From: a bacterium | GTDB lineage: Bacteria; Pseudomonadota; Gammaproteobacteria; Pseudomonadales; Moraxellaceae | Direction: 5' to 3' | Length of the DNA: 64,000 nucleotides | Assembly: GCA_029945725.1 (NCBI GenBank) | Contig: JAQSDB010000008.1 | Coordinates: forward strand, 186,001-250,000 | In this document: positions 1 through 64,000 of the stretch, in pieces | Layout: every line of letters begins with the position of its first letter | How positions within the stretch are numbered: the first letter of the stretch is position 1 | The notes under the pieces: model-generated | Told to the model about the DNA's origin: nothing | Database searches by the model: none | What the model saw: only the letters and a program-made list of their open reading frames with translations | Translations under genes and position numbers: made by a program

Positions 1-1466
1 TTCTTGACCTCGACACCACGCTTGCCGAGTTCGCATTTCAGTATCTGCCCCACCAGTGCCGTGCAGCCGCCGCAACTGGTCGCGGCCCTGGTCGCCGACT
101 TGATGTCACCGACTTCCATGGCGCCGGCATCAATCGCGGCACAGATATCGCCCTTGCTGACGTTGTTGCAGGAACAGATCTGTGCGGTTGCCGGCAGCGC
201 ATCGGCACCAAAGGCGGCCGGGGCCGAGCCATCGCGCGACGGCAAAATCAGCGCATCCGGATGCTCCGGCAACTCCATCCTGTTCAGCATGAACTGCAGC
301 AGCGTGCCGTAGGCATCGACATCGCCCACCATTACCGCACCGAGCAGGGTCTTGCCGTCAGACGAGACCACGATTTTCTTGTAAATCTCCTTCGGCTCGT
401 CGATGTAGAAATAACTCTGCGCGCCGGGCGTGGTGCCCATGGCATCACCGATGGAGCCGACATCGACGCCCATCAGCTTGAGCTTGGTGGACATGTCGGC
501 GCCCTTGAATTCACTGGCTGCACTCGCCGTCAAATGATCTGCCACCACAGCTGCCATCTGGTAACCCGGCGCCACCAGACCGTAAATGCGGCCGTTCCAC
601 AGCGCCGATTCACCAATGGAATAAATATCGGCATCCGAAGTCTGGCAGAAATCATTGACGACAATGCCGCCGCGCGCACCCGTCTCCAGGCCAGACTGGC
701 GGCCCAGTTCATCGCGCGGACGGATGCCGGCAGAAAACAGGATCAGGTCGGTTTCCAGCTCGGCGCCGCAGGCAAACTTCATGACATGGCGGTGCGTTGC
801 ACCATCGACAATTTCCAGCGTGTTCTTTTCCGTGTGGACCTTCACGCCCAGCGCCTCGATCTTGCGCCGCAGCACTTTCGCACCGCCATCGTCGAGCTGC
901 ACGGCCATGAGGCGCGGTGCAAATTCCACCACATGCGTTTCCAGTCCCAGATCGCGCAGCGCCTTGGCCGCTTCCAGACCGAGCAGGCCGCCACCGACCA
1001 CCACACCGACTTTCGACTGCGCGGCACCGGCACTGATGGCTTCAAGATCTTCAATGGTGCGATAGACCAGGCAATGCTCGCGGTCATGCCCCGGCACCGG
1101 CGGTACAAAAGGATAGGAGCCGGTAGCCAGCACCAGCTTGTCATAGGAAAGCATTTCACCGGCAGCCGTGGTGACCGTCTTCGCCACCCTGTCGATGGCC
1201 ACGGCTTTGGTATTGAGCCTGAGGGCAATGTTTTTCTCGGAAAAAAAATCGCCCTGCACGAGACTGAGATCGGCGGCCGTCTTGCCGGAAAAATACGAGG
1301 AGAGATAAACGCGGTCATAGGCGGCGCGTGGCTCTTCTGCCAGCACGATGACCTCGAATACGTCATGGCCGCCGCGATCACTCAGGGCTTCAAGAAACTT
1401 GTGGCCGACCATGCCGTTGCCGATCACGATGACGCGGGATTTTTTAACGACGGACTGCGTGCTCAT
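1..1466 (-). CDS. nirB: Assimilatory nitrite reductase [NAD(P)H] large subunit, N-terminal part (cut by window edge)
   Basis: Reduces nitrite to ammonium in the cytoplasm using NAD(P)H, FAD, an Fe-S cluster and siroheme. About 488 residues are visible. There is an N-terminal FAD-binding motif (GNGMVGHKFLE) and a second Rossmann motif for NAD(P)H (GGGLLGLEAAK, around residue 150). Near the left edge is a BFD-type [2Fe-2S] segment with CSCNN and CGGCT cysteines. The siroheme half lies outside the window. The start at 1466 is preceded by GGAGG. It is the last visible gene of the leftward nas operon, 219 bp after nasA. Function is well supported by family and by neighbouring nitrate reductase genes; whether nirD follows cannot be seen. 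Confidence 0.95.
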   Translation of the reverse strand, partial: MSTQSVVKKSRVIVIGNGMVGHKFLEALSDRGGHDVFEVIVLAEEPRAAYDRVYLSSYFSGKTAADLSLVQGDFFSEKNIALRLNTKAVAIDRVAKTVTTAAGEMLSYDKLVLATGSYPFVPPVPGHDREHCLVYRTIEDLEAISAGAAQSKVGVVVGGGLLGLEAAKALRDLGLETHVVEFAPRLMAVQLDDGGAKVLRRKIEALGVKVHTEKNTLEIVDGATHRHVMKFACGAELETDLILFSAGIRPRDELGRQSGLETGARGGIVVNDFCQTSDADIYSIGESALWNGRIYGLVAPGYQMAAVVADHLTASAASEFKGADMSTKLKLMGVDVGSIGDAMGTTPGAQSYFYIDEPKEIYKKIVVSSDGKTLLGAVMVGDVDAYGTLLQFMLNRMELPEHPDALILPSRDGSAPAAFGADALPATAQICSCNNVSKGDICAAIDAGAMEVGDIKSATRAATSCGGCTALVGQILKCELGKRGVEVK

Positions 1467-1685
1467 ACCAACCTCCGAAGGCGCCCGCTTGTGCATAGGG
1501 TTGCAGGCGGGGGTTTGCTTTCGGCCCGAGGGCATTTCCTCGCAGGAAACGGGGAAATACGCAGACAGGGGCCGTGCTTGTGTAAAAAGTGCCTGAAAGC
1601 ACTTGCAAGCCCCGTTGCCTGCGAATCAAAACAGCACCGACAACCACGTTGTCATCAGCACTTTCAAACGGTTCCGCAGCGGCCA
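1467..1685 (-). other. nasA-nirB intergenic region with three short hairpins
   Basis: This 219-bp gap inside an otherwise tight operon holds three small inverted repeats: 6-bp arms at 1535-1540/1544-1549, 1587-1592/1599-1604 and 1639-1644/1648-1653. None is followed by a T-run on the minus strand, so none looks like an intrinsic terminator. They may be RNA-processing or stability elements separating nasA from nirB expression. Nothing protein-coding is evident here. Confidence 0.3.
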
Positions 1686-4439
1686 TCAGGCCGGCGTTTT
1701 TTCCACTACCTGACAGCTCGCCAGAATCTGTTTCAGTTCCGGCTGGCAGGAACCGCAATTGCTTCCTGCCTTCAAACACGCACCGATGGCGGCCACCGAA
1801 TCGAGATTCTGCGTGGCAATCGCCCGGCGTATGGTTTTCTCACCCACCGCAAAACAGGCACAGATGATATTGCCCACGTCCGCCGCCGGATCGGCCGCAC
1901 GGCCGGAAAGCAGTGCCCGCCGGTCCAGTGCGGAAAGCGGACCACCGATCAGGCCAGCCAGCCAGCGCCGCTCCGGCAGCCCGGAGTCCGGACCGATGAA
2001 GCACACCGACTGCAACAACCCTTCAATCAGCACGGCGCGGCGATAGACACCGCAGCTGGCATCCACATATTCGAGCGTTTCTGTCGCCCGTCCCTGTGCA
2101 AGCGCCTGCTGCATGACTGTCTTAAGCAATTCATCGGCCAGTTCCGTCGGCCCGACCAGGGTATTTTCACCGGCCAGCTCGAAACGCCAGAATTTCCCGC
2201 CCCTTACGGCAACGGCGTAGTCCTGGTCTGGCAAAGGCAGCGCCACGCTGCTCAGCACAAAACCATGCCACGCCGCATCAAAACGGCGCACGCGCACCGG
2301 CGTGTGCTTGCTCTCGGGCTGCCCCGAGACCGGGTCTACCACCGGATTCACCACGGCGCCGACACGGGAATGACTGCTGAGCACGCCGGTCCAGTGCATG
2401 GGCATGAACACCGTGCCCGCACTCTGGTCGCGGGTCAGCTGCACGCGCGCACGCGCCAGCCCCCAGCGGCTTTCCAGCGTGACCACGTCATGTTCCCGGA
2501 TGGCGAACGCCGCTGCATCGTCCGGATTCATGGCACAGAACGGCTCGCCGATATGGGCAAGCAGGCGCGCACTGAGACCGGTACGCGTCATGGTGTGCCA
2601 CTGGTCACGAATGCGGCCGGTATTGAGCACGAAGGGCCAGTCCGCATCCGGCAGGTTCGCCGGTGTGCGCGGACTCACAGCGAGAAAACGCGCACGACCA
2701 TCAGCCGTAAAAAATTGTCCGTCGGCAAAAAGGCGTTTTGTGCCGGCATGCTCGCCGGAACGGATCGGCCACTGAAAGGGCAGCAGGGCGTCGTAAGCGG
2801 CAGCATCAAGGCCGGCAACCGCACCGATATCAAAATCGCGCCGGCCGTGAGCCGCATCGTTTTCAAACGCCGACAGCGCGGCATGCTCGCTAAAGACATC
2901 CGCCGGCGCGGCAAAGGCAAAGGCGTCGGCAAAGCCCATGCGGCGGCCGACTTCCGCCATCATCCACCAGTCGGCCCTGGCCTCGCCCGGCGCCGGCAGA
3001 AAAGCCCGCTGCCGGGAAATGCGGCGCTCGGAGTTGGTGACGGTGCCGTCTTTTTCACCCCAGCCCAGTGCCGGCAGTTTTACATGGGCCATGCGCGTGG
3101 TGTCGGTATCAGCGATGCAGTCCGACACCACCACCAGTTCACATTGCTGCAGGGCTGCGCGCACGCGATCCGCATCCGGCATCGACACCACCGGATTGGT
3201 GGCGACAATCCAGATCGCCTTTATTTTTCCGGCATGCACGGCCTCGAACATGTCGACCGCTTTCAGGCCGTTTTTTTCCGGCATGACGGGTGCCTGCCAG
3301 AAACGCTGCACGCGTTCGCGATGCTCGGGATTGTCTATGTCCATGTGCGCGGCGAGCTGGTTGGCAAGTCCACCGACTTCGCGTCCGCCCATGGCATTGG
3401 GCTGGCCGGTGAGCGAAAACGGGCCTGAACCCGGCTTGCCGATGCGGCCGGTGGCGAGATGGCAATTGATGATGGCATTGACCTTGTCTGAACCCGACGA
3501 GGACTGGTTCACGCCCTGCGAATACAGGGTGAGGGTGCGCGGCGTGGTGACAAACCAGCTGAAGAAACGCTCGATATCCAGCGCATCAATACCGGTGTCG
3601 TGCGCCAGATGCGCGATAGCCAGATCCTGCGCCTGTGCCGCTGCCAGCGCCTGCACAAAGCCGTTGCAGTGCTGTTCGATGAAGTCATGATCGAGGGCAT
3701 CACGCGACGCCAGCTGCGCCAGCAGCGCATTGAACAGGCGCACGTCTTCACCGGCCTTCACCGGCAGATAAAGATCGGCAATGTCGCAGGTGGCCGTGCG
3801 GCGCGGGTCGATCACCACGATGCGCATGCCCGGCCGCTTTTCTTTGGCGGCCTTCAGACGCTGGAAAATAACGGGATGGCACCAGGCCGCATTGGAGCCC
3901 GTCAGCACCACCAGATCCGCCAGCTCCAGATCCTCATAGCAGTTGGGCACGGTATCGGCGCCAAAGGCCCGCTTGTGCCCGGCCACGCTGGACGACATGC
4001 ACAGGCGTGAATTGGTGTCGATATTGGCCGAGCCGATAAATCCCTTCATCAGCTTGTTGGCGACGTAGTAGTCCTCGGTGAGCAACTGACCGGAAACATA
4101 AAACGCCACGGCATCCGGGCCATGCTCGCGGACAATGCGGGAAAATTCCGCCGCAACAAACTCCAGGGACTCGTCCCAGCTTTTGCGCTCGCCGCGAATT
4201 TCCGGATACAGCAGGCGCCCTTCCATGCCCACGGTTTCACCCAGCGCCGAGCCCTTGACGCAGAGACGACCGGAATTCGCCGGATGGTTTTCATCACCGG
4301 CAATCGTCACCGTGCGCGCCGGCACATCCGTGACAGTGGCTTTCACGCCGCAACCCACCCCGCAATAGGGACAGGTGGTATTGGTGCCTGGTAACAGAGT
4401 TGCAGTGCTGCTGATATCAGACAGTGGCAACCGGTTCAT
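1686..4439 (-). CDS. nasA: Assimilatory nitrate reductase catalytic subunit (molybdopterin) with C-terminal [2Fe-2S] domain
   Basis: Reduces nitrate to nitrite in the cytoplasm. The 917-residue protein starts with a [4Fe-4S] segment (Cys23, Cys26, Cys30, Cys60). It continues through the molybdopterin oxidoreductase domain and the dinucleotide-binding domain (about residues 550-700). It ends in a BFD-like [2Fe-2S] domain (CACF then CGSC, about residues 840-900), as in Klebsiella-type NasA. There is no Tat signal, consistent with a cytoplasmic assimilatory enzyme. Its start overlaps the end of the upstream FAD subunit gene by 23 bp, so the two are probably translationally coupled. Length and domain order are typical. 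Confidence 0.95.
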   Translation of the reverse strand: MNRLPLSDISSTATLLPGTNTTCPYCGVGCGVKATVTDVPARTVTIAGDENHPANSGRLCVKGSALGETVGMEGRLLYPEIRGERKSWDESLEFVAAEFSRIVREHGPDAVAFYVSGQLLTEDYYVANKLMKGFIGSANIDTNSRLCMSSSVAGHKRAFGADTVPNCYEDLELADLVVLTGSNAAWCHPVIFQRLKAAKEKRPGMRIVVIDPRRTATCDIADLYLPVKAGEDVRLFNALLAQLASRDALDHDFIEQHCNGFVQALAAAQAQDLAIAHLAHDTGIDALDIERFFSWFVTTPRTLTLYSQGVNQSSSGSDKVNAIINCHLATGRIGKPGSGPFSLTGQPNAMGGREVGGLANQLAAHMDIDNPEHRERVQRFWQAPVMPEKNGLKAVDMFEAVHAGKIKAIWIVATNPVVSMPDADRVRAALQQCELVVVSDCIADTDTTRMAHVKLPALGWGEKDGTVTNSERRISRQRAFLPAPGEARADWWMMAEVGRRMGFADAFAFAAPADVFSEHAALSAFENDAAHGRRDFDIGAVAGLDAAAYDALLPFQWPIRSGEHAGTKRLFADGQFFTADGRARFLAVSPRTPANLPDADWPFVLNTGRIRDQWHTMTRTGLSARLLAHIGEPFCAMNPDDAAAFAIREHDVVTLESRWGLARARVQLTRDQSAGTVFMPMHWTGVLSSHSRVGAVVNPVVDPVSGQPESKHTPVRVRRFDAAWHGFVLSSVALPLPDQDYAVAVRGGKFWRFELAGENTLVGPTELADELLKTVMQQALAQGRATETLEYVDASCGVYRRAVLIEGLLQSVCFIGPDSGLPERRWLAGLIGGPLSALDRRALLSGRAADPAADVGNIICACFAVGEKTIRRAIATQNLDSVAAIGACLKAGSNCGSCQPELKQILASCQVVEKTPA

Positions 4440-5646
4440 GTTCTACCTTCCCGAACAGCAGTGATCCGCGCATGGACGCTACGTTGCGTTGCTCGCGAAT
4501 CAGGTCGAAGTACCAGGTACCGTCGTTGGTATCGCCGTACAGGACTGAGCCGATAACGCGATCATTTTTCACCAGCAGGCGCTTGTACACGCCGCTGGCA
4601 GGATCGCGCAGGATCAGGGATTCCGCATCGGCATCGGTAAAATCGCCGGCGGAGAAAAGACTGACGCCACTCACTTTCAGCGTGGTGGCCGTCACTTTTT
4701 GCACATAACGCGCGCTGCCTTTTTCGGCGAGGTGATTGGCGCACACCTTCGCCTGCTCAAACAGCGGCGCCACCAGACCGAACAGGGCACCGCGGTGCTG
4801 GACACATTCGCCCACGGCATAGATGCAGGGATCAAAGGTCTGCAGGGTGTCATTCACCAGAATGGCCTTGTCGACCTGCAGGCCGGCTTTCTTCGCCAGC
4901 GCCACGTTGGGGCGAATGCCGACCGCCATCACCACCATGTCGGTGGCGAGCTCCGAGCCATCCTTGAATACCAGCTTTTGCAGATGCTCCCCGCTGGCAT
5001 CGGCAACAATTTCTGCCGTGAACACACCGAGACGGAACTGCATGCCGCGGGCTTCCAGCGTGTCTTTGAGAAAGGTGGAGGCTTCGGCATCCAGCTGGCG
5101 ATTGAGCAGATGCGGCATGTCGTGGATCACGGTGACCTCCATGCCCTGCCTGAGCAGGCCGTTGGCGGCCTCCAGACCGAGCAGGCCACCGCCGATCACG
5201 GCGGCGCGCTTTTTATGCGCGGTCGCCGCAATCATGCGGTTCACATCCTGGATGTCGCGGAAACTCACTACATCCGGATGCTGGTGCCCCGGCACCGGCA
5301 CGATAAAGGGCACGGAACCGGTGGCGAAGAGCACGCGGTCGTAAGCCAGCACCTGGCCATCATCCAGCATGACCTCACGACGTTTCCGGTTCATGTCCGT
5401 CACCGTGCGGCCAGCCAGCAGGTTAATGCCGCGCTCGGCATACCAGCCGGGTGGATGCGTGACGATGTCTTCAAAACTTTTTTCGCCCGCCAGTACCGGC
5501 GACAGCATGATGCGGTTGTAGGCACCCACCGGCTCGCTGGAAATCACCGTAATGGCATAACGCTCCGGCGCCAGCGCCAGCAGCTCCTCCACCGTGCGTA
5601 TGCCGGCCATGCCGTTGCCAATCACGATCAGTTTGCGCTGCGTCAT
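4417..5646 (-). CDS. nasC: NAD(P)H/FAD-dependent electron-transfer subunit of assimilatory nitrate reductase (NasC-like)
   Basis: A 409-residue pyridine nucleotide-disulfide oxidoreductase-type flavoprotein. It resembles the N-terminal half of NirB and is expected to feed electrons from NADH to NasA. Two dinucleotide-binding motifs are visible (GNGMAG near residue 10; GGGLLG around 150), followed by a C-terminal NirB-like FAD domain. The start at 5646 is preceded by GGGGAAGAG. Longer in-frame starts at 5712 and 5910 are rejected because a sigma-54 promoter lies at 5701-5716, so they would be upstream of transcription. First gene of the leftward operon and overlapping nasA. Naming follows Klebsiella nasC; other species use different letters. 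Confidence 0.88.
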   Translation of the reverse strand: MTQRKLIVIGNGMAGIRTVEELLALAPERYAITVISSEPVGAYNRIMLSPVLAGEKSFEDIVTHPPGWYAERGINLLAGRTVTDMNRKRREVMLDDGQVLAYDRVLFATGSVPFIVPVPGHQHPDVVSFRDIQDVNRMIAATAHKKRAAVIGGGLLGLEAANGLLRQGMEVTVIHDMPHLLNRQLDAEASTFLKDTLEARGMQFRLGVFTAEIVADASGEHLQKLVFKDGSELATDMVVMAVGIRPNVALAKKAGLQVDKAILVNDTLQTFDPCIYAVGECVQHRGALFGLVAPLFEQAKVCANHLAEKGSARYVQKVTATTLKVSGVSLFSAGDFTDADAESLILRDPASGVYKRLLVKNDRVIGSVLYGDTNDGTWYFDLIREQRNVASMRGSLLFGKVEHEPVATV

Positions 5647-5700
5647 GCTGAAACTCTTCCCCGCAGGGAGACCTGTTGCCGGATTCATGAAGGGCGAATT

Positions 5701-5716
5701 AGCAACGGCCATGCCA
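5701..5716 (-). promoter_or_regulatory. Sigma-54 promoter of the nas operon
   Basis: Read on the minus strand the site is TGGCATGGCCGTTGCT. It has the -24 GG and -12 GC elements separated by exactly 10 bases and matches TGGCAY-N5-TTGCW. The predicted transcription start, near 5690, leaves a leader of about 45 bases to the ATG at 5646. This also decides the start of the FAD subunit gene. Confidence 0.75.
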
Positions 5717-5830
5717 GACACGCTGATTTTTCCTGAAAAGGCATAGCTACAAAGAAAAACGCAGGGCCTGCCGGCAGACGCCGCCCTTGTCGCGCACCTG
5801 CATGCAGCAATAAATGCTCCGTTCTGTTGC

Positions 5831-5850
5831 GGCGCACCAAAGGCGCGCCA
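5831..5850. promoter_or_regulatory. Possible NtrC-type enhancer site between the divergent sigma-54 promoters
   Basis: The stretch GGCGCACCAAAGGCGCGCC resembles the NtrC dyad (GCACC-N5-GGTGC) imperfectly. It lies roughly 90 bases upstream of the rightward -24 element and 115 upstream of the leftward one, a normal distance for an enhancer. The match is weak in the right half, so this is tentative. The rest of the 432-bp gap (5647-6078) holds no convincing gene. Confidence 0.35.
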
Positions 5851-5923
5851 TCTGCACGCTGTTTTTTCCACAGAACTGCCGGGCAGAACAGGAAACCATG
5901 GCGCTCGCACCCGTCAGCCGCAC

Positions 5924-5939
5924 TGGCACATCACTTGCA
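5924..5939 (+). promoter_or_regulatory. Sigma-54 promoter of the nitrate transporter gene
   Basis: TGGCACATCACTTGCA matches the TGGCAC-N5-TTGCA consensus exactly, with GG and GC spaced by 10 bases. The transcription start would be near 5950, giving a leader of about 130 bases before the ATG at 6079. Together with the opposing sigma-54 promoter this implies nitrogen-limitation control of uptake and reduction. Confidence 0.8.
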
Positions 5940-6078
5940 AAAGCCCTTGCAGGGATGAAGTACGCCGAACGCGTGCTGTCATCCACTCGCTGGAAGCAAC
6001 GAAGCAACCCGCGACGGCAAAGCCTGCCAAAAGCCCTTTTGTGCTTGTTAACGCGCTTGTTGCCGCCGGAGCTTTGTC

Positions 6079-7551
6079 ATGTCGTCCAAATGGTTTCCTT
6101 TATTCAGTGTGCATGAACCGCGTATCCGCATACTGCACTTTACCTGGCTCGCCTTTTTCATCACCTTCCTGATCTGGTTTGCGCATGTCTCGCTCATGCC
6201 CATGATACGGGCCTCCATGCATCTCACCGATGCCCAGGTCAAAGCCTTCCTGATCCTCAATGTCGCACTCACCATTCCGGCACGCATTCTCATCGGCATC
6301 CTGGTCGACCGTTACGGCCCGCGCATCAGCTACAGCGTGCTGCTCGCCTTTTGCGGTTTCCTCTGCCTCGGCTTTGCCGCCGCCCAGACCTTTGAACAGC
6401 TGGCCGTGATGCGTTTCCTGCTCGGCTTTACCGGTGCCGGCTTCGTGATCGGTATCCGCCTCGTCAGTGAATGGTTTCCGGCGCGCGAAGTCGGCATTGC
6501 CGAAGGCATTTACGGCGGCTGGGGCAACTTCGGTGCCGCCATCGCCAAGATCGGCATGCCGGTGCTGGCGGTATCGGTATTCGGCGGCGAGTTCGGCTGG
6601 CGCTATGCCATTGCCGTTACCGGCGTGATCGCCATATTTTATTCGGTGATTTTCTACGGCAATGTTACCGACACCCCCAAGGGCGCGACCTATTTCAAAC
6701 CGAAAAAAGCCGGCGGCCTCGAAGTCACCAGCCGTCGTGACCTGGTGTTTTATTTCCTGATGAACCTGCCGCTGTACCTCATTCTTTATGTACTGGCATG
6801 GCGGCTGTCACCGGCGGGCCTGAACATAATTTCGCAGGAACTGGCCGCTGCCTGCTACGTCATCGTGACGATATTGATGACATGGCAGTCGTGGAAGATC
6901 TGGCAGGTCAACCGTCACCTCCTGCACGAAGAAATACCGCGTGCGCAGCGCTACAAGTTCAAGCAGGTTGCCATTCTCAACATTGCCTACATGGCCTGCT
7001 TCGGTTCGGAAATCGCCATCGTCTCCATGCTGCCCATGTTTTTTGGCGACATGTTCCACCTGACACCGATGGCCATGGGCCTGATGGCCGGCTCCTTCAC
7101 CATCATGAATGTGGTGGCGCGCCCGGCCGGCGGTTTCATTTCCGACCGCATCGGCCGACGCAAGGTGCTGGTGGCCTGCCTGGCCATACAGACCGGCGGC
7201 TATGTCATGCTGTCGAATGTCAGCGAGGCCTGGGGCATTGCACTGGCCGTCGGCATCACCATGGCCACCTCGGTATTCGTGCAGGCCGCTTGCGGTGCCG
7301 TGTATTCGATTGTGCCGCTGATCCAGCGCCGCATGACCGGCCAGATTGCCGGCATGGCGGGCGCCTATGGCAATGTCGGTGGCGTGCTGTTTCTCACCGT
7401 GCTGTCTTTCGTCAACCCGCATGTTTTCTTTCTGGTGATTGCCGGCATGTCGGCCCTGGCTTTTCTGGCGGCGAATTTCATCGACGAGCCGAAAGGACAT
7501 ATGGTGGAAGTCGATGATCTCGGCAATGTGCAGATGATTGCGGTTGATTAA
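6079..7551 (+). CDS. narK: NarK/NasA-family nitrate (nitrate/nitrite) transporter, MFS
   Basis: A 490-residue integral membrane protein of the nitrate/nitrite porter (NNP) branch of the major facilitator superfamily, with about 12 hydrophobic segments. Visible family marks are the MFS loop motif (DRYGPR after helix 2; DRIGRRK in the second half) and two glycine-rich nitrate signature stretches (GIYGGWGNFGAA about residue 145; GAYGNVGG about 430). It imports nitrate across the inner membrane for the divergently encoded reductases. A sigma-54 promoter precedes it. The kinase/phosphatase gene starts 25 bp downstream and is probably co-transcribed. The symbol narK is used loosely; an assimilatory NasA-type role fits the context. 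Confidence 0.93.
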   Translation: MSSKWFPLFSVHEPRIRILHFTWLAFFITFLIWFAHVSLMPMIRASMHLTDAQVKAFLILNVALTIPARILIGILVDRYGPRISYSVLLAFCGFLCLGFAAAQTFEQLAVMRFLLGFTGAGFVIGIRLVSEWFPAREVGIAEGIYGGWGNFGAAIAKIGMPVLAVSVFGGEFGWRYAIAVTGVIAIFYSVIFYGNVTDTPKGATYFKPKKAGGLEVTSRRDLVFYFLMNLPLYLILYVLAWRLSPAGLNIISQELAAACYVIVTILMTWQSWKIWQVNRHLLHEEIPRAQRYKFKQVAILNIAYMACFGSEIAIVSMLPMFFGDMFHLTPMAMGLMAGSFTIMNVVARPAGGFISDRIGRRKVLVACLAIQTGGYVMLSNVSEAWGIALAVGITMATSVFVQAACGAVYSIVPLIQRRMTGQIAGMAGAYGNVGGVLFLTVLSFVNPHVFFLVIAGMSALAFLAANFIDEPKGHMVEVDDLGNVQMIAVD

Positions 7552-7576
7552 TCACGGCCTGAGATAAGGATTCAGC

Positions 7577-9301
7577 ATGACGCTCACCACCACTGCCCTG
7601 CAGGTGCGGGCAGCGCAAGCCAGCCGCGCCGGGCGCAAGCCCGGGAACGAGGATGCGCTCGGCATCCGCGTACCGCAGGATCATCTCGGCGCCAGCAAGG
7701 GCATCGTGCTCGTGCTGGCCGACGGGGTCAGCGGCTCCGGTGAGGGCCGCCGTGCTGCCGAAGTCAGCGTGCAGGGCTTCATTTCCGATTATTACGCCAC
7801 GCCGGAAACCTGGACGGTCAAAACCTCCGGCGAGCGCGTGCTGTCGGCGCTCAATCGCTGGCTTTACGGACAGGGCCAGCAATACACGCAGGACCATCAC
7901 GGTTTTCTCACGACGTTTTCCGCACTCATCATCCGTTCGCAAACCGCCCATGTTTTTCATGTCGGCGACACCCGCATCCAGCGCCTGCGAGGCGACACGC
8001 TGGAGCCGCTGACCAAGGATCACGCCACCCGCGTCGGCAGCGACAAAACCTACCTCACCCGTGCCCTCGGCATGGACTGGCAGGTGGAAATCGATTACCG
8101 CACGGCCGATGTTCAGGCCGGTGACGTTTTCTTTTGCAGCAGCGATGGCGTGCATGAATTCCTGCCGCGGCCCATGCTGAAAAAACTGCTGGCCAGCGCC
8201 GCAGAAAATCCCGACGCCTGCTGTGAAGCCATTCTCGATGTCGCCTGGGAAGCCGGCAGTGACGACAATATTTCCTGCCAGATTGTGGTGGTGGATGCAC
8301 TCGCTGCGCTCAACGCCGATGACAGCCGCCTGCAGGCCGCCACGCTGCCCTTGCCACCGGAACTTCAGACGGGACAGATCATTGACGGCCTGCGTATTGA
8401 AGCCGAACTGCATGCCAATGCCCGCAGCCAGATTTACCGCGTGCGTGATGAAAAAACCGGGCAGACATTTGCCCTGAAAACGCCCTCGCGACTTTTTGAG
8501 GACGACAGGGAACAACTGATGCGTTTTGCGCTGGAAGACTGGATCGGCCAGCGCCTTGATCACGCGCAGGTGGTCAAGGGCATGGCGCCACCACAGGCAC
8601 GACAGTGGCTGTACTTGCTGCAGGAGCTGCTCGAAGGTGAAACGCTGGGCGCCTGGAGCCGGAAAAATCCGCGCCCGGCCGTGCAAACCGTGGCCGCTTT
8701 TGCCGAGCAGGCAGTGAAGGGATTACGCGCGCTGCACCGGCGCGAAACCCTGCATCAGGACATCAAGCCGGACAATCTTTTTCTCTGCAAAAACGGCGTG
8801 GTGAAACTGATTGATCTCGGTGCCGTGCACGTTGCCGGCCTCGGCGATGAAAGCCCGCAGGACCGGCCCGGTGCTGCCGAATATGCCGCGCCGGAATATG
8901 CCCTCAACCTGCCGCGTGACACACGCTCCGACCAGTTTTCACTGGCGGTAACGGTTTACGAACTGCTCACCGGCGCGCATCCCTATGGTGATGATTATGC
9001 GCGCGCACGTTCCGCGGCTGATTTCCAGCACCTGCATTACGTCAGTGCCTGCCGCCACAATCCGCATGTGCCGCTGTGGCTGGATGCGGCGCTGAAAAAA
9101 GCCCTCTCTTTCGCAGCCAGCCAGCGCTACGACTCGCTGGGTGAATTCCTCGGCGACCTGCAGAAACCCAACCCCGCCCTCGTGCCCGTCAATGCCAGCC
9201 CCTGGCTGGAGCGTGACCCTGCCGGCTTCTGGCGCGCGCTGGCCATCACCATGACCCTGCTGACGTTCTTCGAACTGTTCTGGATTCTTGCCAGGCATTG
9301 A
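7577..9301 (+). CDS. Fused PP2C-type protein phosphatase and Ser/Thr protein kinase with C-terminal membrane anchor
   Basis: A 574-residue fusion. Residues 10-245 are a PP2C phosphatase with metal-binding acidic residues in ADG (Asp49), GDTR (130-133) and SDDN (228-231). Residues 270-530 are a Hanks-type kinase with Lys301 (FALK), the catalytic loop HQDIKPDN (393-400), DLG in place of DFG (413-415) and an APE motif (438-440). The glycine-rich loop is degenerate, with no GxGxxG. One transmembrane helix (about 552-571) ends the protein, so both domains should face the cytoplasm at the membrane. It follows the nitrate transporter by 25 bp with an AAGGA ribosome site. The transporter or reductase could be its target, but that is inference from position. 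Confidence 0.9.
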   Translation: MTLTTTALQVRAAQASRAGRKPGNEDALGIRVPQDHLGASKGIVLVLADGVSGSGEGRRAAEVSVQGFISDYYATPETWTVKTSGERVLSALNRWLYGQGQQYTQDHHGFLTTFSALIIRSQTAHVFHVGDTRIQRLRGDTLEPLTKDHATRVGSDKTYLTRALGMDWQVEIDYRTADVQAGDVFFCSSDGVHEFLPRPMLKKLLASAAENPDACCEAILDVAWEAGSDDNISCQIVVVDALAALNADDSRLQAATLPLPPELQTGQIIDGLRIEAELHANARSQIYRVRDEKTGQTFALKTPSRLFEDDREQLMRFALEDWIGQRLDHAQVVKGMAPPQARQWLYLLQELLEGETLGAWSRKNPRPAVQTVAAFAEQAVKGLRALHRRETLHQDIKPDNLFLCKNGVVKLIDLGAVHVAGLGDESPQDRPGAAEYAAPEYALNLPRDTRSDQFSLAVTVYELLTGAHPYGDDYARARSAADFQHLHYVSACRHNPHVPLWLDAALKKALSFAASQRYDSLGEFLGDLQKPNPALVPVNASPWLERDPAGFWRALAITMTLLTFFELFWILARH

Positions 9302-9422
9302 AAGGCGGGCAGCAGAAAGTATTCCTGATGGCGGCGGTTACGCGATGACAGCCTGTGCCCGCACTGCTATGTTGCGCTCGCCCTCACCGGCAATCCCCAC
9401 ATTCAAACAAAAGGAATTCACC

Positions 9423-9737
9423 ATGAAACTGCACCAGCTTGCTGCTGCCGCTTTTGCCGCCACCCTCCTTGGCGGTTGCGCCATTGTTGCCTCGCCGACC
9501 ACCGGCCTTCTCTACACCAAGGTCCAGGGCCCGATCACCACCGGTAGCGGCACCAACACCAGCAAGACCGGCCAGGCCTGCGCCACCAACATCCTCGGCC
9601 TGATCTCCACCGGCGATGCCTCCATTGATGCCGCCAAGAAAGCCGGCGGCATCACCACCGTCTCCAGCGTCGACCATGACAGCACCATGGTCCTGATGGT
9701 CTACGGCCAGTTCTGCACCGTGGTGAAGGGCAACTGA
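9423..9737 (+). CDS. TRL-like family lipoprotein, copy 1
   Basis: A 104-residue protein with a signal peptide ending in a lipobox (LLGGC), hence a predicted lipoprotein. The mature part carries a TRL-like pattern: a paired Cys (ACATN), the stretch TGDASIDAA, and a C-terminal FCTVVKG. The start at 9423 is chosen because it gives a clean signal peptide and is preceded by AAAGGAA; an upstream in-frame start at 9288 would bury it. The next gene is a clear paralogue. Molecular function is unknown. The two may ride with the kinase gene upstream, although a 121-bp gap separates them. Confidence 0.82.
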   Translation: MKLHQLAAAAFAATLLGGCAIVASPTTGLLYTKVQGPITTGSGTNTSKTGQACATNILGLISTGDASIDAAKKAGGITTVSSVDHDSTMVLMVYGQFCTVVKGN

Positions 9738-9754
9738 GCCACGAGGATCCTGTC

Positions 9755-10084
9755 ATGAAAATCCTGTCTGCAAGCGTCATCACGCTGCTGGGTCTGGGGC
9801 TGAGTCTGGGACTGGCGGGCTGCGCCAATGTGCGCGGCCCGGCACCGGCCGCCCTGTCGTTCTATGCCTCCCCGGTGGATGCAGGACCGGCTGCCATTGC
9901 CCAGCCCGCCAAACGCGGCGAAGCCTGCGCCCAGAATTATCTGGGCCTGATTGCCACGGGCGATGCCTCCATCGACGCCGCCAAGCACAATGCTGACATC
10001 ACCAGGGTGGCCAGCGTGGAGCAAACGGCCGCACGCGTACTCGGCTATTACGCCAAGTACTGCACTGTCGTACGCGGCGAGTAA
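9755..10084 (+). CDS. TRL-like family lipoprotein, copy 2
   Basis: A 109-residue paralogue of the preceding gene, 17 bp downstream, with a GAGGA ribosome site. The signal peptide ends in lipobox LAGC. The mature part repeats the family marks: ACAQN, TGDASIDAA, and YCTVVRGE at the C-terminus. The N-terminal third differs strongly from copy 1 while the core is shared, as expected from an old tandem duplication. It is followed directly by an intrinsic terminator, so the pair ends a transcription unit. Function unknown. Confidence 0.82.
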   Translation: MKILSASVITLLGLGLSLGLAGCANVRGPAPAALSFYASPVDAGPAAIAQPAKRGEACAQNYLGLIATGDASIDAAKHNADITRVASVEQTAARVLGYYAKYCTVVRGE

Positions 10085-10101
10085 GGGCAAGCAAGTTAGC
10101 C

Positions 10102-10127
10102 AGCCGGCCCTTCGGGGCCGGCTTTTT
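10102..10127 (+). terminator. Intrinsic terminator after the TRL-like lipoprotein pair
   Basis: A 9-bp G+C-rich stem (AGCCGGCCC with GGGCCGGCT) around a TTCG tetraloop, followed by a T-run. It closes the unit ending at 10084. Confidence 0.85.
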
Positions 10128-10272
10128 ACACAGCCCGCACACAATCGCCAGACAAAGCGCGGTCCTGTCGCAAAAACAGCAGTGCTACAATCTGCGCCGC
10201 GCCGGCCAGACCGGCCACTCCGCTTTCTTGTTGCACTACCAATTTTGTTCCACCGCCACTCAGGACCCGCTC

Positions 10273-11421
10273 ATGCGCCGTTTTCTTCTTGCAGGGATCG
10301 CCCCGCTTTTTTTCGCTGCCAGCCTGGCCCAGGCGGCACCACCGGCACCGCCCGTACTGGATAACAAGGCCTTTCTGCTGGTGGACGCCGCCTCCGGCCG
10401 CGTGCTGGCGGAAAGCAATGCCCACCAGAAAGTGGCGCCGGCATCGCTGACCAAGATGATGACCAGCTATATCGTTGAGCAGGCCCTGATCAGCGGCCGC
10501 CTGAAAGAAACCGATCCGGTGTTTGTCAGCGAATATGCCTGGTGCCGCGGCACCAGCGCCGAATCCTGCATGTACCTGCCGCTGAACAGCCAGGCCTCGG
10601 TCATCGACATGCTGCGCGGCGTCATCATCCAGTCCGGCAACGATGCCTCCAAGGCACTGGCCGAACACATGGCCGGCAATGAGCCGGCGTTTGCCGAAAT
10701 CATGAACACCCAGGCCAAACGGCTTGGCATGCAGGACACGCATTTTGAAAACGCCACCGGCCTGCCCAGCCCGAACCACCTGACGTCTGCCTACGACATG
10801 GCCATCCTGGCGCGTGCCATCGTGCATGACAGCGCAAAGTACTACCCGATTTATGCGGAGAAGGAATTCACCTTCAACCGCATCAAGCAGGGCAACCGCA
10901 ACGCCCTGCTGTTTACCGATCCGACGGTCGACGGCCTCAAGACCGGCCACACCGATGATGCCGGCTATTGCCTGGTTGCCTCCAGCAAGCGCGGCGGCAT
11001 GCGCCTCATTTCCGTGGTGATGGGCACGAAGTCCATGCAGGACCGCGCCGACCAGAGCCGCGCCCTGTTCAGCTGGGGCTTTGCCAACTTCGAGAATGCC
11101 ATGCCCTATGCCGCCGGCACCGTGCTGGCCACGCCCAGGGTCTGGTTCGGCAAGGCCGGCAGCGTGAAAGCCGGCCTCGCCAGCGATCTCAACCTCACCC
11201 TGCCCCATGGCGACAAGGATCGCCTGAAAACCGCCATCCAGCTCGACCCTGCGGTGAAAGCCCCGCTCGCGAGGGGCCAGGCCATCGGCAAGCTCACCCT
11301 CACGCTCGACGGCAAGGTGATCAGCAGCCAGGCCCTGGTGGCACTGGAGCCCGTGGAAGAAGCCGGCTTTTTCGTGCGCCTCTGGCAGCACATCGTGCTG
11401 TTCTTCAGCAGCCTGATCTGA
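10273..11421 (+). CDS. dacC: D-alanyl-D-alanine carboxypeptidase (penicillin-binding protein 5/6 family)
   Basis: A 382-residue periplasmic enzyme that trims the terminal D-Ala from peptidoglycan stem peptides. A signal peptide ends near Ala21. The penicilloyl-serine transferase triad is complete: SLTK (Ser58-Lys61), SGN (121-123) and KTG (about 223-225). The C-terminus is an amphipathic, aromatic-rich helix (GFFVRLWQHIVLFF) of the type that anchors PBP5/6 to the inner membrane. The start at 10273 is preferred over upstream in-frame codons because it places the signal peptide at the N-terminus. The order dacC-ybeD-lipB is the classical one. Assignment to dacA or dacC within the family is not certain. 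Confidence 0.93.
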   Translation: MRRFLLAGIAPLFFAASLAQAAPPAPPVLDNKAFLLVDAASGRVLAESNAHQKVAPASLTKMMTSYIVEQALISGRLKETDPVFVSEYAWCRGTSAESCMYLPLNSQASVIDMLRGVIIQSGNDASKALAEHMAGNEPAFAEIMNTQAKRLGMQDTHFENATGLPSPNHLTSAYDMAILARAIVHDSAKYYPIYAEKEFTFNRIKQGNRNALLFTDPTVDGLKTGHTDDAGYCLVASSKRGGMRLISVVMGTKSMQDRADQSRALFSWGFANFENAMPYAAGTVLATPRVWFGKAGSVKAGLASDLNLTLPHGDKDRLKTAIQLDPAVKAPLARGQAIGKLTLTLDGKVISSQALVALEPVEEAGFFVRLWQHIVLFFSSLI

Positions 11422-11537
11422 GCCGCACGGCAAGAGGAGCCGCACCCGTCGCGGCGCCTCTTGCACTCGCCTATCCTGTCCCCATATTTCATGCATCCGC
11501 GGCGTTCTTGCCGCGCACTCGCGACGCTGCCAACGCC

Positions 11538-11840
11538 ATGACTGAAGACATCAAGCCCGGGAAACTCAAGACCGACATCCAGAACGAGCACCTCTGGGAA
11601 TTTCCCGTGCAGTACCCGCTCAAGATCATGGGCGAGGCACGCTTTCCCATGCGTGAAACCATTGCCTCCATCATCCATCGCCATGTACCGGGCTTTGATC
11701 ACGGCACACTGACGGAAAGGCCTTCCAGTGGCGGCAAATACGTTTCCATTACAGTGAGTGTCTATATCGAGCGCAAGGAGCAGATCAATGCCCTGTACGC
11801 CGACTTTGCCGCCCATGAGCACATCAAGATGGTGCTGTAG
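11538..11840 (+). CDS. ybeD: YbeD family protein (DUF493)
   Basis: A 100-residue cytoplasmic protein. It matches the small ferredoxin-like YbeD/DUF493 family (WEFPVQYPLKIMG near the start, a central dyad of beta strands, and IKMVL at the C-terminus). The family is usually found between dacC and lipB, exactly as here, and is suspected of an allosteric or lipoate-related role. No catalytic residues are evident. An in-frame upstream extension exists, but the ATG at 11538 gives the normal family length. A terminator hairpin follows before lipB. Confidence 0.88.
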   Translation: MTEDIKPGKLKTDIQNEHLWEFPVQYPLKIMGEARFPMRETIASIIHRHVPGFDHGTLTERPSSGGKYVSITVSVYIERKEQINALYADFAAHEHIKMVL

Positions 11841-11873
11841 GAAAGCCGGGCACATGCACTGACCTCACCATTG

Positions 11874-11903
11874 AAAAACCGGCAACGCGTGCCGGTTTTT
11901 TTA
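11874..11903. terminator. Bidirectional-type terminator hairpin between ybeD and lipB
   Basis: AAAAACCGGCA pairs with TGCCGGTTTTT around a short ACGCG loop, with A-rich and T-rich flanks that could stop transcription in either direction. It separates the dacC-ybeD unit from lipB. Confidence 0.8.
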
Positions 11904-11931
11904 TGAGCCTGCGCCACGTACCATCGCCGCC

Positions 11932-12564
11932 ATGACAATCCTCGTGAAACACCTCGGCCCTAGCGATTACCTTCCCGTCTGGGAAGCCATGAAACAGTTC
12001 ACCAGCACACGCAACGCCGATACGCCGGACGAGCTCTGGCTGCTGGAGCATCCGCCCGTGTTCACGCTGGGGCAGGCCGGCAAAAAAGAGCACGTCCTCA
12101 ATCCCGGCGACATTCCCCTCGTGCAAAGCGACCGCGGCGGCCAGGTGACCTATCACGGCCCCGGCCAGCTCGTTGGCTACTGCCTGTTTGACCTGAAACG
12201 TCTGGGCCTCGGGCCGCGCGCCCTTGTCGAGTTTGTGGAAGACGCGCTGGTGGATGTACTGGTCGCACTGGATATTCCCGCCATCGCCAATCGTGAAGCC
12301 CATGGCGTTTATGTGCATGGCAAGAAAATCGCCTCGCTCGGCCTGCGCATCCGCAAAAGCTGCAGCTATCACGGCTTTGCCCTGAACGTGGACATGGATC
12401 TGGAACCGTTCACGCGCATCAACCCTTGCGGTTATGCGGGGCTGGAAATGACGCAGCTGCATGACTATCTGCGCCATGAAACGCCATCACTGCCGGAGCT
12501 GGGCGAACGCATTGCCGAGGCCCTGCAGGAAGTCAGCGGAGCGGCTGCCGCAGAAAAAAGTTAA
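11932..12564 (+). CDS. lipB: Octanoyl-[acyl carrier protein]:protein N-octanoyltransferase
   Basis: Transfers octanoyl groups from ACP to lipoyl domains, the step before sulfur insertion by LipA (encoded 2.8 kb downstream). The 210-residue protein shows [16 protein letters not shown] (about residues 65-80), the catalytic lysine in GKKIASLG (about 127-134) and the catalytic cysteine in INPCGYAG (about 163-170). Length is typical. The terminator just upstream means it must use its own promoter. A DUF2784 gene follows in the same direction at about 70 bp. Confidence 0.95.
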
Positions 12565-12637
12565 GGCAGGTGCATTAACGAAAAACCCGGCCGCCGGCAG
12601 GCGGCAGCAACAGAAAAAGCAAAGACAGGAAAAAAAC

Positions 12638-13003
12638 ATGCCCTATCGAATCGCTGCCGCTATCGTGATGTTTCTGCACTACGCCTTTCTGGTGTTTGCG
12701 GTCTTCGGCGGTTTTTTACTGTGGTGGTGGCCGGCAATGCTTTATGTGCACTTGCCGGTAGTTGCCTGGGGGGTGGCCATCGCCACCATCGGCTGGACCT
12801 GCCCGCTCACACCGCTGGAAAACAACCTGCGCGTTGCCGGCGGTGGTGATGCCTACACCGGTGGTTTCATCGAGTACTACATCACCGGACGCCTGTATCC
12901 CGACGGCCTGCCGAGAGCCGTGCTGGTGACCATGGGCCTGTCGCTGCTCTGCATCAACCTGCTCGCCTACGGCATGTGGCTCTATACCCGACAGCCATCG
13001 TGA
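12638..13003 (+). CDS. DUF2784 family small membrane protein
   Basis: A 121-residue inner-membrane protein with three or four hydrophobic segments (about residues 4-27, 32-52 and 93-113). Family marks are the stretch WTCPLTPLEN after the second helix and FIEYYITGRLYP before the last. These match the conserved core of DUF2784, a family of unknown function. The start at 12638 is chosen because it opens directly into the first membrane helix. No partner is obvious; it may be co-transcribed with lipB. Confidence 0.82.
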   Translation: MPYRIAAAIVMFLHYAFLVFAVFGGFLLWWWPAMLYVHLPVVAWGVAIATIGWTCPLTPLENNLRVAGGGDAYTGGFIEYYITGRLYPDGLPRAVLVTMGLSLLCINLLAYGMWLYTRQPS

Positions 13004-13039
13004 GCCGGGCAGGGAAGCACTCCCTGCCCGCCTGAAGGC

Positions 13040-13468
13040 TCACTCAACCGTGAGGCGGCGCGAGCTGGCGCCCTGCTTTTTGTTCAGGGTCAGTGTCAGT
13101 ACACCACCCTCACAGCGCGCACTGGCTTTTGCTTCGTCGACATCGACCGGCAGCTGGAAGCTGCGGGAAACGGTGCCGTAATAGCGCTCGCTGTGCACGG
13201 TATTGCTGTCCTTCTGCTGGCTGTCGTGCTGCCTGATTTCAGCCTGCAGAGTAACTACATTGCCCTCCACCGCGACATGAATGTCTTCCTTCGCCACTCC
13301 CGGCAGCTCGGCCGTTACCGTGTAGGCCTGTTCGTTTTCACTGACATCCAGCTTGATCCTGCCCGGTGCCGGCAGAGGATTCCCGTGCAGTGGCCTGATG
13401 GAAAAACCACTGGTGAAATCCCTGAAAAAATCATCAAAAAGTCCGCTGCGGGGAATCAATGCGCTCAT
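13040..13468 (-). CDS. Small heat shock protein, Hsp20/alpha-crystallin family
   Basis: A 142-residue ATP-independent holdase chaperone of the cytoplasm. The alpha-crystallin domain spans about residues 40-135. It has the typical ELPGVAKEDI strand, the dimer loop region (SERYYGTVSRSFQLP) and the ARCEGGVLTLTLNKK strand pair. A very short tail follows, with no clear IXI oligomerisation motif. The start at 13468 is preceded by AGGAGA, and earlier in-frame codons lack a ribosome site. A near-consensus Anr/FNR box lies about 115 bases upstream. Convergent with the DUF2784 gene. Confidence 0.93.
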   Translation of the reverse strand: MSALIPRSGLFDDFFRDFTSGFSIRPLHGNPLPAPGRIKLDVSENEQAYTVTAELPGVAKEDIHVAVEGNVVTLQAEIRQHDSQQKDSNTVHSERYYGTVSRSFQLPVDVDEAKASARCEGGVLTLTLNKKQGASSRRLTVE

Positions 13469-13582
13469 ACCATTTCTCCTGAAAATGCGTTGGCAAAGGG
13501 TGGCCGGCAAGCCACCGGCAGGAAAAACCTTAGGCCGGATCAACGCCAAAACAAGGCGGCCGGTTCCCTTTCCGCCACAGGC

Positions 13583-13596
13583 TTGACCTGCATCAA
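13583..13596 (-). promoter_or_regulatory. Candidate Anr/FNR box upstream of hsp20
   Basis: Read on the minus strand the site is TTGATGCAGGTCAA, matching TTGAT-N4-ATCAA at 9 of 10 defined positions. It lies 115-128 bases upstream of the hsp20 ATG, which would suit activation of a promoter with a leader of about 80 bases. No exact -10 element was assigned, so this is tentative. Confidence 0.4.
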
Positions 13597-13742
13597 GCCC
13601 GTGGCAGGGGAGCCGCCCATTGAGGCACGGCACAGGAGAATCCGTCTGCAGCACGCCAGAAGGTGTCAGGCAGGACATTGAAATGCGTAGCGCGAAGAAG
13701 GCGGCCCGCGCCCTGCCGGGCAGGGTGAATTTCCTGCCAGGC

Positions 13743-13795
13743 AAAAGCCCCGTTAGAAAAGGCGCGACATCGCTGATTTTCTAACGGGGCTTTTT
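13743..13795. terminator. Large bidirectional terminator hairpin
   Basis: An 18-bp perfect inverted repeat (AAAAGCCCCGTTAGAAAA and its complement) with a 16-base spacer, ending in a T-run. It lies 16 bp beyond the stop codon of sthA on the minus strand, so it terminates sthA before the hsp20 promoter region. Confidence 0.85.
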
Positions 13796-13810
13796 AAACG
13801 CAGAAAAAAA

Positions 13811-15202
13811 TCAGAAAAGCCGGTTCAATCCGTTAAGGGCAGCGACCCGGTACGCTTCTGCCATCGTCGGATAGTTAAACGTGGTGTTCACGAAATAACG
13901 CAGGGTATTGGCCGCGCCTTTCTGCTGCATGATGGCCTGGCCGATATGCACGATTTCCGAAGCGCTGTCGCCAAAACAGTGGATGCCGAGAATTTCCTCG
14001 GTCTCGCGGTGAAAAAGTATTTTCAGCATGCCCGCCGTTTCGCCGGTGATCTGCGCGCGCGCCAGATGCCGGAAAAAAGCCTGCCCCACCTCATACGGTA
14101 TTTTCGCTTCGGTAAGCTGCTTTTCGGTTTTGCCGATGGAGGAAATCTCCGGAATCGTATAGATGCCGGTCGGCACGGCGTCGACATGCGGCACATCACT
14201 GGAGCCCACCAGACGCGCCGCTGCACAGCGGCCCTGATCATAGGCCGCTGACGCCAGAGCCGGCGGACCGATGACATCGCCAGCGGCAAACACATGCGCC
14301 ACCTCGGTCCGGTAGTGCTCATCCACCGTCAGCTGGCCACGGCTGTTGGCCGCCAGACCCGTTTTCTCCAGGCACAGCGTTTCCGTGTTGCCGCTGCGGC
14401 CATTGCACCAGAGGATGGCATCGGCCTTGATCTTTTTGCCGGACTTGAGATGAAGCACCACGCCGTCATCGTGCGTCTCAAGCATTTCGTATTCTTCATG
14501 ATTGCGCACCAGCACACCCAGTTCGCGCAGGTGATAGGAAAGCGCATAGGCGATCTCGTCATCAAGATAGGACAGCAGCTGCGCCTGGGTATTGATGAGG
14601 TCGACCTTGTAGCCGAGGCCGACAAAAATCGAGGCGTACTCGCAGCCGATCACGCCGGCGCCATAGATGATGAGTTTGCGCACCGGATAATCGAGAGTGA
14701 GGATCTTGTCGGAGTCAAACACCCGGGCATGGCTGAAATCGATGTCCCCGGGATGGTAGGGACGGCTGCCCGTGGCGATGAGGGCATTGTCGAACTCCAG
14801 CGTCTCCCTGGCACCCTCGCGTGACTGAAGGGTAAGGGCGTGCGGCCCGGCAAAGCTGGCAAGGCCGGTATAGACATCCACCAGATTGCGGTCATAGAAG
14901 CTCGTGTGCACGGCCACCTGGCTGTCGATCACCTTGTGCGCCCGCGCCAGCACCTGCGAAAGCGGCACATTGCGCAGCTCGCCCACGCGCTGGAACAGGG
15001 GATCGCGCTGGTAGCGCATGAGGTTCCAGACCGTCTGGCGCAGGGCCTTGGAAGGAATGGTGCCGACATGCACGCTGTTGCCGCCCAGACGGCCACGGTC
15101 ATCCACCATGGCCACGCTGCGCCCTTCTTTCACCAGTTTCATGGCGGCACCTTCACCGGCAGGACCGGCACCGATTACCACGACGTCATACGGTTTGCGC
15201 AT
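13811..15202 (-). CDS. sthA: Soluble (Si-specific) NAD(P)+ transhydrogenase with altered N-terminal cysteine motif
   Basis: A 463-residue flavoprotein that exchanges reducing equivalents between NADPH and NAD+ in the cytoplasm. The FAD motif (GAGPAGEG, 11-18), NAD motif ([13 protein letters not shown], about 175-187) and C-terminal dimer domain ([22 protein letters not shown]) all match SthA. In homologues the segment after GGN reads C-T-H-x-GTIPSK. Here it is [13 protein letters not shown], so Ser43 replaces the remaining redox cysteine; the codon AGC is clear. GGAGG precedes the ATG at 15202. It is divergent from lipA. Activity does not need a disulfide in this family, so function is probably retained. 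Confidence 0.92.
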
Positions 15203-15291
15203 ACATCCTCCACTTTCCGGCAAGACAGCTTAACAGGCCGGCACCGGGTTTCCGGCCTCAAGGTCAACATCCTGCACGCTGGCTCATGGGG

Positions 15292-15297
15292 TATACT
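15292..15297 (+). promoter_or_regulatory. Probable -10 element of the lipA promoter
   Basis: TATACT lies 28 bases before the lipA start at 15325. No good -35 is seen at 17 bases. The position argues against the earlier in-frame ATG at 15286, which would lie upstream of the transcription start. Confidence 0.45.
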
Positions 15298-15324
15298 CCG
15301 GGCCTGTTTGAAACGGAGCCCCCC

Positions 15325-16332
15325 ATGAGCCAGTCACCGGAAACCACCCCACCCGTCCAGCGTGTCGAGCAGGGCGTCAAAATGCGTGGCGCGGAGAAGA
15401 TGGCTCGCATCCCGGTGAAAGTCATTCCCACCGTGGAATTGCCGCGCAAGCCGGACTGGATTCGCGTGCGCATCTCCAATCCCGGTGAAGTGGCGCGCAT
15501 CAAGGGCGTGCTGCGCGAACAGAAACTGCACACGGTGTGTGAAGAGGCTGCCTGCCCGAACCTGCCCGAATGCTTTGGCGGCGGCACCGCCACCTTCATG
15601 ATCATGGGCGATATCTGCACCCGTCGCTGTCCTTTCTGCGATGTGGCGCATGGCCGCCCCAATGCCCTCGATGCCGACGAACCCCGGCACCTGGCCGAAA
15701 CCGTGGCCAACCTCAAGCTCAAGTATGTGGTGGTGACCTCGGTCGACCGCGACGACCTGAAAGACGGCGGCGCCCAGCATTTTGTCGACTGCATCCGCGA
15801 AACCCGCGCCCTCAACCCTGACACGAAAATCGAGATCCTGGTGCCGGATTTCCGCGGCCGCATGGATATCGCCATCCGCCTCATGCGCGAATGCCCGCCC
15901 GATGTCTTCAACCACAATATCGAAACCGTGCCGCGCATCTACAAGGCCATTCGCCCGGGCTCCGACTACCAGCATTCACTGACACTGCTGCAGCGTTTCA
16001 AGCAGGAGTGTCCCGAGGTCTCCACCAAATGCGGCATCATGGTCGGCATCGGTGAAACCCGCGAAGAAGTGTTTGCCGTACTCGATGACCTGCGTGCCCA
16101 CGATGTCGAACTGATCACCATCGGCCAGTACCTGCAGCCCTCGAAAAACCACGCGCCGGTCGACCGCTTTGTCACGCCGGAAGAATTTGCCGACTATGCG
16201 GCCTATGGTAAAAAAATCGGCTTCCGCAATATCTGGAGTGGTCCCATGGTGCGCTCGTCCTATCACGCCGACCTGCAGTTTTCGGGTGTGGATGTCGGCG
16301 ACGTGAAGCGCGCCCGCGCTGCACAAGCCTGA
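15325..16332 (+). CDS. lipA: Lipoyl synthase (radical SAM)
   Basis: Inserts two sulfur atoms into octanoyl groups placed by LipB. The 335-residue protein has both cluster motifs of the family: the auxiliary [4Fe-4S] site in [12 protein letters not shown] (about residues 72-83) and the radical SAM triad CTRRCPFC (about 98-105). The C-terminal RSSYHAD carries the serine that ligates the auxiliary cluster. The ATG at 15325 has GGAG 8 bases upstream and lies after a TATACT element. The DedA-PAP2 gene begins 18 bp downstream. Confidence 0.96.
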
Positions 16333-16350
16333 GCCGGGAACCCTTCCTCG

Positions 16351-17784
16351 ATGGATTTCGGTGCCCTGTATCTGGAACTGCGCAGCTGGCTGATCGTGCA
16401 TCCTGATGCCATTCTGGTCTGCGTTTTCCTGCTCTCGATGATCGAGGCCATCGCCGTTATCGGCATTATCGTTCCCGCTGTTCCCGTGCTTTTCGTGCTG
16501 TCCCTGCTGGCGGCCCATGCCGAAATCCCCCTGCTGCCGCTGTTTGCCTCGGCCATCGCCGGCGCCATGACGGGCGACGGCGTGAGCTATACGCTGGGGC
16601 ATGGCTTCAAGCACCGCATTGAAGGCTTCTGGCCGTTCAGCCGCTATCCGGCCTGGCTGCAAAGTGCCGAAGCCTTTGTCGAAAAACACGGCGGCAAAAG
16701 CATTATTTTTGGCCGCTTCATCGGCCCGCTGCGCTCCTTCGTGCCCATGGCGGCCGGCATCTTCCACATGAAGCCGCTGTATTTTTTATGGATGAATTTC
16801 CTGTCGGCACTGGCATGGGCGCCCTTTCATTTGCTGCCGGGCTACAGCCTTGGCGCTGCCGCCGCGCACGACTGGCTGCCAGGCCGTCCGCAATTATTGC
16901 TGGTCGCCGCCCTGCTGATTCTGGTGGCTGTTCTGGCCTGGCTGCTGCCTGCCCTGGATGGCTGGCGCCGGCGCCGGACCGGCAAGTACCCGCTGGCCAA
17001 TAGCGGCCGCTGCCTGGCCATTGATGGCCATCCCGAAGACCAGCGCGCCGCCCTGCGTCTCGGCCTGTTTGCCTTCACCGGCTTCGCCCTCCTCGCCGGC
17101 CTGCTGCCCTGGCTGAAACCGCTGGACATGAACCTCTCCAGCCAGCTTTTCGCGCTGCGCCAGAATGCGCTGGATCCCTTGTTCGTGGTGCTTTCGCTGC
17201 TCGGCGACAAACGCGGCCTGCTGGTTTTCGGCGGCGTGGTGACCGGCTGGCTGGCACTGCGCAAGGAATGGAACACCGTGGTGCTGGCCTTGCTGGTGAG
17301 CGCACTCTGCCTGGCCCTGCCCACCCTGTTCAAACTGCTGTTCAGCATTCCCCGCCCCATGCTGGTGATGTCGCCCCCGGAATCATGGTCCTTTCCCAGC
17401 GGCCACGCCTTCAGTGCCGTCATGGTCTGGGGTTTTGTGCTGGTGTTTCTGGAGCGCTACGGCCGGGCCGGCATCATGGGCATCGCGCGGCCCATCCTGT
17501 TCATCCTGATCCTGTTCACGGTGGCCTCGCGCTCCTATCTTGGCGTGCACTGGCTGTCCGATGTCCTGGGGGGGGCGCTGCTGGGCCTGGCCTGCCTTGC
17601 CGGCATGCGCTGGCTCTGGTATCGCCGCGCCCCGCCAACCCTGCCCTTGCTGGAAGTCATCATGCTGCTGCTGCTGGCGCTGGCACTCAGTGCCGGCCTC
17701 GAGGTTTTTCCGCGCTATACGGAAAGCCTGCTCAACTACCAGCCCCTGCCCGGCGTGCTCCCCGGCTATTTTCTGCTGCCCTGA
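16351..17784 (+). CDS. DedA-family / PAP2 phosphatase fusion membrane protein
   Basis: A 477-residue polytopic membrane protein. The N-terminal half (about 1-215) is a DedA/SNARE-associated domain with the GRFIGPLRSFVPMAAG motif near residue 125, linked to phospholipid or undecaprenyl-phosphate flipping. The C-terminal half (about 235-445) is a PAP2 acid phosphatase. It has the three-part signature KLLFSIPRP, PSGHAFS and SRSYLGVHWLSDV, placing its active site on the periplasmic face. The lipid kinase gene follows within 60 bp. The pair suggests turnover of phosphatidic acid, diacylglycerol or undecaprenyl lipids; substrate is inferred. A run of eight G bases (17569-17576) lies within the gene. 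Confidence 0.9.
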   Translation: MDFGALYLELRSWLIVHPDAILVCVFLLSMIEAIAVIGIIVPAVPVLFVLSLLAAHAEIPLLPLFASAIAGAMTGDGVSYTLGHGFKHRIEGFWPFSRYPAWLQSAEAFVEKHGGKSIIFGRFIGPLRSFVPMAAGIFHMKPLYFLWMNFLSALAWAPFHLLPGYSLGAAAAHDWLPGRPQLLLVAALLILVAVLAWLLPALDGWRRRRTGKYPLANSGRCLAIDGHPEDQRAALRLGLFAFTGFALLAGLLPWLKPLDMNLSSQLFALRQNALDPLFVVLSLLGDKRGLLVFGGVVTGWLALRKEWNTVVLALLVSALCLALPTLFKLLFSIPRPMLVMSPPESWSFPSGHAFSAVMVWGFVLVFLERYGRAGIMGIARPILFILILFTVASRSYLGVHWLSDVLGGALLGLACLAGMRWLWYRRAPPTLPLLEVIMLLLLALALSAGLEVFPRYTESLLNYQPLPGVLPGYFLLP

Positions 17785-17841
17785 AGCAGCCCCGACAACC
17801 TGAGCGTGCAAGGCTGGCGCCGCACTTCACAAGCCCGGATC

Positions 17842-18759
17842 ATGACCAACGTCCCCCACACAAAAACCCGCCTGCTCATCGTGCTCAACCCCACGGCAGG
17901 CCGTCATAAGCAGGACCATATCAACCGCATCATGGCGGCCTTGCAGAAGCACGGCATAAGCGCCGAGGTGTATGAAACACGAGGCCCCGGTGATGCCATT
18001 ACGGCACTGCCAAAACTGACACCGGATTTCGACATTGTGGTGGCGGCCGGTGGCGATGGCACGGTGAATGAAGTCCTGAACGGCATCCGCGGCAGCGCGG
18101 TTACGCTGGGCATCATTCCCTGCGGCACCACCAATGTGCTGGCGACCGAGCTCGGGCTGCCGGGCAAACCCGAGGCCATTGCCGCCCTTCTGGCCAGCGG
18201 CCAGACGCGCGATATTCATACCGGCGACGTCAATGGCCGCCGCTTCGGCATGATGGTCGGCATCGGTTACGACGCGTGGGTAGTGGCAGGTGTCAGTCGT
18301 GAACTGAAACAGAAGCTGGGCAAGCTGGCGTATGTTTTATCCATGGTGCGCGAACTGCGGCATTTTGGCAGCCGGCAATACCAGTTGCAGATCGACGACA
18401 GCCTGCATACGGCAACCTCCGTGGTTGCCACGCTCGGCCGCCACTATGCCGGCTCCTATGTTTTCGCCCGCAGCGCGCGTATTGATGAGCCGCTGATTGA
18501 TGTCCTGCTGGTACAAACCCTGAGTCGCTGGGCGTTCTTGCTGATGCTGCTTGCACTGCCACTGGGCCTGGCCGAAAAACTGCCGTTCATGAAAACCGTC
18601 AAGGGCCGGCGGGTGCATATCAGTCCCTACCCGGCAGATGCCGCGGAGGCCCCGCGCGAAAGCATCCAGGCCGACGGCGACAGTATCGGTTACCTGCCGG
18701 CCGAACTGGAGGTGATTGAAACGCCGCTCAGGGTGCTGGCGCCGCCACCCCGGGCCTGA
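17842..18759 (+). CDS. Diacylglycerol kinase-family lipid kinase (YegS/DgkB-like)
   Basis: A 305-residue cytoplasmic enzyme expected to phosphorylate a membrane lipid alcohol such as diacylglycerol. Diagnostic motifs are NPTAGR near residue 18, the nucleotide-binding GGDGTVNEVLNG (about 72-83) and PCGTTNVLATELG (about 96-108). A C-terminal beta-rich lipid-binding half ends in a QADGD motif (about 280-284). It follows the DedA-PAP2 gene, and the pairing of a lipid kinase with a lipid phosphatase is suggestive. Its last 32 bp overlap the convergent PA2778-type gene, and no terminator separates them. The exact lipid is unknown. Confidence 0.9.
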   Translation: MTNVPHTKTRLLIVLNPTAGRHKQDHINRIMAALQKHGISAEVYETRGPGDAITALPKLTPDFDIVVAAGGDGTVNEVLNGIRGSAVTLGIIPCGTTNVLATELGLPGKPEAIAALLASGQTRDIHTGDVNGRRFGMMVGIGYDAWVVAGVSRELKQKLGKLAYVLSMVRELRHFGSRQYQLQIDDSLHTATSVVATLGRHYAGSYVFARSARIDEPLIDVLLVQTLSRWAFLLMLLALPLGLAEKLPFMKTVKGRRVHISPYPADAAEAPRESIQADGDSIGYLPAELEVIETPLRVLAPPPRA

Positions 18760-19735
18760 ACGGAAAAACAGCGCCGGCTGCTGGCGCTGTCTGTGCCTCA
18801 GCCTTATAGGGCGACAGCGCCTGATGGATGGCCGCCAGGGTGCTGCGCGTCGCCGGAATATCCAGCACCGCCACTGCACGCCGGGCGAAAGGCAACGCTT
18901 CCTGCGCACGCCCGCCTTTCAGCAGGAGGTCGGCCAGATTATTCAGGCCCGGTCCATACATCGGTTGCCGGCGTACCAGTTCACGCAGGGTGGACTCGGC
19001 GCGCGGCATATCGCCCAGTGCCACTGAACTGCCGGCCAGTCCCAGCCAGGCACTGTTCTGCTCCGGCCAGTTCAATACCGCGCGCGCGAAACCGGCTTGT
19101 GCCTCGGTCACGGTACCGATCTTTTCCATCAGGGCCAGTTCGCGAATCACCACTTTGGCATCGAGGGTGTCGGGAATACGGGCCGGGTCCAGCACCATTA
19201 CCGCCCAGTACCCGCTACGCGCCCAAGTGTGTTCAAACGTGGAGAAAGTGATCGCCAGACGTTCGGTTTTACCCGAGCGCAAACGGATTTCTTCCCGCGC
19301 ACGATCCGCCCCCACCACCACGGCAAAGTGCCAGACCGGATACCAGGACAGGCCGTTGTTCTGCAGTACCAGCACCGGATAGCCCTGCTCTACCGCCGCC
19401 AGCACGGCCGCCAGATCCGGCGCCAGCGGATACACCACGCGCCCCTGCTGGCGTGCTGCCGCTACCAGCGCCACGGCAAAGCTGCCCTGGCGCCCTGGTA
19501 CATAGACCTGCCCGGCCAGTTGTTCCGGCGTCACCGCCTTCCCGCTGTAAGCCAGCATGGTGGCCAATGCTGCCGGGCCGCACTGGTGCTCTTCCTGCGC
19601 GAAAAACGGCACATCCGAAAGCTCGACCGGCTTGGCGCCGGCTGGCCGCATTGTGCGCAATGCCCGGGTCTGTGGCGCCACGCAAGCCGCTAAAAAAAAC
19701 GCGAGAAAAAACACCACCGCTATCCGTATTTTCAT
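18728..19735 (-). CDS. PA2778-family C39-like cysteine peptidase lipoprotein with TPR repeats
   Basis: A 335-residue predicted lipoprotein (lipobox LAAC, Cys18). Residues 38-165 form a C39-like papain-fold peptidase with candidate catalytic Cys52 (QCGPAALA) and His136 (WHFAVVVG). The C-terminal half (about 200-320) contains TPR-like helices (AWLGLAGSSVALG; NLADLLLKGGRAQEALPFA). Unlike bacteriocin exporters it has no ABC transporter domains. The gene lies 100 bp downstream of the PA2779-type gene, and an inverted repeat sits in the gap. The pair recurs together in Pseudomonas and relatives. Substrate is unknown; the small membrane partner is the obvious candidate, which is inference. Confidence 0.85.
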   Translation of the reverse strand: MKIRIAVVFFLAFFLAACVAPQTRALRTMRPAGAKPVELSDVPFFAQEEHQCGPAALATMLAYSGKAVTPEQLAGQVYVPGRQGSFAVALVAAARQQGRVVYPLAPDLAAVLAAVEQGYPVLVLQNNGLSWYPVWHFAVVVGADRAREEIRLRSGKTERLAITFSTFEHTWARSGYWAVMVLDPARIPDTLDAKVVIRELALMEKIGTVTEAQAGFARAVLNWPEQNSAWLGLAGSSVALGDMPRAESTLRELVRRQPMYGPGLNNLADLLLKGGRAQEALPFARRAVAVLDIPATRSTLAAIHQALSPYKAEAQTAPAAGAVFPFRPGVAAPAP

Positions 19736-19793
19736 GAGTGTTTTCGGAGATTTTTTACCAGAGGGAAATGATCAGGCCGTTGGCAATACAACG

Positions 19794-19821
19794 ACCCGCT
19801 GCAAGCTGCCTTGCAGCGGGT
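19794..19821 (-). promoter_or_regulatory. Strong hairpin between the PA2779-type and PA2778-type genes
   Basis: A 12-bp perfect inverted repeat (ACCCGCTGCAAG / CTTGCAGCGGGT) with a 4-base loop, 15 bp after the PA2779-type stop codon. No T-run follows on the minus strand, so it looks more like an mRNA stabiliser, processing site or partial attenuator than a full terminator. It could set a higher level of the small protein than of the peptidase. Confidence 0.6.
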
Positions 19822-19835
19822 TCGACGTGACGGAC

Positions 19836-20228
19836 TTAACGGATGGAACGCGTGAAGGGGAATATCTTGGTGAAGCCGAGAATGTCGGTAATCAGCAGCA
19901 CCAGGAAAATGAACACGACCACACCAATAATGTCGCCACCCGCCGGGACAGTGTCCAGACGCTGACCCAGCTGCATCACTTCGTCATCCGACAGGGCCGC
20001 CACGCGGGCCGCTGCCTGCTCGCTGCTCACACCATATCGCGCCAGACCGGACTGCACATCGGCACGCGCCAGCAAAGCGGCAACCCGTGCACGTTCGGCA
20101 GAGACCACCTGCAAAGGCGCCGTCACTTCTGCCGTGGTCATCACCATGGCCTGTACCGGCAGGCTGGCGAAACCCATGCTGGCAATCAGGATCAGTGCCG
20201 TGGTTTTCAGGCTTTTGTTCATCATCAT
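19836..20228 (-). CDS. PA2779-family small membrane protein
   Basis: A 130-residue protein with a signal peptide ending near VQA. A helical segment bears the family stretch ALLARADVQSGLARYGVSSEQAAARVAALSDDEV. One C-terminal transmembrane helix (about 98-118) follows, then the strikingly conserved tail TKIFPFTRSIR. AAAGGAG precedes the first of three consecutive ATG codons at 20228. Family function is unknown. It is encoded immediately before the PA2778-type peptidase on the same strand. A GG-type leader is not obvious, but DTVPAGGD just before the membrane helix could be examined as a cleavage site. Confidence 0.85.
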   Translation of the reverse strand: MMMNKSLKTTALILIASMGFASLPVQAMVMTTAEVTAPLQVVSAERARVAALLARADVQSGLARYGVSSEQAAARVAALSDDEVMQLGQRLDTVPAGGDIIGVVVFIFLVLLITDILGFTKIFPFTRSIR

Positions 20229-20405
20229 GGTAAAACTCCTTTTCCATGGAATGGAAACTCTTGATGATTCTGGTATATCCGGCACCAACATGCCACGTCG
20301 CGGCTGTTGAAGATTCGTGACGAATACACCAGAAACAAGCGTAACCGTGCTGCCCGCAGAAGACGTGCTAGGTTTAGGATGAGCATGGCCCAAGAGAACA
20401 TCATC

Positions 20406-20756
20406 ATGAAAATGCAGCATCTGCTCACCCGCTGGCAGTCATTCGCACGGACACCGGAAGCCCGGCTGTCCCTGCACACCGAAATTGGTCTTCACGATGC
20501 GGCGCGCCTGCATGCCCTCGCCGACATGTACACGGGGGGCGATGTCAGTGCCGTGCTGGCCGATCTTCTGCATGTGGCACTGGATGAGCTGGAAGAAGCC
20601 TTCCCCTATACCCATGGCCAGCGCCAGATCGGGGAAGACGAGTTTGGTGACCCGCTGTATGAGGACATCGGACCGACGCCGCGCTTTCTGGCCCTGACGC
20701 AGCAACACCTGAAAGCACTGGAAGCTGCCGCACAGCAGAGCCCACCTGTCGCATAG
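20406..20756 (+). CDS. Small acidic protein of the family annotated as pilin assembly / 'type 1 pili tip component'
   Basis: A 116-residue, probably cytoplasmic protein without signal peptide or membrane helix. The central segment (DAARLHALADMY, then LLHVALDELEEAFPY) and the tail (DEFGDPLYEDIGPTPRFLALTQQHLKAL) match a short family seen in Pseudomonas under the names above. No pilin features are visible, so the family name is probably misleading. The start at 20406 matches the usual MKxxxLLxxW beginning; ATGs at 20379 and 20385 are alternatives. The PilH-like regulator follows about 110 bp downstream. Confidence 0.75.
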   Translation: MKMQHLLTRWQSFARTPEARLSLHTEIGLHDAARLHALADMYTGGDVSAVLADLLHVALDELEEAFPYTHGQRQIGEDEFGDPLYEDIGPTPRFLALTQQHLKALEAAAQQSPPVA

Positions 20757-20866
20757 ACGCACCAGTCAGCCCATCGAGTGTGAATGGGGCCGCAGACTGT
20801 ACAGACAGCACTACACGTTGGCAGCAAGGCCGTTTATGCTGCGCCCACATTTACCGGAGAACGGCC

Positions 20867-21235
20867 ATGGCCCGCGTCCTGATTATCGACGACTCACCCA
20901 CCGACATGCAGGCCATCAGCGGCATGCTGAAAAAACACGGGCATGAGTGCACCTTTGCCAACGATGGCATGAAGGGCGTTGCCAGTGCCCGGGAAGCACA
21001 TCCCGACGTCATCCTGATGGATATCGTGATGCCGGAACTGAATGGCTATCAGGCCACCCGCCGCCTGACCCAGGACAAGGATACCGCCCACATTCCGGTC
21101 ATCATCATCAGCAGCAAGACACAGGAAACCGACCGTGTCTGGGGCATGCGCCAGGGCGCCCGTGCCTATATCTGCAAACCGATCAATGAAGAAGAGCTCG
21201 CCAGGACAATTGCCGAGCTGGCGCCGCCGCACTGA
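20867..21235 (+). CDS. Single-domain response regulator, PilH/PilG-like
   Basis: A 122-residue CheY-like receiver with no output domain. The acidic pocket (IIDDSPTD, residues 6-13), the phospho-acceptor Asp in VILMDIVMPELNG (about residue 54), the SS switch residues and the lysine in YICKPINEEE are all present. It resembles PilH/PilG twitching-motility regulators, but no other pil or chp gene is nearby. Its kinase cannot be named. A terminator hairpin follows at 21255. Confidence 0.85.
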   Translation: MARVLIIDDSPTDMQAISGMLKKHGHECTFANDGMKGVASAREAHPDVILMDIVMPELNGYQATRRLTQDKDTAHIPVIIISSKTQETDRVWGMRQGARAYICKPINEEELARTIAELAPPH

Positions 21236-21254
21236 CGGCAGCACAACTCCCGAG

Positions 21255-21285
21255 CAAGGGCCGGCACATGCCGGCCTTTTTGTTT
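21255..21285 (+). terminator. Intrinsic terminator after the PilH-like regulator
   Basis: GGGCCGGC-ACAT-GCCGGCCTTTTTGTTT forms a G+C stem with a tetraloop and T-run, 20 bp beyond the stop codon. Confidence 0.8.
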
Positions 21286-21362
21286 GAGCGCAACCTCCCC
21301 TCTTAATGACCGCTTAATCCAGCCTGCCCATGCTGCATGGAAACCCGCCCGAGGCGATTCCC

Positions 21363-21770
21363 ATGCGCACACTCCTGATGTTTCTCTGCTTCCTGCCGGC
21401 CATGACGATAGCCACGGCCCATGCCGACACTCCCGCCAGCCTGCTCGCGACCTACAAGACAGCCGCCGCACAGGAAAATACGGCCTTCACCGCTTTCTCC
21501 GCCGATCGTGGCCGCCAGTTCTTTACCAGCCGCCATGGCGCCGACTGGAGCTGCAGCAGCTGCCACACCAGCGACCCGCGCCAGTCCGGCCATCATGCCG
21601 TGACGAACAAGGTCATCGCGCCGATGGCCCCCGCCGTCAATCCGGAACGCTTCACCGATGCCGCCAGGGTGGAAAAGTGGTTCCGCCGCAACTGCAAGGA
21701 CGTTGTCGGTCGTGCCTGTACCGCCACGGAAAAAGGCGACGTTGTCATCTATCTGCAAAGCCTGCGCTAG
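21363..21770 (+). CDS. DUF1924 c-type cytochrome (SHP-like)
   Basis: A 135-residue periplasmic monoheme cytochrome. A signal peptide ends near AHA (about residue 20). One heme c site, CSSCH, lies near residue 62. The family includes the oxygen- and NO-binding SHP (sphaeroides heme protein), whose distal ligand is an Asn. It is the first gene of a tight set with a diheme cytochrome, cytochrome b561 and a two-component system, the same order known for shp-dhc-cytb clusters. Electrons are expected to come from quinol through b561 and the diheme cytochrome. Confidence 0.88.
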   Translation: MRTLLMFLCFLPAMTIATAHADTPASLLATYKTAAAQENTAFTAFSADRGRQFFTSRHGADWSCSSCHTSDPRQSGHHAVTNKVIAPMAPAVNPERFTDAARVEKWFRRNCKDVVGRACTATEKGDVVIYLQSLR

Positions 21771-21779
21771 GAGCCTGCC

Positions 21780-22256
21780 ATGAAACCATTCCTGTTCTGT
21801 GCCGCCATTGTGCTGACATCATTCGGCATGCTGAACAGCGCTCACGCCGAATCCCGGCCACGGGCAAACGACCCGCTCTGGCAGCAGGAATGCGGCAGCT
21901 GCCATGTTCCCTATCCGCCGCGACTGCTTTCCGCCGCTTCATGGAACACGGTCATGGACGGGCTTGGCAGCCACTTTGGCTCTGATGCCAGTCTCGACCC
22001 GGCCAGCACCAAAGCCATTCGCCGCTTTCTCACCAGTCATGCCGGCACGCGCACCACCGAACGCCAGGGCAAAGCGCTGCTGCGCATCACGGAAACCCCG
22101 TGGTTTGTGCATGAACACAGTGAAGAGCTGCCTGCCGGCATCTGGAAATCACCTGCGGTCAAATCCGCATCGAATTGCAGTGCCTGCCACACCCAGGCGG
22201 CGCAGGGCAGCTTTTCCGAACATGAAATCCGCCTTCCCAAGGGAGTATCGAGATGA
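21780..22256 (+). CDS. Diheme cytochrome c (DHC family)
   Basis: A 158-residue periplasmic protein with a signal peptide (cleavage near AHA, about residue 23) and two heme c sites: CGSCH near residue 38 and CSACH near residue 138. That spacing is typical of the DHC family that reduces SHP. An AGGAG ribosome site follows the upstream stop by a few bases. Its 3' end overlaps the b561 gene by 4 bp (ATGA), so translation is likely coupled. It should shuttle electrons between the membrane cytochrome b and the DUF1924 cytochrome. Confidence 0.9.
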   Translation: MKPFLFCAAIVLTSFGMLNSAHAESRPRANDPLWQQECGSCHVPYPPRLLSAASWNTVMDGLGSHFGSDASLDPASTKAIRRFLTSHAGTRTTERQGKALLRITETPWFVHEHSEELPAGIWKSPAVKSASNCSACHTQAAQGSFSEHEIRLPKGVSR

Positions 22257-22939
22257 AAGAACGCAGCCTGATCTGGGACTTTCCCGTGCGCATTTTCCAC
22301 TGGGCGCTGGCCGCCAGTTTTGCCGGCGCCTGGCTGACGGCAGAAAGCGAACGCTGGCGTGACATCCACATCGCCTTTGGCTACACGATGGCCGGTCTGA
22401 TCCTGTTCCGCCTGGTCTGGGGCATCGTCGGCACCCGCCATGCGCGCTTCAGTGATTTTGTGCGCGGCCCGACCGCCGTCTGGAATTACCTGCGCTCGCT
22501 GCTGACGCCCAGGCCGGAAGCGCATGCCGGCCACAATCCTGTCGGTGCGCTGGCGGTCATCGCCCTGCTCGCGCTGGGTCTGGTCACCGCCGCCTCCGGC
22601 TGGTTCATCGAAGCCGATCTCGGCGGCGACTGGCTGGAAGAGGCGCATGAAGTCCTCGCCAGCCTCATGCTGGGCATTGTCGGCGTGCATGTCGCCGGCG
22701 TCCTGTTCAGCAGCCGCATGCACCATGAAAACCTGATTGCCGGCATGATCACCGGCCGCAAGCCCGGCCATCCCGGCGAAGGTATCCGCAATCCGCGGCC
22801 AATCATCGGCCTGCTCCTGCTGGCCACTCTGGCCGGCTTCTGGGGATGGACGCTGAGTAATCGCCTGCAGGCCAGCACACCCGCTGCCGTCATGGACAAA
22901 AATCCCGCCGCCAACCAACATCGTGATGCGGATGACTGA
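22253..22939 (+). CDS. Cytochrome b561 family membrane protein
   Basis: A 228-residue inner-membrane diheme cytochrome b with four main helices and a possible fifth C-terminal segment (about residues 182-202). The N-terminal signature WDFPVRIFHWALA includes a heme-ligand His (residue 14). Further histidines (about residues 35, 100 and 148 onward) suit two b hemes. It is expected to take electrons from the quinone pool and pass them to the periplasmic diheme cytochrome encoded just upstream. The response regulator gene begins 17 bp later, so the whole module may be one operon. Confidence 0.9.
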   Translation: MKERSLIWDFPVRIFHWALAASFAGAWLTAESERWRDIHIAFGYTMAGLILFRLVWGIVGTRHARFSDFVRGPTAVWNYLRSLLTPRPEAHAGHNPVGALAVIALLALGLVTAASGWFIEADLGGDWLEEAHEVLASLMLGIVGVHVAGVLFSSRMHHENLIAGMITGRKPGHPGEGIRNPRPIIGLLLLATLAGFWGWTLSNRLQASTPAAVMDKNPAANQHRDADD

Positions 22940-22956
22940 AACGGGAAAACGGCACT

Positions 22957-23622
22957 ATGCGCGTACTGGTGGTGGAAGATGATGCGCATCTGGGCGACGG
23001 CCTCTGTGCCGGACTGCGCCAGCACGGTTTCGCGGTTGACTGGGTGCAGAACGGCCTTGATGCCTCGGCAGCACTGGAAACCGAAACCTACGCCGCCGTC
23101 GTGCTCGACATCGCCCTGCCCGGGCGCAACGGGCTGGACGTCCTGGCGCGCTGCCGTACGCAGCAGAATACCGTTCCGGTTTTATTGCTGACCGCGCGCG
23201 ACACCGTCAGTGACCGCATCCGCGGACTGGATGCCGGCGCCGATGATTATCTGGTGAAGCCCTTTGATCTGGGCGAGCTCGCCGCACGCCTGCGCGCCCT
23301 GGTGCGTCGGCGCAGCGGCGTTGTCACGCAGGAGCTGCGTGTCGGGGCCCTGCGCCTTGATCCTGCCACGCACGAAGTGCATTACCGCGACGTTCCCTGC
23401 CTGCTGTCGGCACGCGAATTTTCCCTGCTGCAGGCCTTCATGGGCAGCGCCGGTCGCGTGCTCACGCGCGAACAACTGGCCTCGCAGCTCTATGCCTGGG
23501 GCGAAGAAGTGGAATCAAATGCCATCGACGTACACCTGCACAATGTCCGCCGCAAGATTGCGCCTCACATTGTGCAGACACTGCGCGGCGTCGGTTATCT
23601 CATGCCGCGGGATATCGCATGA
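22957..23622 (+). CDS. OmpR-family response regulator (QseB/PmrA-like)
   Basis: A 221-residue DNA-binding regulator. The N-terminal receiver has acidic residues EDD (7-9), the phospho-acceptor Asp in AVVLDIALPGRNG (about residue 51) and Lys in LVKPFDLGE (about 101). The C-terminal winged helix includes LLSAREFSLLQAFM and the wing VRRKI..IVQTLRGVGYLM. It ends by overlapping the histidine kinase gene by 4 bp. The position directly after the cytochrome genes suggests it controls that module, but no binding site was identified. Confidence 0.9.
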   Translation: MRVLVVEDDAHLGDGLCAGLRQHGFAVDWVQNGLDASAALETETYAAVVLDIALPGRNGLDVLARCRTQQNTVPVLLLTARDTVSDRIRGLDAGADDYLVKPFDLGELAARLRALVRRRSGVVTQELRVGALRLDPATHEVHYRDVPCLLSAREFSLLQAFMGSAGRVLTREQLASQLYAWGEEVESNAIDVHLHNVRRKIAPHIVQTLRGVGYLMPRDIA

Positions 23623-24968
23623 ACACCGCCCCGCCACTGGTATACGGCAGCCTGCGCCACCGTCTCGTGCTGCTGCTGGTCAGCGGCCTGCTGCTGATCT
23701 GGCTGCTGGCGGCCGCCCTCACGGCCCTGAAAACACGCCACGAAGTCGACGAGCTGCTGGATGCGCATCTGGTACAAAGTGCATCGCTTCTGCTGTCACG
23801 CGCCAGCGAGGACTCCGACGAAACGGATATTGAACATGCGCCGGTCCTCAACCGTTATGCCTACAAGCTGGCGTTCCAGATCTGGGAGGGCGAGCAGCTG
23901 CGGCTGCACTCCGTAAATGCCCCGGCGCAGGCGCTCGGTACGCAGTCACAGGGTTTTGCCACGAGTACCGTCAACGGCCAGTCCTGGCGGACCTTCACGG
24001 CTGCCAGCCAGGACCGGCACTACCGCGTGCGGGTGGGCGAAGCACAATCCGCGCGCACGGATCTGGCGCGCGACCTGTTCCTGCAGTTGCTGAGCCCGCT
24101 CTTGCTGGCCCTGCCGCTGCTCGCCCTGCTGGTGTGGTTTGCCGTGGCGCGCGCACTGCGCCCGCTGGCCGAGTTGAGTGAGTCGATTGCCGGGCAGCAT
24201 GCCGGCAACCTCCACGCCGTCACCCTGCCGGTACCGGCCGAGCTGGCACCGCTGGTTGGCCGTCTGAACACGCTGCTGGAACAGGTGGCAAGTTCGTTTG
24301 AAAACGAGCGCCGCTTTACCAGCGATGCGGCGCACGAGTTGCGCACACCGCTGGCCGCCGTGCATACGCAGTTGCAGGTAGCGCAAGGCGCCGTGACGCC
24401 GGAAGAACGCAGCCGCGCCATTGCCATGGCCCTGGCCGCCGGGGAGCGCGCCACCCGCCTGGTGCAGCAACTGCTGACGCTGGCACGTCTGGATCACGAC
24501 ACCTCGCAGCAGCAGGCCACCGCCGTACCGTTGCGCGAACTGGTCACCACAGCGTTTGAACTGATCGCCGAAGAGGCCGCCGCACGCGACATCGCGCTTG
24601 CCTTCGAGACTGACAATGAAACCGGCACGGTGATTACCGGGCATCGCGATCTGCTGCTGATCCTGCTGCGCAACCTGCTCGACAACGCCGTGCGCTACTC
24701 GCCGGCACATACCACCGTCACCACCGTCCTGCAGAAAACGGCGGGCCGTAGTGTGCTCATCGTGAAGGACGAGGGCCCCGGCATTGCGCCGGAAAGCCGC
24801 GAGGCTGCGCTGCAGCGTTTCCGCAGGCTTGACGAATCCGGACGTCAGGGCAGCGGTCTTGGCCTGTCGATTGTCGAGCGCATCGCCAGCCTGCACGGCG
24901 CCAGCGTGTCACTGCAAACCGGCGATGGCGGCCGCGGCCTGCGCGTGGAAATCCGCTTTCCGTCCTGA
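23619..24968 (+). CDS. Sensor histidine kinase (QseC-like)
   Basis: A 449-residue membrane kinase. Transmembrane helices lie at about residues 18-37 and 147-172, around a periplasmic sensor of about 110 residues with no recognised ligand site. A HAMP linker follows. The H-box is DAAHELRTPLAAVHTQLQ (His about residue 240), and the N, G1 and G2 boxes (NLLDNAVRY, VKDEGPGIAP, GSGLGLSIV) are intact. It overlaps its response regulator gene (ATGA). A redox or gaseous signal would fit the cytochrome neighbours, but that is inference. It converges with the DUF4403 gene, with only 5 bp between stops. Confidence 0.9.
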   Translation: MNTAPPLVYGSLRHRLVLLLVSGLLLIWLLAAALTALKTRHEVDELLDAHLVQSASLLLSRASEDSDETDIEHAPVLNRYAYKLAFQIWEGEQLRLHSVNAPAQALGTQSQGFATSTVNGQSWRTFTAASQDRHYRVRVGEAQSARTDLARDLFLQLLSPLLLALPLLALLVWFAVARALRPLAELSESIAGQHAGNLHAVTLPVPAELAPLVGRLNTLLEQVASSFENERRFTSDAAHELRTPLAAVHTQLQVAQGAVTPEERSRAIAMALAAGERATRLVQQLLTLARLDHDTSQQQATAVPLRELVTTAFELIAEEAAARDIALAFETDNETGTVITGHRDLLLILLRNLLDNAVRYSPAHTTVTTVLQKTAGRSVLIVKDEGPGIAPESREAALQRFRRLDESGRQGSGLGLSIVERIASLHGASVSLQTGDGGRGLRVEIRFPS

Positions 24969-24973
24969 GCCCC

Positions 24974-26479
24974 TCACTTGCCCAGTTGCAGGGACAGGTG
25001 CCCGTCGACAATCACATAAGCCAGCAAGCGCTCCTGCGTGAAATACAGGGCCTGCGGACGCACGCGCGTAACGCCGGCCTTCAGCACAAAGCCCTGACCA
25101 ACCTCCTGCTGGTAGTCACGAAAATCCTTGAGCGCCTCGGCCAGATCATCGTCAAAGCGAAAGCGGGCCTTTTGCTGCAGGGTGTCGCGGAAGGAACTGC
25201 CCAGCAGCCAGTTGGCCGACTTCACGAGAAAGTCCCGGCTGCCCAGCGAGTAGCTCAGGCTGTCGAAATGCACTTCATTTTTTTCCACATCGAAAACCGG
25301 CTTGCCCAGCAGAAAAATCTCGGCCTGCACCGGCTGGCTCAGGGTGAGGCCCAGCACGGCCTTGTCTTCGCTGCCATACAGGCGGATAGCCTCCACCTGC
25401 ACCACACGTCCATTCACCGTCATCGGCTTTTTCGCCAGCTTCTGGTTCAGCAAGGCCTCGGCCTCGCGCAGCGCAATATCGCCGCGTATGGCCAGATGCA
25501 TGCTGTCGCCACTGATGCCGTGCTCGGGAACCGGCACCGGCGGCACCACCAGCACCGGCCTCGGGCCTGTCACCACTTCCGGATGTGCACGCACCAGCAC
25601 ACCGGTGCTGACATAGCGCCCGTTGCCGACAATGTCCGCAAAGGCAACGCTGGTGGGGTGCGGCAGCAGCCAGACACCGGGCTGGATTTCACGCGGCGCA
25701 TTCAGTTCCGGCCACGCCTTCGCCAGCTGGGTACGCACGCTCACCTGATGCAGGCCGCTGAACACGGCGTCCTGCAGGCTTTCCTGCAGCTTTTCGCGCA
25801 GCACCGGCAGATTGAGCAGGGACTCCACATTCAGGTTGAACGCGGTGATGTTGCAGGGCCGCAGCCATTTCACGGCATAAGGTTTTGGCGTGATCACCAG
25901 ATCACCCGTCGGCCCGCGGTTCACATAGCCACTGAGCGTGAAGTCGAGGCGCGGCATGGCCTCGTTGACGCCACAACTGGCGACACCGAATTGCGCGATG
26001 GACGACTTGAAGCGCGTGCTGACCGAGAACTCGATCCGCGCCGTCACGGTGAACTGGTTGCCGGTCATGCTCATGGCGAGATCACGCACAAAAACCTGAT
26101 GGCTGATAACCGTTTCCACCGGTGCCGTGTAATCCACGGCAATGGCCCTGGCGGCTTTTTTTGTCAGGCAGTTGAGCTCGGTGACACTGCAGGTTCCCGG
26201 CTCCAGCGGCGTATTGCGGCCCGCGGGATTCAGGCTCACCCGCAACACCTGGGACTGGCTGCCGGCCAGCACCGGGCTGGGTAATTGCCGCAGCAGCTCA
26301 ACACGCAACTGCTCCAGATCCACCGTGACCGGCATGCTGATGACCGACGTCTCGACCGGTGGTGGCACGGCAGGAAGGGGATTATTCGGAGGCGCCTTGG
26401 GACTGGAGGCGCAGCCTGCCAGACCCAGAAAAAGGCAGAGGGACACGGGCAACAATAAACGCATGGGCAAGGACATCAT
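24974..26479 (-). CDS. DUF4403 family lipoprotein
   Basis: A 501-residue predicted lipoprotein with lipobox LAGC (about residues 20-23). The mature protein is beta-rich. It carries repeated tubular lipid-binding-like segments typical of DUF4403 (GVWLLPHPTSVAFADI mid-protein; VFDVEKNEVHFDSLSYSLGS late). Biochemical function is unknown; envelope lipid binding has been suggested for the fold. No clear ribosome site precedes 26479, and the ATG at 26464 is an alternative that also keeps the signal peptide. It stands alone, convergent with the kinase gene. Confidence 0.82.
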   Translation of the reverse strand: MMSLPMRLLLPVSLCLFLGLAGCASSPKAPPNNPLPAVPPPVETSVISMPVTVDLEQLRVELLRQLPSPVLAGSQSQVLRVSLNPAGRNTPLEPGTCSVTELNCLTKKAARAIAVDYTAPVETVISHQVFVRDLAMSMTGNQFTVTARIEFSVSTRFKSSIAQFGVASCGVNEAMPRLDFTLSGYVNRGPTGDLVITPKPYAVKWLRPCNITAFNLNVESLLNLPVLREKLQESLQDAVFSGLHQVSVRTQLAKAWPELNAPREIQPGVWLLPHPTSVAFADIVGNGRYVSTGVLVRAHPEVVTGPRPVLVVPPVPVPEHGISGDSMHLAIRGDIALREAEALLNQKLAKKPMTVNGRVVQVEAIRLYGSEDKAVLGLTLSQPVQAEIFLLGKPVFDVEKNEVHFDSLSYSLGSRDFLVKSANWLLGSSFRDTLQQKARFRFDDDLAEALKDFRDYQQEVGQGFVLKAGVTRVRPQALYFTQERLLAYVIVDGHLSLQLGK

Positions 26480-26724
26480 GTTGAAAAAGCCGGCGAAGCA
26501 GCAACGCCTGTAAAGTCCGGCATTATAGGAAAATCACGCCCCGGCACCATGCGCCTTAAGCAAGCGGATGTTTCCGTATGCCTGGCGGGAGCATTCATGA
26601 CGGCCGTCTTTTCATCGCCGCCCGGGCCAGTGACTAACAAGTCAAAACCTGCCAGTCTCGACCCGCCCTACACAAAGCCGGTGGCACTTCCTGCCTTTTC
26701 CCGGCCCTCATCAGGAGAATCGTC

Positions 26725-27978
26725 ATGATTGAATGGAATGAACAGCAACGCATGATTCGCGACATGGTGCGCGGCTTTGTTGAAAAGGAAGTCGTGCCGC
26801 AGCTGGACGCCATTGAATACGAAGGCGTGCCGCCCTACGCCATCCTGCGCAAGATGCTGCAAACCTTCGGCATGGACGCGATGGCAAAGATGGAGTTCGA
26901 CAAGCAGATTGCGCGCGAAGAAGCACTCGCCCGCGGTGAAGCCGCGCCTGAAAAAGAAAAGAAGGAAGGCTTCAATGCCGCCGCTGCCGAACAGGCCGCC
27001 ATGCGCATGATTCCGATCATCGAGATCTGCCGCCATGCCCAGGGCCTCGTCACTGCCATGGGCGTTTCCATGGGCCTCGCCGGCGGCGCCATCATGAGCA
27101 AGGGCACGCTGGAACAGAAAAAGCGCTGGGCCCTGCCGCTGCTGACGCTGGAGAAAATCGGTGCCTGGGCCATTTCCGAACCCAACTCCGGCTCCGATGC
27201 CTTCGGCCAGATGAAAACCCTGGCCAAACGCGATACTGATACCGCCAATGCGGGCGGCTATGTCATCAACGGCGCCAAAACCTGGATCACCAACGGCCCC
27301 TATGCCGACCACATCATCCTGATCTGCAAGCTTGATGAAGACGGTGTGGCACCGGCCGACCGCAAGATCGTGTCCTTCATTCTCGACAAGGGCATGCCCG
27401 GCCTTGAACAAAGCAAACCGTTCAAGAAGATGGGCATCAACTCATCACCCACGGGCGAGCTCTTTTTAAGTGACGTGAAGGTGGGCGCTGATCGCCTGCT
27501 CGGCGGCAGTGAAACCGCTTATGGCCGTGCCGGTGCCAAATCGACCTTCATGCAGGAGCGCGCCGGTGTCGCCGCCATGGCGCTGGCCATGGTCGAACGC
27601 TCGCTGGAGCTGTGCGTGGAATACGCGAAAACCCGCGTGCAGTTCGGTCAGCCCATCGGTAACAACCAGCTCATCCAGCTCAAGCTGGCGAAAATGGAAG
27701 TGGCGCGCACCAATCTGCAGAACATGATCTTCCGTTATATCGAGCTGGTCGGCTGGGGCAAGCAGATGACGCTGGCCGAAGCCAGTGCCATGAAGCTTTA
27801 TGCCGCGCAGGCCTGCATGGAAGTCACCACCGAAGCCGTGCAGGTTTTCGGCGGCATGGGCTATATGCGCGAAGCCCGCGTCGAGCAGCTGATGCGTGAC
27901 GCCAAGATCCTGCAGATTTATGCCGGCACGGATGAAATGCAGGTCATCGCCATCGCCCGGGACCTGTTGTCGCGCTAG
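26725..27978 (+). CDS. Acyl-CoA dehydrogenase with isovaleryl-type placement of the catalytic glutamate
   Basis: A 417-residue FAD enzyme expected to introduce an alpha-beta double bond into an acyl-CoA. The family stretch GAWAISEPNSGSDAFG (146-161), the FAD-side WITNGPYADH (187-196) and the helical C-terminal domain (TRVQFGQPIGNNQLIQLKLA) are present. At the usual catalytic position (YEGT) the sequence reads YAGT, with Ala400. A Glu278 sits in helix G (MQERAGVAAM), where isovaleryl- and long-chain enzymes carry their base. AGGAG precedes the ATG. An acidic/lysine-rich insert (about 70-85) is unusual. Substrate unknown. Confidence 0.9.
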   Translation: MIEWNEQQRMIRDMVRGFVEKEVVPQLDAIEYEGVPPYAILRKMLQTFGMDAMAKMEFDKQIAREEALARGEAAPEKEKKEGFNAAAAEQAAMRMIPIIEICRHAQGLVTAMGVSMGLAGGAIMSKGTLEQKKRWALPLLTLEKIGAWAISEPNSGSDAFGQMKTLAKRDTDTANAGGYVINGAKTWITNGPYADHIILICKLDEDGVAPADRKIVSFILDKGMPGLEQSKPFKKMGINSSPTGELFLSDVKVGADRLLGGSETAYGRAGAKSTFMQERAGVAAMALAMVERSLELCVEYAKTRVQFGQPIGNNQLIQLKLAKMEVARTNLQNMIFRYIELVGWGKQMTLAEASAMKLYAAQACMEVTTEAVQVFGGMGYMREARVEQLMRDAKILQIYAGTDEMQVIAIARDLLSR

Positions 27979-28072
27979 GCACCTCACGTCCCTGCCAACA
28001 TCATTGCTGCCGGCCCCGGCAGCCCGGCCGCACGAGCCTGCTTTTGTCCGCCACAAGCCGGCCTCATGCCGT

Positions 28073-28148
28073 TATACTGGCGGCCAGACAACATCCTTCA
28101 AGCGACGCCTCCCGAACGGCGGCGTCGCTTCCCTGCCCCGAGGCAGGG
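28073..28148 (+). promoter_or_regulatory. Promoter -10 and two tandem hairpins upstream of yehS
   Basis: TATACT at 28073-28078 is followed by two perfect hairpins. The first has 10-bp arms at 28100-28109/28121-28130 and the second 7-bp arms at 28131-28137/28142-28148, abutting each other. Neither is followed by a T-run. They would lie in the 5' leader of the yehS mRNA about 30 bases before its ATG, and so may affect translation or stability. No -35 at standard spacing was found. Confidence 0.4.
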
Positions 28149-28178
28149 CTGCCACACAAGCCGGCGAGACCCCCTGAA

Positions 28179-28640
28179 ATGATTACCAACGATGTCCTGC
28201 GCAGCGTGCGCTATATGCTGGATCTCAGCGATGCCCATGTCGTCAGCATCATGAAGATGGCGGATGTCGACGCCAGCCGCGAAGACGTGGCGTCATGGCT
28301 GAAAAAGGAAGACGAGGAAGGCTTTGCCGAATGTCCAGCCGTCATACTGGCGCACTTCCTCGACGGCCTCGTGATCTTCAAGCGCGGCAAGAACGAAAAT
28401 CCGCCGGCAGAACCGCCGAAGCTTTCGGTCAGCAACAACATGGTGCTGAAGAAACTGCGGGTGGCGTTCGAACTCAAGGAAGAAGACCTGCACAAGATCA
28501 TGGAAACGGCCGGCTTCAAGATTTCCAAACCGGAACTCAGCGCGCTGTTTCGCAAGGAAGGCCACAAGAACTACCGCCCCTGCGGCGACCAGTTCCTGAG
28601 AAACTTCCTGAAGGGCCTGACGCTGTGCATTCGCGGCTAG
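28179..28640 (+). CDS. yehS: YehS family protein (DUF1456)
   Basis: A 153-residue protein made of two related helical DUF1456 units: about 1-67 (NDVLRSVRYMLDLSD...VASWLKKEDEEGF) and about 84-150 (NNMVLKKLRVAFELKEED...LSALFRKEGHKNY). It is a small cytoplasmic family of unknown function, widespread in gammaproteobacteria. The start at 28179 begins the first repeat directly; an upstream in-frame codon at 28044 lies before the probable promoter. A structured leader precedes it. Confidence 0.88.
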   Translation: MITNDVLRSVRYMLDLSDAHVVSIMKMADVDASREDVASWLKKEDEEGFAECPAVILAHFLDGLVIFKRGKNENPPAEPPKLSVSNNMVLKKLRVAFELKEEDLHKIMETAGFKISKPELSALFRKEGHKNYRPCGDQFLRNFLKGLTLCIRG

Positions 28641-28725
28641 GTCACCTTTACTTTTCCGCCAGCGCACCCGACGCTTTGGCTGCACCAGCGCCCTACTAAA
28701 ACTTTCTGCCTTTACGGAATTGCCC

Positions 28726-29592
28726 ATGGCTGACATCGGCCGCTACAACACACTCAAGGTCCTGCGCCTCTCGCCCAAGGGCGCCCATCTGGAAGACCGC
28801 AACGACACCGGCGCCGCCAGCGAAATCCTGTTGCCGACGCGCTTTGTGCCGGAAGGCACCGTCGCCGGCAGCGAACTGGAAGTCTTCGTTTACATCAATG
28901 CCGAAGACCGCGTGACGGCGACCACGGCGCGACCGGCCGCGCAGGTCGGGGAAGTGGCCTGGCTGAAGATTGTTTCCGTCAACGACAACGGCGCCTTTCT
29001 CGACTGGGGCCTGCCCAAGGATTTGCTGCTGCCGCATAACGAAGTCACCTATGACCTGAAACCGCATCTGGAGCCCGGCAAGCAGATGATGGTCATGGTG
29101 TTTCAGGACGAGAAAGGCCGCGTGGCGGCTTCTGCCCGCCTTGATGACTTCATCGCCAAGGAAGGCACCGGCTTCGCCGAAGGCGAAAAAGTCTCCGTAC
29201 TGATCGGTGACCGCACTGAAATCGGCGTACGCGTCATCATCAACAACCGTTACTGGGGCATGGTGCATAGCAACGAGATTTTCCGGCCCCTGCGCAAGGG
29301 TGAAACCCTGGATGGCTACATCAAGACCATCCGCGAAGACCGCAAACTGAATGTTTCCCTGACCGCACCGGGCCAGGCCAAGGTCGACAATATTGCCGAG
29401 GGTATCCTGAAAATCCTGGACCGGCACGACGGCTTCATGGCCGTCAGCGATAAAACCGCCCCCGAAGTGATCTACAAGCTTTTCGGCATCAGCAAGAAAG
29501 TTTTCAAGCAGGCCATCGGCCGCTTGTACAAAGAGCGCTATATCCTGATTGAAAACAGCGGTATCCGGCGCATCAACAACGACAAGGCCTGA
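28726..29592 (+). CDS. cvfB: S1-like RNA-binding protein, CvfB/YitL family
   Basis: A 288-residue protein. Tandem S1-like OB-fold domains (about 3-65, 70-135 and 145-215; note GEVAWLKIVSVNDNGAFLDWGLPKDLLLP) are followed by a C-terminal winged helix (about 220-285; EVIYKLFGISKKVFKQAIGRLY). In Gram-positive bacteria CvfB binds RNA and affects virulence-gene expression; the gammaproteobacterial YitL-type role is unknown. The ATG at 28726 is preferred to the TTG at 28720. The DUF2058 gene starts about 25 bp downstream, probably in one operon. Confidence 0.88.
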   Translation: MADIGRYNTLKVLRLSPKGAHLEDRNDTGAASEILLPTRFVPEGTVAGSELEVFVYINAEDRVTATTARPAAQVGEVAWLKIVSVNDNGAFLDWGLPKDLLLPHNEVTYDLKPHLEPGKQMMVMVFQDEKGRVAASARLDDFIAKEGTGFAEGEKVSVLIGDRTEIGVRVIINNRYWGMVHSNEIFRPLRKGETLDGYIKTIREDRKLNVSLTAPGQAKVDNIAEGILKILDRHDGFMAVSDKTAPEVIYKLFGISKKVFKQAIGRLYKERYILIENSGIRRINNDKA

Positions 29593-29617
29593 TACTCAAC
29601 CGTTGCCGGAAACCACC

Positions 29618-30139
29618 ATGTCACTGAAAGACCAGCTTCTGAAAAGCGGCCTCACCAACGCCAAGAAAGCGCGCAAGGCCGAGCACGAAAAACGTCAGGA
29701 CGCGAAAAACCCCGACGCTGAAACCGCGCAGAAAATTGCCCTGCAGGCGATAGCCGAAAAGACCGAACGCGATCGCGAACTCAACCGTGTGCAGCAGCAG
29801 GAAAAGGCACACCGGGAACTGGGCGCGCAGGTGCGCCAGATGATTGCAACGCAACGTCTGCCGCGTCAGGGTGGCGACATCGCCTACCAGTTTACCGATG
29901 CCAAAAAAATCAAGAAGCTCTACGTCAATGCAGAACAGCAAGGCCAGCTGACGCGCGGCCAGATTGCCATTGTGCGTCTGGGCGAAGCCTATGAGCTGGT
30001 TCCCACCGTTGTCGCCGAGAAAATCCGGACCCGGGATGAAGCCGCGATCGTGCTGCTGAACGCCCGCGCCAGCGCTGAAGCAGCCGACGCTGATGATCCC
30101 TATGCCGATTACAGGATTCCTGACGATCTGATGTGGTGA
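29618..30139 (+). CDS. yaiL: DUF2058 family protein (YaiL-like)
   Basis: A 173-residue nucleoprotein-like protein. The N-terminal half is a highly charged coiled-coil-prone helix (SLKDQLLKSGLTNAKKARK followed by Lys/Glu/Gln-rich heptads to about residue 85). The C-terminal half is a compact domain (IAYQFTDAKKIKKLYVN...AYELVPTVVAEKI). An acidic tail (DADDPYADYRIPDDLMW) closes it. Family function is unknown. It follows the S1-like RNA-binding gene closely, which hints at a role around RNA. Confidence 0.85.
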   Translation: MSLKDQLLKSGLTNAKKARKAEHEKRQDAKNPDAETAQKIALQAIAEKTERDRELNRVQQQEKAHRELGAQVRQMIATQRLPRQGGDIAYQFTDAKKIKKLYVNAEQQGQLTRGQIAIVRLGEAYELVPTVVAEKIRTRDEAAIVLLNARASAEAADADDPYADYRIPDDLMW

Positions 30140-30394
30140 CACACCCAGGCTCAAGCTGACTCCCGTTCACACGGCATCCTGTCCCTGCACGCGCAAAACC
30201 ATCACTCCGTACCGTCAGCCCCGCTTCATCCCCGCGCCCCTCCTCTTGTCGCATACCCCTCCTGACCAAGCGGTTTTCTGCGCACATGGCGCAGCCTTGA
30301 ACTAGGCTTTCCGTGCTTCTGCCGTCAGTCCACTCCTCAAGAAATGCATTCACCGGCTGACGTTCAGCAGCCCCCATCACTGAGCAGGGAAGCC

Positions 30395-31615
30395 ATGACT
30401 GTTGCACCGGAACCCGACTACCACCGCCTGTTCGAGGCCATACCTGGCCATTACCTGGCGCTCAGCCCGGATCTGGTGATTCTGGCGGCAAGTGACGGCT
30501 TTCTGCGTGCCACCATGACCCGGCGTGACGAGATTACCGGCAAGCACCTGCTTGAGGTATTCCCGGACAATCCGGATGAACCCCTTGCCCATAGCGGGCT
30601 CAAGCTTCAGGAATCCATGAATCGCGTGCTCGCCACACACATGGCCGATTACATGCCGGTATTGCAGTTTGATGTTCGTCGTCCGCTGTCTGTGGGGGAC
30701 GGATTCGAGGAACGCTACTGGACTGTCAGCAACTACCCCGTGCTGGATGCCGATGGCAGGATCCTCTACCTCCTTAATCACGCCGAGGATGTGACAAAAT
30801 TTTTCCTGATGAAAAAGGACAGCACGGAAAAGGAAATACTGCACGAGAAAAACCGCCTGCATACCATCAACATCGAGGCCGAAGTTTATCGGCAGGCACA
30901 ACAGATAGAGGCCAGTAACCGCAAGCTTGAGCAAACCAATGCCGATTTGGAAACCTTTTCCTACTCGGTATCACATGACCTGAAAGCGCCACTGCGCGCC
31001 CTTGACGGCTTCGCCCGCCTGTTGATGGAACGGGCACCAGACCGCCTCGATAATGAAGACAACCGCCTGCTCGGCATTATCAGAAGCAGCAGCAATTCCA
31101 TGGCACGGCTGATTGATGACTTGCTGCATTTCTCCAGAATCGGCCGCAGCTCCCTTCGCCATAAAACCATCAACATGAAAAAAATGGCGGAAGAAGTATG
31201 GCGCGAATCCAGCGCAGACTACACCGGCCAGATCCGCATTGATGAACTCCCCGACGCCATAGGAGATGAAGCCCTTATCCGGCAGGTCTGGATCAATATT
31301 CTCGACAATGCCGTCAAATACAGCTCAAAAAAAGAAGCCGCCCAAATAACCATCAGCGGCACCATCAACCACACCGGAAGCCAGTATCACATCCGCGACA
31401 ACGGCGCCGGCTTTGATATGCGCCACATCGACAAGCTGTTCAATGTCTTTCAGCGCCTGCACAAACCGGATGACTTTCCCGGAACCGGCATAGGGCTGGC
31501 GATTGTCGAGCGCATCATCCGGCGCCATGGCGGCAATGTATGGGCCGAAGGCAGCCCCGGAAAGGGTGCCGGTTTTCATTTCTTCTTGCCCAAGGAAGAA
31601 GCACCACATGACTAA
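30395..31615 (+). CDS. Cytosolic PAS-domain sensor histidine kinase
   Basis: A soluble kinase of 406 residues (423 if the in-frame ATG at 30344 is used; GGGA upstream of 30395 is the better ribosome site). A PAS domain (about 10-125; YHRLFEAIPGHYLALSPD) is joined by a coiled coil to a phytochrome-type kinase core. The H-box is SVSHDLKAPLRALDGF, the N-box NILDNAVKYSS, and DNGAGFDM and GTGIGLAIV follow. No membrane helix is present. The receiver-EAL gene begins 74 bp downstream and is the likely phosphorelay partner. The 30140-30394 gap holds no other recognisable gene. Confidence 0.88.
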   Translation: MTVAPEPDYHRLFEAIPGHYLALSPDLVILAASDGFLRATMTRRDEITGKHLLEVFPDNPDEPLAHSGLKLQESMNRVLATHMADYMPVLQFDVRRPLSVGDGFEERYWTVSNYPVLDADGRILYLLNHAEDVTKFFLMKKDSTEKEILHEKNRLHTINIEAEVYRQAQQIEASNRKLEQTNADLETFSYSVSHDLKAPLRALDGFARLLMERAPDRLDNEDNRLLGIIRSSSNSMARLIDDLLHFSRIGRSSLRHKTINMKKMAEEVWRESSADYTGQIRIDELPDAIGDEALIRQVWINILDNAVKYSSKKEAAQITISGTINHTGSQYHIRDNGAGFDMRHIDKLFNVFQRLHKPDDFPGTGIGLAIVERIIRRHGGNVWAEGSPGKGAGFHFFLPKEEAPHD

Positions 31616-31689
31616 GCCGCCAACACAAGGCTCAAGGTGTACCGAACTTTTGACGGTAAAAAATACTCATGCATGAGAATGAGACATTG

Positions 31690-33810
31690 ATGAAAGCAAT
31701 ACGAATACTGCTTCTGGAAGACAGCCCTGAGGATGCCGAGCTGATACAAGCCGAGCTGATCCGGGGCGGCCTTGACATTGAAATACACAATGTCGCCTCG
31801 GAAGAGCAATTCATTACTTCACTGGTCTCCTTCAAACCGGACATCATTCTGGCGGACTATACCCTTCCCGGCCTTGATGGCATGACAGCCCTGACCATAC
31901 GCAATGAAAGGGCATGCGACACCCCTTTCATTTTCGTCACCGGATCACTGGGGGAGGAGCGCGCCATTAACACACTGAAGGCTGGCGCCACTGACTATAT
32001 CCTGAAAGACAATATGTCTCGTCTCGCCACCTCAGTGGCCCGCGCCCGACAGGAAACCGAGTACAAGAAAGAAAAAAGCCGCATTGCCACTGACCTTGAA
32101 AGAGAAAGAAAGCTGATCAGGTCGATACAGGACACGGTCAAGGCACTGATCATCGTACTCGACAGCAATGGCCGCATTCTGCACGTCAATCCCGAGGCCG
32201 AACGGGTACTCGGCTCACTGTCACCTGTCTTGATCGGATCGGTTTTCTGCAGCACTTTTATTTCAGCCGATGATGTAAAAATCACAAATCATCACATGCG
32301 CATGGCCCTGAAAAATAACCGCCAGAGTGCCAATGTCTGGCGCACACGAACCCGAAACGGTCATAGCATCATGTGGTCAACGAGCGGCATCACCACAGAG
32401 GAATGGCAAAGCAGCCGCATTTTATTGTGCGGCGTCAACATCAGTGCACAGGAAAGCGCCGAGGAAAAAGCTCACATTCTTGACAACTTTGACCGCGCCA
32501 CCGGACTACCCAACCGCAAACTTTTCCTGCAACAACTCGGTCAGTATTGCAGCGACTTCCAGAGTGACACGAACAAGAAGATCGTGGTCATGATGATAGG
32601 TTTGCCGCGCCTTCAGGAAATACAGAACAGTTGTGGCGAAGCCGTCACCAATCACTTGCTTAATGCTCTTGTGCAACGCCTGCGAACCTGGCAAAGCGAC
32701 CATGGATTACTGGCACGCGTGAGTGACAATGCATTTGCCATTGCCTTCAAGATCAACAAAGACGAACTAACGGTAGTCGTCCCGCAGATTCTGGAATCCC
32801 TGCGCCAGCCGGTCTATTTCGAAGATAAACACTTTGTGCTTCCTGCCTACGGCGGTACGGCTGTTTATTTGCGCGATGCCGATGAACCGACACTGCTTTT
32901 ACAGGCCGCAGAAACAGCACGGCAGAGTGCAGAGTCTGCAAAAGAGCAGGGTTATGTCTTTTATACATCGGTGATCTCAACAGAGGCGCAGGAACGCCTG
33001 CAGCTGGAAACCGACTTGCGTCTGGCACTGAACACCCCCAACGAGTTGCTGATGCACTATCAACCGCAAATCGACATCAACACCGGCAAGATCATCGGCC
33101 TGGAAGCACTGGTGCGCTGGCAACACCCGCGGCGGGGCCTGTTGGCCCCTGACACCTTTATTCCTGCCGCCGAAAGCTGCGGCCTCATGCGTGATCTCGG
33201 CTGGCGGGTCCTGCGCGAAACCTGTTGGCAAATAAGGGCATGGCAGCAAGCGGGACTGAATCCTCCGCTGGTGGCGATCAATCTTTCTGCCAGCCAGTTT
33301 GCGGAGCCCCTGTTGCCGGAAAACATAGCAACCATACTTCAGGAGTTCGGCCTGGACGCTTCACAAATCGAGCTGGAGCTGACCGAGTCCACCAGCATGA
33401 GCAATCCTGAAGCCACCATTCTCATCATGACGCAGCTGCGCAATCGCGGCATACGCCTGTCCATTGATGACTTTGGTACGGGTTACTCCAATCTCAGCTA
33501 TCTGAAACGCTTTCCTATTGATTGCCTGAAACTCGATCAGGCTTTTGTGCGTGACATCGCCACAGATGCCAATGATCTGGCCATCGCCGAGGCCATTATT
33601 GCCATGGCGCACAAGCTGGGACTGGAGGTCATTGCAGAAGGCGTGGAAACGGAGGAACAGCTGCTGCTGCTGGGCAAGGCCGGATGCCATACGATTCAGG
33701 GCTATTACTTCAGCCGTCCGCGCCCGGGTCAGGAGTGTGCCGGCATGCTCAGCCAGCATTTCAGCATGCCGGACACCGTGAAAAACCTGCGTGGCGCTGC
33801 AGGTTCATAA
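31690..33810 (+). CDS. Receiver-PAS-degenerate GGDEF-EAL cyclic-di-GMP phosphodiesterase
   Basis: A 706-residue modular regulator. A receiver (about 1-120; phospho-acceptor Asp56 in ADYTLPGLDG) is followed by a PAS domain (about 145-260). A GGDEF-like domain (about 275-430) reads SDNAF at the signature, so it cannot be a cyclase. The EAL phosphodiesterase domain (about 445-690) keeps EALVRW, the NLS, ELTES, DDFGTGYSNL and EGVET motifs needed for catalysis. The start at 31690 places the receiver at the N-terminus; 31669 is an alternative. It is expected to lower c-di-GMP when phosphorylated by the kinase encoded upstream. Confidence 0.9.
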   Translation: MKAIRILLLEDSPEDAELIQAELIRGGLDIEIHNVASEEQFITSLVSFKPDIILADYTLPGLDGMTALTIRNERACDTPFIFVTGSLGEERAINTLKAGATDYILKDNMSRLATSVARARQETEYKKEKSRIATDLERERKLIRSIQDTVKALIIVLDSNGRILHVNPEAERVLGSLSPVLIGSVFCSTFISADDVKITNHHMRMALKNNRQSANVWRTRTRNGHSIMWSTSGITTEEWQSSRILLCGVNISAQESAEEKAHILDNFDRATGLPNRKLFLQQLGQYCSDFQSDTNKKIVVMMIGLPRLQEIQNSCGEAVTNHLLNALVQRLRTWQSDHGLLARVSDNAFAIAFKINKDELTVVVPQILESLRQPVYFEDKHFVLPAYGGTAVYLRDADEPTLLLQAAETARQSAESAKEQGYVFYTSVISTEAQERLQLETDLRLALNTPNELLMHYQPQIDINTGKIIGLEALVRWQHPRRGLLAPDTFIPAAESCGLMRDLGWRVLRETCWQIRAWQQAGLNPPLVAINLSASQFAEPLLPENIATILQEFGLDASQIELELTESTSMSNPEATILIMTQLRNRGIRLSIDDFGTGYSNLSYLKRFPIDCLKLDQAFVRDIATDANDLAIAEAIIAMAHKLGLEVIAEGVETEEQLLLLGKAGCHTIQGYYFSRPRPGQECAGMLSQHFSMPDTVKNLRGAAGS

Positions 33811-33926
33811 GGAAAAACATCCACCCGCCAGACGCGCAGGCAGCCTCGCCGCCGTCTGGAGTACTGCATGGAAACAACCGTTATCCTTGCCCGGCCAGAA
33901 TATTTTTGATCTGAACGGCAGGAAAC

Positions 33927-35204
33927 TTACACAGACTCCGGTTTGAAGCTGTGCATGCCATCCCTGTCTCCCGGAAGAGAAATGCCGGCTGCATAACGCC
34001 AGGCATCACGCCCCGCATGCTTGGCCTCATAAAGCGCATCATCCGCCGCACAAACCAGCTCGCCGGGAGCCACCATGGACGTATCCGGCATTGCCACCGC
34101 CACACCGATACTGATGCTGACACAGCTGCGCGCCAGGCCGGGTGCCTGTGGCAACCGGGCATCACGGAATGACTGCAGCAATCGCTCCGCCACTTGCATG
34201 GCCGCTTCCTTGCCGGTTTCCGGGAACATCAGCAGAAATTCCTCGCCACCATAACGCACGGCCAGTTCGCCGGGACGGCGCGCATGTGAAGCAATCAGGC
34301 TGGCGACCTGGCGCAGGCAATGGTCGCCAGCAACATGGCCCAAGGTATCGTTGTAATGCTTGAAGTGATCAATATCGATCATCAGCACGGCGATGGGAGT
34401 CTGCTGACGGGCTGCACGACGCCACTCTTTTTGCATCTCTTCATCAAAGTGGCGACGGTTGGCAATGCCGGTCAGGGAGTCCTGGCGCGCAAGCCGGTCG
34501 AGCTGGCCGGCATACTCTGCCGTGTGGTCATTGGCCAGCTGCAGCAGGCGCGCCTGAATGTACATTTCCCGGTCACGGCGCTCAGCGTAATAAGCGAGGT
34601 ACATGCCGAGCAGGCTGCTGCCGGTATAGGTCCGGTGCAGCAGCCCCCAGTCGACAGCTCCGCCCAGCACCAGCGCAAGCACCGTACCGGCCAGCCCCCC
34701 CAGCCAGCCAGCATAGAGGGCATGCTTGAAACGCAGGCCGACCACCCCGTAGATAATGACCATGGCATACATGATGGCCGCCTGGGTGAGCTGGCCGGCT
34801 ACCGGATCCCTGACCACGCCGGTTACGGCGACTGACAGCGCCACGGAGCCAAAGCAGCCAACTCCCGCATAAGCGGCAAACCAGTTATCCAGCAGGGAAA
34901 TACGCGACATCAGGCCGGCCAGAATAACGATCACGCCTACCCAGCCATAAAGCGAAAGCCAGCGCACCACGTCCTGCTCCGGCATGAACAGGTAAATACC
35001 GGAACTCAGCAGCAGATAAATCAGCAGGATGAAAACCGAACTGAAACGAAACGCCTTGACCGCCCGTGCGCGATGATCGCTGTCGTAGTCCAGCTCCAGC
35101 TTGCCGCCAAAATCCAGACGCCAGCCGCTGCGATGCGCATAGGCCGCAATGTCGTCCTGTTCCCCCTGCGAAAACGCCCGGAGGTTCTCTGCGCCGTTCT
35201 GCAT
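33927..35204 (-). CDS. Membrane diguanylate cyclase (GGDEF)
   Basis: A 425-residue protein. It has a cytoplasmic N-terminus, about six transmembrane helices (residues 52-205), a short coiled coil and a GGDEF domain (about 240-405) with an intact GGEEF signature (319-323). The usual inhibitory RxxD site reads RPGE (310-313), so product feedback may be weaker. The start at 35204 follows AAGGAAGAG; a longer frame to 35303 lacks a ribosome site. It is convergent with the EAL gene, an opposing enzyme next door, and would synthesise c-di-GMP in response to a membrane signal not identifiable here. Confidence 0.9.
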   Translation of the reverse strand: MQNGAENLRAFSQGEQDDIAAYAHRSGWRLDFGGKLELDYDSDHRARAVKAFRFSSVFILLIYLLLSSGIYLFMPEQDVVRWLSLYGWVGVIVILAGLMSRISLLDNWFAAYAGVGCFGSVALSVAVTGVVRDPVAGQLTQAAIMYAMVIIYGVVGLRFKHALYAGWLGGLAGTVLALVLGGAVDWGLLHRTYTGSSLLGMYLAYYAERRDREMYIQARLLQLANDHTAEYAGQLDRLARQDSLTGIANRRHFDEEMQKEWRRAARQQTPIAVLMIDIDHFKHYNDTLGHVAGDHCLRQVASLIASHARRPGELAVRYGGEEFLLMFPETGKEAAMQVAERLLQSFRDARLPQAPGLARSCVSISIGVAVAMPDTSMVAPGELVCAADDALYEAKHAGRDAWRYAAGISLPGDRDGMHSFKPESV

Positions 35205-35490
35205 CCTGCTCTTCCTTGCCAGCCAAAGGCCTGCACACGGGCTCTGCCGAGCCTGAGGGCCTGTTGGTCGGAAATGGCTGATTCCATAAACGCACACAGG
35301 CATGTGCGGCAGCTACCATTGACGCACCCGGAGAAATCAGTATGAATGCTCAGGGCTTTGTCACGAGTAGAGCATAGCGCCGGATTCCGGTGCTGCCATT
35401 TATCCCCGACAAACACATGACATTGCCATGACATCGCGGGACGCCCAGGCTTGACTGCGGCGCCGCCCCGACTCGCAAAGAGGATTTGCC

Positions 35491-36264
35491 GTGACCGTCC
35501 AGGAAAAAAAAGAACAATACGGACATATCGAGCGCAGCCCCCATCCTGAATGGGCGCAGCAATTCTGGGACGAGCTGGTCCCTCTGAAGGATCGTATTGC
35601 ACAACATCCGCTATTCCGGGAAATGGCCGGCGGTCAGCTCTCGCTGCCGAGATTCCGTCATGCCCTGCTCAACTTCTATCCACTGGTGGGCAATTTTCCG
35701 CACTACATGAGCCTGACCCTGTCCAAGGCCTATGAGGCCAATGTACCGGGCGTACTGGAGTCGCGCGACTGGCTGATCAATAACATCAAGATCGAACAGC
35801 GCCACCTTTACTGGTACCGCGACTGGGCCATGGGCTTTGGCATCAGCGCCGAGGCACTCGACAGCGTGACCCCGCCCGCTGCCATGGACGCCATCAATCA
35901 CTATCTCTGGCACATCAACCAGCGTGGCAGCATCGCCGAAGGCATTGCCGCCACCAATCTCGCCATCGAGTGGGCAACCGGCGACTGGACCGCGTCCGTA
36001 GTGCACGGCATGAAAGCCTATGCTGACCGTGGCGAGGCCGAGCTTGGCCGCCGCACTATGGCCTGGCTGCGCGCCCATGCGCATTACGATGATGCCCATC
36101 CCTATGAAGCCATGGAGCTGGTGAAACGTCTCTGTGGCCACAACAAGTCCCTGCAGGAAAAGTCTTTCGCTGCCGCCAGACGCGGCATGGAGTATTACCT
36201 GCTGGCGCTTGATGCCTGTTATGCCGCTGGCGAACCCGTCGCCAGCCAGGGAACGCAAGGCTAA
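35491..36264 (+). CDS. UndA-like non-heme diiron oxidase (TenA/PqqC-like heme-oxygenase fold), candidate fatty-acid decarboxylase
   Basis: A 257-residue all-helical protein. Candidate metal ligands are Glu102 and His105 (ExxH), Glu160 (TNLAIE), and His196-x3-Asp200-x2-His203 (HAHYDDAH). This set and its spacing agree with the diiron oxidase branch of the heme-oxygenase-like superfamily, specifically UndA of Pseudomonas, which converts medium-chain fatty acids to terminal alkenes. The flanking stretches WLINNIKIE and ATGDW are also UndA-like from memory. GTG start after AGAGGA. Monocistronic, closed by a terminator. The family is often misnamed TenA; substrate here is inferred. Confidence 0.8.
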   Translation: MTVQEKKEQYGHIERSPHPEWAQQFWDELVPLKDRIAQHPLFREMAGGQLSLPRFRHALLNFYPLVGNFPHYMSLTLSKAYEANVPGVLESRDWLINNIKIEQRHLYWYRDWAMGFGISAEALDSVTPPAAMDAINHYLWHINQRGSIAEGIAATNLAIEWATGDWTASVVHGMKAYADRGEAELGRRTMAWLRAHAHYDDAHPYEAMELVKRLCGHNKSLQEKSFAAARRGMEYYLLALDACYAAGEPVASQGTQG

Positions 36265-36302
36265 CGTTGCCGGCCCCAAAAATCCGAAGAAATCCACGCA
36301 TT

Positions 36303-36331
36303 AAAAAAGGAGCCGATGGCTCCTTTTTTAT
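36303..36331. terminator. Bidirectional terminator between the UndA-like and SDR genes
   Basis: AAAAAAGGAGCC pairs with GGCTCCTTTTTT around a 3-base GAT loop. It lies between convergent genes and can serve both strands. Confidence 0.85.
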
Positions 36332-36368
36332 TCTCCGCATTGCTTGCCTGAAAAGCCCGCTTTGGCCA

Positions 36369-37430
36369 TCAGGCCTCGGCCAGCATGCGGTGACCGCGGA
36401 AATGCTCCACCACCGCAGGGTCGGTGATATAGCCGTGCTCGACAAACCAGGCAATGGCATCGCGCAGGGTTTCTTCAATCGGACGCACCGTCATCCCCAG
36501 CTCATGCCGTGCTTTCGAGGCATCGGCAATCAGACCCTTCTTGGTGATGTCGAGCTCCACCGGCGTGGTGAACGGCGCTTTTTTCGTGATACTCGCCAGT
36601 GCTGTCAGTAACCACGCTGCCGGCTTCAGGGCGTCCGGCGGCAATACGATCAGGGATCGCTTGAGGCCGGTGATGCGCAACGCTCGGCGCACAATGTCTT
36701 CGTGCGTGTAGTTCTCGCCACCGAGAATGTAACTCTCGCCGGTACGGCCCTTTTCCAGCGCCAGCACATGACCCATGGCGCAATCACGCACATCGACATA
36801 ATTGGCCTCGGTAGCCAGCGCGATGGCTACCGGCGTACGGAAAAGCTCGGTGATGATTTTTCCGGTGGGTGTCGGACCGACATCACCGGGCCCGACCGGC
36901 GCGGCAGGGCACACAATAACGACATCCAGACCCTTGCGTGCATAACGCTCGGCCAGCTTGTGCGATTCGTATTTGGTGCGGCTGTAATGCGAATTACCGA
37001 GTGCAAAGGTTGAACGTTCATTGCATGCGGTATCCAGACCCTGCCCGGCAAACACGGCAAAGGAGCTGGTGTAGACCACGCGCTTTACACCCTGCTGCAG
37101 GCACTCCTCCAGCACCAGGCGCGAGCCGTCGACATTGACCCTGTCCATCAGGCCCATGTCGGGCAGCCAGAGCGCATAAATCGCGGCGAGATGAAACACC
37201 ACATCACAGCCGGCAACGGCACGCTTGATGTCCTGTGGATTCAGCAGATCACCCGCCACCAGTTCAAGGCCCTGCACACCGTTCAGGTTGAGCAGGTTCT
37301 CTCTGGGCAGATGCAGCACCCGCACGCGTGCCTCGGGATAACGACGGCGCAGCAACTTGACCACATTGGAGCCGATAAAGCCGGCACCGCCGGTCACAAG
37401 AATCTGCTGGGGGGAAGAGGAAAGCGGCAT
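36369..37430 (-). CDS. NAD-dependent epimerase/dehydratase (extended SDR; HpnA- or OleD-like)
   Basis: A 353-residue extended short-chain dehydrogenase/reductase. The NAD(P)-binding motif GGAGFIG (about residues 13-19) starts the Rossmann fold. The catalytic pair is in the YSRTK motif (YxxxK, about 150), with an upstream Ser in YTSSFAVF. The closest remembered types are the hopanoid-associated HpnA group and dihydroflavonol-reductase-like enzymes. No hopanoid or olefin (ole) genes are nearby, so substrate is unknown. The ATG at 37430 is adopted; a GTG at 37466 is in frame and neither has a strong ribosome site. Confidence 0.85.
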   Translation of the reverse strand: MPLSSSPQQILVTGGAGFIGSNVVKLLRRRYPEARVRVLHLPRENLLNLNGVQGLELVAGDLLNPQDIKRAVAGCDVVFHLAAIYALWLPDMGLMDRVNVDGSRLVLEECLQQGVKRVVYTSSFAVFAGQGLDTACNERSTFALGNSHYSRTKYESHKLAERYARKGLDVVIVCPAAPVGPGDVGPTPTGKIITELFRTPVAIALATEANYVDVRDCAMGHVLALEKGRTGESYILGGENYTHEDIVRRALRITGLKRSLIVLPPDALKPAAWLLTALASITKKAPFTTPVELDITKKGLIADASKARHELGMTVRPIEETLRDAIAWFVEHGYITDPAVVEHFRGHRMLAEA

Positions 37431-37573
37431 AGAAGTATTCCGGTTCTTTTTTGACTTTATGGTCACGGAACTTACCTTATGTCCCTCCGTCTGGGTAGGG
37501 GGGCCATGATCCGGGGCTGCCCCGGCAGACGGAAGGGGAAGGCAGACTCAGCCGCTACACGGCATCAAAACGG

Positions 37574-37972
37574 TTACGGCACGCCCGCCTCGTACTGCGG
37601 CAAGCCATCGAGAATATCGAACCACTCGGCATGACTGCTCGCATAAATATGGGCGCTCGGACGCGCTGCAACAGGCGTATCCAGGCTGCCGATGCGCAGA
37701 CGCAAGATACCGGGCTTGCCCGTGAAACGACTGAAAACCGGAGAGCCGCAGTTGCTGCAGAACGCCCGAAACTTTCCGGCGGAAGATTCATACTCCCGCA
37801 ACGTTTCCTTTCCGGACAAAAGACTGAATCCGGATTCGTTAATGGGCGAGTTCGTGGCAAAGGCCGTTCCCTGCGCCTTGCGGCAACGCGAGCAATGGCA
37901 ACAGACAATGGGGCCGAGTTCGCCGCGATATTCGTATTTCACGCTGCCGCAAAGGCAACTACCCGTGAGCAT
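37574..37972 (-). CDS. GFA family (glutathione-dependent formaldehyde-activating-like) zinc protein
   Basis: A 132-residue cytoplasmic protein with the zinc-binding cysteines of the GFA/CENP-V fold: CLCG (about 6-9), CCHCSRC (about 24-30) and CSNCG (about 71-75). The family was named for formaldehyde-glutathione adduct formation, but most members have no proven reaction. The start at 37972 gives the normal length; an in-frame codon at 38020 would add an atypical Arg-rich extension. No formaldehyde dehydrogenase gene is adjacent. Confidence 0.87.
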   Translation of the reverse strand: MLTGSCLCGSVKYEYRGELGPIVCCHCSRCRKAQGTAFATNSPINESGFSLLSGKETLREYESSAGKFRAFCSNCGSPVFSRFTGKPGILRLRIGSLDTPVAARPSAHIYASSHAEWFDILDGLPQYEAGVP

Positions 37973-38080
37973 GGCGCTCTCCCGTTCTGTACACAGGGCT
38001 CTTTGTGCCCGCAAAACCACTTCGACCGGAAATCATTTCACCGCAGGGTGGTGGAATAACGCCCCAGCCTCCCGCACCGG

Positions 38081-38725
38081 TCAGCCAAACTTCTTGTCGG
38101 CCACAAAAGGATTGGTGCGCCGCTCATGCCCTATCGTGGACATGGGGCCGTGACCGGGAATGAACTGCACATCGTCACCCAGAGTAAACAATTGCTCGCG
38201 GATGGAACGGACCAGCGTCTCGTGATCACCCATGGGGAAATCGCTGCGGCCGATGGAGCCGGCAAAAAGCACATCGCCCACTATTGCCAGCTTTGCTTTT
38301 GGCTCAAAGAACACCACATGACCCGGTGTATGCCCGGGACAATGCCGCACTTCCAGCACCAGATTGCCGATTTTTACCGTGTCGCCCTGATGCAGCCAGC
38401 GCGTGGGCACGAACGTGCGTGAAGGCTTGAAACCGAACATGCTCGCCTGCATGGCAAGACGATCGATCCAGAACTGGTCGCCTTCATGCGGGCCGACAAT
38501 GGGCAGGCCTTCCTGCTCGGCAAAATCAGCCGCGGCGCCGGCATGATCGATATGCGCATGCGTCAGCAGAATCTGCTTAACCGTGACGCCAGCACTGGCA
38601 ATGGCGGCGCGGATACGGTCAAGATCGCCACCCGGATCCACCACAGCGGCCTCCATGGTCTCTGCGCACCAGTGCAGGGAACAGTTCTGCTCATAAGGAG
38701 TAACGGGAATGATGCGGTAGGGCAT
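38081..38725 (-). CDS. Metallo-beta-lactamase-fold hydrolase, YcbL / glyoxalase II-like
   Basis: A 214-residue cytoplasmic hydrolase with a binuclear metal site: THAHIDHAG (HxHxDH, about 55-63), a second His in GHTPGH (about 131-136), Asp in VGDVLF and His in PGHGPMS. The compact length without the glyoxalase II C-terminal helical domain matches the YcbL group, which hydrolyses S-lactoylglutathione weakly. It lies about 110 bp from the GFA gene on the same strand. Both families touch glutathione thioesters or adducts, a loose link only. Confidence 0.88.
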   Translation of the reverse strand: MPYRIIPVTPYEQNCSLHWCAETMEAAVVDPGGDLDRIRAAIASAGVTVKQILLTHAHIDHAGAAADFAEQEGLPIVGPHEGDQFWIDRLAMQASMFGFKPSRTFVPTRWLHQGDTVKIGNLVLEVRHCPGHTPGHVVFFEPKAKLAIVGDVLFAGSIGRSDFPMGDHETLVRSIREQLFTLGDDVQFIPGHGPMSTIGHERRTNPFVADKKFG

Positions 38726-38860
38726 GGCGGGCTCGATGGCAAAAGGCAGGCGTAATGATTATGCCCTGTGACGCCGCCCGACAAAACGCTGCTTTTGTCT
38801 TGACCACCGCCTGCAGGCACTTTTTACTGCCAGCACAAACAGGACAATAACAAGAACCCC

Positions 38861-40069
38861 ATGCGCACACGCCCGTTTCTCTTCACCGCTCTGGCACTGC
38901 TCACTATTGCCGTCGCCCTGTTTGTCACCCGCCCCTGGTCGCCCTGGTCACCCTGGAAGATGAACAGACTCTTCAGCCCTGCGGTGCGCGTGGAAAACTT
39001 CCGGCACATGGACCGCATCTTTCCGTCACGGCCCCTGCACAAAAGCACGCAGCCCTTTGTCTTTGACGAACACCCGGGCAAGTTGCCCGGGCACTATGTT
39101 TTCGACGGCAAGATCCGCCAGACAGAAGACTTCATGCAAAAGACCACCACTACCGGCCTGCTGGTACTGGAGAATGGCGTGATCGTGCATGAGGAATACC
39201 GGCTGGGCGCCGCCTCAAGCTCCACACTCACCTCCTGGTCCATGGCCAAAAGCGTGGTGGCCACGCTGACAGGCATCGCCATCAAGGAAGGAAAAATAAA
39301 CTCGCTGGATGACCAGGCGGAAAAATACATTCCTGAACTGAAAGGCAAAGCCTATGGCAAGGCAACGGTAAGGGATCTGCTGCGCATGGCCAGTGGCGTT
39401 AAGTTCAATGAAACCTATGCGGACAAAACGTCCGATATCAACCTGCTTTTTTACAAGGTTTTCCTGCTGGGCATCCCCATCGACGAGGCCGTTAAAAACC
39501 TGCCGGCCGAAGACAAACCCGGCACCCGCTTTCATTACAAAAGCGTGGACTCACAGGTACTGGCCTGGGTACTGCGCCGTGCCACGGGTACATCGGTGGT
39601 CGACTACGCACAGAAAAAACTCTGGCAGCCGCTTGGCATGCAGGACGATGCTTTCTGGAACCTCGACCGGCCCGGGGGCAATGAGCTGGCCTATTGCTGC
39701 CTGAATGCCACACTGCGGGATTACGCCAAACTCGGACAGCTTTATCTGCAGCAAGGGCAATGGCAGGGCAGGCAGCTCCTGCCGGAGGACTGGATAAAAG
39801 AAAGCACGCAGCGCCCCGAACCCTGGCTGGCCGCCGGCCATGGCTATGCCGAGCGCGGTTATGGCTATCACTGGTGGGTACCGAAAAGCCCCGATCAGGA
39901 GTTTTTCGCCAACGGTGTCTGGGGGCAAACCATTTTTGTCGACCAGAAACGCCATATTGTCATCGTTAAAACCAGCGTGGATCCCGATTTCAAAACCCAC
40001 ACCGCAGAGATGATCGCGTTTATGCGAGGCATTGCAGCCGGTGCTTCTGCCGGGAGTGCTGCGCACTAG
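38861..40069 (+). CDS. Serine hydrolase of the beta-lactamase (class C/esterase) fold, membrane-anchored
   Basis: A 402-residue protein. An N-terminal hydrophobic helix (about 7-25) is either a signal anchor or uncleaved signal. The catalytic fold carries the nucleophile motif SMAKSVV (SxxK, about residue 125). A YxS/N-type motif follows in FHYKSVDSQ. An HTA-like stretch stands near the C-terminus (KTHTAEM). The arrangement resembles 6-aminohexanoate-dimer hydrolases and related esterases rather than true AmpC. It should act in the periplasm on an amide or ester. It stands alone, with a 535-bp gap after it. Confidence 0.87.
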   Translation: MRTRPFLFTALALLTIAVALFVTRPWSPWSPWKMNRLFSPAVRVENFRHMDRIFPSRPLHKSTQPFVFDEHPGKLPGHYVFDGKIRQTEDFMQKTTTTGLLVLENGVIVHEEYRLGAASSSTLTSWSMAKSVVATLTGIAIKEGKINSLDDQAEKYIPELKGKAYGKATVRDLLRMASGVKFNETYADKTSDINLLFYKVFLLGIPIDEAVKNLPAEDKPGTRFHYKSVDSQVLAWVLRRATGTSVVDYAQKKLWQPLGMQDDAFWNLDRPGGNELAYCCLNATLRDYAKLGQLYLQQGQWQGRQLLPEDWIKESTQRPEPWLAAGHGYAERGYGYHWWVPKSPDQEFFANGVWGQTIFVDQKRHIVIVKTSVDPDFKTHTAEMIAFMRGIAAGASAGSAAH

Positions 40070-40604
40070 TTTCAGACAGGAACCCGATCAATATCCGCTG
40101 CTATCCGTCTGCTTCACCCGGGTGTTCTTGCGCCGGCCAACCATCATTCCGGGTTGACCACCTTGATCCCGGGCCATGATCACCGCCATACCGGATAACC
40201 CGTTTGTTTCTTGCAACGGGGTCCTGGCATGTCTGCCTGAAAAAACCTGACATGCCCTCCCTCTGCAAAAGACACTGACACGATGGCCGCTGGCGGAAGG
40301 GTTTATTGATCCACTACAGGCGCAGTGATGGCCCGTTTCCGGAGACTGCCGCGGCAAGGAGGTGACAGCACTCCTTCAGGGCATATCCGTAGTTACCGAT
40401 ATTGCGCGCCCCAACCCGGTCAGCTACACATACAGGCACGAATCCGGCAGCAAGCCAGTCAATAATACATACCGCGCTAAAGCCTCCCTTCATCGACTTA
40501 TAACGCGGCCTTATCGAAGTAGTACCCGTCCTGTCTGCCCTGACTCAAACTGACCACTATGCTTTCAGCGGCATCAGCAAGACTCATTCCTTGAAAGCCA
40601 ACGC
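40070..40604. other. 535-bp region with no recognised gene, upstream of the HD-GYP sensor
   Basis: No open frame here is convincing: a leftward frame (40088-40357) and a rightward frame (40362-40553) have unusual composition and no family resemblance. An 8-bp inverted repeat (GGCATGTC at 40226-40233 with GACATGCC at 40249-40256) is visible. An AAGGAGGTGA block near 40356-40365 resembles a strong ribosome site but leads only to a 63-codon frame. The stretch 40430-40560 is lower in G+C than its surroundings. It could hold the HD-GYP promoter or a decayed gene. Confidence 0.4.
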
Positions 40605-43600
40605 ATGGAACCAACAAACGACACGCCAATTCATGGAAAGAATTGCCCTATGAAGTCACCCGATACCGGATCGTCACTCGAGGCGCCTCCCCTCCCGCCC
40701 GTCGCGATGTCGGCTCCCGCCATGTGGACGTTGGCTCCCCCGCTGGCCCTGATCGGTCTGACCCTGCTGGCCGGTGCCGGTCACTTTCCGCTGTTTCACA
40801 CTCTGGCCGAATTGTTATCAACCTCCATCGCCATGACAGCGTTCCTGATCGCAGCGACAACACGGCTGCTGACCAGAAGCCAGTTTGTCGTCTGGATCGT
40901 TATCGGCCTGGGCTGGAGCTCACTGCTGGACTTCGGACATTTCCTAATACTCCAGGAGATGACACTGACGCCCGCCGAAAGCACCAACCTTGCGGCGCAA
41001 CTATGGCTTGTCGCTCGTTTCATGCAGGCCATGGCCTTTATCTCCGCCCCCCTGCTGCTGCGCTACCGAGTCCACATCAGCTTCATGCATCTCTGCTTCG
41101 GACTGGCAGCAGCAGCAGGTGCTGGCCTGATCGCCACTGGCCATTTTCCGCAGGGCTATGCCGAAGGACAGGGCCCGACAACCTTCAATACCCGAAGCGG
41201 ATACCTGCTCATCCTCATTCTGGTCAGCACACTGGTTTTATTCTGGCGGGATCGGCGAATGCTGGCGCCCAGCCTCTACTGGAGCCTGGGCACCACACTG
41301 CTATCAATGATACTTGCCGAGTGCGCACTCATTTATGTCAATGTTTATGAGTCGGCAAACCTGGTTGCCCATGTGCTCAAGATCGTCAGCGCCTGGTTCA
41401 TTTACATAGCACTGATCCAGAACACCCTGCGCGACCCCTTCGTCACCATATCCCGCGCCGCCAACAGCTACGATGCGGTGCCTTTCCCCACGATCATTAC
41501 TCAGGCTGATGGCCTGATCTGCCAGGTCAACCTTGCCGCAGCGCATTTTGCCGGCATACCGGCAACGCATCTCATTGGTCGCCGCAATCATGATGTGTTT
41601 CACAATGCCGCTACGCCCCGTGAGGATTGCCCCGTGTGCGCCATCGCTCAGCACGAAACGCGCTCAGTGGAAGGCATCGAGATCCGAAAGGGGCAGGCAA
41701 CGTACGAACACAGCGTGGCTCCTGTTGCGGGAGCGCCTGCAGATGCCCTCCTTGTCGAGGTCATTCGCGACGTCACCGAGCAACGAAGACTGGGATACCT
41801 CTATGAAATGCTCAGTGCGGTTAACCGCGCCATCTTCAACTGCCGCAGTACCGACGGCCTGGTCTCCTCGCTGTACGACATCCTTGTGGGCCGCAGCGCA
41901 TTTTCGATGCTGGTGATTGCCAAAACCGCAACAGGCACCATGCCACTCCATGTTGTGCGCTCATATGGCATCTCTGCTGTTGGCCTGAGCAAACTGGAGC
42001 GGAGCCTTGCAGACAGCCGTAGCGGTTTCGCGAAAGTGTTTCCCGAACTCCGCAAAGGCGAACTGGTGTATGGCGTGCTGTCGACCGACAGCATAGAGGA
42101 TGAATGGCAGGCCTTTCAGTATGCCGAAGGCATCAGGGCCAGGGCGATCATGCCCCTGCTCTGCGACGGGGAGTTGTGTGGTGTGGTCGGGCTTTATGCC
42201 GACAGCCCGAATGCATTTGACGCCGCGGAACTGCGCCTGCTCAACGAAATGGCAGCCGACATGACGCTGGCACTCAATGCACTGACCGCCGAAGAAAACC
42301 GTCAGGCTGCTGAAAAAAGGGCCGGCCTGTCCGAAGCCCGCTTCAGTGAAGTGTTCGAAGCAGCTCCGATCCCCATGCAGATTGTATCGCTGGCAACAGG
42401 AGAAAACCGCACGATCAACGCAGCACACCAGCAGTGGCTGGGCTACGCCCCTGAGGAAATCCGGCGCGAGGAGGACTGGCTTGAGCGGGTTTTTGAGGAC
42501 CCAAAATTGCGGCATATGGCGCAGGAATCATGGTGGCAAGACTGCGCGGAAGCAAAAACCATTCCCGCCTCCCAAGGGAAAACCTCGCCGGAACTCACAC
42601 TGCGCTGCAAGGATGGCAGTCATCGTATTGGCCGCGGCACGATGATGCTGATGGGCGATGAAGCCATCATTGCCTGGATTGACCTGACCGACATGCACAA
42701 CAATGAAGTGGCGTTGCGTGAGAGTGAACAACGCTTCCGCAGCATGATTGAGCAGTCCGTCTCCGGAATCTACGTGCATCACAACGCAAAATTCCAGTAC
42801 GTTAATCCGCGTTTCTGCGAAATCATGGGCCGGAGCAAAGCAGAGCTGATCAATCACGACCTGATGGATTTTGCCCTGCCCACTCCAGAAAACCTCAAGA
42901 GCATTAATGATGGCTGGGAACAGTTGAAGGCTGGTGCGCACAATACCGCCTATTCAATTCAGGTTTGCCGCAAGGACGGCACGGTGATCGAGCTTGGCAT
43001 AAACGCCGCACCGATCGTCTGGAGCGATCTGCCCTCGACGATCTCGATGGCGGCAGACATTACCGAGCGCAAGCGCGCAGAGGCGCAGATTGCAAGCTAT
43101 GTGCTTCAGCTTGAAGCCTCAATGAAAGGAACGCTGCAGGCCGTGTCCAACATGGTGGAGCTGCGCGATCCCTACACCGCCGGACATGAACGTCGCGTCG
43201 GACTGATCGCTTCTGCCATCGGGTGCAAGCTGGGGTGGAATACGGAGCGCTGCGCAGCCATTGAAATGATCGGTCTGGTACACGATATCGGCAAGATCGC
43301 CATACCCGCAGAGATCCTCTCCAAACCCTCACGCCTGTCGGAAATGGAAATGGCACTGGTCAGGGGGCATGTGCAGGCAGGCTATGACATCCTGCGTGAG
43401 GTGCCGTTCCCCACGCCGGTGGCAGAAATCATTTACCAGCACCACGAACGCATGGATGGCAGCGGTTATCCGCGCGGCCTCAAGGGGGAGGAAATCCTGA
43501 TCGAGGCGCGCGTGCTGGCCATTGCCGACGTGCTCGAATCAATGTCATCGCACCGTCCCTACCGCGCGGCCCTCGGGATACATGCCGCCATCGCCGAACT

Positions 43601-43691
43601 GGAGCGCGGCCGGGGTACTCAGTACGACTCGCTCGTGGTTGATGCCGCGATGGACCTGTTGCGCAACGATAACTACGAGCTGCCACTGTAA
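40605..43691 (+). CDS. Seven-helix membrane sensor with PAS-GAF-PAS-PAS modules and HD-GYP c-di-GMP phosphodiesterase
   Basis: A 1,028-residue signalling protein. The N-terminal membrane part has about seven helices (residues 40-265). A PAS domain follows (about 288-390) with a CxxC pair (DCPVC). Next come a GAF domain (about 400-560), two further PAS domains (about 580-690 and 715-835) and a C-terminal HD-GYP domain (about 845-1015). The HD-GYP domain has intact HDIGKIAIP, YQHHERMDGSGYP and ADVLESM motifs. It should degrade c-di-GMP in response to ligand or redox input. An alternative start is the ATG at 40650, which has GGAAAG upstream. The preceding 535 bp is non-coding. Confidence 0.9.
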   Translation: MEPTNDTPIHGKNCPMKSPDTGSSLEAPPLPPVAMSAPAMWTLAPPLALIGLTLLAGAGHFPLFHTLAELLSTSIAMTAFLIAATTRLLTRSQFVVWIVIGLGWSSLLDFGHFLILQEMTLTPAESTNLAAQLWLVARFMQAMAFISAPLLLRYRVHISFMHLCFGLAAAAGAGLIATGHFPQGYAEGQGPTTFNTRSGYLLILILVSTLVLFWRDRRMLAPSLYWSLGTTLLSMILAECALIYVNVYESANLVAHVLKIVSAWFIYIALIQNTLRDPFVTISRAANSYDAVPFPTIITQADGLICQVNLAAAHFAGIPATHLIGRRNHDVFHNAATPREDCPVCAIAQHETRSVEGIEIRKGQATYEHSVAPVAGAPADALLVEVIRDVTEQRRLGYLYEMLSAVNRAIFNCRSTDGLVSSLYDILVGRSAFSMLVIAKTATGTMPLHVVRSYGISAVGLSKLERSLADSRSGFAKVFPELRKGELVYGVLSTDSIEDEWQAFQYAEGIRARAIMPLLCDGELCGVVGLYADSPNAFDAAELRLLNEMAADMTLALNALTAEENRQAAEKRAGLSEARFSEVFEAAPIPMQIVSLATGENRTINAAHQQWLGYAPEEIRREEDWLERVFEDPKLRHMAQESWWQDCAEAKTIPASQGKTSPELTLRCKDGSHRIGRGTMMLMGDEAIIAWIDLTDMHNNEVALRESEQRFRSMIEQSVSGIYVHHNAKFQYVNPRFCEIMGRSKAELINHDLMDFALPTPENLKSINDGWEQLKAGAHNTAYSIQVCRKDGTVIELGINAAPIVWSDLPSTISMAADITERKRAEAQIASYVLQLEASMKGTLQAVSNMVELRDPYTAGHERRVGLIASAIGCKLGWNTERCAAIEMIGLVHDIGKIAIPAEILSKPSRLSEMEMALVRGHVQAGYDILREVPFPTPVAEIIYQHHERMDGSGYPRGLKGEEILIEARVLAIADVLESMSSHRPYRAALGIHAAIAELERGRGTQYDSLVVDAAMDLLRNDNYELPL

Positions 43692-43824
43692 AAAAGCAAT
43701 ACCGTTTGCGAACACATGCCATAGAGATGGTCACTTTTTTGCGGGCATTGCGGTGAAAATCCACACAATGGCTTTATAACGGGGCCAGATGGGAGCTGAC
43801 TCCCGCACCCGAATCCTGTTTATT

Positions 43825-44274
43825 TCACTTTGGTTTTTTCTTGCGGATATAAAGCGTTTTTTTCACCTTCGCCACTATCGCACCGTCATCATCCGTAACG
43901 TTGACATGGTAGACCGGACGCAAGGGCGCACCATTTTCCGCCTCCTTTCTGATGCGCTCTATTTCTGTCGCATCAAGACGAAACCGCGCCCAGACACGGC
44001 CCCTGCCCGGCGCCACAAAATCGATGCTGGCGGCCTGATCCCAGACAATGTAATCACGCCCCAGGCACTGCATCAGCATGAGCATGAAAAAGGGATCGGT
44101 CATGGCATAAAGACCGCCGCCGAATTGCGTACCAACATAGTTGCGGTTGTACCAGTGCAATCCCATCGCCACATCGGTTTCCAGAAAATCATCACTGATG
44201 CGTTCGATGCGTATGCCCAATGCCAGAAAAACCGGGTACCAGTTAAGGCGGCGTTTGAAAGAGGCAGCATTCAT
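43825..44274 (-). CDS. Hotdog-fold DUF4442 protein, putative thioesterase (copy A)
   Basis: A 149-residue cytoplasmic protein of the hotdog fold. The central helix region NRNYVGTQFGGGLYAMTDPFFMLML and the following strand (AASIDFVAPGRGRVWARFRL) match DUF4442, whose members are assumed to hydrolyse acyl-CoA or acyl-ACP thioesters. A Lys-rich C-terminus (RKKKPK) is odd. It is divergent from the fatty acid desaturase gene, and a second DUF4442 gene lies 3.2 kb away, so acyl-chain metabolism is plausible. No experimentally fixed active residue can be named. Confidence 0.82.
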   Translation of the reverse strand: MNAASFKRRLNWYPVFLALGIRIERISDDFLETDVAMGLHWYNRNYVGTQFGGGLYAMTDPFFMLMLMQCLGRDYIVWDQAASIDFVAPGRGRVWARFRLDATEIERIRKEAENGAPLRPVYHVNVTDDDGAIVAKVKKTLYIRKKKPK

Positions 44275-44578
44275 TCAGGGTTTCTCATTGACCGGTTGCA
44301 GGAACGCATCATCAGGCGAGCCATGGTAACGGAAGGCAGCCAGAATCGTCCTGGCAGGGACTGCATCGCGGACGGTTCCTGCCGGCAACCATTGCCGCTG
44401 CCAGCCAATCATCCGGCCAAACCGGTAATATGATCGACGCATCAGTCCAGTGTGAACAGGGTCACACTTCTCTCTTGGGGCGAGTCATACACTCGCCGCC
44501 GCAAAAGCATGGAAACGTCACAGGATCGTGACTTTGGCAGGAATAACGCATTACCACCTGAAGCGACGATCCCGATTC
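44275..44578. other. Divergent intergenic region between the DUF4442 and desaturase genes
   Basis: A 304-bp gap that must hold the promoters for both genes. No convincing -35/-10 pair, operator dyad or terminator was found. An open frame starting at 44452 runs through it but is out of frame with the desaturase and has no family resemblance. Confidence 0.3.
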
Positions 44579-45418
44579 ATGATGCCCTGGTACCGCCATC
44601 GCGCCGACATTCCGGCCTCCCTTCTGGTTGCCGTGGTTTTCTGCATCCAGCTCTGGGCTTTTTTCAGCATCGACCACCCGCTCGAACTGGCGGCCATTGT
44701 TGCCCTGCTGATGCTCGTGCAGGTTTCCTGTGGCGCGATTTGCCACAACCACCATCACGTCAATATTTTCACCCGTCCCTGGGCCAATCGCCTTATTGAA
44801 ACCGTGATGTACCTGCAAACCGGCACCAGCCCCTGGTCCTGGACCATTCATCACAATATCGGCCATCACCACGACTACCTGGACCAGAGCAAGGACCCCT
44901 CGAGCTGGCAGGAAGCTGACGGCAGCGTCATGCACCGCCTGAAATACGATTTCTATAATGCAGCCATGATCTATCCGGAAATCTGGAAGATTGGCCCCCG
45001 GCACCCGGTGCTGTTTGCACGCTTCAAACGCTGGTTCCTGATTGGCAATCTGGCACTGCTGGGGCTTGTGCTGATCAACCCGGTCAATGCCTTCATCGTG
45101 TTTGTGGTTCCCATGGCGATGATGCTGGTGGTTCTGCTCGACAACACCTTCCAGCAACACTCGGGGCTCGCCACCCGGAACCATTTTCTGGCCTCGCGCA
45201 ATGTCGAGCATCCGCTCTACAACCTCACTTCATGGAATCTGGGCTACCACACGGCCCACCATGTGTATCCCGGCATACACTGGAGCCGGCTGCCCGAGCT
45301 GCACCACAGCATCCGTCACCGCATCCCCCCCGTGCTGATCTCACAGATGCTCATTCCCGACCTGAACCACGCCATCCCTGATGAGCGGCCCGACATGGAC
45401 GGCGCCTTGCCGGACTGA
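44579..45418 (+). CDS. Membrane fatty acid desaturase
   Basis: A 279-residue di-iron membrane enzyme with all three histidine boxes: HNHHH (about residues 56-60), HHNIGHHHD (about 86-94) and HTAHHVYP (about 226-233). About four membrane helices (18-52, 150-200) flank them. It should insert a double bond into acyl chains of phospholipids or a related lipid. The ATG at 44579 (followed by a second ATG) is adopted. A GTG at 44528 is in frame with an AGGA too close to it, so the start is uncertain. Electron donor genes are not adjacent. Regiospecificity is not predictable. Confidence 0.87.
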   Translation: MMPWYRHRADIPASLLVAVVFCIQLWAFFSIDHPLELAAIVALLMLVQVSCGAICHNHHHVNIFTRPWANRLIETVMYLQTGTSPWSWTIHHNIGHHHDYLDQSKDPSSWQEADGSVMHRLKYDFYNAAMIYPEIWKIGPRHPVLFARFKRWFLIGNLALLGLVLINPVNAFIVFVVPMAMMLVVLLDNTFQQHSGLATRNHFLASRNVEHPLYNLTSWNLGYHTAHHVYPGIHWSRLPELHHSIRHRIPPVLISQMLIPDLNHAIPDERPDMDGALPD

Positions 45419-45513
45419 TCACCCTCCCCCTCCTCGCCCGCATCCGCTAGAATCCTGCGTCTTGAAAAGCCCTGCCAGTCGCAGGGCCATCCCGTCTGCA
45501 TGAGGACCGTACA

Positions 45514-46002
45514 ATGCCATCCATGGATGTTGTTTCCGAACTCGAATTCTTTGAAGTGAATAACGCCATCGCCAATACGGTGAAGGAAATTGCTACCCGC
45601 TTTGATTTTCGCGGCCACAAGGTCGAGGTGGAGCTCAAGGAAAAGGACAAGCTCATCAAGCTGAGCGCTGAAAGCGACTTCCAGATTGATCAGGTCCGCG
45701 CCATGGTCGAGGCCAATTTCATCAAGCGCAAAATGGACCCGCAGTGTCTGGACCCGCAAAAGATGGAAGCATCGGGCAAAGAGATTCACCAGACCATCAA
45801 GCTGCGCGACGGCCTGGACTCGGATACTGCGAAGAAGATTGTAAAAATCATCAAGGAGTCCGGCATCAAGTCCCAGGCCAGCATCCAGGGTGAAAAGGTC
45901 CGCATCACTGACAAAAAGCGCGATGTACTGCAGGAAGTCATGGCACTGCTGCGCGAACAGAAGCTTGGCGTGCCCTTGCAGTTCAATAACTTCAAGGATT
46001 GA
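45514..46002 (+). CDS. yajQ: YajQ family nucleotide-binding protein
   Basis: A 162-residue cytoplasmic protein with two ferredoxin-like half domains. The N-terminal FDVVS-like beginning (MPSMDVVSELEFFEVNNAIAN), the FDFRGHK loop and the C-terminal VRITDKKRDVLQEVM match YajQ closely. Members bind nucleic acids or GTP/ATP, and one in Xanthomonas binds c-di-GMP. That is notable next to the several c-di-GMP enzymes in this window, but it is not evidence of binding here. A GAGGA ribosome site precedes the ATG. A large hairpin terminator follows. Confidence 0.95.
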   Translation: MPSMDVVSELEFFEVNNAIANTVKEIATRFDFRGHKVEVELKEKDKLIKLSAESDFQIDQVRAMVEANFIKRKMDPQCLDPQKMEASGKEIHQTIKLRDGLDSDTAKKIVKIIKESGIKSQASIQGEKVRITDKKRDVLQEVMALLREQKLGVPLQFNNFKD

Positions 46003-46025
46003 ACGCCACGCATTCCATCCGGAAA

Positions 46026-46078
46026 ATGCATGAAAAGTAAAAGGCCCCGCAATGCGGGGCCTTTTACTTTTCATGCAT
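46026..46078. terminator. Very long perfect hairpin, bidirectional terminator
   Basis: A 25-bp perfect inverted repeat (arms 46026-46050 and 46054-46078) with a 3-base AAT loop. The inner G+C block GGCCCCGC is flanked by AAAA and TTTT tracts, so it should terminate both yajQ and the convergent regulator gene. The stem is unusually long for a simple terminator. Confidence 0.85.
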
Positions 46079-46091
46079 GCGTCACAAGAAA

Positions 46092-47129
46092 TCAGGCACA
46101 AGCGCCGCCACGGCGATAATCAAGCGGCGTCACGCCCGTCCACTTCTTGAAAACCCGCGAGAAATTAGAGCTTTCCTGAAAGCCCAGAATATAGGCGATT
46201 TCCTTCACGGACTTGTCGGTACCCCGCAAGTAGTGCACCGCCTGCTCATGTCGCTCCTTGTCCAGCAGTAGCTGAAAGGAAGTGTTATGCCGGCGCAAGC
46301 GATTACGGAAAGTACGTGCTGACATATTGAACGACAAGGCAACGGAGGACATGCGCGGCAAAGGTCCCTCGTTACGCTTTAAATAAAAGCGCACGGAATC
46401 CACAAAAGAACTCTGTGCATGCACAACCTCCATACGCTCGCAAATCTGGCCAACCAGCAAACGGTGCGTATCTTCATCTGACGTTGGCACCGGGTAATCC
46501 AGAAACTCATGCGGAATCGACACACCATTGAAGCTGGCATTGAACTGCACATGGCTATCAAAATGCCGGGAATAGGCATCAGCATGCGGCGGTGCCGCAT
46601 GGGCAAAATGAAAAACCAGTTCGCGGGTACGCACGCCCAGAATCAGCTTGAGAATATTGAAGGCGCTGAGCAGGGTAATGTCATAGATCAGTACCGGATC
46701 TACCGGTACATCACTGATCATGTCAAAGACGAGCACACGGTTATTGCGCCGCTCTTCCTGATGCATGAGCAGAAACGGCGCAATCAGTCCGACATAGTCA
46801 TAAAACAGGTCAATCGCCGACTGCAAATCATGGCAGGTCAGCACCGCCGCCCCCAGCAAGCCGTGCGAGCTGGGACGCAGGGTCGCCGCATAACGCAAAC
46901 CCATATCGGATGACTGGCTCAGGCGCGAACTGTTATTGAAAATGGTGACAACATCTGCGAAGGGAAGCAGCAGCTCAGGCGCATCAAGCTGGCTGCGTAC
47001 CAGGCCAGTCCCTTCCAGGATCTTTTCAGCCGGGATATTCCAGTCCTCTTCCAGCAGCTGTACCAGCTTGCGGGGATAGGCACCAAACGTCAGGAAGCGT
47101 CCCTCGCTGGCAGAGTTCTGCATGGTCAT
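46092..47129 (-). CDS. AraC-family transcriptional regulator
   Basis: A 345-residue regulator. The N-terminal about 200 residues match the 'Arabinose-binding-like' domain found in OruR/ArgR-type and lipid-related AraC members (MGLRYAATLRPSSHGLLGAA). The C-terminal about 100 residues are a double helix-turn-helix: FNMSARTFRNRLRRHNTSF, then VKEIAYILGFQESSNFSRVFKKWTGVTPLDYR. AGGAGAGGG precedes the ATG. It is divergent from the second DUF4442 thioesterase gene across 322 bp, which suggests that gene, or a lipid pathway, as its target. Effector unknown. Confidence 0.92.
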   Translation of the reverse strand: MTMQNSASEGRFLTFGAYPRKLVQLLEEDWNIPAEKILEGTGLVRSQLDAPELLLPFADVVTIFNNSSRLSQSSDMGLRYAATLRPSSHGLLGAAVLTCHDLQSAIDLFYDYVGLIAPFLLMHQEERRNNRVLVFDMISDVPVDPVLIYDITLLSAFNILKLILGVRTRELVFHFAHAAPPHADAYSRHFDSHVQFNASFNGVSIPHEFLDYPVPTSDEDTHRLLVGQICERMEVVHAQSSFVDSVRFYLKRNEGPLPRMSSVALSFNMSARTFRNRLRRHNTSFQLLLDKERHEQAVHYLRGTDKSVKEIAYILGFQESSNFSRVFKKWTGVTPLDYRRGGACA

Positions 47130-47451
47130 AGCCCTCTCCTACTTCGACAATGCGGGGCGGGGATTATCACCGTCATATTCGGTAATGCTTTTGACCGGAT
47201 CATGGGCGATTGACGGCAGTTTGGGCACATAACCTATACCCTGTCCGACAATGGGGGCGGAAAAAGACTAAAACCTGACCACCATGGCCCTTTTGGCCAC
47301 GCTGCCGATACCCTGCGGTCACTTCCCTGGCCTCTCCATTTCACCACGATGATCAGGATTGGCCTGCCTGACAGCATTCTCCCTGCAGCCGACCTTGACC
47401 CGCCGCGGAGCAGGCGCTTACATGGCGAAGCTTTTAGAACGGGAGTCATTC
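47130..47451. other. Divergent intergenic region between the AraC regulator and DUF4442 gene
   Basis: A 322-bp control region. No clear direct-repeat AraC operator, riboswitch or additional gene was recognised. In-frame upstream codons of the DUF4442 gene (from 47359) extend into it but lack family similarity and a ribosome site. Confidence 0.3.
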
Positions 47452-47940
47452 ATGAGCTTTAGCAACAATCTCAATCGTGTCATTTCCAGGTTTGCTTTCC
47501 TGCCTCCCGCCCTGCGCGTCACGGTTATCTCCAGGATTTTTGGCCGCGTGGTGCCTCTGGTCGGGACCGCCAGCCTTCGTTACGAAGAGCTCACTCCCGA
47601 ACGCGTGGTCGTCAGTATCCGTAACCGGCGCCCGGTACAGAACCACATCAACGGGGTACATGCGGCTGCCATGGCCTTGCTGGCTGAAACGGCCACCGGT
47701 TTTGCCGTGGGCATGAATCTGCCTGATGACAAGCTGCCCCTGATCAAGACCCTGAAAGTGGATTACCTGAAACGAACCCGTGGCGACATGCGCGCCGTCG
47801 CCACGCTGACCAAAGAACAGATGCAGCTGATCCGGACCACCCCCAAGGGGGAAACCCTGGTACCGGTACTGGTCACGGATGAGTCCGGCGAAGAGCCGAT
47901 CCGTTGTGAAATGCTCTGGGCATGGGTGCCGAAGAAATAA
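47452..47940 (+). CDS. Hotdog-fold DUF4442 protein, putative thioesterase (copy B)
   Basis: A 162-residue cytoplasmic hotdog protein. The motif RRPVQNHINGVHAAAMALLAETATGFAVGMNLPD carries the Asn-His/Glu pattern typical of PaaI-like DUF4442 thioesterases. The strand pair LKVDYLKRTRGDMRAVATL follows. GGGAG at 47441-47445 selects the ATG at 47452 over a longer frame. It may be controlled by the divergent AraC regulator. Sequence similarity to copy A at 43825 is only at fold level. Substrate is probably an acyl-CoA. Confidence 0.87.
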   Translation: MSFSNNLNRVISRFAFLPPALRVTVISRIFGRVVPLVGTASLRYEELTPERVVVSIRNRRPVQNHINGVHAAAMALLAETATGFAVGMNLPDDKLPLIKTLKVDYLKRTRGDMRAVATLTKEQMQLIRTTPKGETLVPVLVTDESGEEPIRCEMLWAWVPKK

Positions 47941-47965
47941 ATACCGCTGCAATGCCTGCATGAAG

Positions 47966-47992
47966 AAAAAGCCGGCAAATGCCGGCTTTTTC
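47966..47992. terminator. Terminator after DUF4442 copy B (also usable by slyX)
   Basis: AAAAAGCCGGC pairs with GCCGGCTTTTT around an AAAT loop. A- and T-tracts on both sides allow termination of the rightward gene and of the convergent slyX. Confidence 0.85.
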
Positions 47993-48048
47993 ATGGGTGC
48001 ATTTTCCATACGGCGCTGCATGAATGCGGGCAGGCACCTGGCCATGCC

Positions 48049-48276
48049 TCAGTAGTGCGGCGGCCGCTCCTCTTCGGGTGAAGAAGCCTCCCCCTCCAGG
48101 TCGGAAGGGGCTATCGAGCGCAGCTGGTCATAGAGCATTTGCACCTGCTGCTGCAGGACGCCGATTTGCTGCTGCTGCAGGACGACAATGCTGTTCAGGG
48201 AATCCAGCAGGTCATCCTGAAAGGCAAGCCTGCTCTCCAGATTGCTCAGCCGTGACTCGCTCAGTTGTGGCTCCAC
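48049..48276 (-). CDS. slyX: SlyX family coiled-coil protein
   Basis: A 75-residue protein that is almost all coiled coil (LESRLAFQDDLLDSLN, then a Gln-rich heptad run), ending in the hallmark EEERPPHY. A GTG start at 48276 is chosen because GGAGG lies 8 bases upstream and the length then matches the family (about 70 residues); a longer frame reaches 48336. Biochemical role unknown. It is divergent from uup. Confidence 0.9.
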   Translation of the reverse strand: MEPQLSESRLSNLESRLAFQDDLLDSLNSIVVLQQQQIGVLQQQVQMLYDQLRSIAPSDLEGEASSPEEERPPHY

Positions 48277-48371
48277 AAGGAACTCCTCCGGTGCCGGACC
48301 GGAACTGCTGTGATGGGGGGCACATTCTAGTACCATCCGCGCCTCTGTTTACTACCTCGCTGTGCCATTCC

Positions 48372-50258
48372 ATGAGTCTGATCACCCTGCGCGACACCAC
48401 CCTCAGTTTCGGGTCCGCTCCCCTGCTCGACCACGTCGGCTTTACGCTGGATCGCGGCGAACGCGTTTGCGTGGTCGGCCGCAATGGCGAGGGCAAGTCA
48501 ACGCTGCTCAAGGTCATCGAAGGCATTCATATCCCGGACTCTGGTGAAGTCGTGCGCCAGAGCGGCCTGCGCATCGCCAGCCTGCCACAGGACGTGCCCA
48601 CGGATCTTGAAGGCCTCGTCTTCAATGTCATTGCCAGTGGCCTCGGCCCCGCTGCGGCCCTGCTCACGCGCTATCACGAACTCAGCGAGCGCTATGCACA
48701 TGGCGACGAAAGCGTGCTCGATGATTTCATGCACACGCAGGAAGAACTGGATGCCAGCGGCGGCTGGACACTGAACACGCGCGTCGAACAAGTGCTGTCG
48801 CGCATGCAGCTTGATGGCGAGGCCGATTTCCGGAGCCTCTCTGGCGGACGCAAACGTCGTGTGTTGCTGGCACGGGCGCTGGTCGGCGAGCCGGACATCC
48901 TGCTGCTCGACGAGCCCACCAACCATCTCGATATTGCCGCCATCACCTGGCTGGAAGAATTCTTCCGCAGCTTTCCCGGCACCCTGCTCTTCATCACCCA
49001 TGACCGCAGTTTTCTGCAGTCGGTGGCCACGCGCATTGTGGAACTGGATCGCGGCGTGCTGCGTGACTTTCCCTGCAAATACGATGAGTACCTGGAGCGC
49101 AAGCAGCAGATTCTTGATGCCGAAGCCACGGCCAGCGCGCTCTTCGACAAAAAGCTGGCGCAGGAAGAAGTCTGGATACGTCAGGGCATCAAGGCACGCC
49201 GCACCCGCAACGAAGGCCGTGTGCGCGCGTTGAAAGCGCTGCGCCAGGAGCGTGTCGAGCGCCGTGAACTCAGCGGCAAGGTGCAAATGGCCAGCAGCGA
49301 AGTCGAACGCTCCGGCAAGCTGGTGCTTGAAGCCAAAAACATTTCTGTCGCTTATGGCGACAACAAACTGATTGATGATTTTTCCGTCACCGTCATGCGT
49401 GGCGACAAGATCGGCCTGATCGGTGAAAACGGCATCGGCAAGACCACACTGATCCGCGCCCTGCTCGGGCAGATTCCTGTCGATTCCGGCTCCGTGCAGC
49501 TGGGTACCAAACTTGATGTCGCCTATTTCGACCAGCTGCGCAGCCAGCTTGATGTCGAAAAAACCGTGATTGAAAACGTGGTGCAGGGTTCCGACTTTAT
49601 CGAGATCAACGGCGTGCGCAAACATGCGCTGGCCTATCTGCAGGATTTCCTGTTTTCGCCGCAGCGTTCGCGCACGCCGGTGAAGGCGCTTTCCGGTGGC
49701 GAACGCAATCGCCTGCTTCTGGCCAAGCTCTTTACCCGTCCCGCCAATTTACTGGTGATGGATGAGCCCACCAACGACCTCGATGTGGAAACGCTCGAGT
49801 TGCTGGAAGAGATGCTGGTGAATTACAGCGGCACGCTGCTGCTGATCAGCCATGACCGCGCCTTCCTCGACAACGTTGTCACCAGCACCTGGGCCTTTGA
49901 AGGCCAGGGCAGGATTCGCGAATACGTGGGCGGTTATGAAGACTGGCTGCGCCAGCGCCAGAAAGATGCCATCCGCAGCATTGCCCCGGAAAAGGCGGCT
50001 CCCGTGATCAGGACTGATGCGGCCGGCACCGTACTGGCAAAGAAAAAACTGAGCTACAAGGAGCAGCGCGAGCTGGAAGCGCTGCCGACACAGGTATCCA
50101 CGCTGGAAACCGAACAGGCCGCCTTGCAAGCCAGCCTCAACGATCCGGCATTTTTTGCCCGCAAGCCGCAGGATGCCAGCGCTGCTGTTGCGCGCCTTGC
50201 GGCCATTGATGAGGCCTTGCTGGCCTTGCTGGAGCGCTGGGAAATCCTGGGGGGCTAA
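48372..50258 (+). CDS. uup: ATP-binding protein Uup (ABC-F family)
   Basis: A 628-residue soluble protein with two ABC ATPase domains and no membrane helices. Walker A motifs are GRNGEGKST (about 37-45) and GENGIGKTT (about 352-360). The signature motifs are LSGGRKRR and LSGGERNR, and the Walker B/H-loop pairs DEPTNHLD..THDR and DEPTNDLD..SHDR. The inter-domain linker is present (KARRTRNEGRVRALK). A C-terminal coiled-coil DNA-binding domain (about 555-628; SYKEQRELEALP) identifies Uup, which acts on ribosomes and influences precise transposon excision. The ATG at 48372 starts the first domain directly. Confidence 0.95.
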   Translation: MSLITLRDTTLSFGSAPLLDHVGFTLDRGERVCVVGRNGEGKSTLLKVIEGIHIPDSGEVVRQSGLRIASLPQDVPTDLEGLVFNVIASGLGPAAALLTRYHELSERYAHGDESVLDDFMHTQEELDASGGWTLNTRVEQVLSRMQLDGEADFRSLSGGRKRRVLLARALVGEPDILLLDEPTNHLDIAAITWLEEFFRSFPGTLLFITHDRSFLQSVATRIVELDRGVLRDFPCKYDEYLERKQQILDAEATASALFDKKLAQEEVWIRQGIKARRTRNEGRVRALKALRQERVERRELSGKVQMASSEVERSGKLVLEAKNISVAYGDNKLIDDFSVTVMRGDKIGLIGENGIGKTTLIRALLGQIPVDSGSVQLGTKLDVAYFDQLRSQLDVEKTVIENVVQGSDFIEINGVRKHALAYLQDFLFSPQRSRTPVKALSGGERNRLLLAKLFTRPANLLVMDEPTNDLDVETLELLEEMLVNYSGTLLLISHDRAFLDNVVTSTWAFEGQGRIREYVGGYEDWLRQRQKDAIRSIAPEKAAPVIRTDAAGTVLAKKKLSYKEQRELEALPTQVSTLETEQAALQASLNDPAFFARKPQDASAAVARLAAIDEALLALLERWEILGG

Positions 50259-50444
50259 GCCGTCGTCAGGTCCTTTTTTGCCTTGGACGAAGCTGCACTG
50301 ACGGTTCCAGTCCTGCCGGCGCACGGGGTATCATCGGCAGCCTGTGCGGCCACAGCTGAAGCCCACCAGAAAAACAATAAACCGGGCTCGCCCCATCCGC
50401 GCCCATTTTTGGCCGCTCTGGCCAGCCCGAGGGAGATACGTGAC

Positions 50445-51146
50445 ATGCGTCGTCAGCTAACCGGTGTTCTTCTGTCTGCATTGCTGCTTGCCGGCTGCAG
50501 CTCCATTCCCAAGCCCCAGAGCTCCGGCATGTACCATGCACCCGCCCGCGCCTATTCACTGGCGCTGGACAGCGGCGTGTTTCGCGGCGCGGTCACCCTG
50601 ACCGAGCAATGCGACGCCAAGGGTGGCACGCTCAATATCTGGGATGGCAGCAACCGCTTCTTCCGTATCGACTACCTCAAGATTGGCCAGCACCCCATGG
50701 CTGATGTGCCCTCCTTTGCCAGCGAACGCACGATCGACGAGCAGGTCATGAGCAACTACCTGCGCGATGTCCTGCCCAAGGCCGAGAATGTGCAGAGCAG
50801 CGAATCCCTGCTGCGCGAGTATGTGGATACCGGTCGCGGTGATGCCATGTTCGGCGTGGTCAGCCTGAGGATGAAAGACACGGCCCTCCCCGAAGGCGTC
50901 ACCAGTGTCAGCTACTACTACGGCTTTCTTGTCTTTACCCGCGGTGACATGGTGTATGTGCTGCAGCACCGCGTCGACTCCTACCAGCCCGACAGCCTGA
51001 AGAAGCTGCTCTCCAGCCTGCGTCTGGATATGGTGATTCCGGGTGTGCTGCGCGGAGACCAGACCGCCAATCCTGCCGAGGCCAGTGAAAAGATGAAGGC
51101 GGAAGGCACGGTTGGTGCCGGCTCGATAGTGGCAAAGTGCGGCTGA
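50445..51146 (+). CDS. Conserved hypothetical lipoprotein
   Basis: A 233-residue predicted lipoprotein with lipobox LAGC (about residues 15-18) and a GGGAG ribosome site. The mature part is mixed alpha/beta (FRIDYLKIGQHP, then SYYYGFLVFTRGDMVYVLQHR). It contains two further cysteines, one in TEQCDAKGG and one third from the end. I do not recognise a named domain. It lies between uup and phhB, 28 bp before the latter, and may be co-transcribed with it. Confidence 0.75.
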   Translation: MRRQLTGVLLSALLLAGCSSIPKPQSSGMYHAPARAYSLALDSGVFRGAVTLTEQCDAKGGTLNIWDGSNRFFRIDYLKIGQHPMADVPSFASERTIDEQVMSNYLRDVLPKAENVQSSESLLREYVDTGRGDAMFGVVSLRMKDTALPEGVTSVSYYYGFLVFTRGDMVYVLQHRVDSYQPDSLKKLLSSLRLDMVIPGVLRGDQTANPAEASEKMKAEGTVGAGSIVAKCG

Positions 51147-51174
51147 TGCCGGCCTGCCCCGGCGAGCGCCCGGC

Positions 51175-51516
51175 ATGAGCATTTGCCAGCCGGTGGAAGC
51201 CGGCGCGCGCGCCCTGCTGGAGGCAGAGGCCCGTACCGAGATGCGTCTTCTTGAGGGCTGGCATCTGCTGCAGGAAAACAGCGTATGGCGGCTGGTAAAA
51301 AGCTATCCCACCGCCAGTTTCCTGCAGTCGCTCGCACTGGCCCAGCGCATCGGGCGTCTTGCCCAGTCTGAAAATCATCACCCTGAAATCGTTGTCGCCT
51401 GGGGCCGCTGCACCGTGAGCTGGTGGACCACCAGCCTGAATGGCATCCATGCCAACGATGTGCGCATGGCGGCGGCGACTGACGAACTTCTTTACGGCGG
51501 CCAGCCCGCTGCCTAG
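51175..51516 (+). CDS. phhB: Pterin-4a-carbinolamine dehydratase
   Basis: A 113-residue enzyme that dehydrates 4a-hydroxytetrahydrobiopterin, recycling the cofactor of phenylalanine hydroxylase. The active-site motif ENHHPEIVVAWGRCTVSWWTT (about 63-83) and the following HANDVRMAAATDEL are characteristic. No phhA is in the window, so the partner hydroxylase must lie elsewhere or the protein acts in its second role as a transcription coactivator. A weak hairpin (about 51528-51545) follows. Confidence 0.9.
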   Translation: MSICQPVEAGARALLEAEARTEMRLLEGWHLLQENSVWRLVKSYPTASFLQSLALAQRIGRLAQSENHHPEIVVAWGRCTVSWWTTSLNGIHANDVRMAAATDELLYGGQPAA

Positions 51517-51615
51517 CAATCACGCCTCACGATCAGGCGTTTCGCACAATCCCTTTTTCTTTTGCCCGGCTCCCGGCTAAACTGCGCGCCCTCGACCGCC
51601 AGGTCACAGGCAGAT

Positions 51616-51628
51616 CCCCCCCCCCCCC
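51616..51628 (+). repeat. C13 homopolymer tract upstream of the acetoacetate decarboxylase-like gene
   Basis: Thirteen consecutive C bases lie 14 bases upstream of the ATG at 51643, just before the AGGAG ribosome site. No other single-base run of this length was noticed in the window. In some bacteria such tracts vary in length by slippage and alter expression. It could also be a sequencing or assembly artefact in length. Confidence 0.85.
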
Positions 51629-51642
51629 ACAGGAGCGGCAGC

Positions 51643-52323
51643 ATGACGCAGTTTGAAAACCTTCCCGAAGTCATGGCAGCCCCCGCCCCCTGGCTGCTGA
51701 AAGGCAGCGGTTACATCCTCGCCATCCGCTTGCCCAAGGCCTTTCTGGATCAGCAGTCCTTCCTCGCAGAAGACCTCAAGGCAAGCCGCCGCGGCCCGCT
51801 CGCCTATGTCATGTTTGTGGATTACCACAGCTCGGATGTCGGCCCCTATCACGAGCTGCTCTACATCCCCGGCTCACTGCAATTCAGCCGGGCACGGCAC
51901 CTCTCCATCAGCCGCATTTATGTCTCCTCCCGGGAGTCCGTGGTTAACGGCCAGCGCAACTGGGGCATTCCCAAGGATTACTGCGACTTTGCTGTCAGCT
52001 ACGGCAAAGACGATATTGATGAAGTGAAGCTCTCGCTGAACGGCCACGTGTTTGCCGAGCTGAAATTCCGCAAAAAGCTTTTCGGCCTGCCCTTCAACGG
52101 CAAACTGGTGCCGAAAAAACTGCGTACCCTGGCACAGCACTTCAGGGGCCACGAATTCACCTACATCCCCGAAGCCCGCGGACATATCCAGCCGGCCACG
52201 CTGCTGGAAGCGCACTTTGACAGCGAATACTTCCCCGACATCAGTCAGGGCAAGGTTGTCGCCTGCGTAAAAGTGCAGGACTTCCAGATGATTTTTCCTG
52301 TCGCGGAAATCACAACCATCTGA
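51643..52323 (+). CDS. Acetoacetate decarboxylase-like protein
   Basis: A 226-residue protein of the acetoacetate decarboxylase (ADC) fold. The segment NWGIPKDYCDF (about 106-116) aligns with the ADC active-site loop; Lys111 would be the Schiff-base lysine. The second lysine of the ADC pair (which lowers the pKa) is Asp112 here. The beta-rich core (YHELLYIPGSLQF; LKFRKKLFGLPFNG) is otherwise typical. AGGAG precedes the ATG, and a C13 tract lies just before that. Because the key lysine pair is broken, the reaction may differ from acetoacetate decarboxylation. No CoA-transferase genes are adjacent. Confidence 0.8.
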   Translation: MTQFENLPEVMAAPAPWLLKGSGYILAIRLPKAFLDQQSFLAEDLKASRRGPLAYVMFVDYHSSDVGPYHELLYIPGSLQFSRARHLSISRIYVSSRESVVNGQRNWGIPKDYCDFAVSYGKDDIDEVKLSLNGHVFAELKFRKKLFGLPFNGKLVPKKLRTLAQHFRGHEFTYIPEARGHIQPATLLEAHFDSEYFPDISQGKVVACVKVQDFQMIFPVAEITTI

Positions 52324-52351
52324 CCGCAATCACCCCGGGCAGCAACGGCCA

Positions 52352-54028
52352 TCAGGAGCGATGGCCGCGTTCTGTCCACCAGATATTAACCAGCACCCAG
52401 AGCCCGTTGACCGTACACCCCAGCAGGCTCAACAAGCCGATCACGTGCAGGCCGAGAAAATGCGGCCCTCCGGGCAGCTGTGTCAGCAAACCACTGACGA
52501 TATAAAGACTGGCCAGCAAAATGGCACGCGACTGGCGATGGCTGGCCTTCTCCAGCCGGTTCACCATTTTCTCGACCTCGCCCGGATCCATGGCCGGAGC
52601 CGTTGCCACCCCGTGAGTGCTGCTGCCGAACAGGGGCGACGAAGGATTGTAGATGCGCTCGACGGCATCCAGCGCCCGCACCCGGAAAGACTTCGCCAGC
52701 ATCTTCGGGCCGTAGCGGCTGATCATGGTTTTCTTCAGCAACGGTGCAGCAGCTTCCATCAACTGGAATTGCGGATCGATAAGTCGACCAAAGCCCTCCA
52801 GCGTGATGCAGGCTTTCACCAGCAGGGTGATATCGCTGGGCAGGCGCACACTATGGTTGCGCAAAATGCTGGCAACATCATTCAGCAAACCGGAAATATC
52901 CAGCGACTCAAGGGGCACGCCATCAAAATGCTCAAGCAGGTTGGCGACCTCGCCATTGAGCGCTTCGCGATTCACAAAACGCCCGCCTGCCCACTCCACC
53001 AGCACCATGGTGGCACTTTCCGGCTCCTGCATCAGAACGCAGCGAATCAGGCGAATCAGCTGGTCACGGCGTGTTGCAGTCAGACGCCCGACCATGCCGA
53101 AATCCAGCATGGCAATGCGATTGCCCGGCAGGATGATGAAGTTGCCGGGGTGCGGATCGGCATGAAAAAAACCGTCTTCCAGCATCATTTTCCAGACGAC
53201 ACGGGCTCCGCGACGCGCTATCTGCTTGCGATCCATGCCTGCCGCATCAAGCTCGTCGATTTTTTTGGCCGAAATACCGCGAATATATTCCTGCACATTC
53301 AGGTCTTCGCTGGTCCACTCCCAGTAGATTTTCGGCACCTTGATAAAATCAAGACCGCGCAGGTTTTCCCGCATGCGATCGGCATTGCGTGCCTCCACAC
53401 TGAAGTCGAGCTCACGCAGCAGCGAGCGCTCAAACTCCTGCATGATTTCCACCGGCCGGTATTTGCGCATGTCCGGTGACTGCGCCTCGGCAATTTCCGC
53501 CAGCTGTCGCATCAGGCGCAAATCCGCCTGAATAACCTGCTCTATGTCGGGCTTGCGGATTTTCAGGACGACTTCTTCACCCGCATGCGTAACCGCACGA
53601 TGCACCTGGGCCATGGAAGCCGTGCCCACCGGTTTTTCATCAATCTCGCGAAAGCAGTCGCTGATGCGCGCCCCGAGACTTTTCTCGATCGGGCCGCGCA
53701 GCTGGGCGAAGGGAATCGCCGTAGCGTGATCCTGCAGCTCGGCCAGCTGCGCGATCCATTCCGGCGGAAGAAGATCCACACGCGTGGCCAGAATCTGCCC
53801 GAACTTGATAAACGTCGGCCCCATCTCTTCCAGTGCCAGACGCGCACGCACCTCGGGTGGCTGGCGCCGCACCTCGGCAGGAAGATTGCGCTGCAGCCAG
53901 CGCTCCAGCCAGCGCGTCGTGCCCTGCAGCCCCAGCCACTGCACCAGATCGTCAAAGCCATAGCGCAGCAGGATGCTGATCAACTCGCGCAAGCGCCGCA
54001 ACTCGCGGGTACCGATAAATACACTCAT
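52352..54028 (-). CDS. ABC1/AarF/UbiB family protein kinase-like protein
   Basis: A 558-residue membrane-associated atypical kinase. The family-specific KxGQ motif (KFGQILATR, about residue 72) replaces a normal nucleotide loop. Ala- and Lys-containing strands (VVLKIRKP), the catalytic loop HADPHPGN and DFGM follow. Two C-terminal hydrophobic helices (about 500-545) anchor it. UbiB-type proteins support ubiquinone synthesis, probably extracting quinone precursors. The gene is not beside ubiE/ubiJ, so it may be a second ABC1 paralogue and no symbol is given. An ATG at 54040 is an alternative start. Confidence 0.88.
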   Translation of the reverse strand: MSVFIGTRELRRLRELISILLRYGFDDLVQWLGLQGTTRWLERWLQRNLPAEVRRQPPEVRARLALEEMGPTFIKFGQILATRVDLLPPEWIAQLAELQDHATAIPFAQLRGPIEKSLGARISDCFREIDEKPVGTASMAQVHRAVTHAGEEVVLKIRKPDIEQVIQADLRLMRQLAEIAEAQSPDMRKYRPVEIMQEFERSLLRELDFSVEARNADRMRENLRGLDFIKVPKIYWEWTSEDLNVQEYIRGISAKKIDELDAAGMDRKQIARRGARVVWKMMLEDGFFHADPHPGNFIILPGNRIAMLDFGMVGRLTATRRDQLIRLIRCVLMQEPESATMVLVEWAGGRFVNREALNGEVANLLEHFDGVPLESLDISGLLNDVASILRNHSVRLPSDITLLVKACITLEGFGRLIDPQFQLMEAAAPLLKKTMISRYGPKMLAKSFRVRALDAVERIYNPSSPLFGSSTHGVATAPAMDPGEVEKMVNRLEKASHRQSRAILLASLYIVSGLLTQLPGGPHFLGLHVIGLLSLLGCTVNGLWVLVNIWWTERGHRS

Positions 54029-54059
54029 GGCGTGTGACATCCCTGGAAAGCCAAAAGAT

Positions 54060-54083
54060 AAGGCCGGGCATTGCCCGGCCTTT
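54060..54083 (-). terminator. Terminator after hemE
   Basis: AAGGCCGGGC and GCCCGGCCTT form a 10-bp stem with a 3-base loop between the hemE stop and the ABC1-kinase start. A T-rich stretch follows on the minus strand. Confidence 0.65.
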
Positions 54084-54119
54084 GATACTAGCAAAACCCT
54101 CTGCCGGTGCGGGCAGCCG

Positions 54120-55199
54120 CTAGCCCTGGTGATATTTTGCCGACAACTCATGCACCGCATCAATAAACACGCCGGCATGGGCCGGGTCCACCTTCTGGTC
54201 GATGCCATGGCCCAGATTGAAGACATGCCCTTCGCCCGGCCCAAAGCTTTCCAGAATGAGAGCGACTTCACTGCGGATACGCGCCGGATTCGCAAACAGC
54301 ATGCTCGGATCCATATTGCCCTGCAGCGCCACACGACCACCTATTTGCGCACGCGCCTGGCCAATGTCAGTGGTCCAGTCAAGGCCAACGGCATCGCAAC
54401 CGGTGTCCGCAATATCCGCCAGCCACTGGCCGCCGCCCTTGGTAAAAAGAATCACCGGCACGCGGCGGCCTTCGTTTTCACGGATCAGTCCGGCCACGAT
54501 CTTCTGCATGTAAGCGAGGGAGAATTCACGGTAGGCATGGCCCGGCAACACGCCGCCCCAGGTATCGAAAATCTGCACCACCTGGGCACCGGCACGAATC
54601 TGCGCGTTCAGGTAATCAATCACCGACAGGGCAATTTTATCGAGCAGGGCATGCGCCAGTTCCGGCGTGTCGTAAATCATGCGCTTGATGTTGTGGAAAT
54701 CGCGCGAGGAACCACCCTCCACCATATAGGTGGCCAGCGTCCACGGGCTGCCGGAAAAACCAATCAGCGGCACACTGCCCCCCAGCGCACGGCGAATGGT
54801 TTTAACCGCCTTCATCACGTAATCAAGATCACGCTCTGACTCCGGTATCGGCAAGGCTGCAATGTCAGCCTCGGTACGCACCGTCTTGCGAAAGCGCGGG
54901 CCTTCGCCAGCCTCGAAATACAGGCCAAGGCCCATGGCATCGGGAATGGTGAGAATGTCGGAAAAAAGAATGGCCGCATCGAGGGCATAGCGGCGCAACG
55001 GCTGCAGTGTCACTTCACAAGCGAGCTCGGCATTCTTGCACAGCGCCATGAAGTCGCCGGCCTCCCCACGCGTGGCACGATACTCCGGCAGGTAACGGCC
55101 TGCCTGGCGCATCATCCACACGGGAGTGACATCCACCGGCTGGCGCAGCAGCGCACGAAGAAAGCGGTCGTTCTTGAGGACAGGGCTTGTGTCGGTCAT
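54120..55199 (-). CDS. hemE: Uroporphyrinogen decarboxylase
   Basis: Decarboxylates the four acetate side chains of uroporphyrinogen III to give coproporphyrinogen III in heme synthesis. The 359-residue protein has both signatures: [16 protein letters not shown] near residue 25-40 and [17 protein letters not shown] (about 145-161). The catalytic Asp ([10 protein letters not shown]) is also present. The length is standard. It supplies heme, relevant to the cytochromes in this window. It lies downstream of the alpha/beta hydrolase gene on the same strand, 63 bp away. Confidence 0.96.
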
Positions 55200-55262
55200 G
55201 GCGAAATATCGGCAGCTGAAAACGGTCGCTATTGTACGACCTGCGCCCGCAACTTTCCCCTG

Positions 55263-56159
55263 TTAATGGGTGACAGCAAGCTTGCCCTGATCATCCGGGT
55301 CCAGCTTTGCCGGATCACCACTCAGGGCGTACTCCATGAACTTCAGCAAGCGCGGTGCGCTGCCGGCACGAAACCGTCCCAGGGCCTCGGTGTGACCCGC
55401 ACCGTGCAGGGTCCAGAGCAGCACGGGCGCGCCGGCTTTGGCATAGAGGCGCTCACTGTGTGTCGGCGGTACCACCTCGTCCCTGTCACCATCAATCAGC
55501 AGCAAGGGTACCGGCGCTATTTTTTTCACCACGGCATCGGGGCTCAGTCCGCCGCTCACGATCAACGGACTGAAGGGCCAGAGCACATAACCCAGTACGG
55601 GAATCTGCAGGATTTTCTCGCGGGCGATGCGGCCATAGTTACTGAACGCCGAATCGGCAATCACGGCTTTCAGTCCCGGCAGCTTTTCCCGGCCGGCCAG
55701 TGCAATGGCATTGGCGCCGCCCAGACTCTGGCCAAACAGGATCATCTTTTCCGGATTCACATCCGGGCGTTGCCGCGCATAAAACCAGGCCGTTCTTGCA
55801 TCATCAAGCACGCCGCGGCGTGTCGGCGTGCCGGAAGACAAGCCGTAACCGCGGTAATCCACAATCAGCACGTTATAGCCGGCCGCCGGCAACCAGTTCA
55901 CATAGGCGGCATGGGAGGTCAGGTTCTGGGCATTGCCGTGCAGGTAAACAATGGTGGCGAGGGCATCACCATGAGCCTTCAGGAACCAGCCGTTGAGACG
56001 CAAGCCGTCCGCCGTGTCCATCCACACTTCTTCATGCGGAATGGGCTCCAGCAGCCGCGGTTCGTAATCGACACGATCCGGATAATAGAACAGGGAGTTG
56101 GCGCAACCGCCAAGACCCGGCAGCAACACACACAGCATCAGCCAGAAAAGAATCCGCAT
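55263..56159 (-). CDS. Alpha/beta hydrolase lipoprotein
   Basis: A 298-residue predicted lipoprotein (signal peptide ending GLGGC, about residue 19). The alpha/beta hydrolase core has the oxyanion HGNAQN (about 72-77), the nucleophile in GQSLGG (Ser about 143), the acid Asp in DGDRDEV (about 222-228) and the base His in GAGHTEA (about 250). It resembles the BEM46/YfhR-type dienelactone hydrolase-like group. AGGGA precedes the ATG at 56159. Substrate is unknown; it should act on the periplasmic side as a lipoprotein. Confidence 0.88.
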   Translation of the reverse strand: MRILFWLMLCVLLPGLGGCANSLFYYPDRVDYEPRLLEPIPHEEVWMDTADGLRLNGWFLKAHGDALATIVYLHGNAQNLTSHAAYVNWLPAAGYNVLIVDYRGYGLSSGTPTRRGVLDDARTAWFYARQRPDVNPEKMILFGQSLGGANAIALAGREKLPGLKAVIADSAFSNYGRIAREKILQIPVLGYVLWPFSPLIVSGGLSPDAVVKKIAPVPLLLIDGDRDEVVPPTHSERLYAKAGAPVLLWTLHGAGHTEALGRFRAGSAPRLLKFMEYALSGDPAKLDPDDQGKLAVTH

Positions 56160-56233
56160 AAAGCATCCCTGTGAACAAGCCACTCTTCATACCGCAGCAA
56201 TAAAGGTGGCACCAAGCCATAACAAGCGGCAAT

Positions 56234-56260
56234 AAAAAGCCCGCTCAGCGCGGGCTTTTT
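56234..56260. terminator. Terminator after gltD
   Basis: AAAAAGCCCGC pairs with GCGGGCTTTTT around a 5-base loop, lying 28 bp beyond the gltD stop. It separates gltBD from the alpha/beta hydrolase gene. Confidence 0.85.
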
Positions 56261-56287
56261 CTTTCAGAAAAAACGGATGCCCCCGGC

Positions 56288-62258
<5,971 letters not shown>

Positions 62259-62335
62259 CTAGCTTTACCTTGTAAAACAAAGGTTTACGAAGTCGCCACC
62301 TGCCCTGCTGAAAGCTGGCGGCAAAAAGGACGCAC

Positions 62336-62364
62336 ATTCTATAGGCAAACGTGCAAGGGCTCAA
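62336..62364 (-). promoter_or_regulatory. Probable sigma-70 promoter of gltBD
   Basis: On the minus strand TTGAGC (62359-62364) and TAGAAT (62336-62341) are separated by 17 bases. This puts transcription near 62329, about 70 bases before the gltB ATG. No sigma-54 site was seen here. Confidence 0.5.
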
Positions 62365-62420
62365 ATGCGCAGCGGAGCCCCAAAGGCCCAACCACAAAGG
62401 CGAAGTAAGCAGGAATCGTG

Positions 62421-63044
62421 CTAGAGCGCCGATGGCGCATTCGCAGAAGGCGTGCTGCCGCCCCCCGGAGGAGCAACAGGCACCGAAGGACGAGCTGCCG
62501 CAGAGGCAATCGCCTCCTGATAAACCCCGACACGCTTGGGAAAAGGCTTGGTCGCAAGACCGAAGTCATGGCTGTCGGCCACACCCATGGCAAGCTCGCG
62601 CGAAGCAAAACTGCCTGTCGTCACAACGTACCAGTCTGCCCCCTCCTGAGGGTTAATGAAGTAGACAAACTGGGCACGGTCTTCACGGCCTGCCAGAAAA
62701 CGCTTCACCGCCCCCTCGTCATGGACGGCCATCACCTGAAGCGTATAGGAGTCCGGATTCTGCGCGGCCACCCAGGCCGCATCACGAAACTCCGGCCCGT
62801 GCTCAGCCGGTATCACCTCTGTCGCTACCGGGGTAATTCCCCCCGCGAAAGGAACCAGATCACCAAGACTCCCAAAGCTCCCAGGGAACTTTTCAGTAGC
62901 CCCTGTGGCAGGCGTCGCATCCACTATTGGCATTGGAATGCCAGGGGCCTTTTCACGCCACATCAGCAACAGCACAAATAAAACGAGCAGGAACAAACTC
63001 AATAACCAGGCACCCAAAAAAAGGGGAGAGCGCTGCCAGCTCAT
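62421..63044 (-). CDS. SPOR-domain membrane protein (short DamX-like)
   Basis: A 207-residue bitopic inner-membrane protein with one N-terminal transmembrane helix (about 8-29), a Pro/Gly-rich linker and a C-terminal SPOR domain (about 95-175; [18 protein letters not shown], then [16 protein letters not shown]) that binds denuded septal glycan. E. coli DamX and its Pseudomonas counterparts at this locus are longer; the ATPase-like part is absent here. A Pro/Ser-rich tail ends it. Its start overlaps the aroB stop by 4 bp (ATGA). A role at the division septum is inferred. Confidence 0.87.
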
Positions 63045-64000
63045 AACGACACCCCAAGGCGAGAGCCGGCGGCCAGAGTTTCCCGCAAAAGCAGCTCGGG
63101 AGCAGCGCTGACAACTGCCGTCCCGATGTGCGTCAACAGCACCAGACGCAACTCGCCATTTTTGACTTTTTTATCGACTGCCATATGACGCATAAGCTCC
63201 TCGACACCAAGCTCTGCCGGTGGCATCACCGGCAGTCCCGCCTGCAGAAGCAGATGACGCACGCGTGCCACATCGTCGAGGGCAAGCCAGCCCATCCGTG
63301 CCGACAAGTCAGCCGCCATCAACATACCGGTAGCAACAGCCTCGCCATGCAGCCAGGCGCCATAGCCCATCCCGGTCTCAATGGCATGCCCAAAGGTATG
63401 GCCAAGATTCAGCAGGGCACGCAGGTCATTCTGCTCAAACTCGTCAGCGGCAACGACCTCTGCCTTGTTTTCGCAGGAGCGGCGAATCGCCTCCGCCAAT
63501 GCCAGTGGCTCGCGCGCCAGCAAGCGGGGCATGCTTGCTTCAAGCCACTCCAGAAAGGGCAGATCGCGAATGAGGCCGTATTTTATGACCTCAGCCAGTC
63601 CGGCGCTAAGCTCACGATCCGGCAAGGTCTGCAGGACATCCGTATCAATCAGTACAGCGTTTGGCTGCTTGAAAGCGCCAATCATGTTTTTACCCAGGGC
63701 ATGATTGACACCGGTCTTGCCACCAACAGAAGAATCAACCTGCGAGAGCAGCGTGGTGGGCACCTGGATAAAGTCGACGCCGCGCTGATAGGAGGCCGCC
63801 GCAAAACCCGTCATGTCGCCCACGACCCCTCCCCCCAGAGCGATCAGGGTACAGTCACGATTGAAGCGGTGCGTGAGCAAGGCAGTAAAAATCACATCCA
63901 GATGAGCCATATCCTTGAATTGCTCACCATCCGGGAGAATGCACTCCGCCACCTGACTCGTTGTCAGCAGCGCTTTCAACCGAGCTAAATATAAGGGGGC
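63041..64000 (-). CDS. aroB: 3-dehydroquinate synthase (N-terminus cut by window edge)
   Basis: Second step of the shikimate pathway: DAHP to 3-dehydroquinate, using NAD+ and a divalent metal. About 319 residues are visible, beginning in the segment before [11 protein letters not shown], so about 40 N-terminal residues lie beyond the edge. Motifs seen are [19 protein letters not shown] (NAD site), [20 protein letters not shown], the metal-binding region [11 protein letters not shown] and [12 protein letters not shown]. It overlaps the SPOR gene by 4 bp, as in the usual aroKB-damX order. Confidence 0.96.

Follow-up and report, generated by a model that had tools for sequence, protein, structure and literature searches.

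The window, by which we mean the whole 64,000-nucleotide stretch of Moraxellaceae DNA analyzed here, carries on its forward strand an intact open reading frame of 257 codons (35491..36264) that encodes a 257 aa heme-oxygenase-like diiron oxidase resembling UndA. It starts with GTG, a few bases after a putative ribosome-binding site, AGAGGA (35478..35483, forward strand), for which the alignment of congeners has an AGGGGA-like block. Immediately upstream, on the reverse strand, lies the gene for a membrane diguanylate cyclase (33927..35303; Pfam GGDEF, 1.5e-46), with an intact active-type motif, RYGGEEF, and an N-terminus of six transmembrane (6-TM) segments, which is kept as the partner of undA in Moraxellaceae. 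The spacer between the two genes (35304..35490), the presumed site of both promoters, measures 187 bases when the cyclase is taken to start at 35303 and 286 bases with a start at 35204, near which the true start probably lies. Since the upstream gene is divergent, undA shares a 187-286-base intergenic region with the cyclase, and the placement of the oxidase gene between two terminator-bounded regions in the preliminary description holds for the downstream side alone. There, a strong bidirectional intrinsic terminator (36302..36330; 13-bp stem, -17.3 kcal/mol, z -4.6) separates undA from a convergent gene (36369-37466, reverse strand) for an HpnA-like sugar epimerase or SDR protein, whose HpnA score of 308.9 bits falls short of the 367.65 cut-off, and to which OleD-type reductases match more weakly.

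No match to a sigma-70 consensus promoter was found in 35304..35490, and the congener alignment of this region, which is poor, revealed no conserved regulator site beyond the ribosome-binding site and some short blocks. TAGAnCAT-like and CGTCGCCGAC-like blocks recur 5' of undA in some congeners (35304-35490 in the window and the same region in L009-L015), and are possible candidates for a promoter or regulator site. In the window, three c-di-GMP genes lie near one another: a response-regulator PAS-GGDEF-EAL gene (31669-33810, forward strand) with a histidine kinase (30344-31615), the 6-TM GGDEF gene and a gene of the MASE3-PAS-HD type (40605-43691, forward strand). Among these, the 6-TM GGDEF gene alone is conserved beside undA in relatives.

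The undA gene is present in a single copy in the window genome (3.34 Mb, 99% complete), in eight of the nine genomes of its genus and in about a quarter of Moraxellaceae genomes, the closest named loci being from Moraxellaceae MAGs (72-75% identity). One locus with 80% identity (L009) is titled as a 'Pedobacter sp.' MAG; its DNA is that of the window's Moraxellaceae genus, on the same contig as G008, and the title is evidently that of a mislabelled record. A phage or plasmid context for the window undA was considered and rejected, as the matches were confined to a plasmid collection and there was no sign of mobility. The record of an 847-kb conjugative plasmid of P. aeruginosa (L043) includes the rbdA-undA region with hpd and its neighbors, the likely explanation being capture of chromosomal DNA or wrong assignment of the replicon.

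Affinities of the oxidase

UndA is the characterized family nearest to the window protein in sequence. A phmmer search of the PDB recovered UndA (3OQL, 4WWJ, 6P5Q) over residues 13-246 with E-values of 2e-44 to 2e-43, which excludes a chance match, the next family being CADD/4-aminobenzoate synthase (PabS) at E 0.02; the identity to UndA is about 35%, as against 13-23% to TenA, PqqC and CADD. All the ligand residues that had been named at the outset for this reading frame are indeed present (E102, H105, E160, H196, D200 and H203, a 3-His/3-carboxylate diiron set) and, along with W192, are invariant across 95 of 95 aligned UndA-type proteins. W192 is the counterpart of the redox-active W190 of UndA, the Trp at which the radical starts (PMC13108848). 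An AF2 model of the window protein (pLDDT 87.5) displays the heme-oxygenase-like 7-helix fold, with UndA as its top structural match (Foldseek 1.1e-13, Z 26.9) and CADD as the second (Foldseek 6e-7, Z 24). Its size, fold, six ligands, redox Trp and single soluble domain are those of Pseudomonas UndA (PFL_4321-type; 4WWJ, 4WWZ, 4WX0, 6P5Q, 3OQL). Thus, sequence, ligands, predicted fold and tree together support its designation as an UndA-like diiron oxidase, and this part of the preliminary description stands.

The Pfam models Haem_oxygenas_2 (6e-16) and, more weakly, TENA_THI-4 (6e-11) both match the protein, and relatives are automatically annotated as 'TenA family transcriptional regulator'. 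Nevertheless, that it is a TenA, PqqC or CADD protein is most improbable: the fold is shared and CADD is the nearest non-UndA structure, but the NCBIfam scores lie far under the cut-offs both for TenA thiaminase II (equivalog, 24.6 bits against 130) and for CADD (subfamily, 46.2 bits against 200), the aligned TenA and PqqC sequences lack the six-ligand set, and every ranking is headed by UndA. PqqC, at 13-18% identity, forms a branch apart, and no NCBIfam PqqC match was obtained. CADD (1RCW, 8VA9) has the same fold and 3-His/3-carboxylate ligands but is just 20% identical, with far weaker matches, and its loci L062 and L063 have no c-di-GMP neighbor within 1.5 kb flanks.

In the tree, the UndA-type proteins fall into two sister clades (supports 94/93 and 97/97). 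Clade A unites the window genus with Acinetobacter, Alkanindiges, other Moraxellaceae and a few further gammaproteobacteria (the family f7 and HTCC5015), whereas clade B contains the UndA of Pseudomonas along with proteins from Burkholderia/Caballeronia and the family f21. The union of A and B, as opposed to the very distant CADD, TenA and PqqC, is supported at 95 in a quick tree and at just 81/49 in a careful tree; it is the pairwise scores that bear out their kinship. The two clades have 33 positions in common at ≥95% and 12 that are differently fixed; the latter include L157/Tyr, W161/Gly, R104/Asn and Y109/Trp beside the metal ligands. The preliminary description had named a placement outside the UndA clade as an outcome that would count against its reading, and the tree shows this outcome in part: UndA is the nearest relative of the window protein, but the protein lies outside the clade of characterized Pseudomonas UndA and in its sister clade, and a tree forcing it into clade B is disfavored (AU p 0.029). 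Its substrate is therefore inferred from a relative rather than from a fellow member of the characterized clade. It marks an uncharacterized sister clade of likely alkene-forming enzymes in Acinetobacter and its relatives. The Acinetobacter homologs (56-60% identity) belong to the same clade and have the same divergent 6-TM diguanylate cyclase partner; they differ in genus, and functionally nothing sets the window protein apart from them. Taken alone, the enzyme is ordinary: it is one more homolog of a familiar type, and UndA had already been recorded in this family.

Linkage of undA to c-di-GMP genes

We surveyed the gene neighborhoods of 89 distinct UndA-type loci from both clades, with flanks of about 5 kb. 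A gene with a GGDEF and/or EAL domain lies within 1 kb of undA in 84 of the 89, being its direct neighbor in nearly all; in one more (L079) the neighboring c-di-GMP gene is truncated and runs off the contig end, bringing the loci with a partner to 85, with four that have none. In three of these four (L164, L165 and L167, all of f7), undA directly follows a MoxR-DUF58-TgpA (transglutaminase) operon. By comparison, the more distant parts of these flanks, beyond 1 kb from undA and 704 kb in all, hold just two GGDEF/EAL genes. In the controls, none of 20 PqqC loci has such a gene adjacent, nor has any of a further 23 heme-oxygenase-like or PqqC loci (1.5-kb flanks), where one occurs at the far edge of L064. 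The window genome encodes 26 GGDEF domains, from which the likelihood of a chance adjacency comes to about 2% for one locus. Because many of the loci are closely related, the strength of the linkage lies in the diversity of its arrangements.

There are at least six such arrangements: a divergent 6-TM GGDEF gene in Moraxellaceae; an upstream gene for a 6/7-TM GGDEF-EAL protein in HTCC5015 and the genome G051; an upstream gene of the RbdA type in Pseudomonas and Burkholderia; a downstream RbdA-like gene in f21; and, in f7, either a downstream GAF-PAS-GGDEF-EAL gene or a downstream convergent TM-GGDEF gene. Mapped on the tree, these amount to ten changes of arrangement, and the sensors of the partners are of at least four types with absent or weak mutual matches. 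In P. aeruginosa, undA directly follows the gene of RbdA/PA0861 (identical to PDB 5XGB), a biofilm-dispersion phosphodiesterase that controls dispersion (PMC10294637), and the neighbor in Burkholderia and Caballeronia is likewise a PAS-GGDEF-EAL gene. Thus, RbdA, too, is a c-di-GMP enzyme directly adjoining an undA, but its TM-PAS-GGDEF-EAL architecture and its upstream, co-directional gene differ from the divergent, GGDEF-only, 6-TM partner in the window. In P. fluorescens-type genomes (L068, L069, L070, L071 and L072), c-di-GMP genes occur on both sides of undA, with the RbdA-type gene upstream and, downstream, a convergent gene whose product of about 310 aa is a soluble GGDEF protein.

The open-access literature yielded no work in which UndA or a heme-oxygenase-like diiron enzyme is connected to c-di-GMP or to a diguanylate cyclase. 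The linkage may be new, though specialists may have noticed it. It is the larger result of our analysis and is absent from the preliminary description, whose reading of a volatile made by one gene omits the conserved partner gene. Both the linkage and the co-inheritance described below are correlations.

The 6-TM sensor of the partner cyclase

The 6-TM sensor domain of the cyclase (34488..35204, reverse strand) has no sequence match in Pfam or the PDB. Across 149 Moraxellaceae genomes, using thresholds of E < 1e-40 (ortholog level) for the sensor and E < 1e-80 for UndA, both are found in 39, UndA only in none, the sensor only in one and neither in 109. While much of this co-occurrence is explained by the physical adjacency itself, the genome G019 has kept both though they are unlinked. 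A related sensor (E ~1e-6) is fused to GGDEF-EAL in G051 and HTCC5015, where it again adjoins UndA.

The sensor model (pLDDT 81.6) is closest to P. aeruginosa ImcA (8WCN; Z 14.6), followed by the 6-TM domains of mammalian adenylyl cyclases (AC5, AC8 and AC9; Z 10-12). In each of these a 6-TM unit, predicted in the case of the window protein, is joined through a signaling helix to a nucleotide cyclase, but their identity to the window sensor is 14% and, with Z-scores that are modest for a helical model, the likeness to 6-TM cyclase anchors is only suggestive. Some such anchors, those of adenylyl cyclases, are reported to act as lipid receptors (PMC11606603, PMC12505454). From the literature alone, the sensor might also be likened to CqsS, a 6-TM quorum sensor whose ligand is a C13 hydroxyketone and which is able to drive a cyclase (PMC4821796).

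Possible roles of the oxidase and its partner

By analogy with UndA, alkene formation by the window protein is plausible and likely. The soluble oxidase would hold two Fe(II) on its six ligands, and a medium-chain fatty acid would bind there through its carboxylate; reaction with O2 would give a peroxo-diiron(III) species, and oxidation of the substrate would be attended by loss of CO2 to leave a terminal alkene, which would be 1-undecene in the case of dodecanoic acid. In Acinetobacter, A. baylyi ADP1 with an empty plasmid yields 4.46 ug/l of 1-undecene, a trace that Luo et al. (2019, PMC6410514) regard as likely due to the Acinetobacter UndA homologs, and which rises 93-fold upon introduction of a Pseudomonas UndA. 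The existence of these homologs goes back to Rui et al. 2014, cited to that effect in PMC6410514. 1-Undecene in breath is also listed as a marker of infection by A. baumannii (PMC7111428); this species has a clade-A gene with an adjoining, divergent diguanylate cyclase gene. The volatiles of A. guillouiae, in turn, were below detection (PMC10791660). Emission of 1-undecene by Acinetobacter is accordingly reported at the level of whole species.

Given a c-di-GMP gene beside undA in both clades, we consider it rather probable that UndA-type diiron oxidases and c-di-GMP turnover proteins constitute one functional unit, with the divergent 6-TM diguanylate cyclase as the partner here and RbdA-type or other GGDEF/EAL proteins in other lineages. 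The gene linkage is an observed feature of these genomes; as to what passes between the oxidase and the cyclase, we infer that a lipophilic substrate or product of UndA most likely serves as the cue for the membrane sensor of the cyclase. Alternatively, c-di-GMP status and alkene output might be co-adjusted during biofilm growth. More specifically, and tentatively, we propose a hydrocarbon (or fatty-acid) signaling module, in which the membrane sensor of the partner, in the window a 6-TM domain resembling those of lipid-sensing cyclases, would detect the product or substrate of UndA and set c-di-GMP levels, and would thereby be the receptor through which 1-undecene signals in the biofilm. Deletion of undA in P. 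fluorescens MFE01 impairs biofilm maturation, which pure 1-undecene restores, with swimming and mucoidy unchanged; c-di-GMP is nowhere mentioned in that study (PMC10614000). 1-Undecene is reported as an airborne signal that promotes maturation of the P. fluorescens biofilm (PMC10614000) and as an odor cue for worms (PMC8246062); neither paper states by what means bacteria perceive it. That the linkage is present in the two UndA clades alike, while gene order and sensors vary, points to candidate 1-undecene receptors and suggests that hydrocarbon production and biofilm control form one module.

A simpler reading, to which we give somewhat less than an even chance, is that the enzyme is a plain equivalent of UndA that releases 1-undecene as a volatile, and that its c-di-GMP neighbors reflect shared lifestyle or growth-phase regulation with no molecule exchanged. 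The family, ligand and fold evidence for the enzyme applies equally to this reading. Further, expression of undA in P. aeruginosa is raised in old lawns (PMC8246062), and 1-undecene is under Gac control in P. fluorescens (PMC5114270, PMC11841057), Gac being a system that also governs lifestyle. However, such co-regulation does not easily explain the constancy of a c-di-GMP partner across shifting sensors, domains and gene orders.

It is also possible, if rather unlikely, that clade A has a different substrate, for example a medium-chain acyl signal with a double bond, a hydroxyl group or some other modification, which the enzyme would make or destroy and the partner would read, with alkene formation being absent or a side activity. 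Fatty-acid-type signals are paired with c-di-GMP enzymes elsewhere, as in RpfF/RpfR. Consistent with such a divergence, clade A stands separately and has fixed residues peculiar to it around the metals, crystals of UndA contain modified C12 acids (beta-hydroxydodecanoic acid in 4wx0), and A. baylyi makes just the traces of 1-undecene mentioned above, with the strong rise brought about by the Pseudomonas enzyme (PMC6410514). Against it, the ligands and most core positions are common to both clades, and the type of partner is the same in both: the UndA of Pseudomonas, even with other residues fixed beside its ligands and a co-directional RbdA in place of the divergent 6-TM GGDEF protein, is likewise linked in the genome to a c-di-GMP turnover gene.
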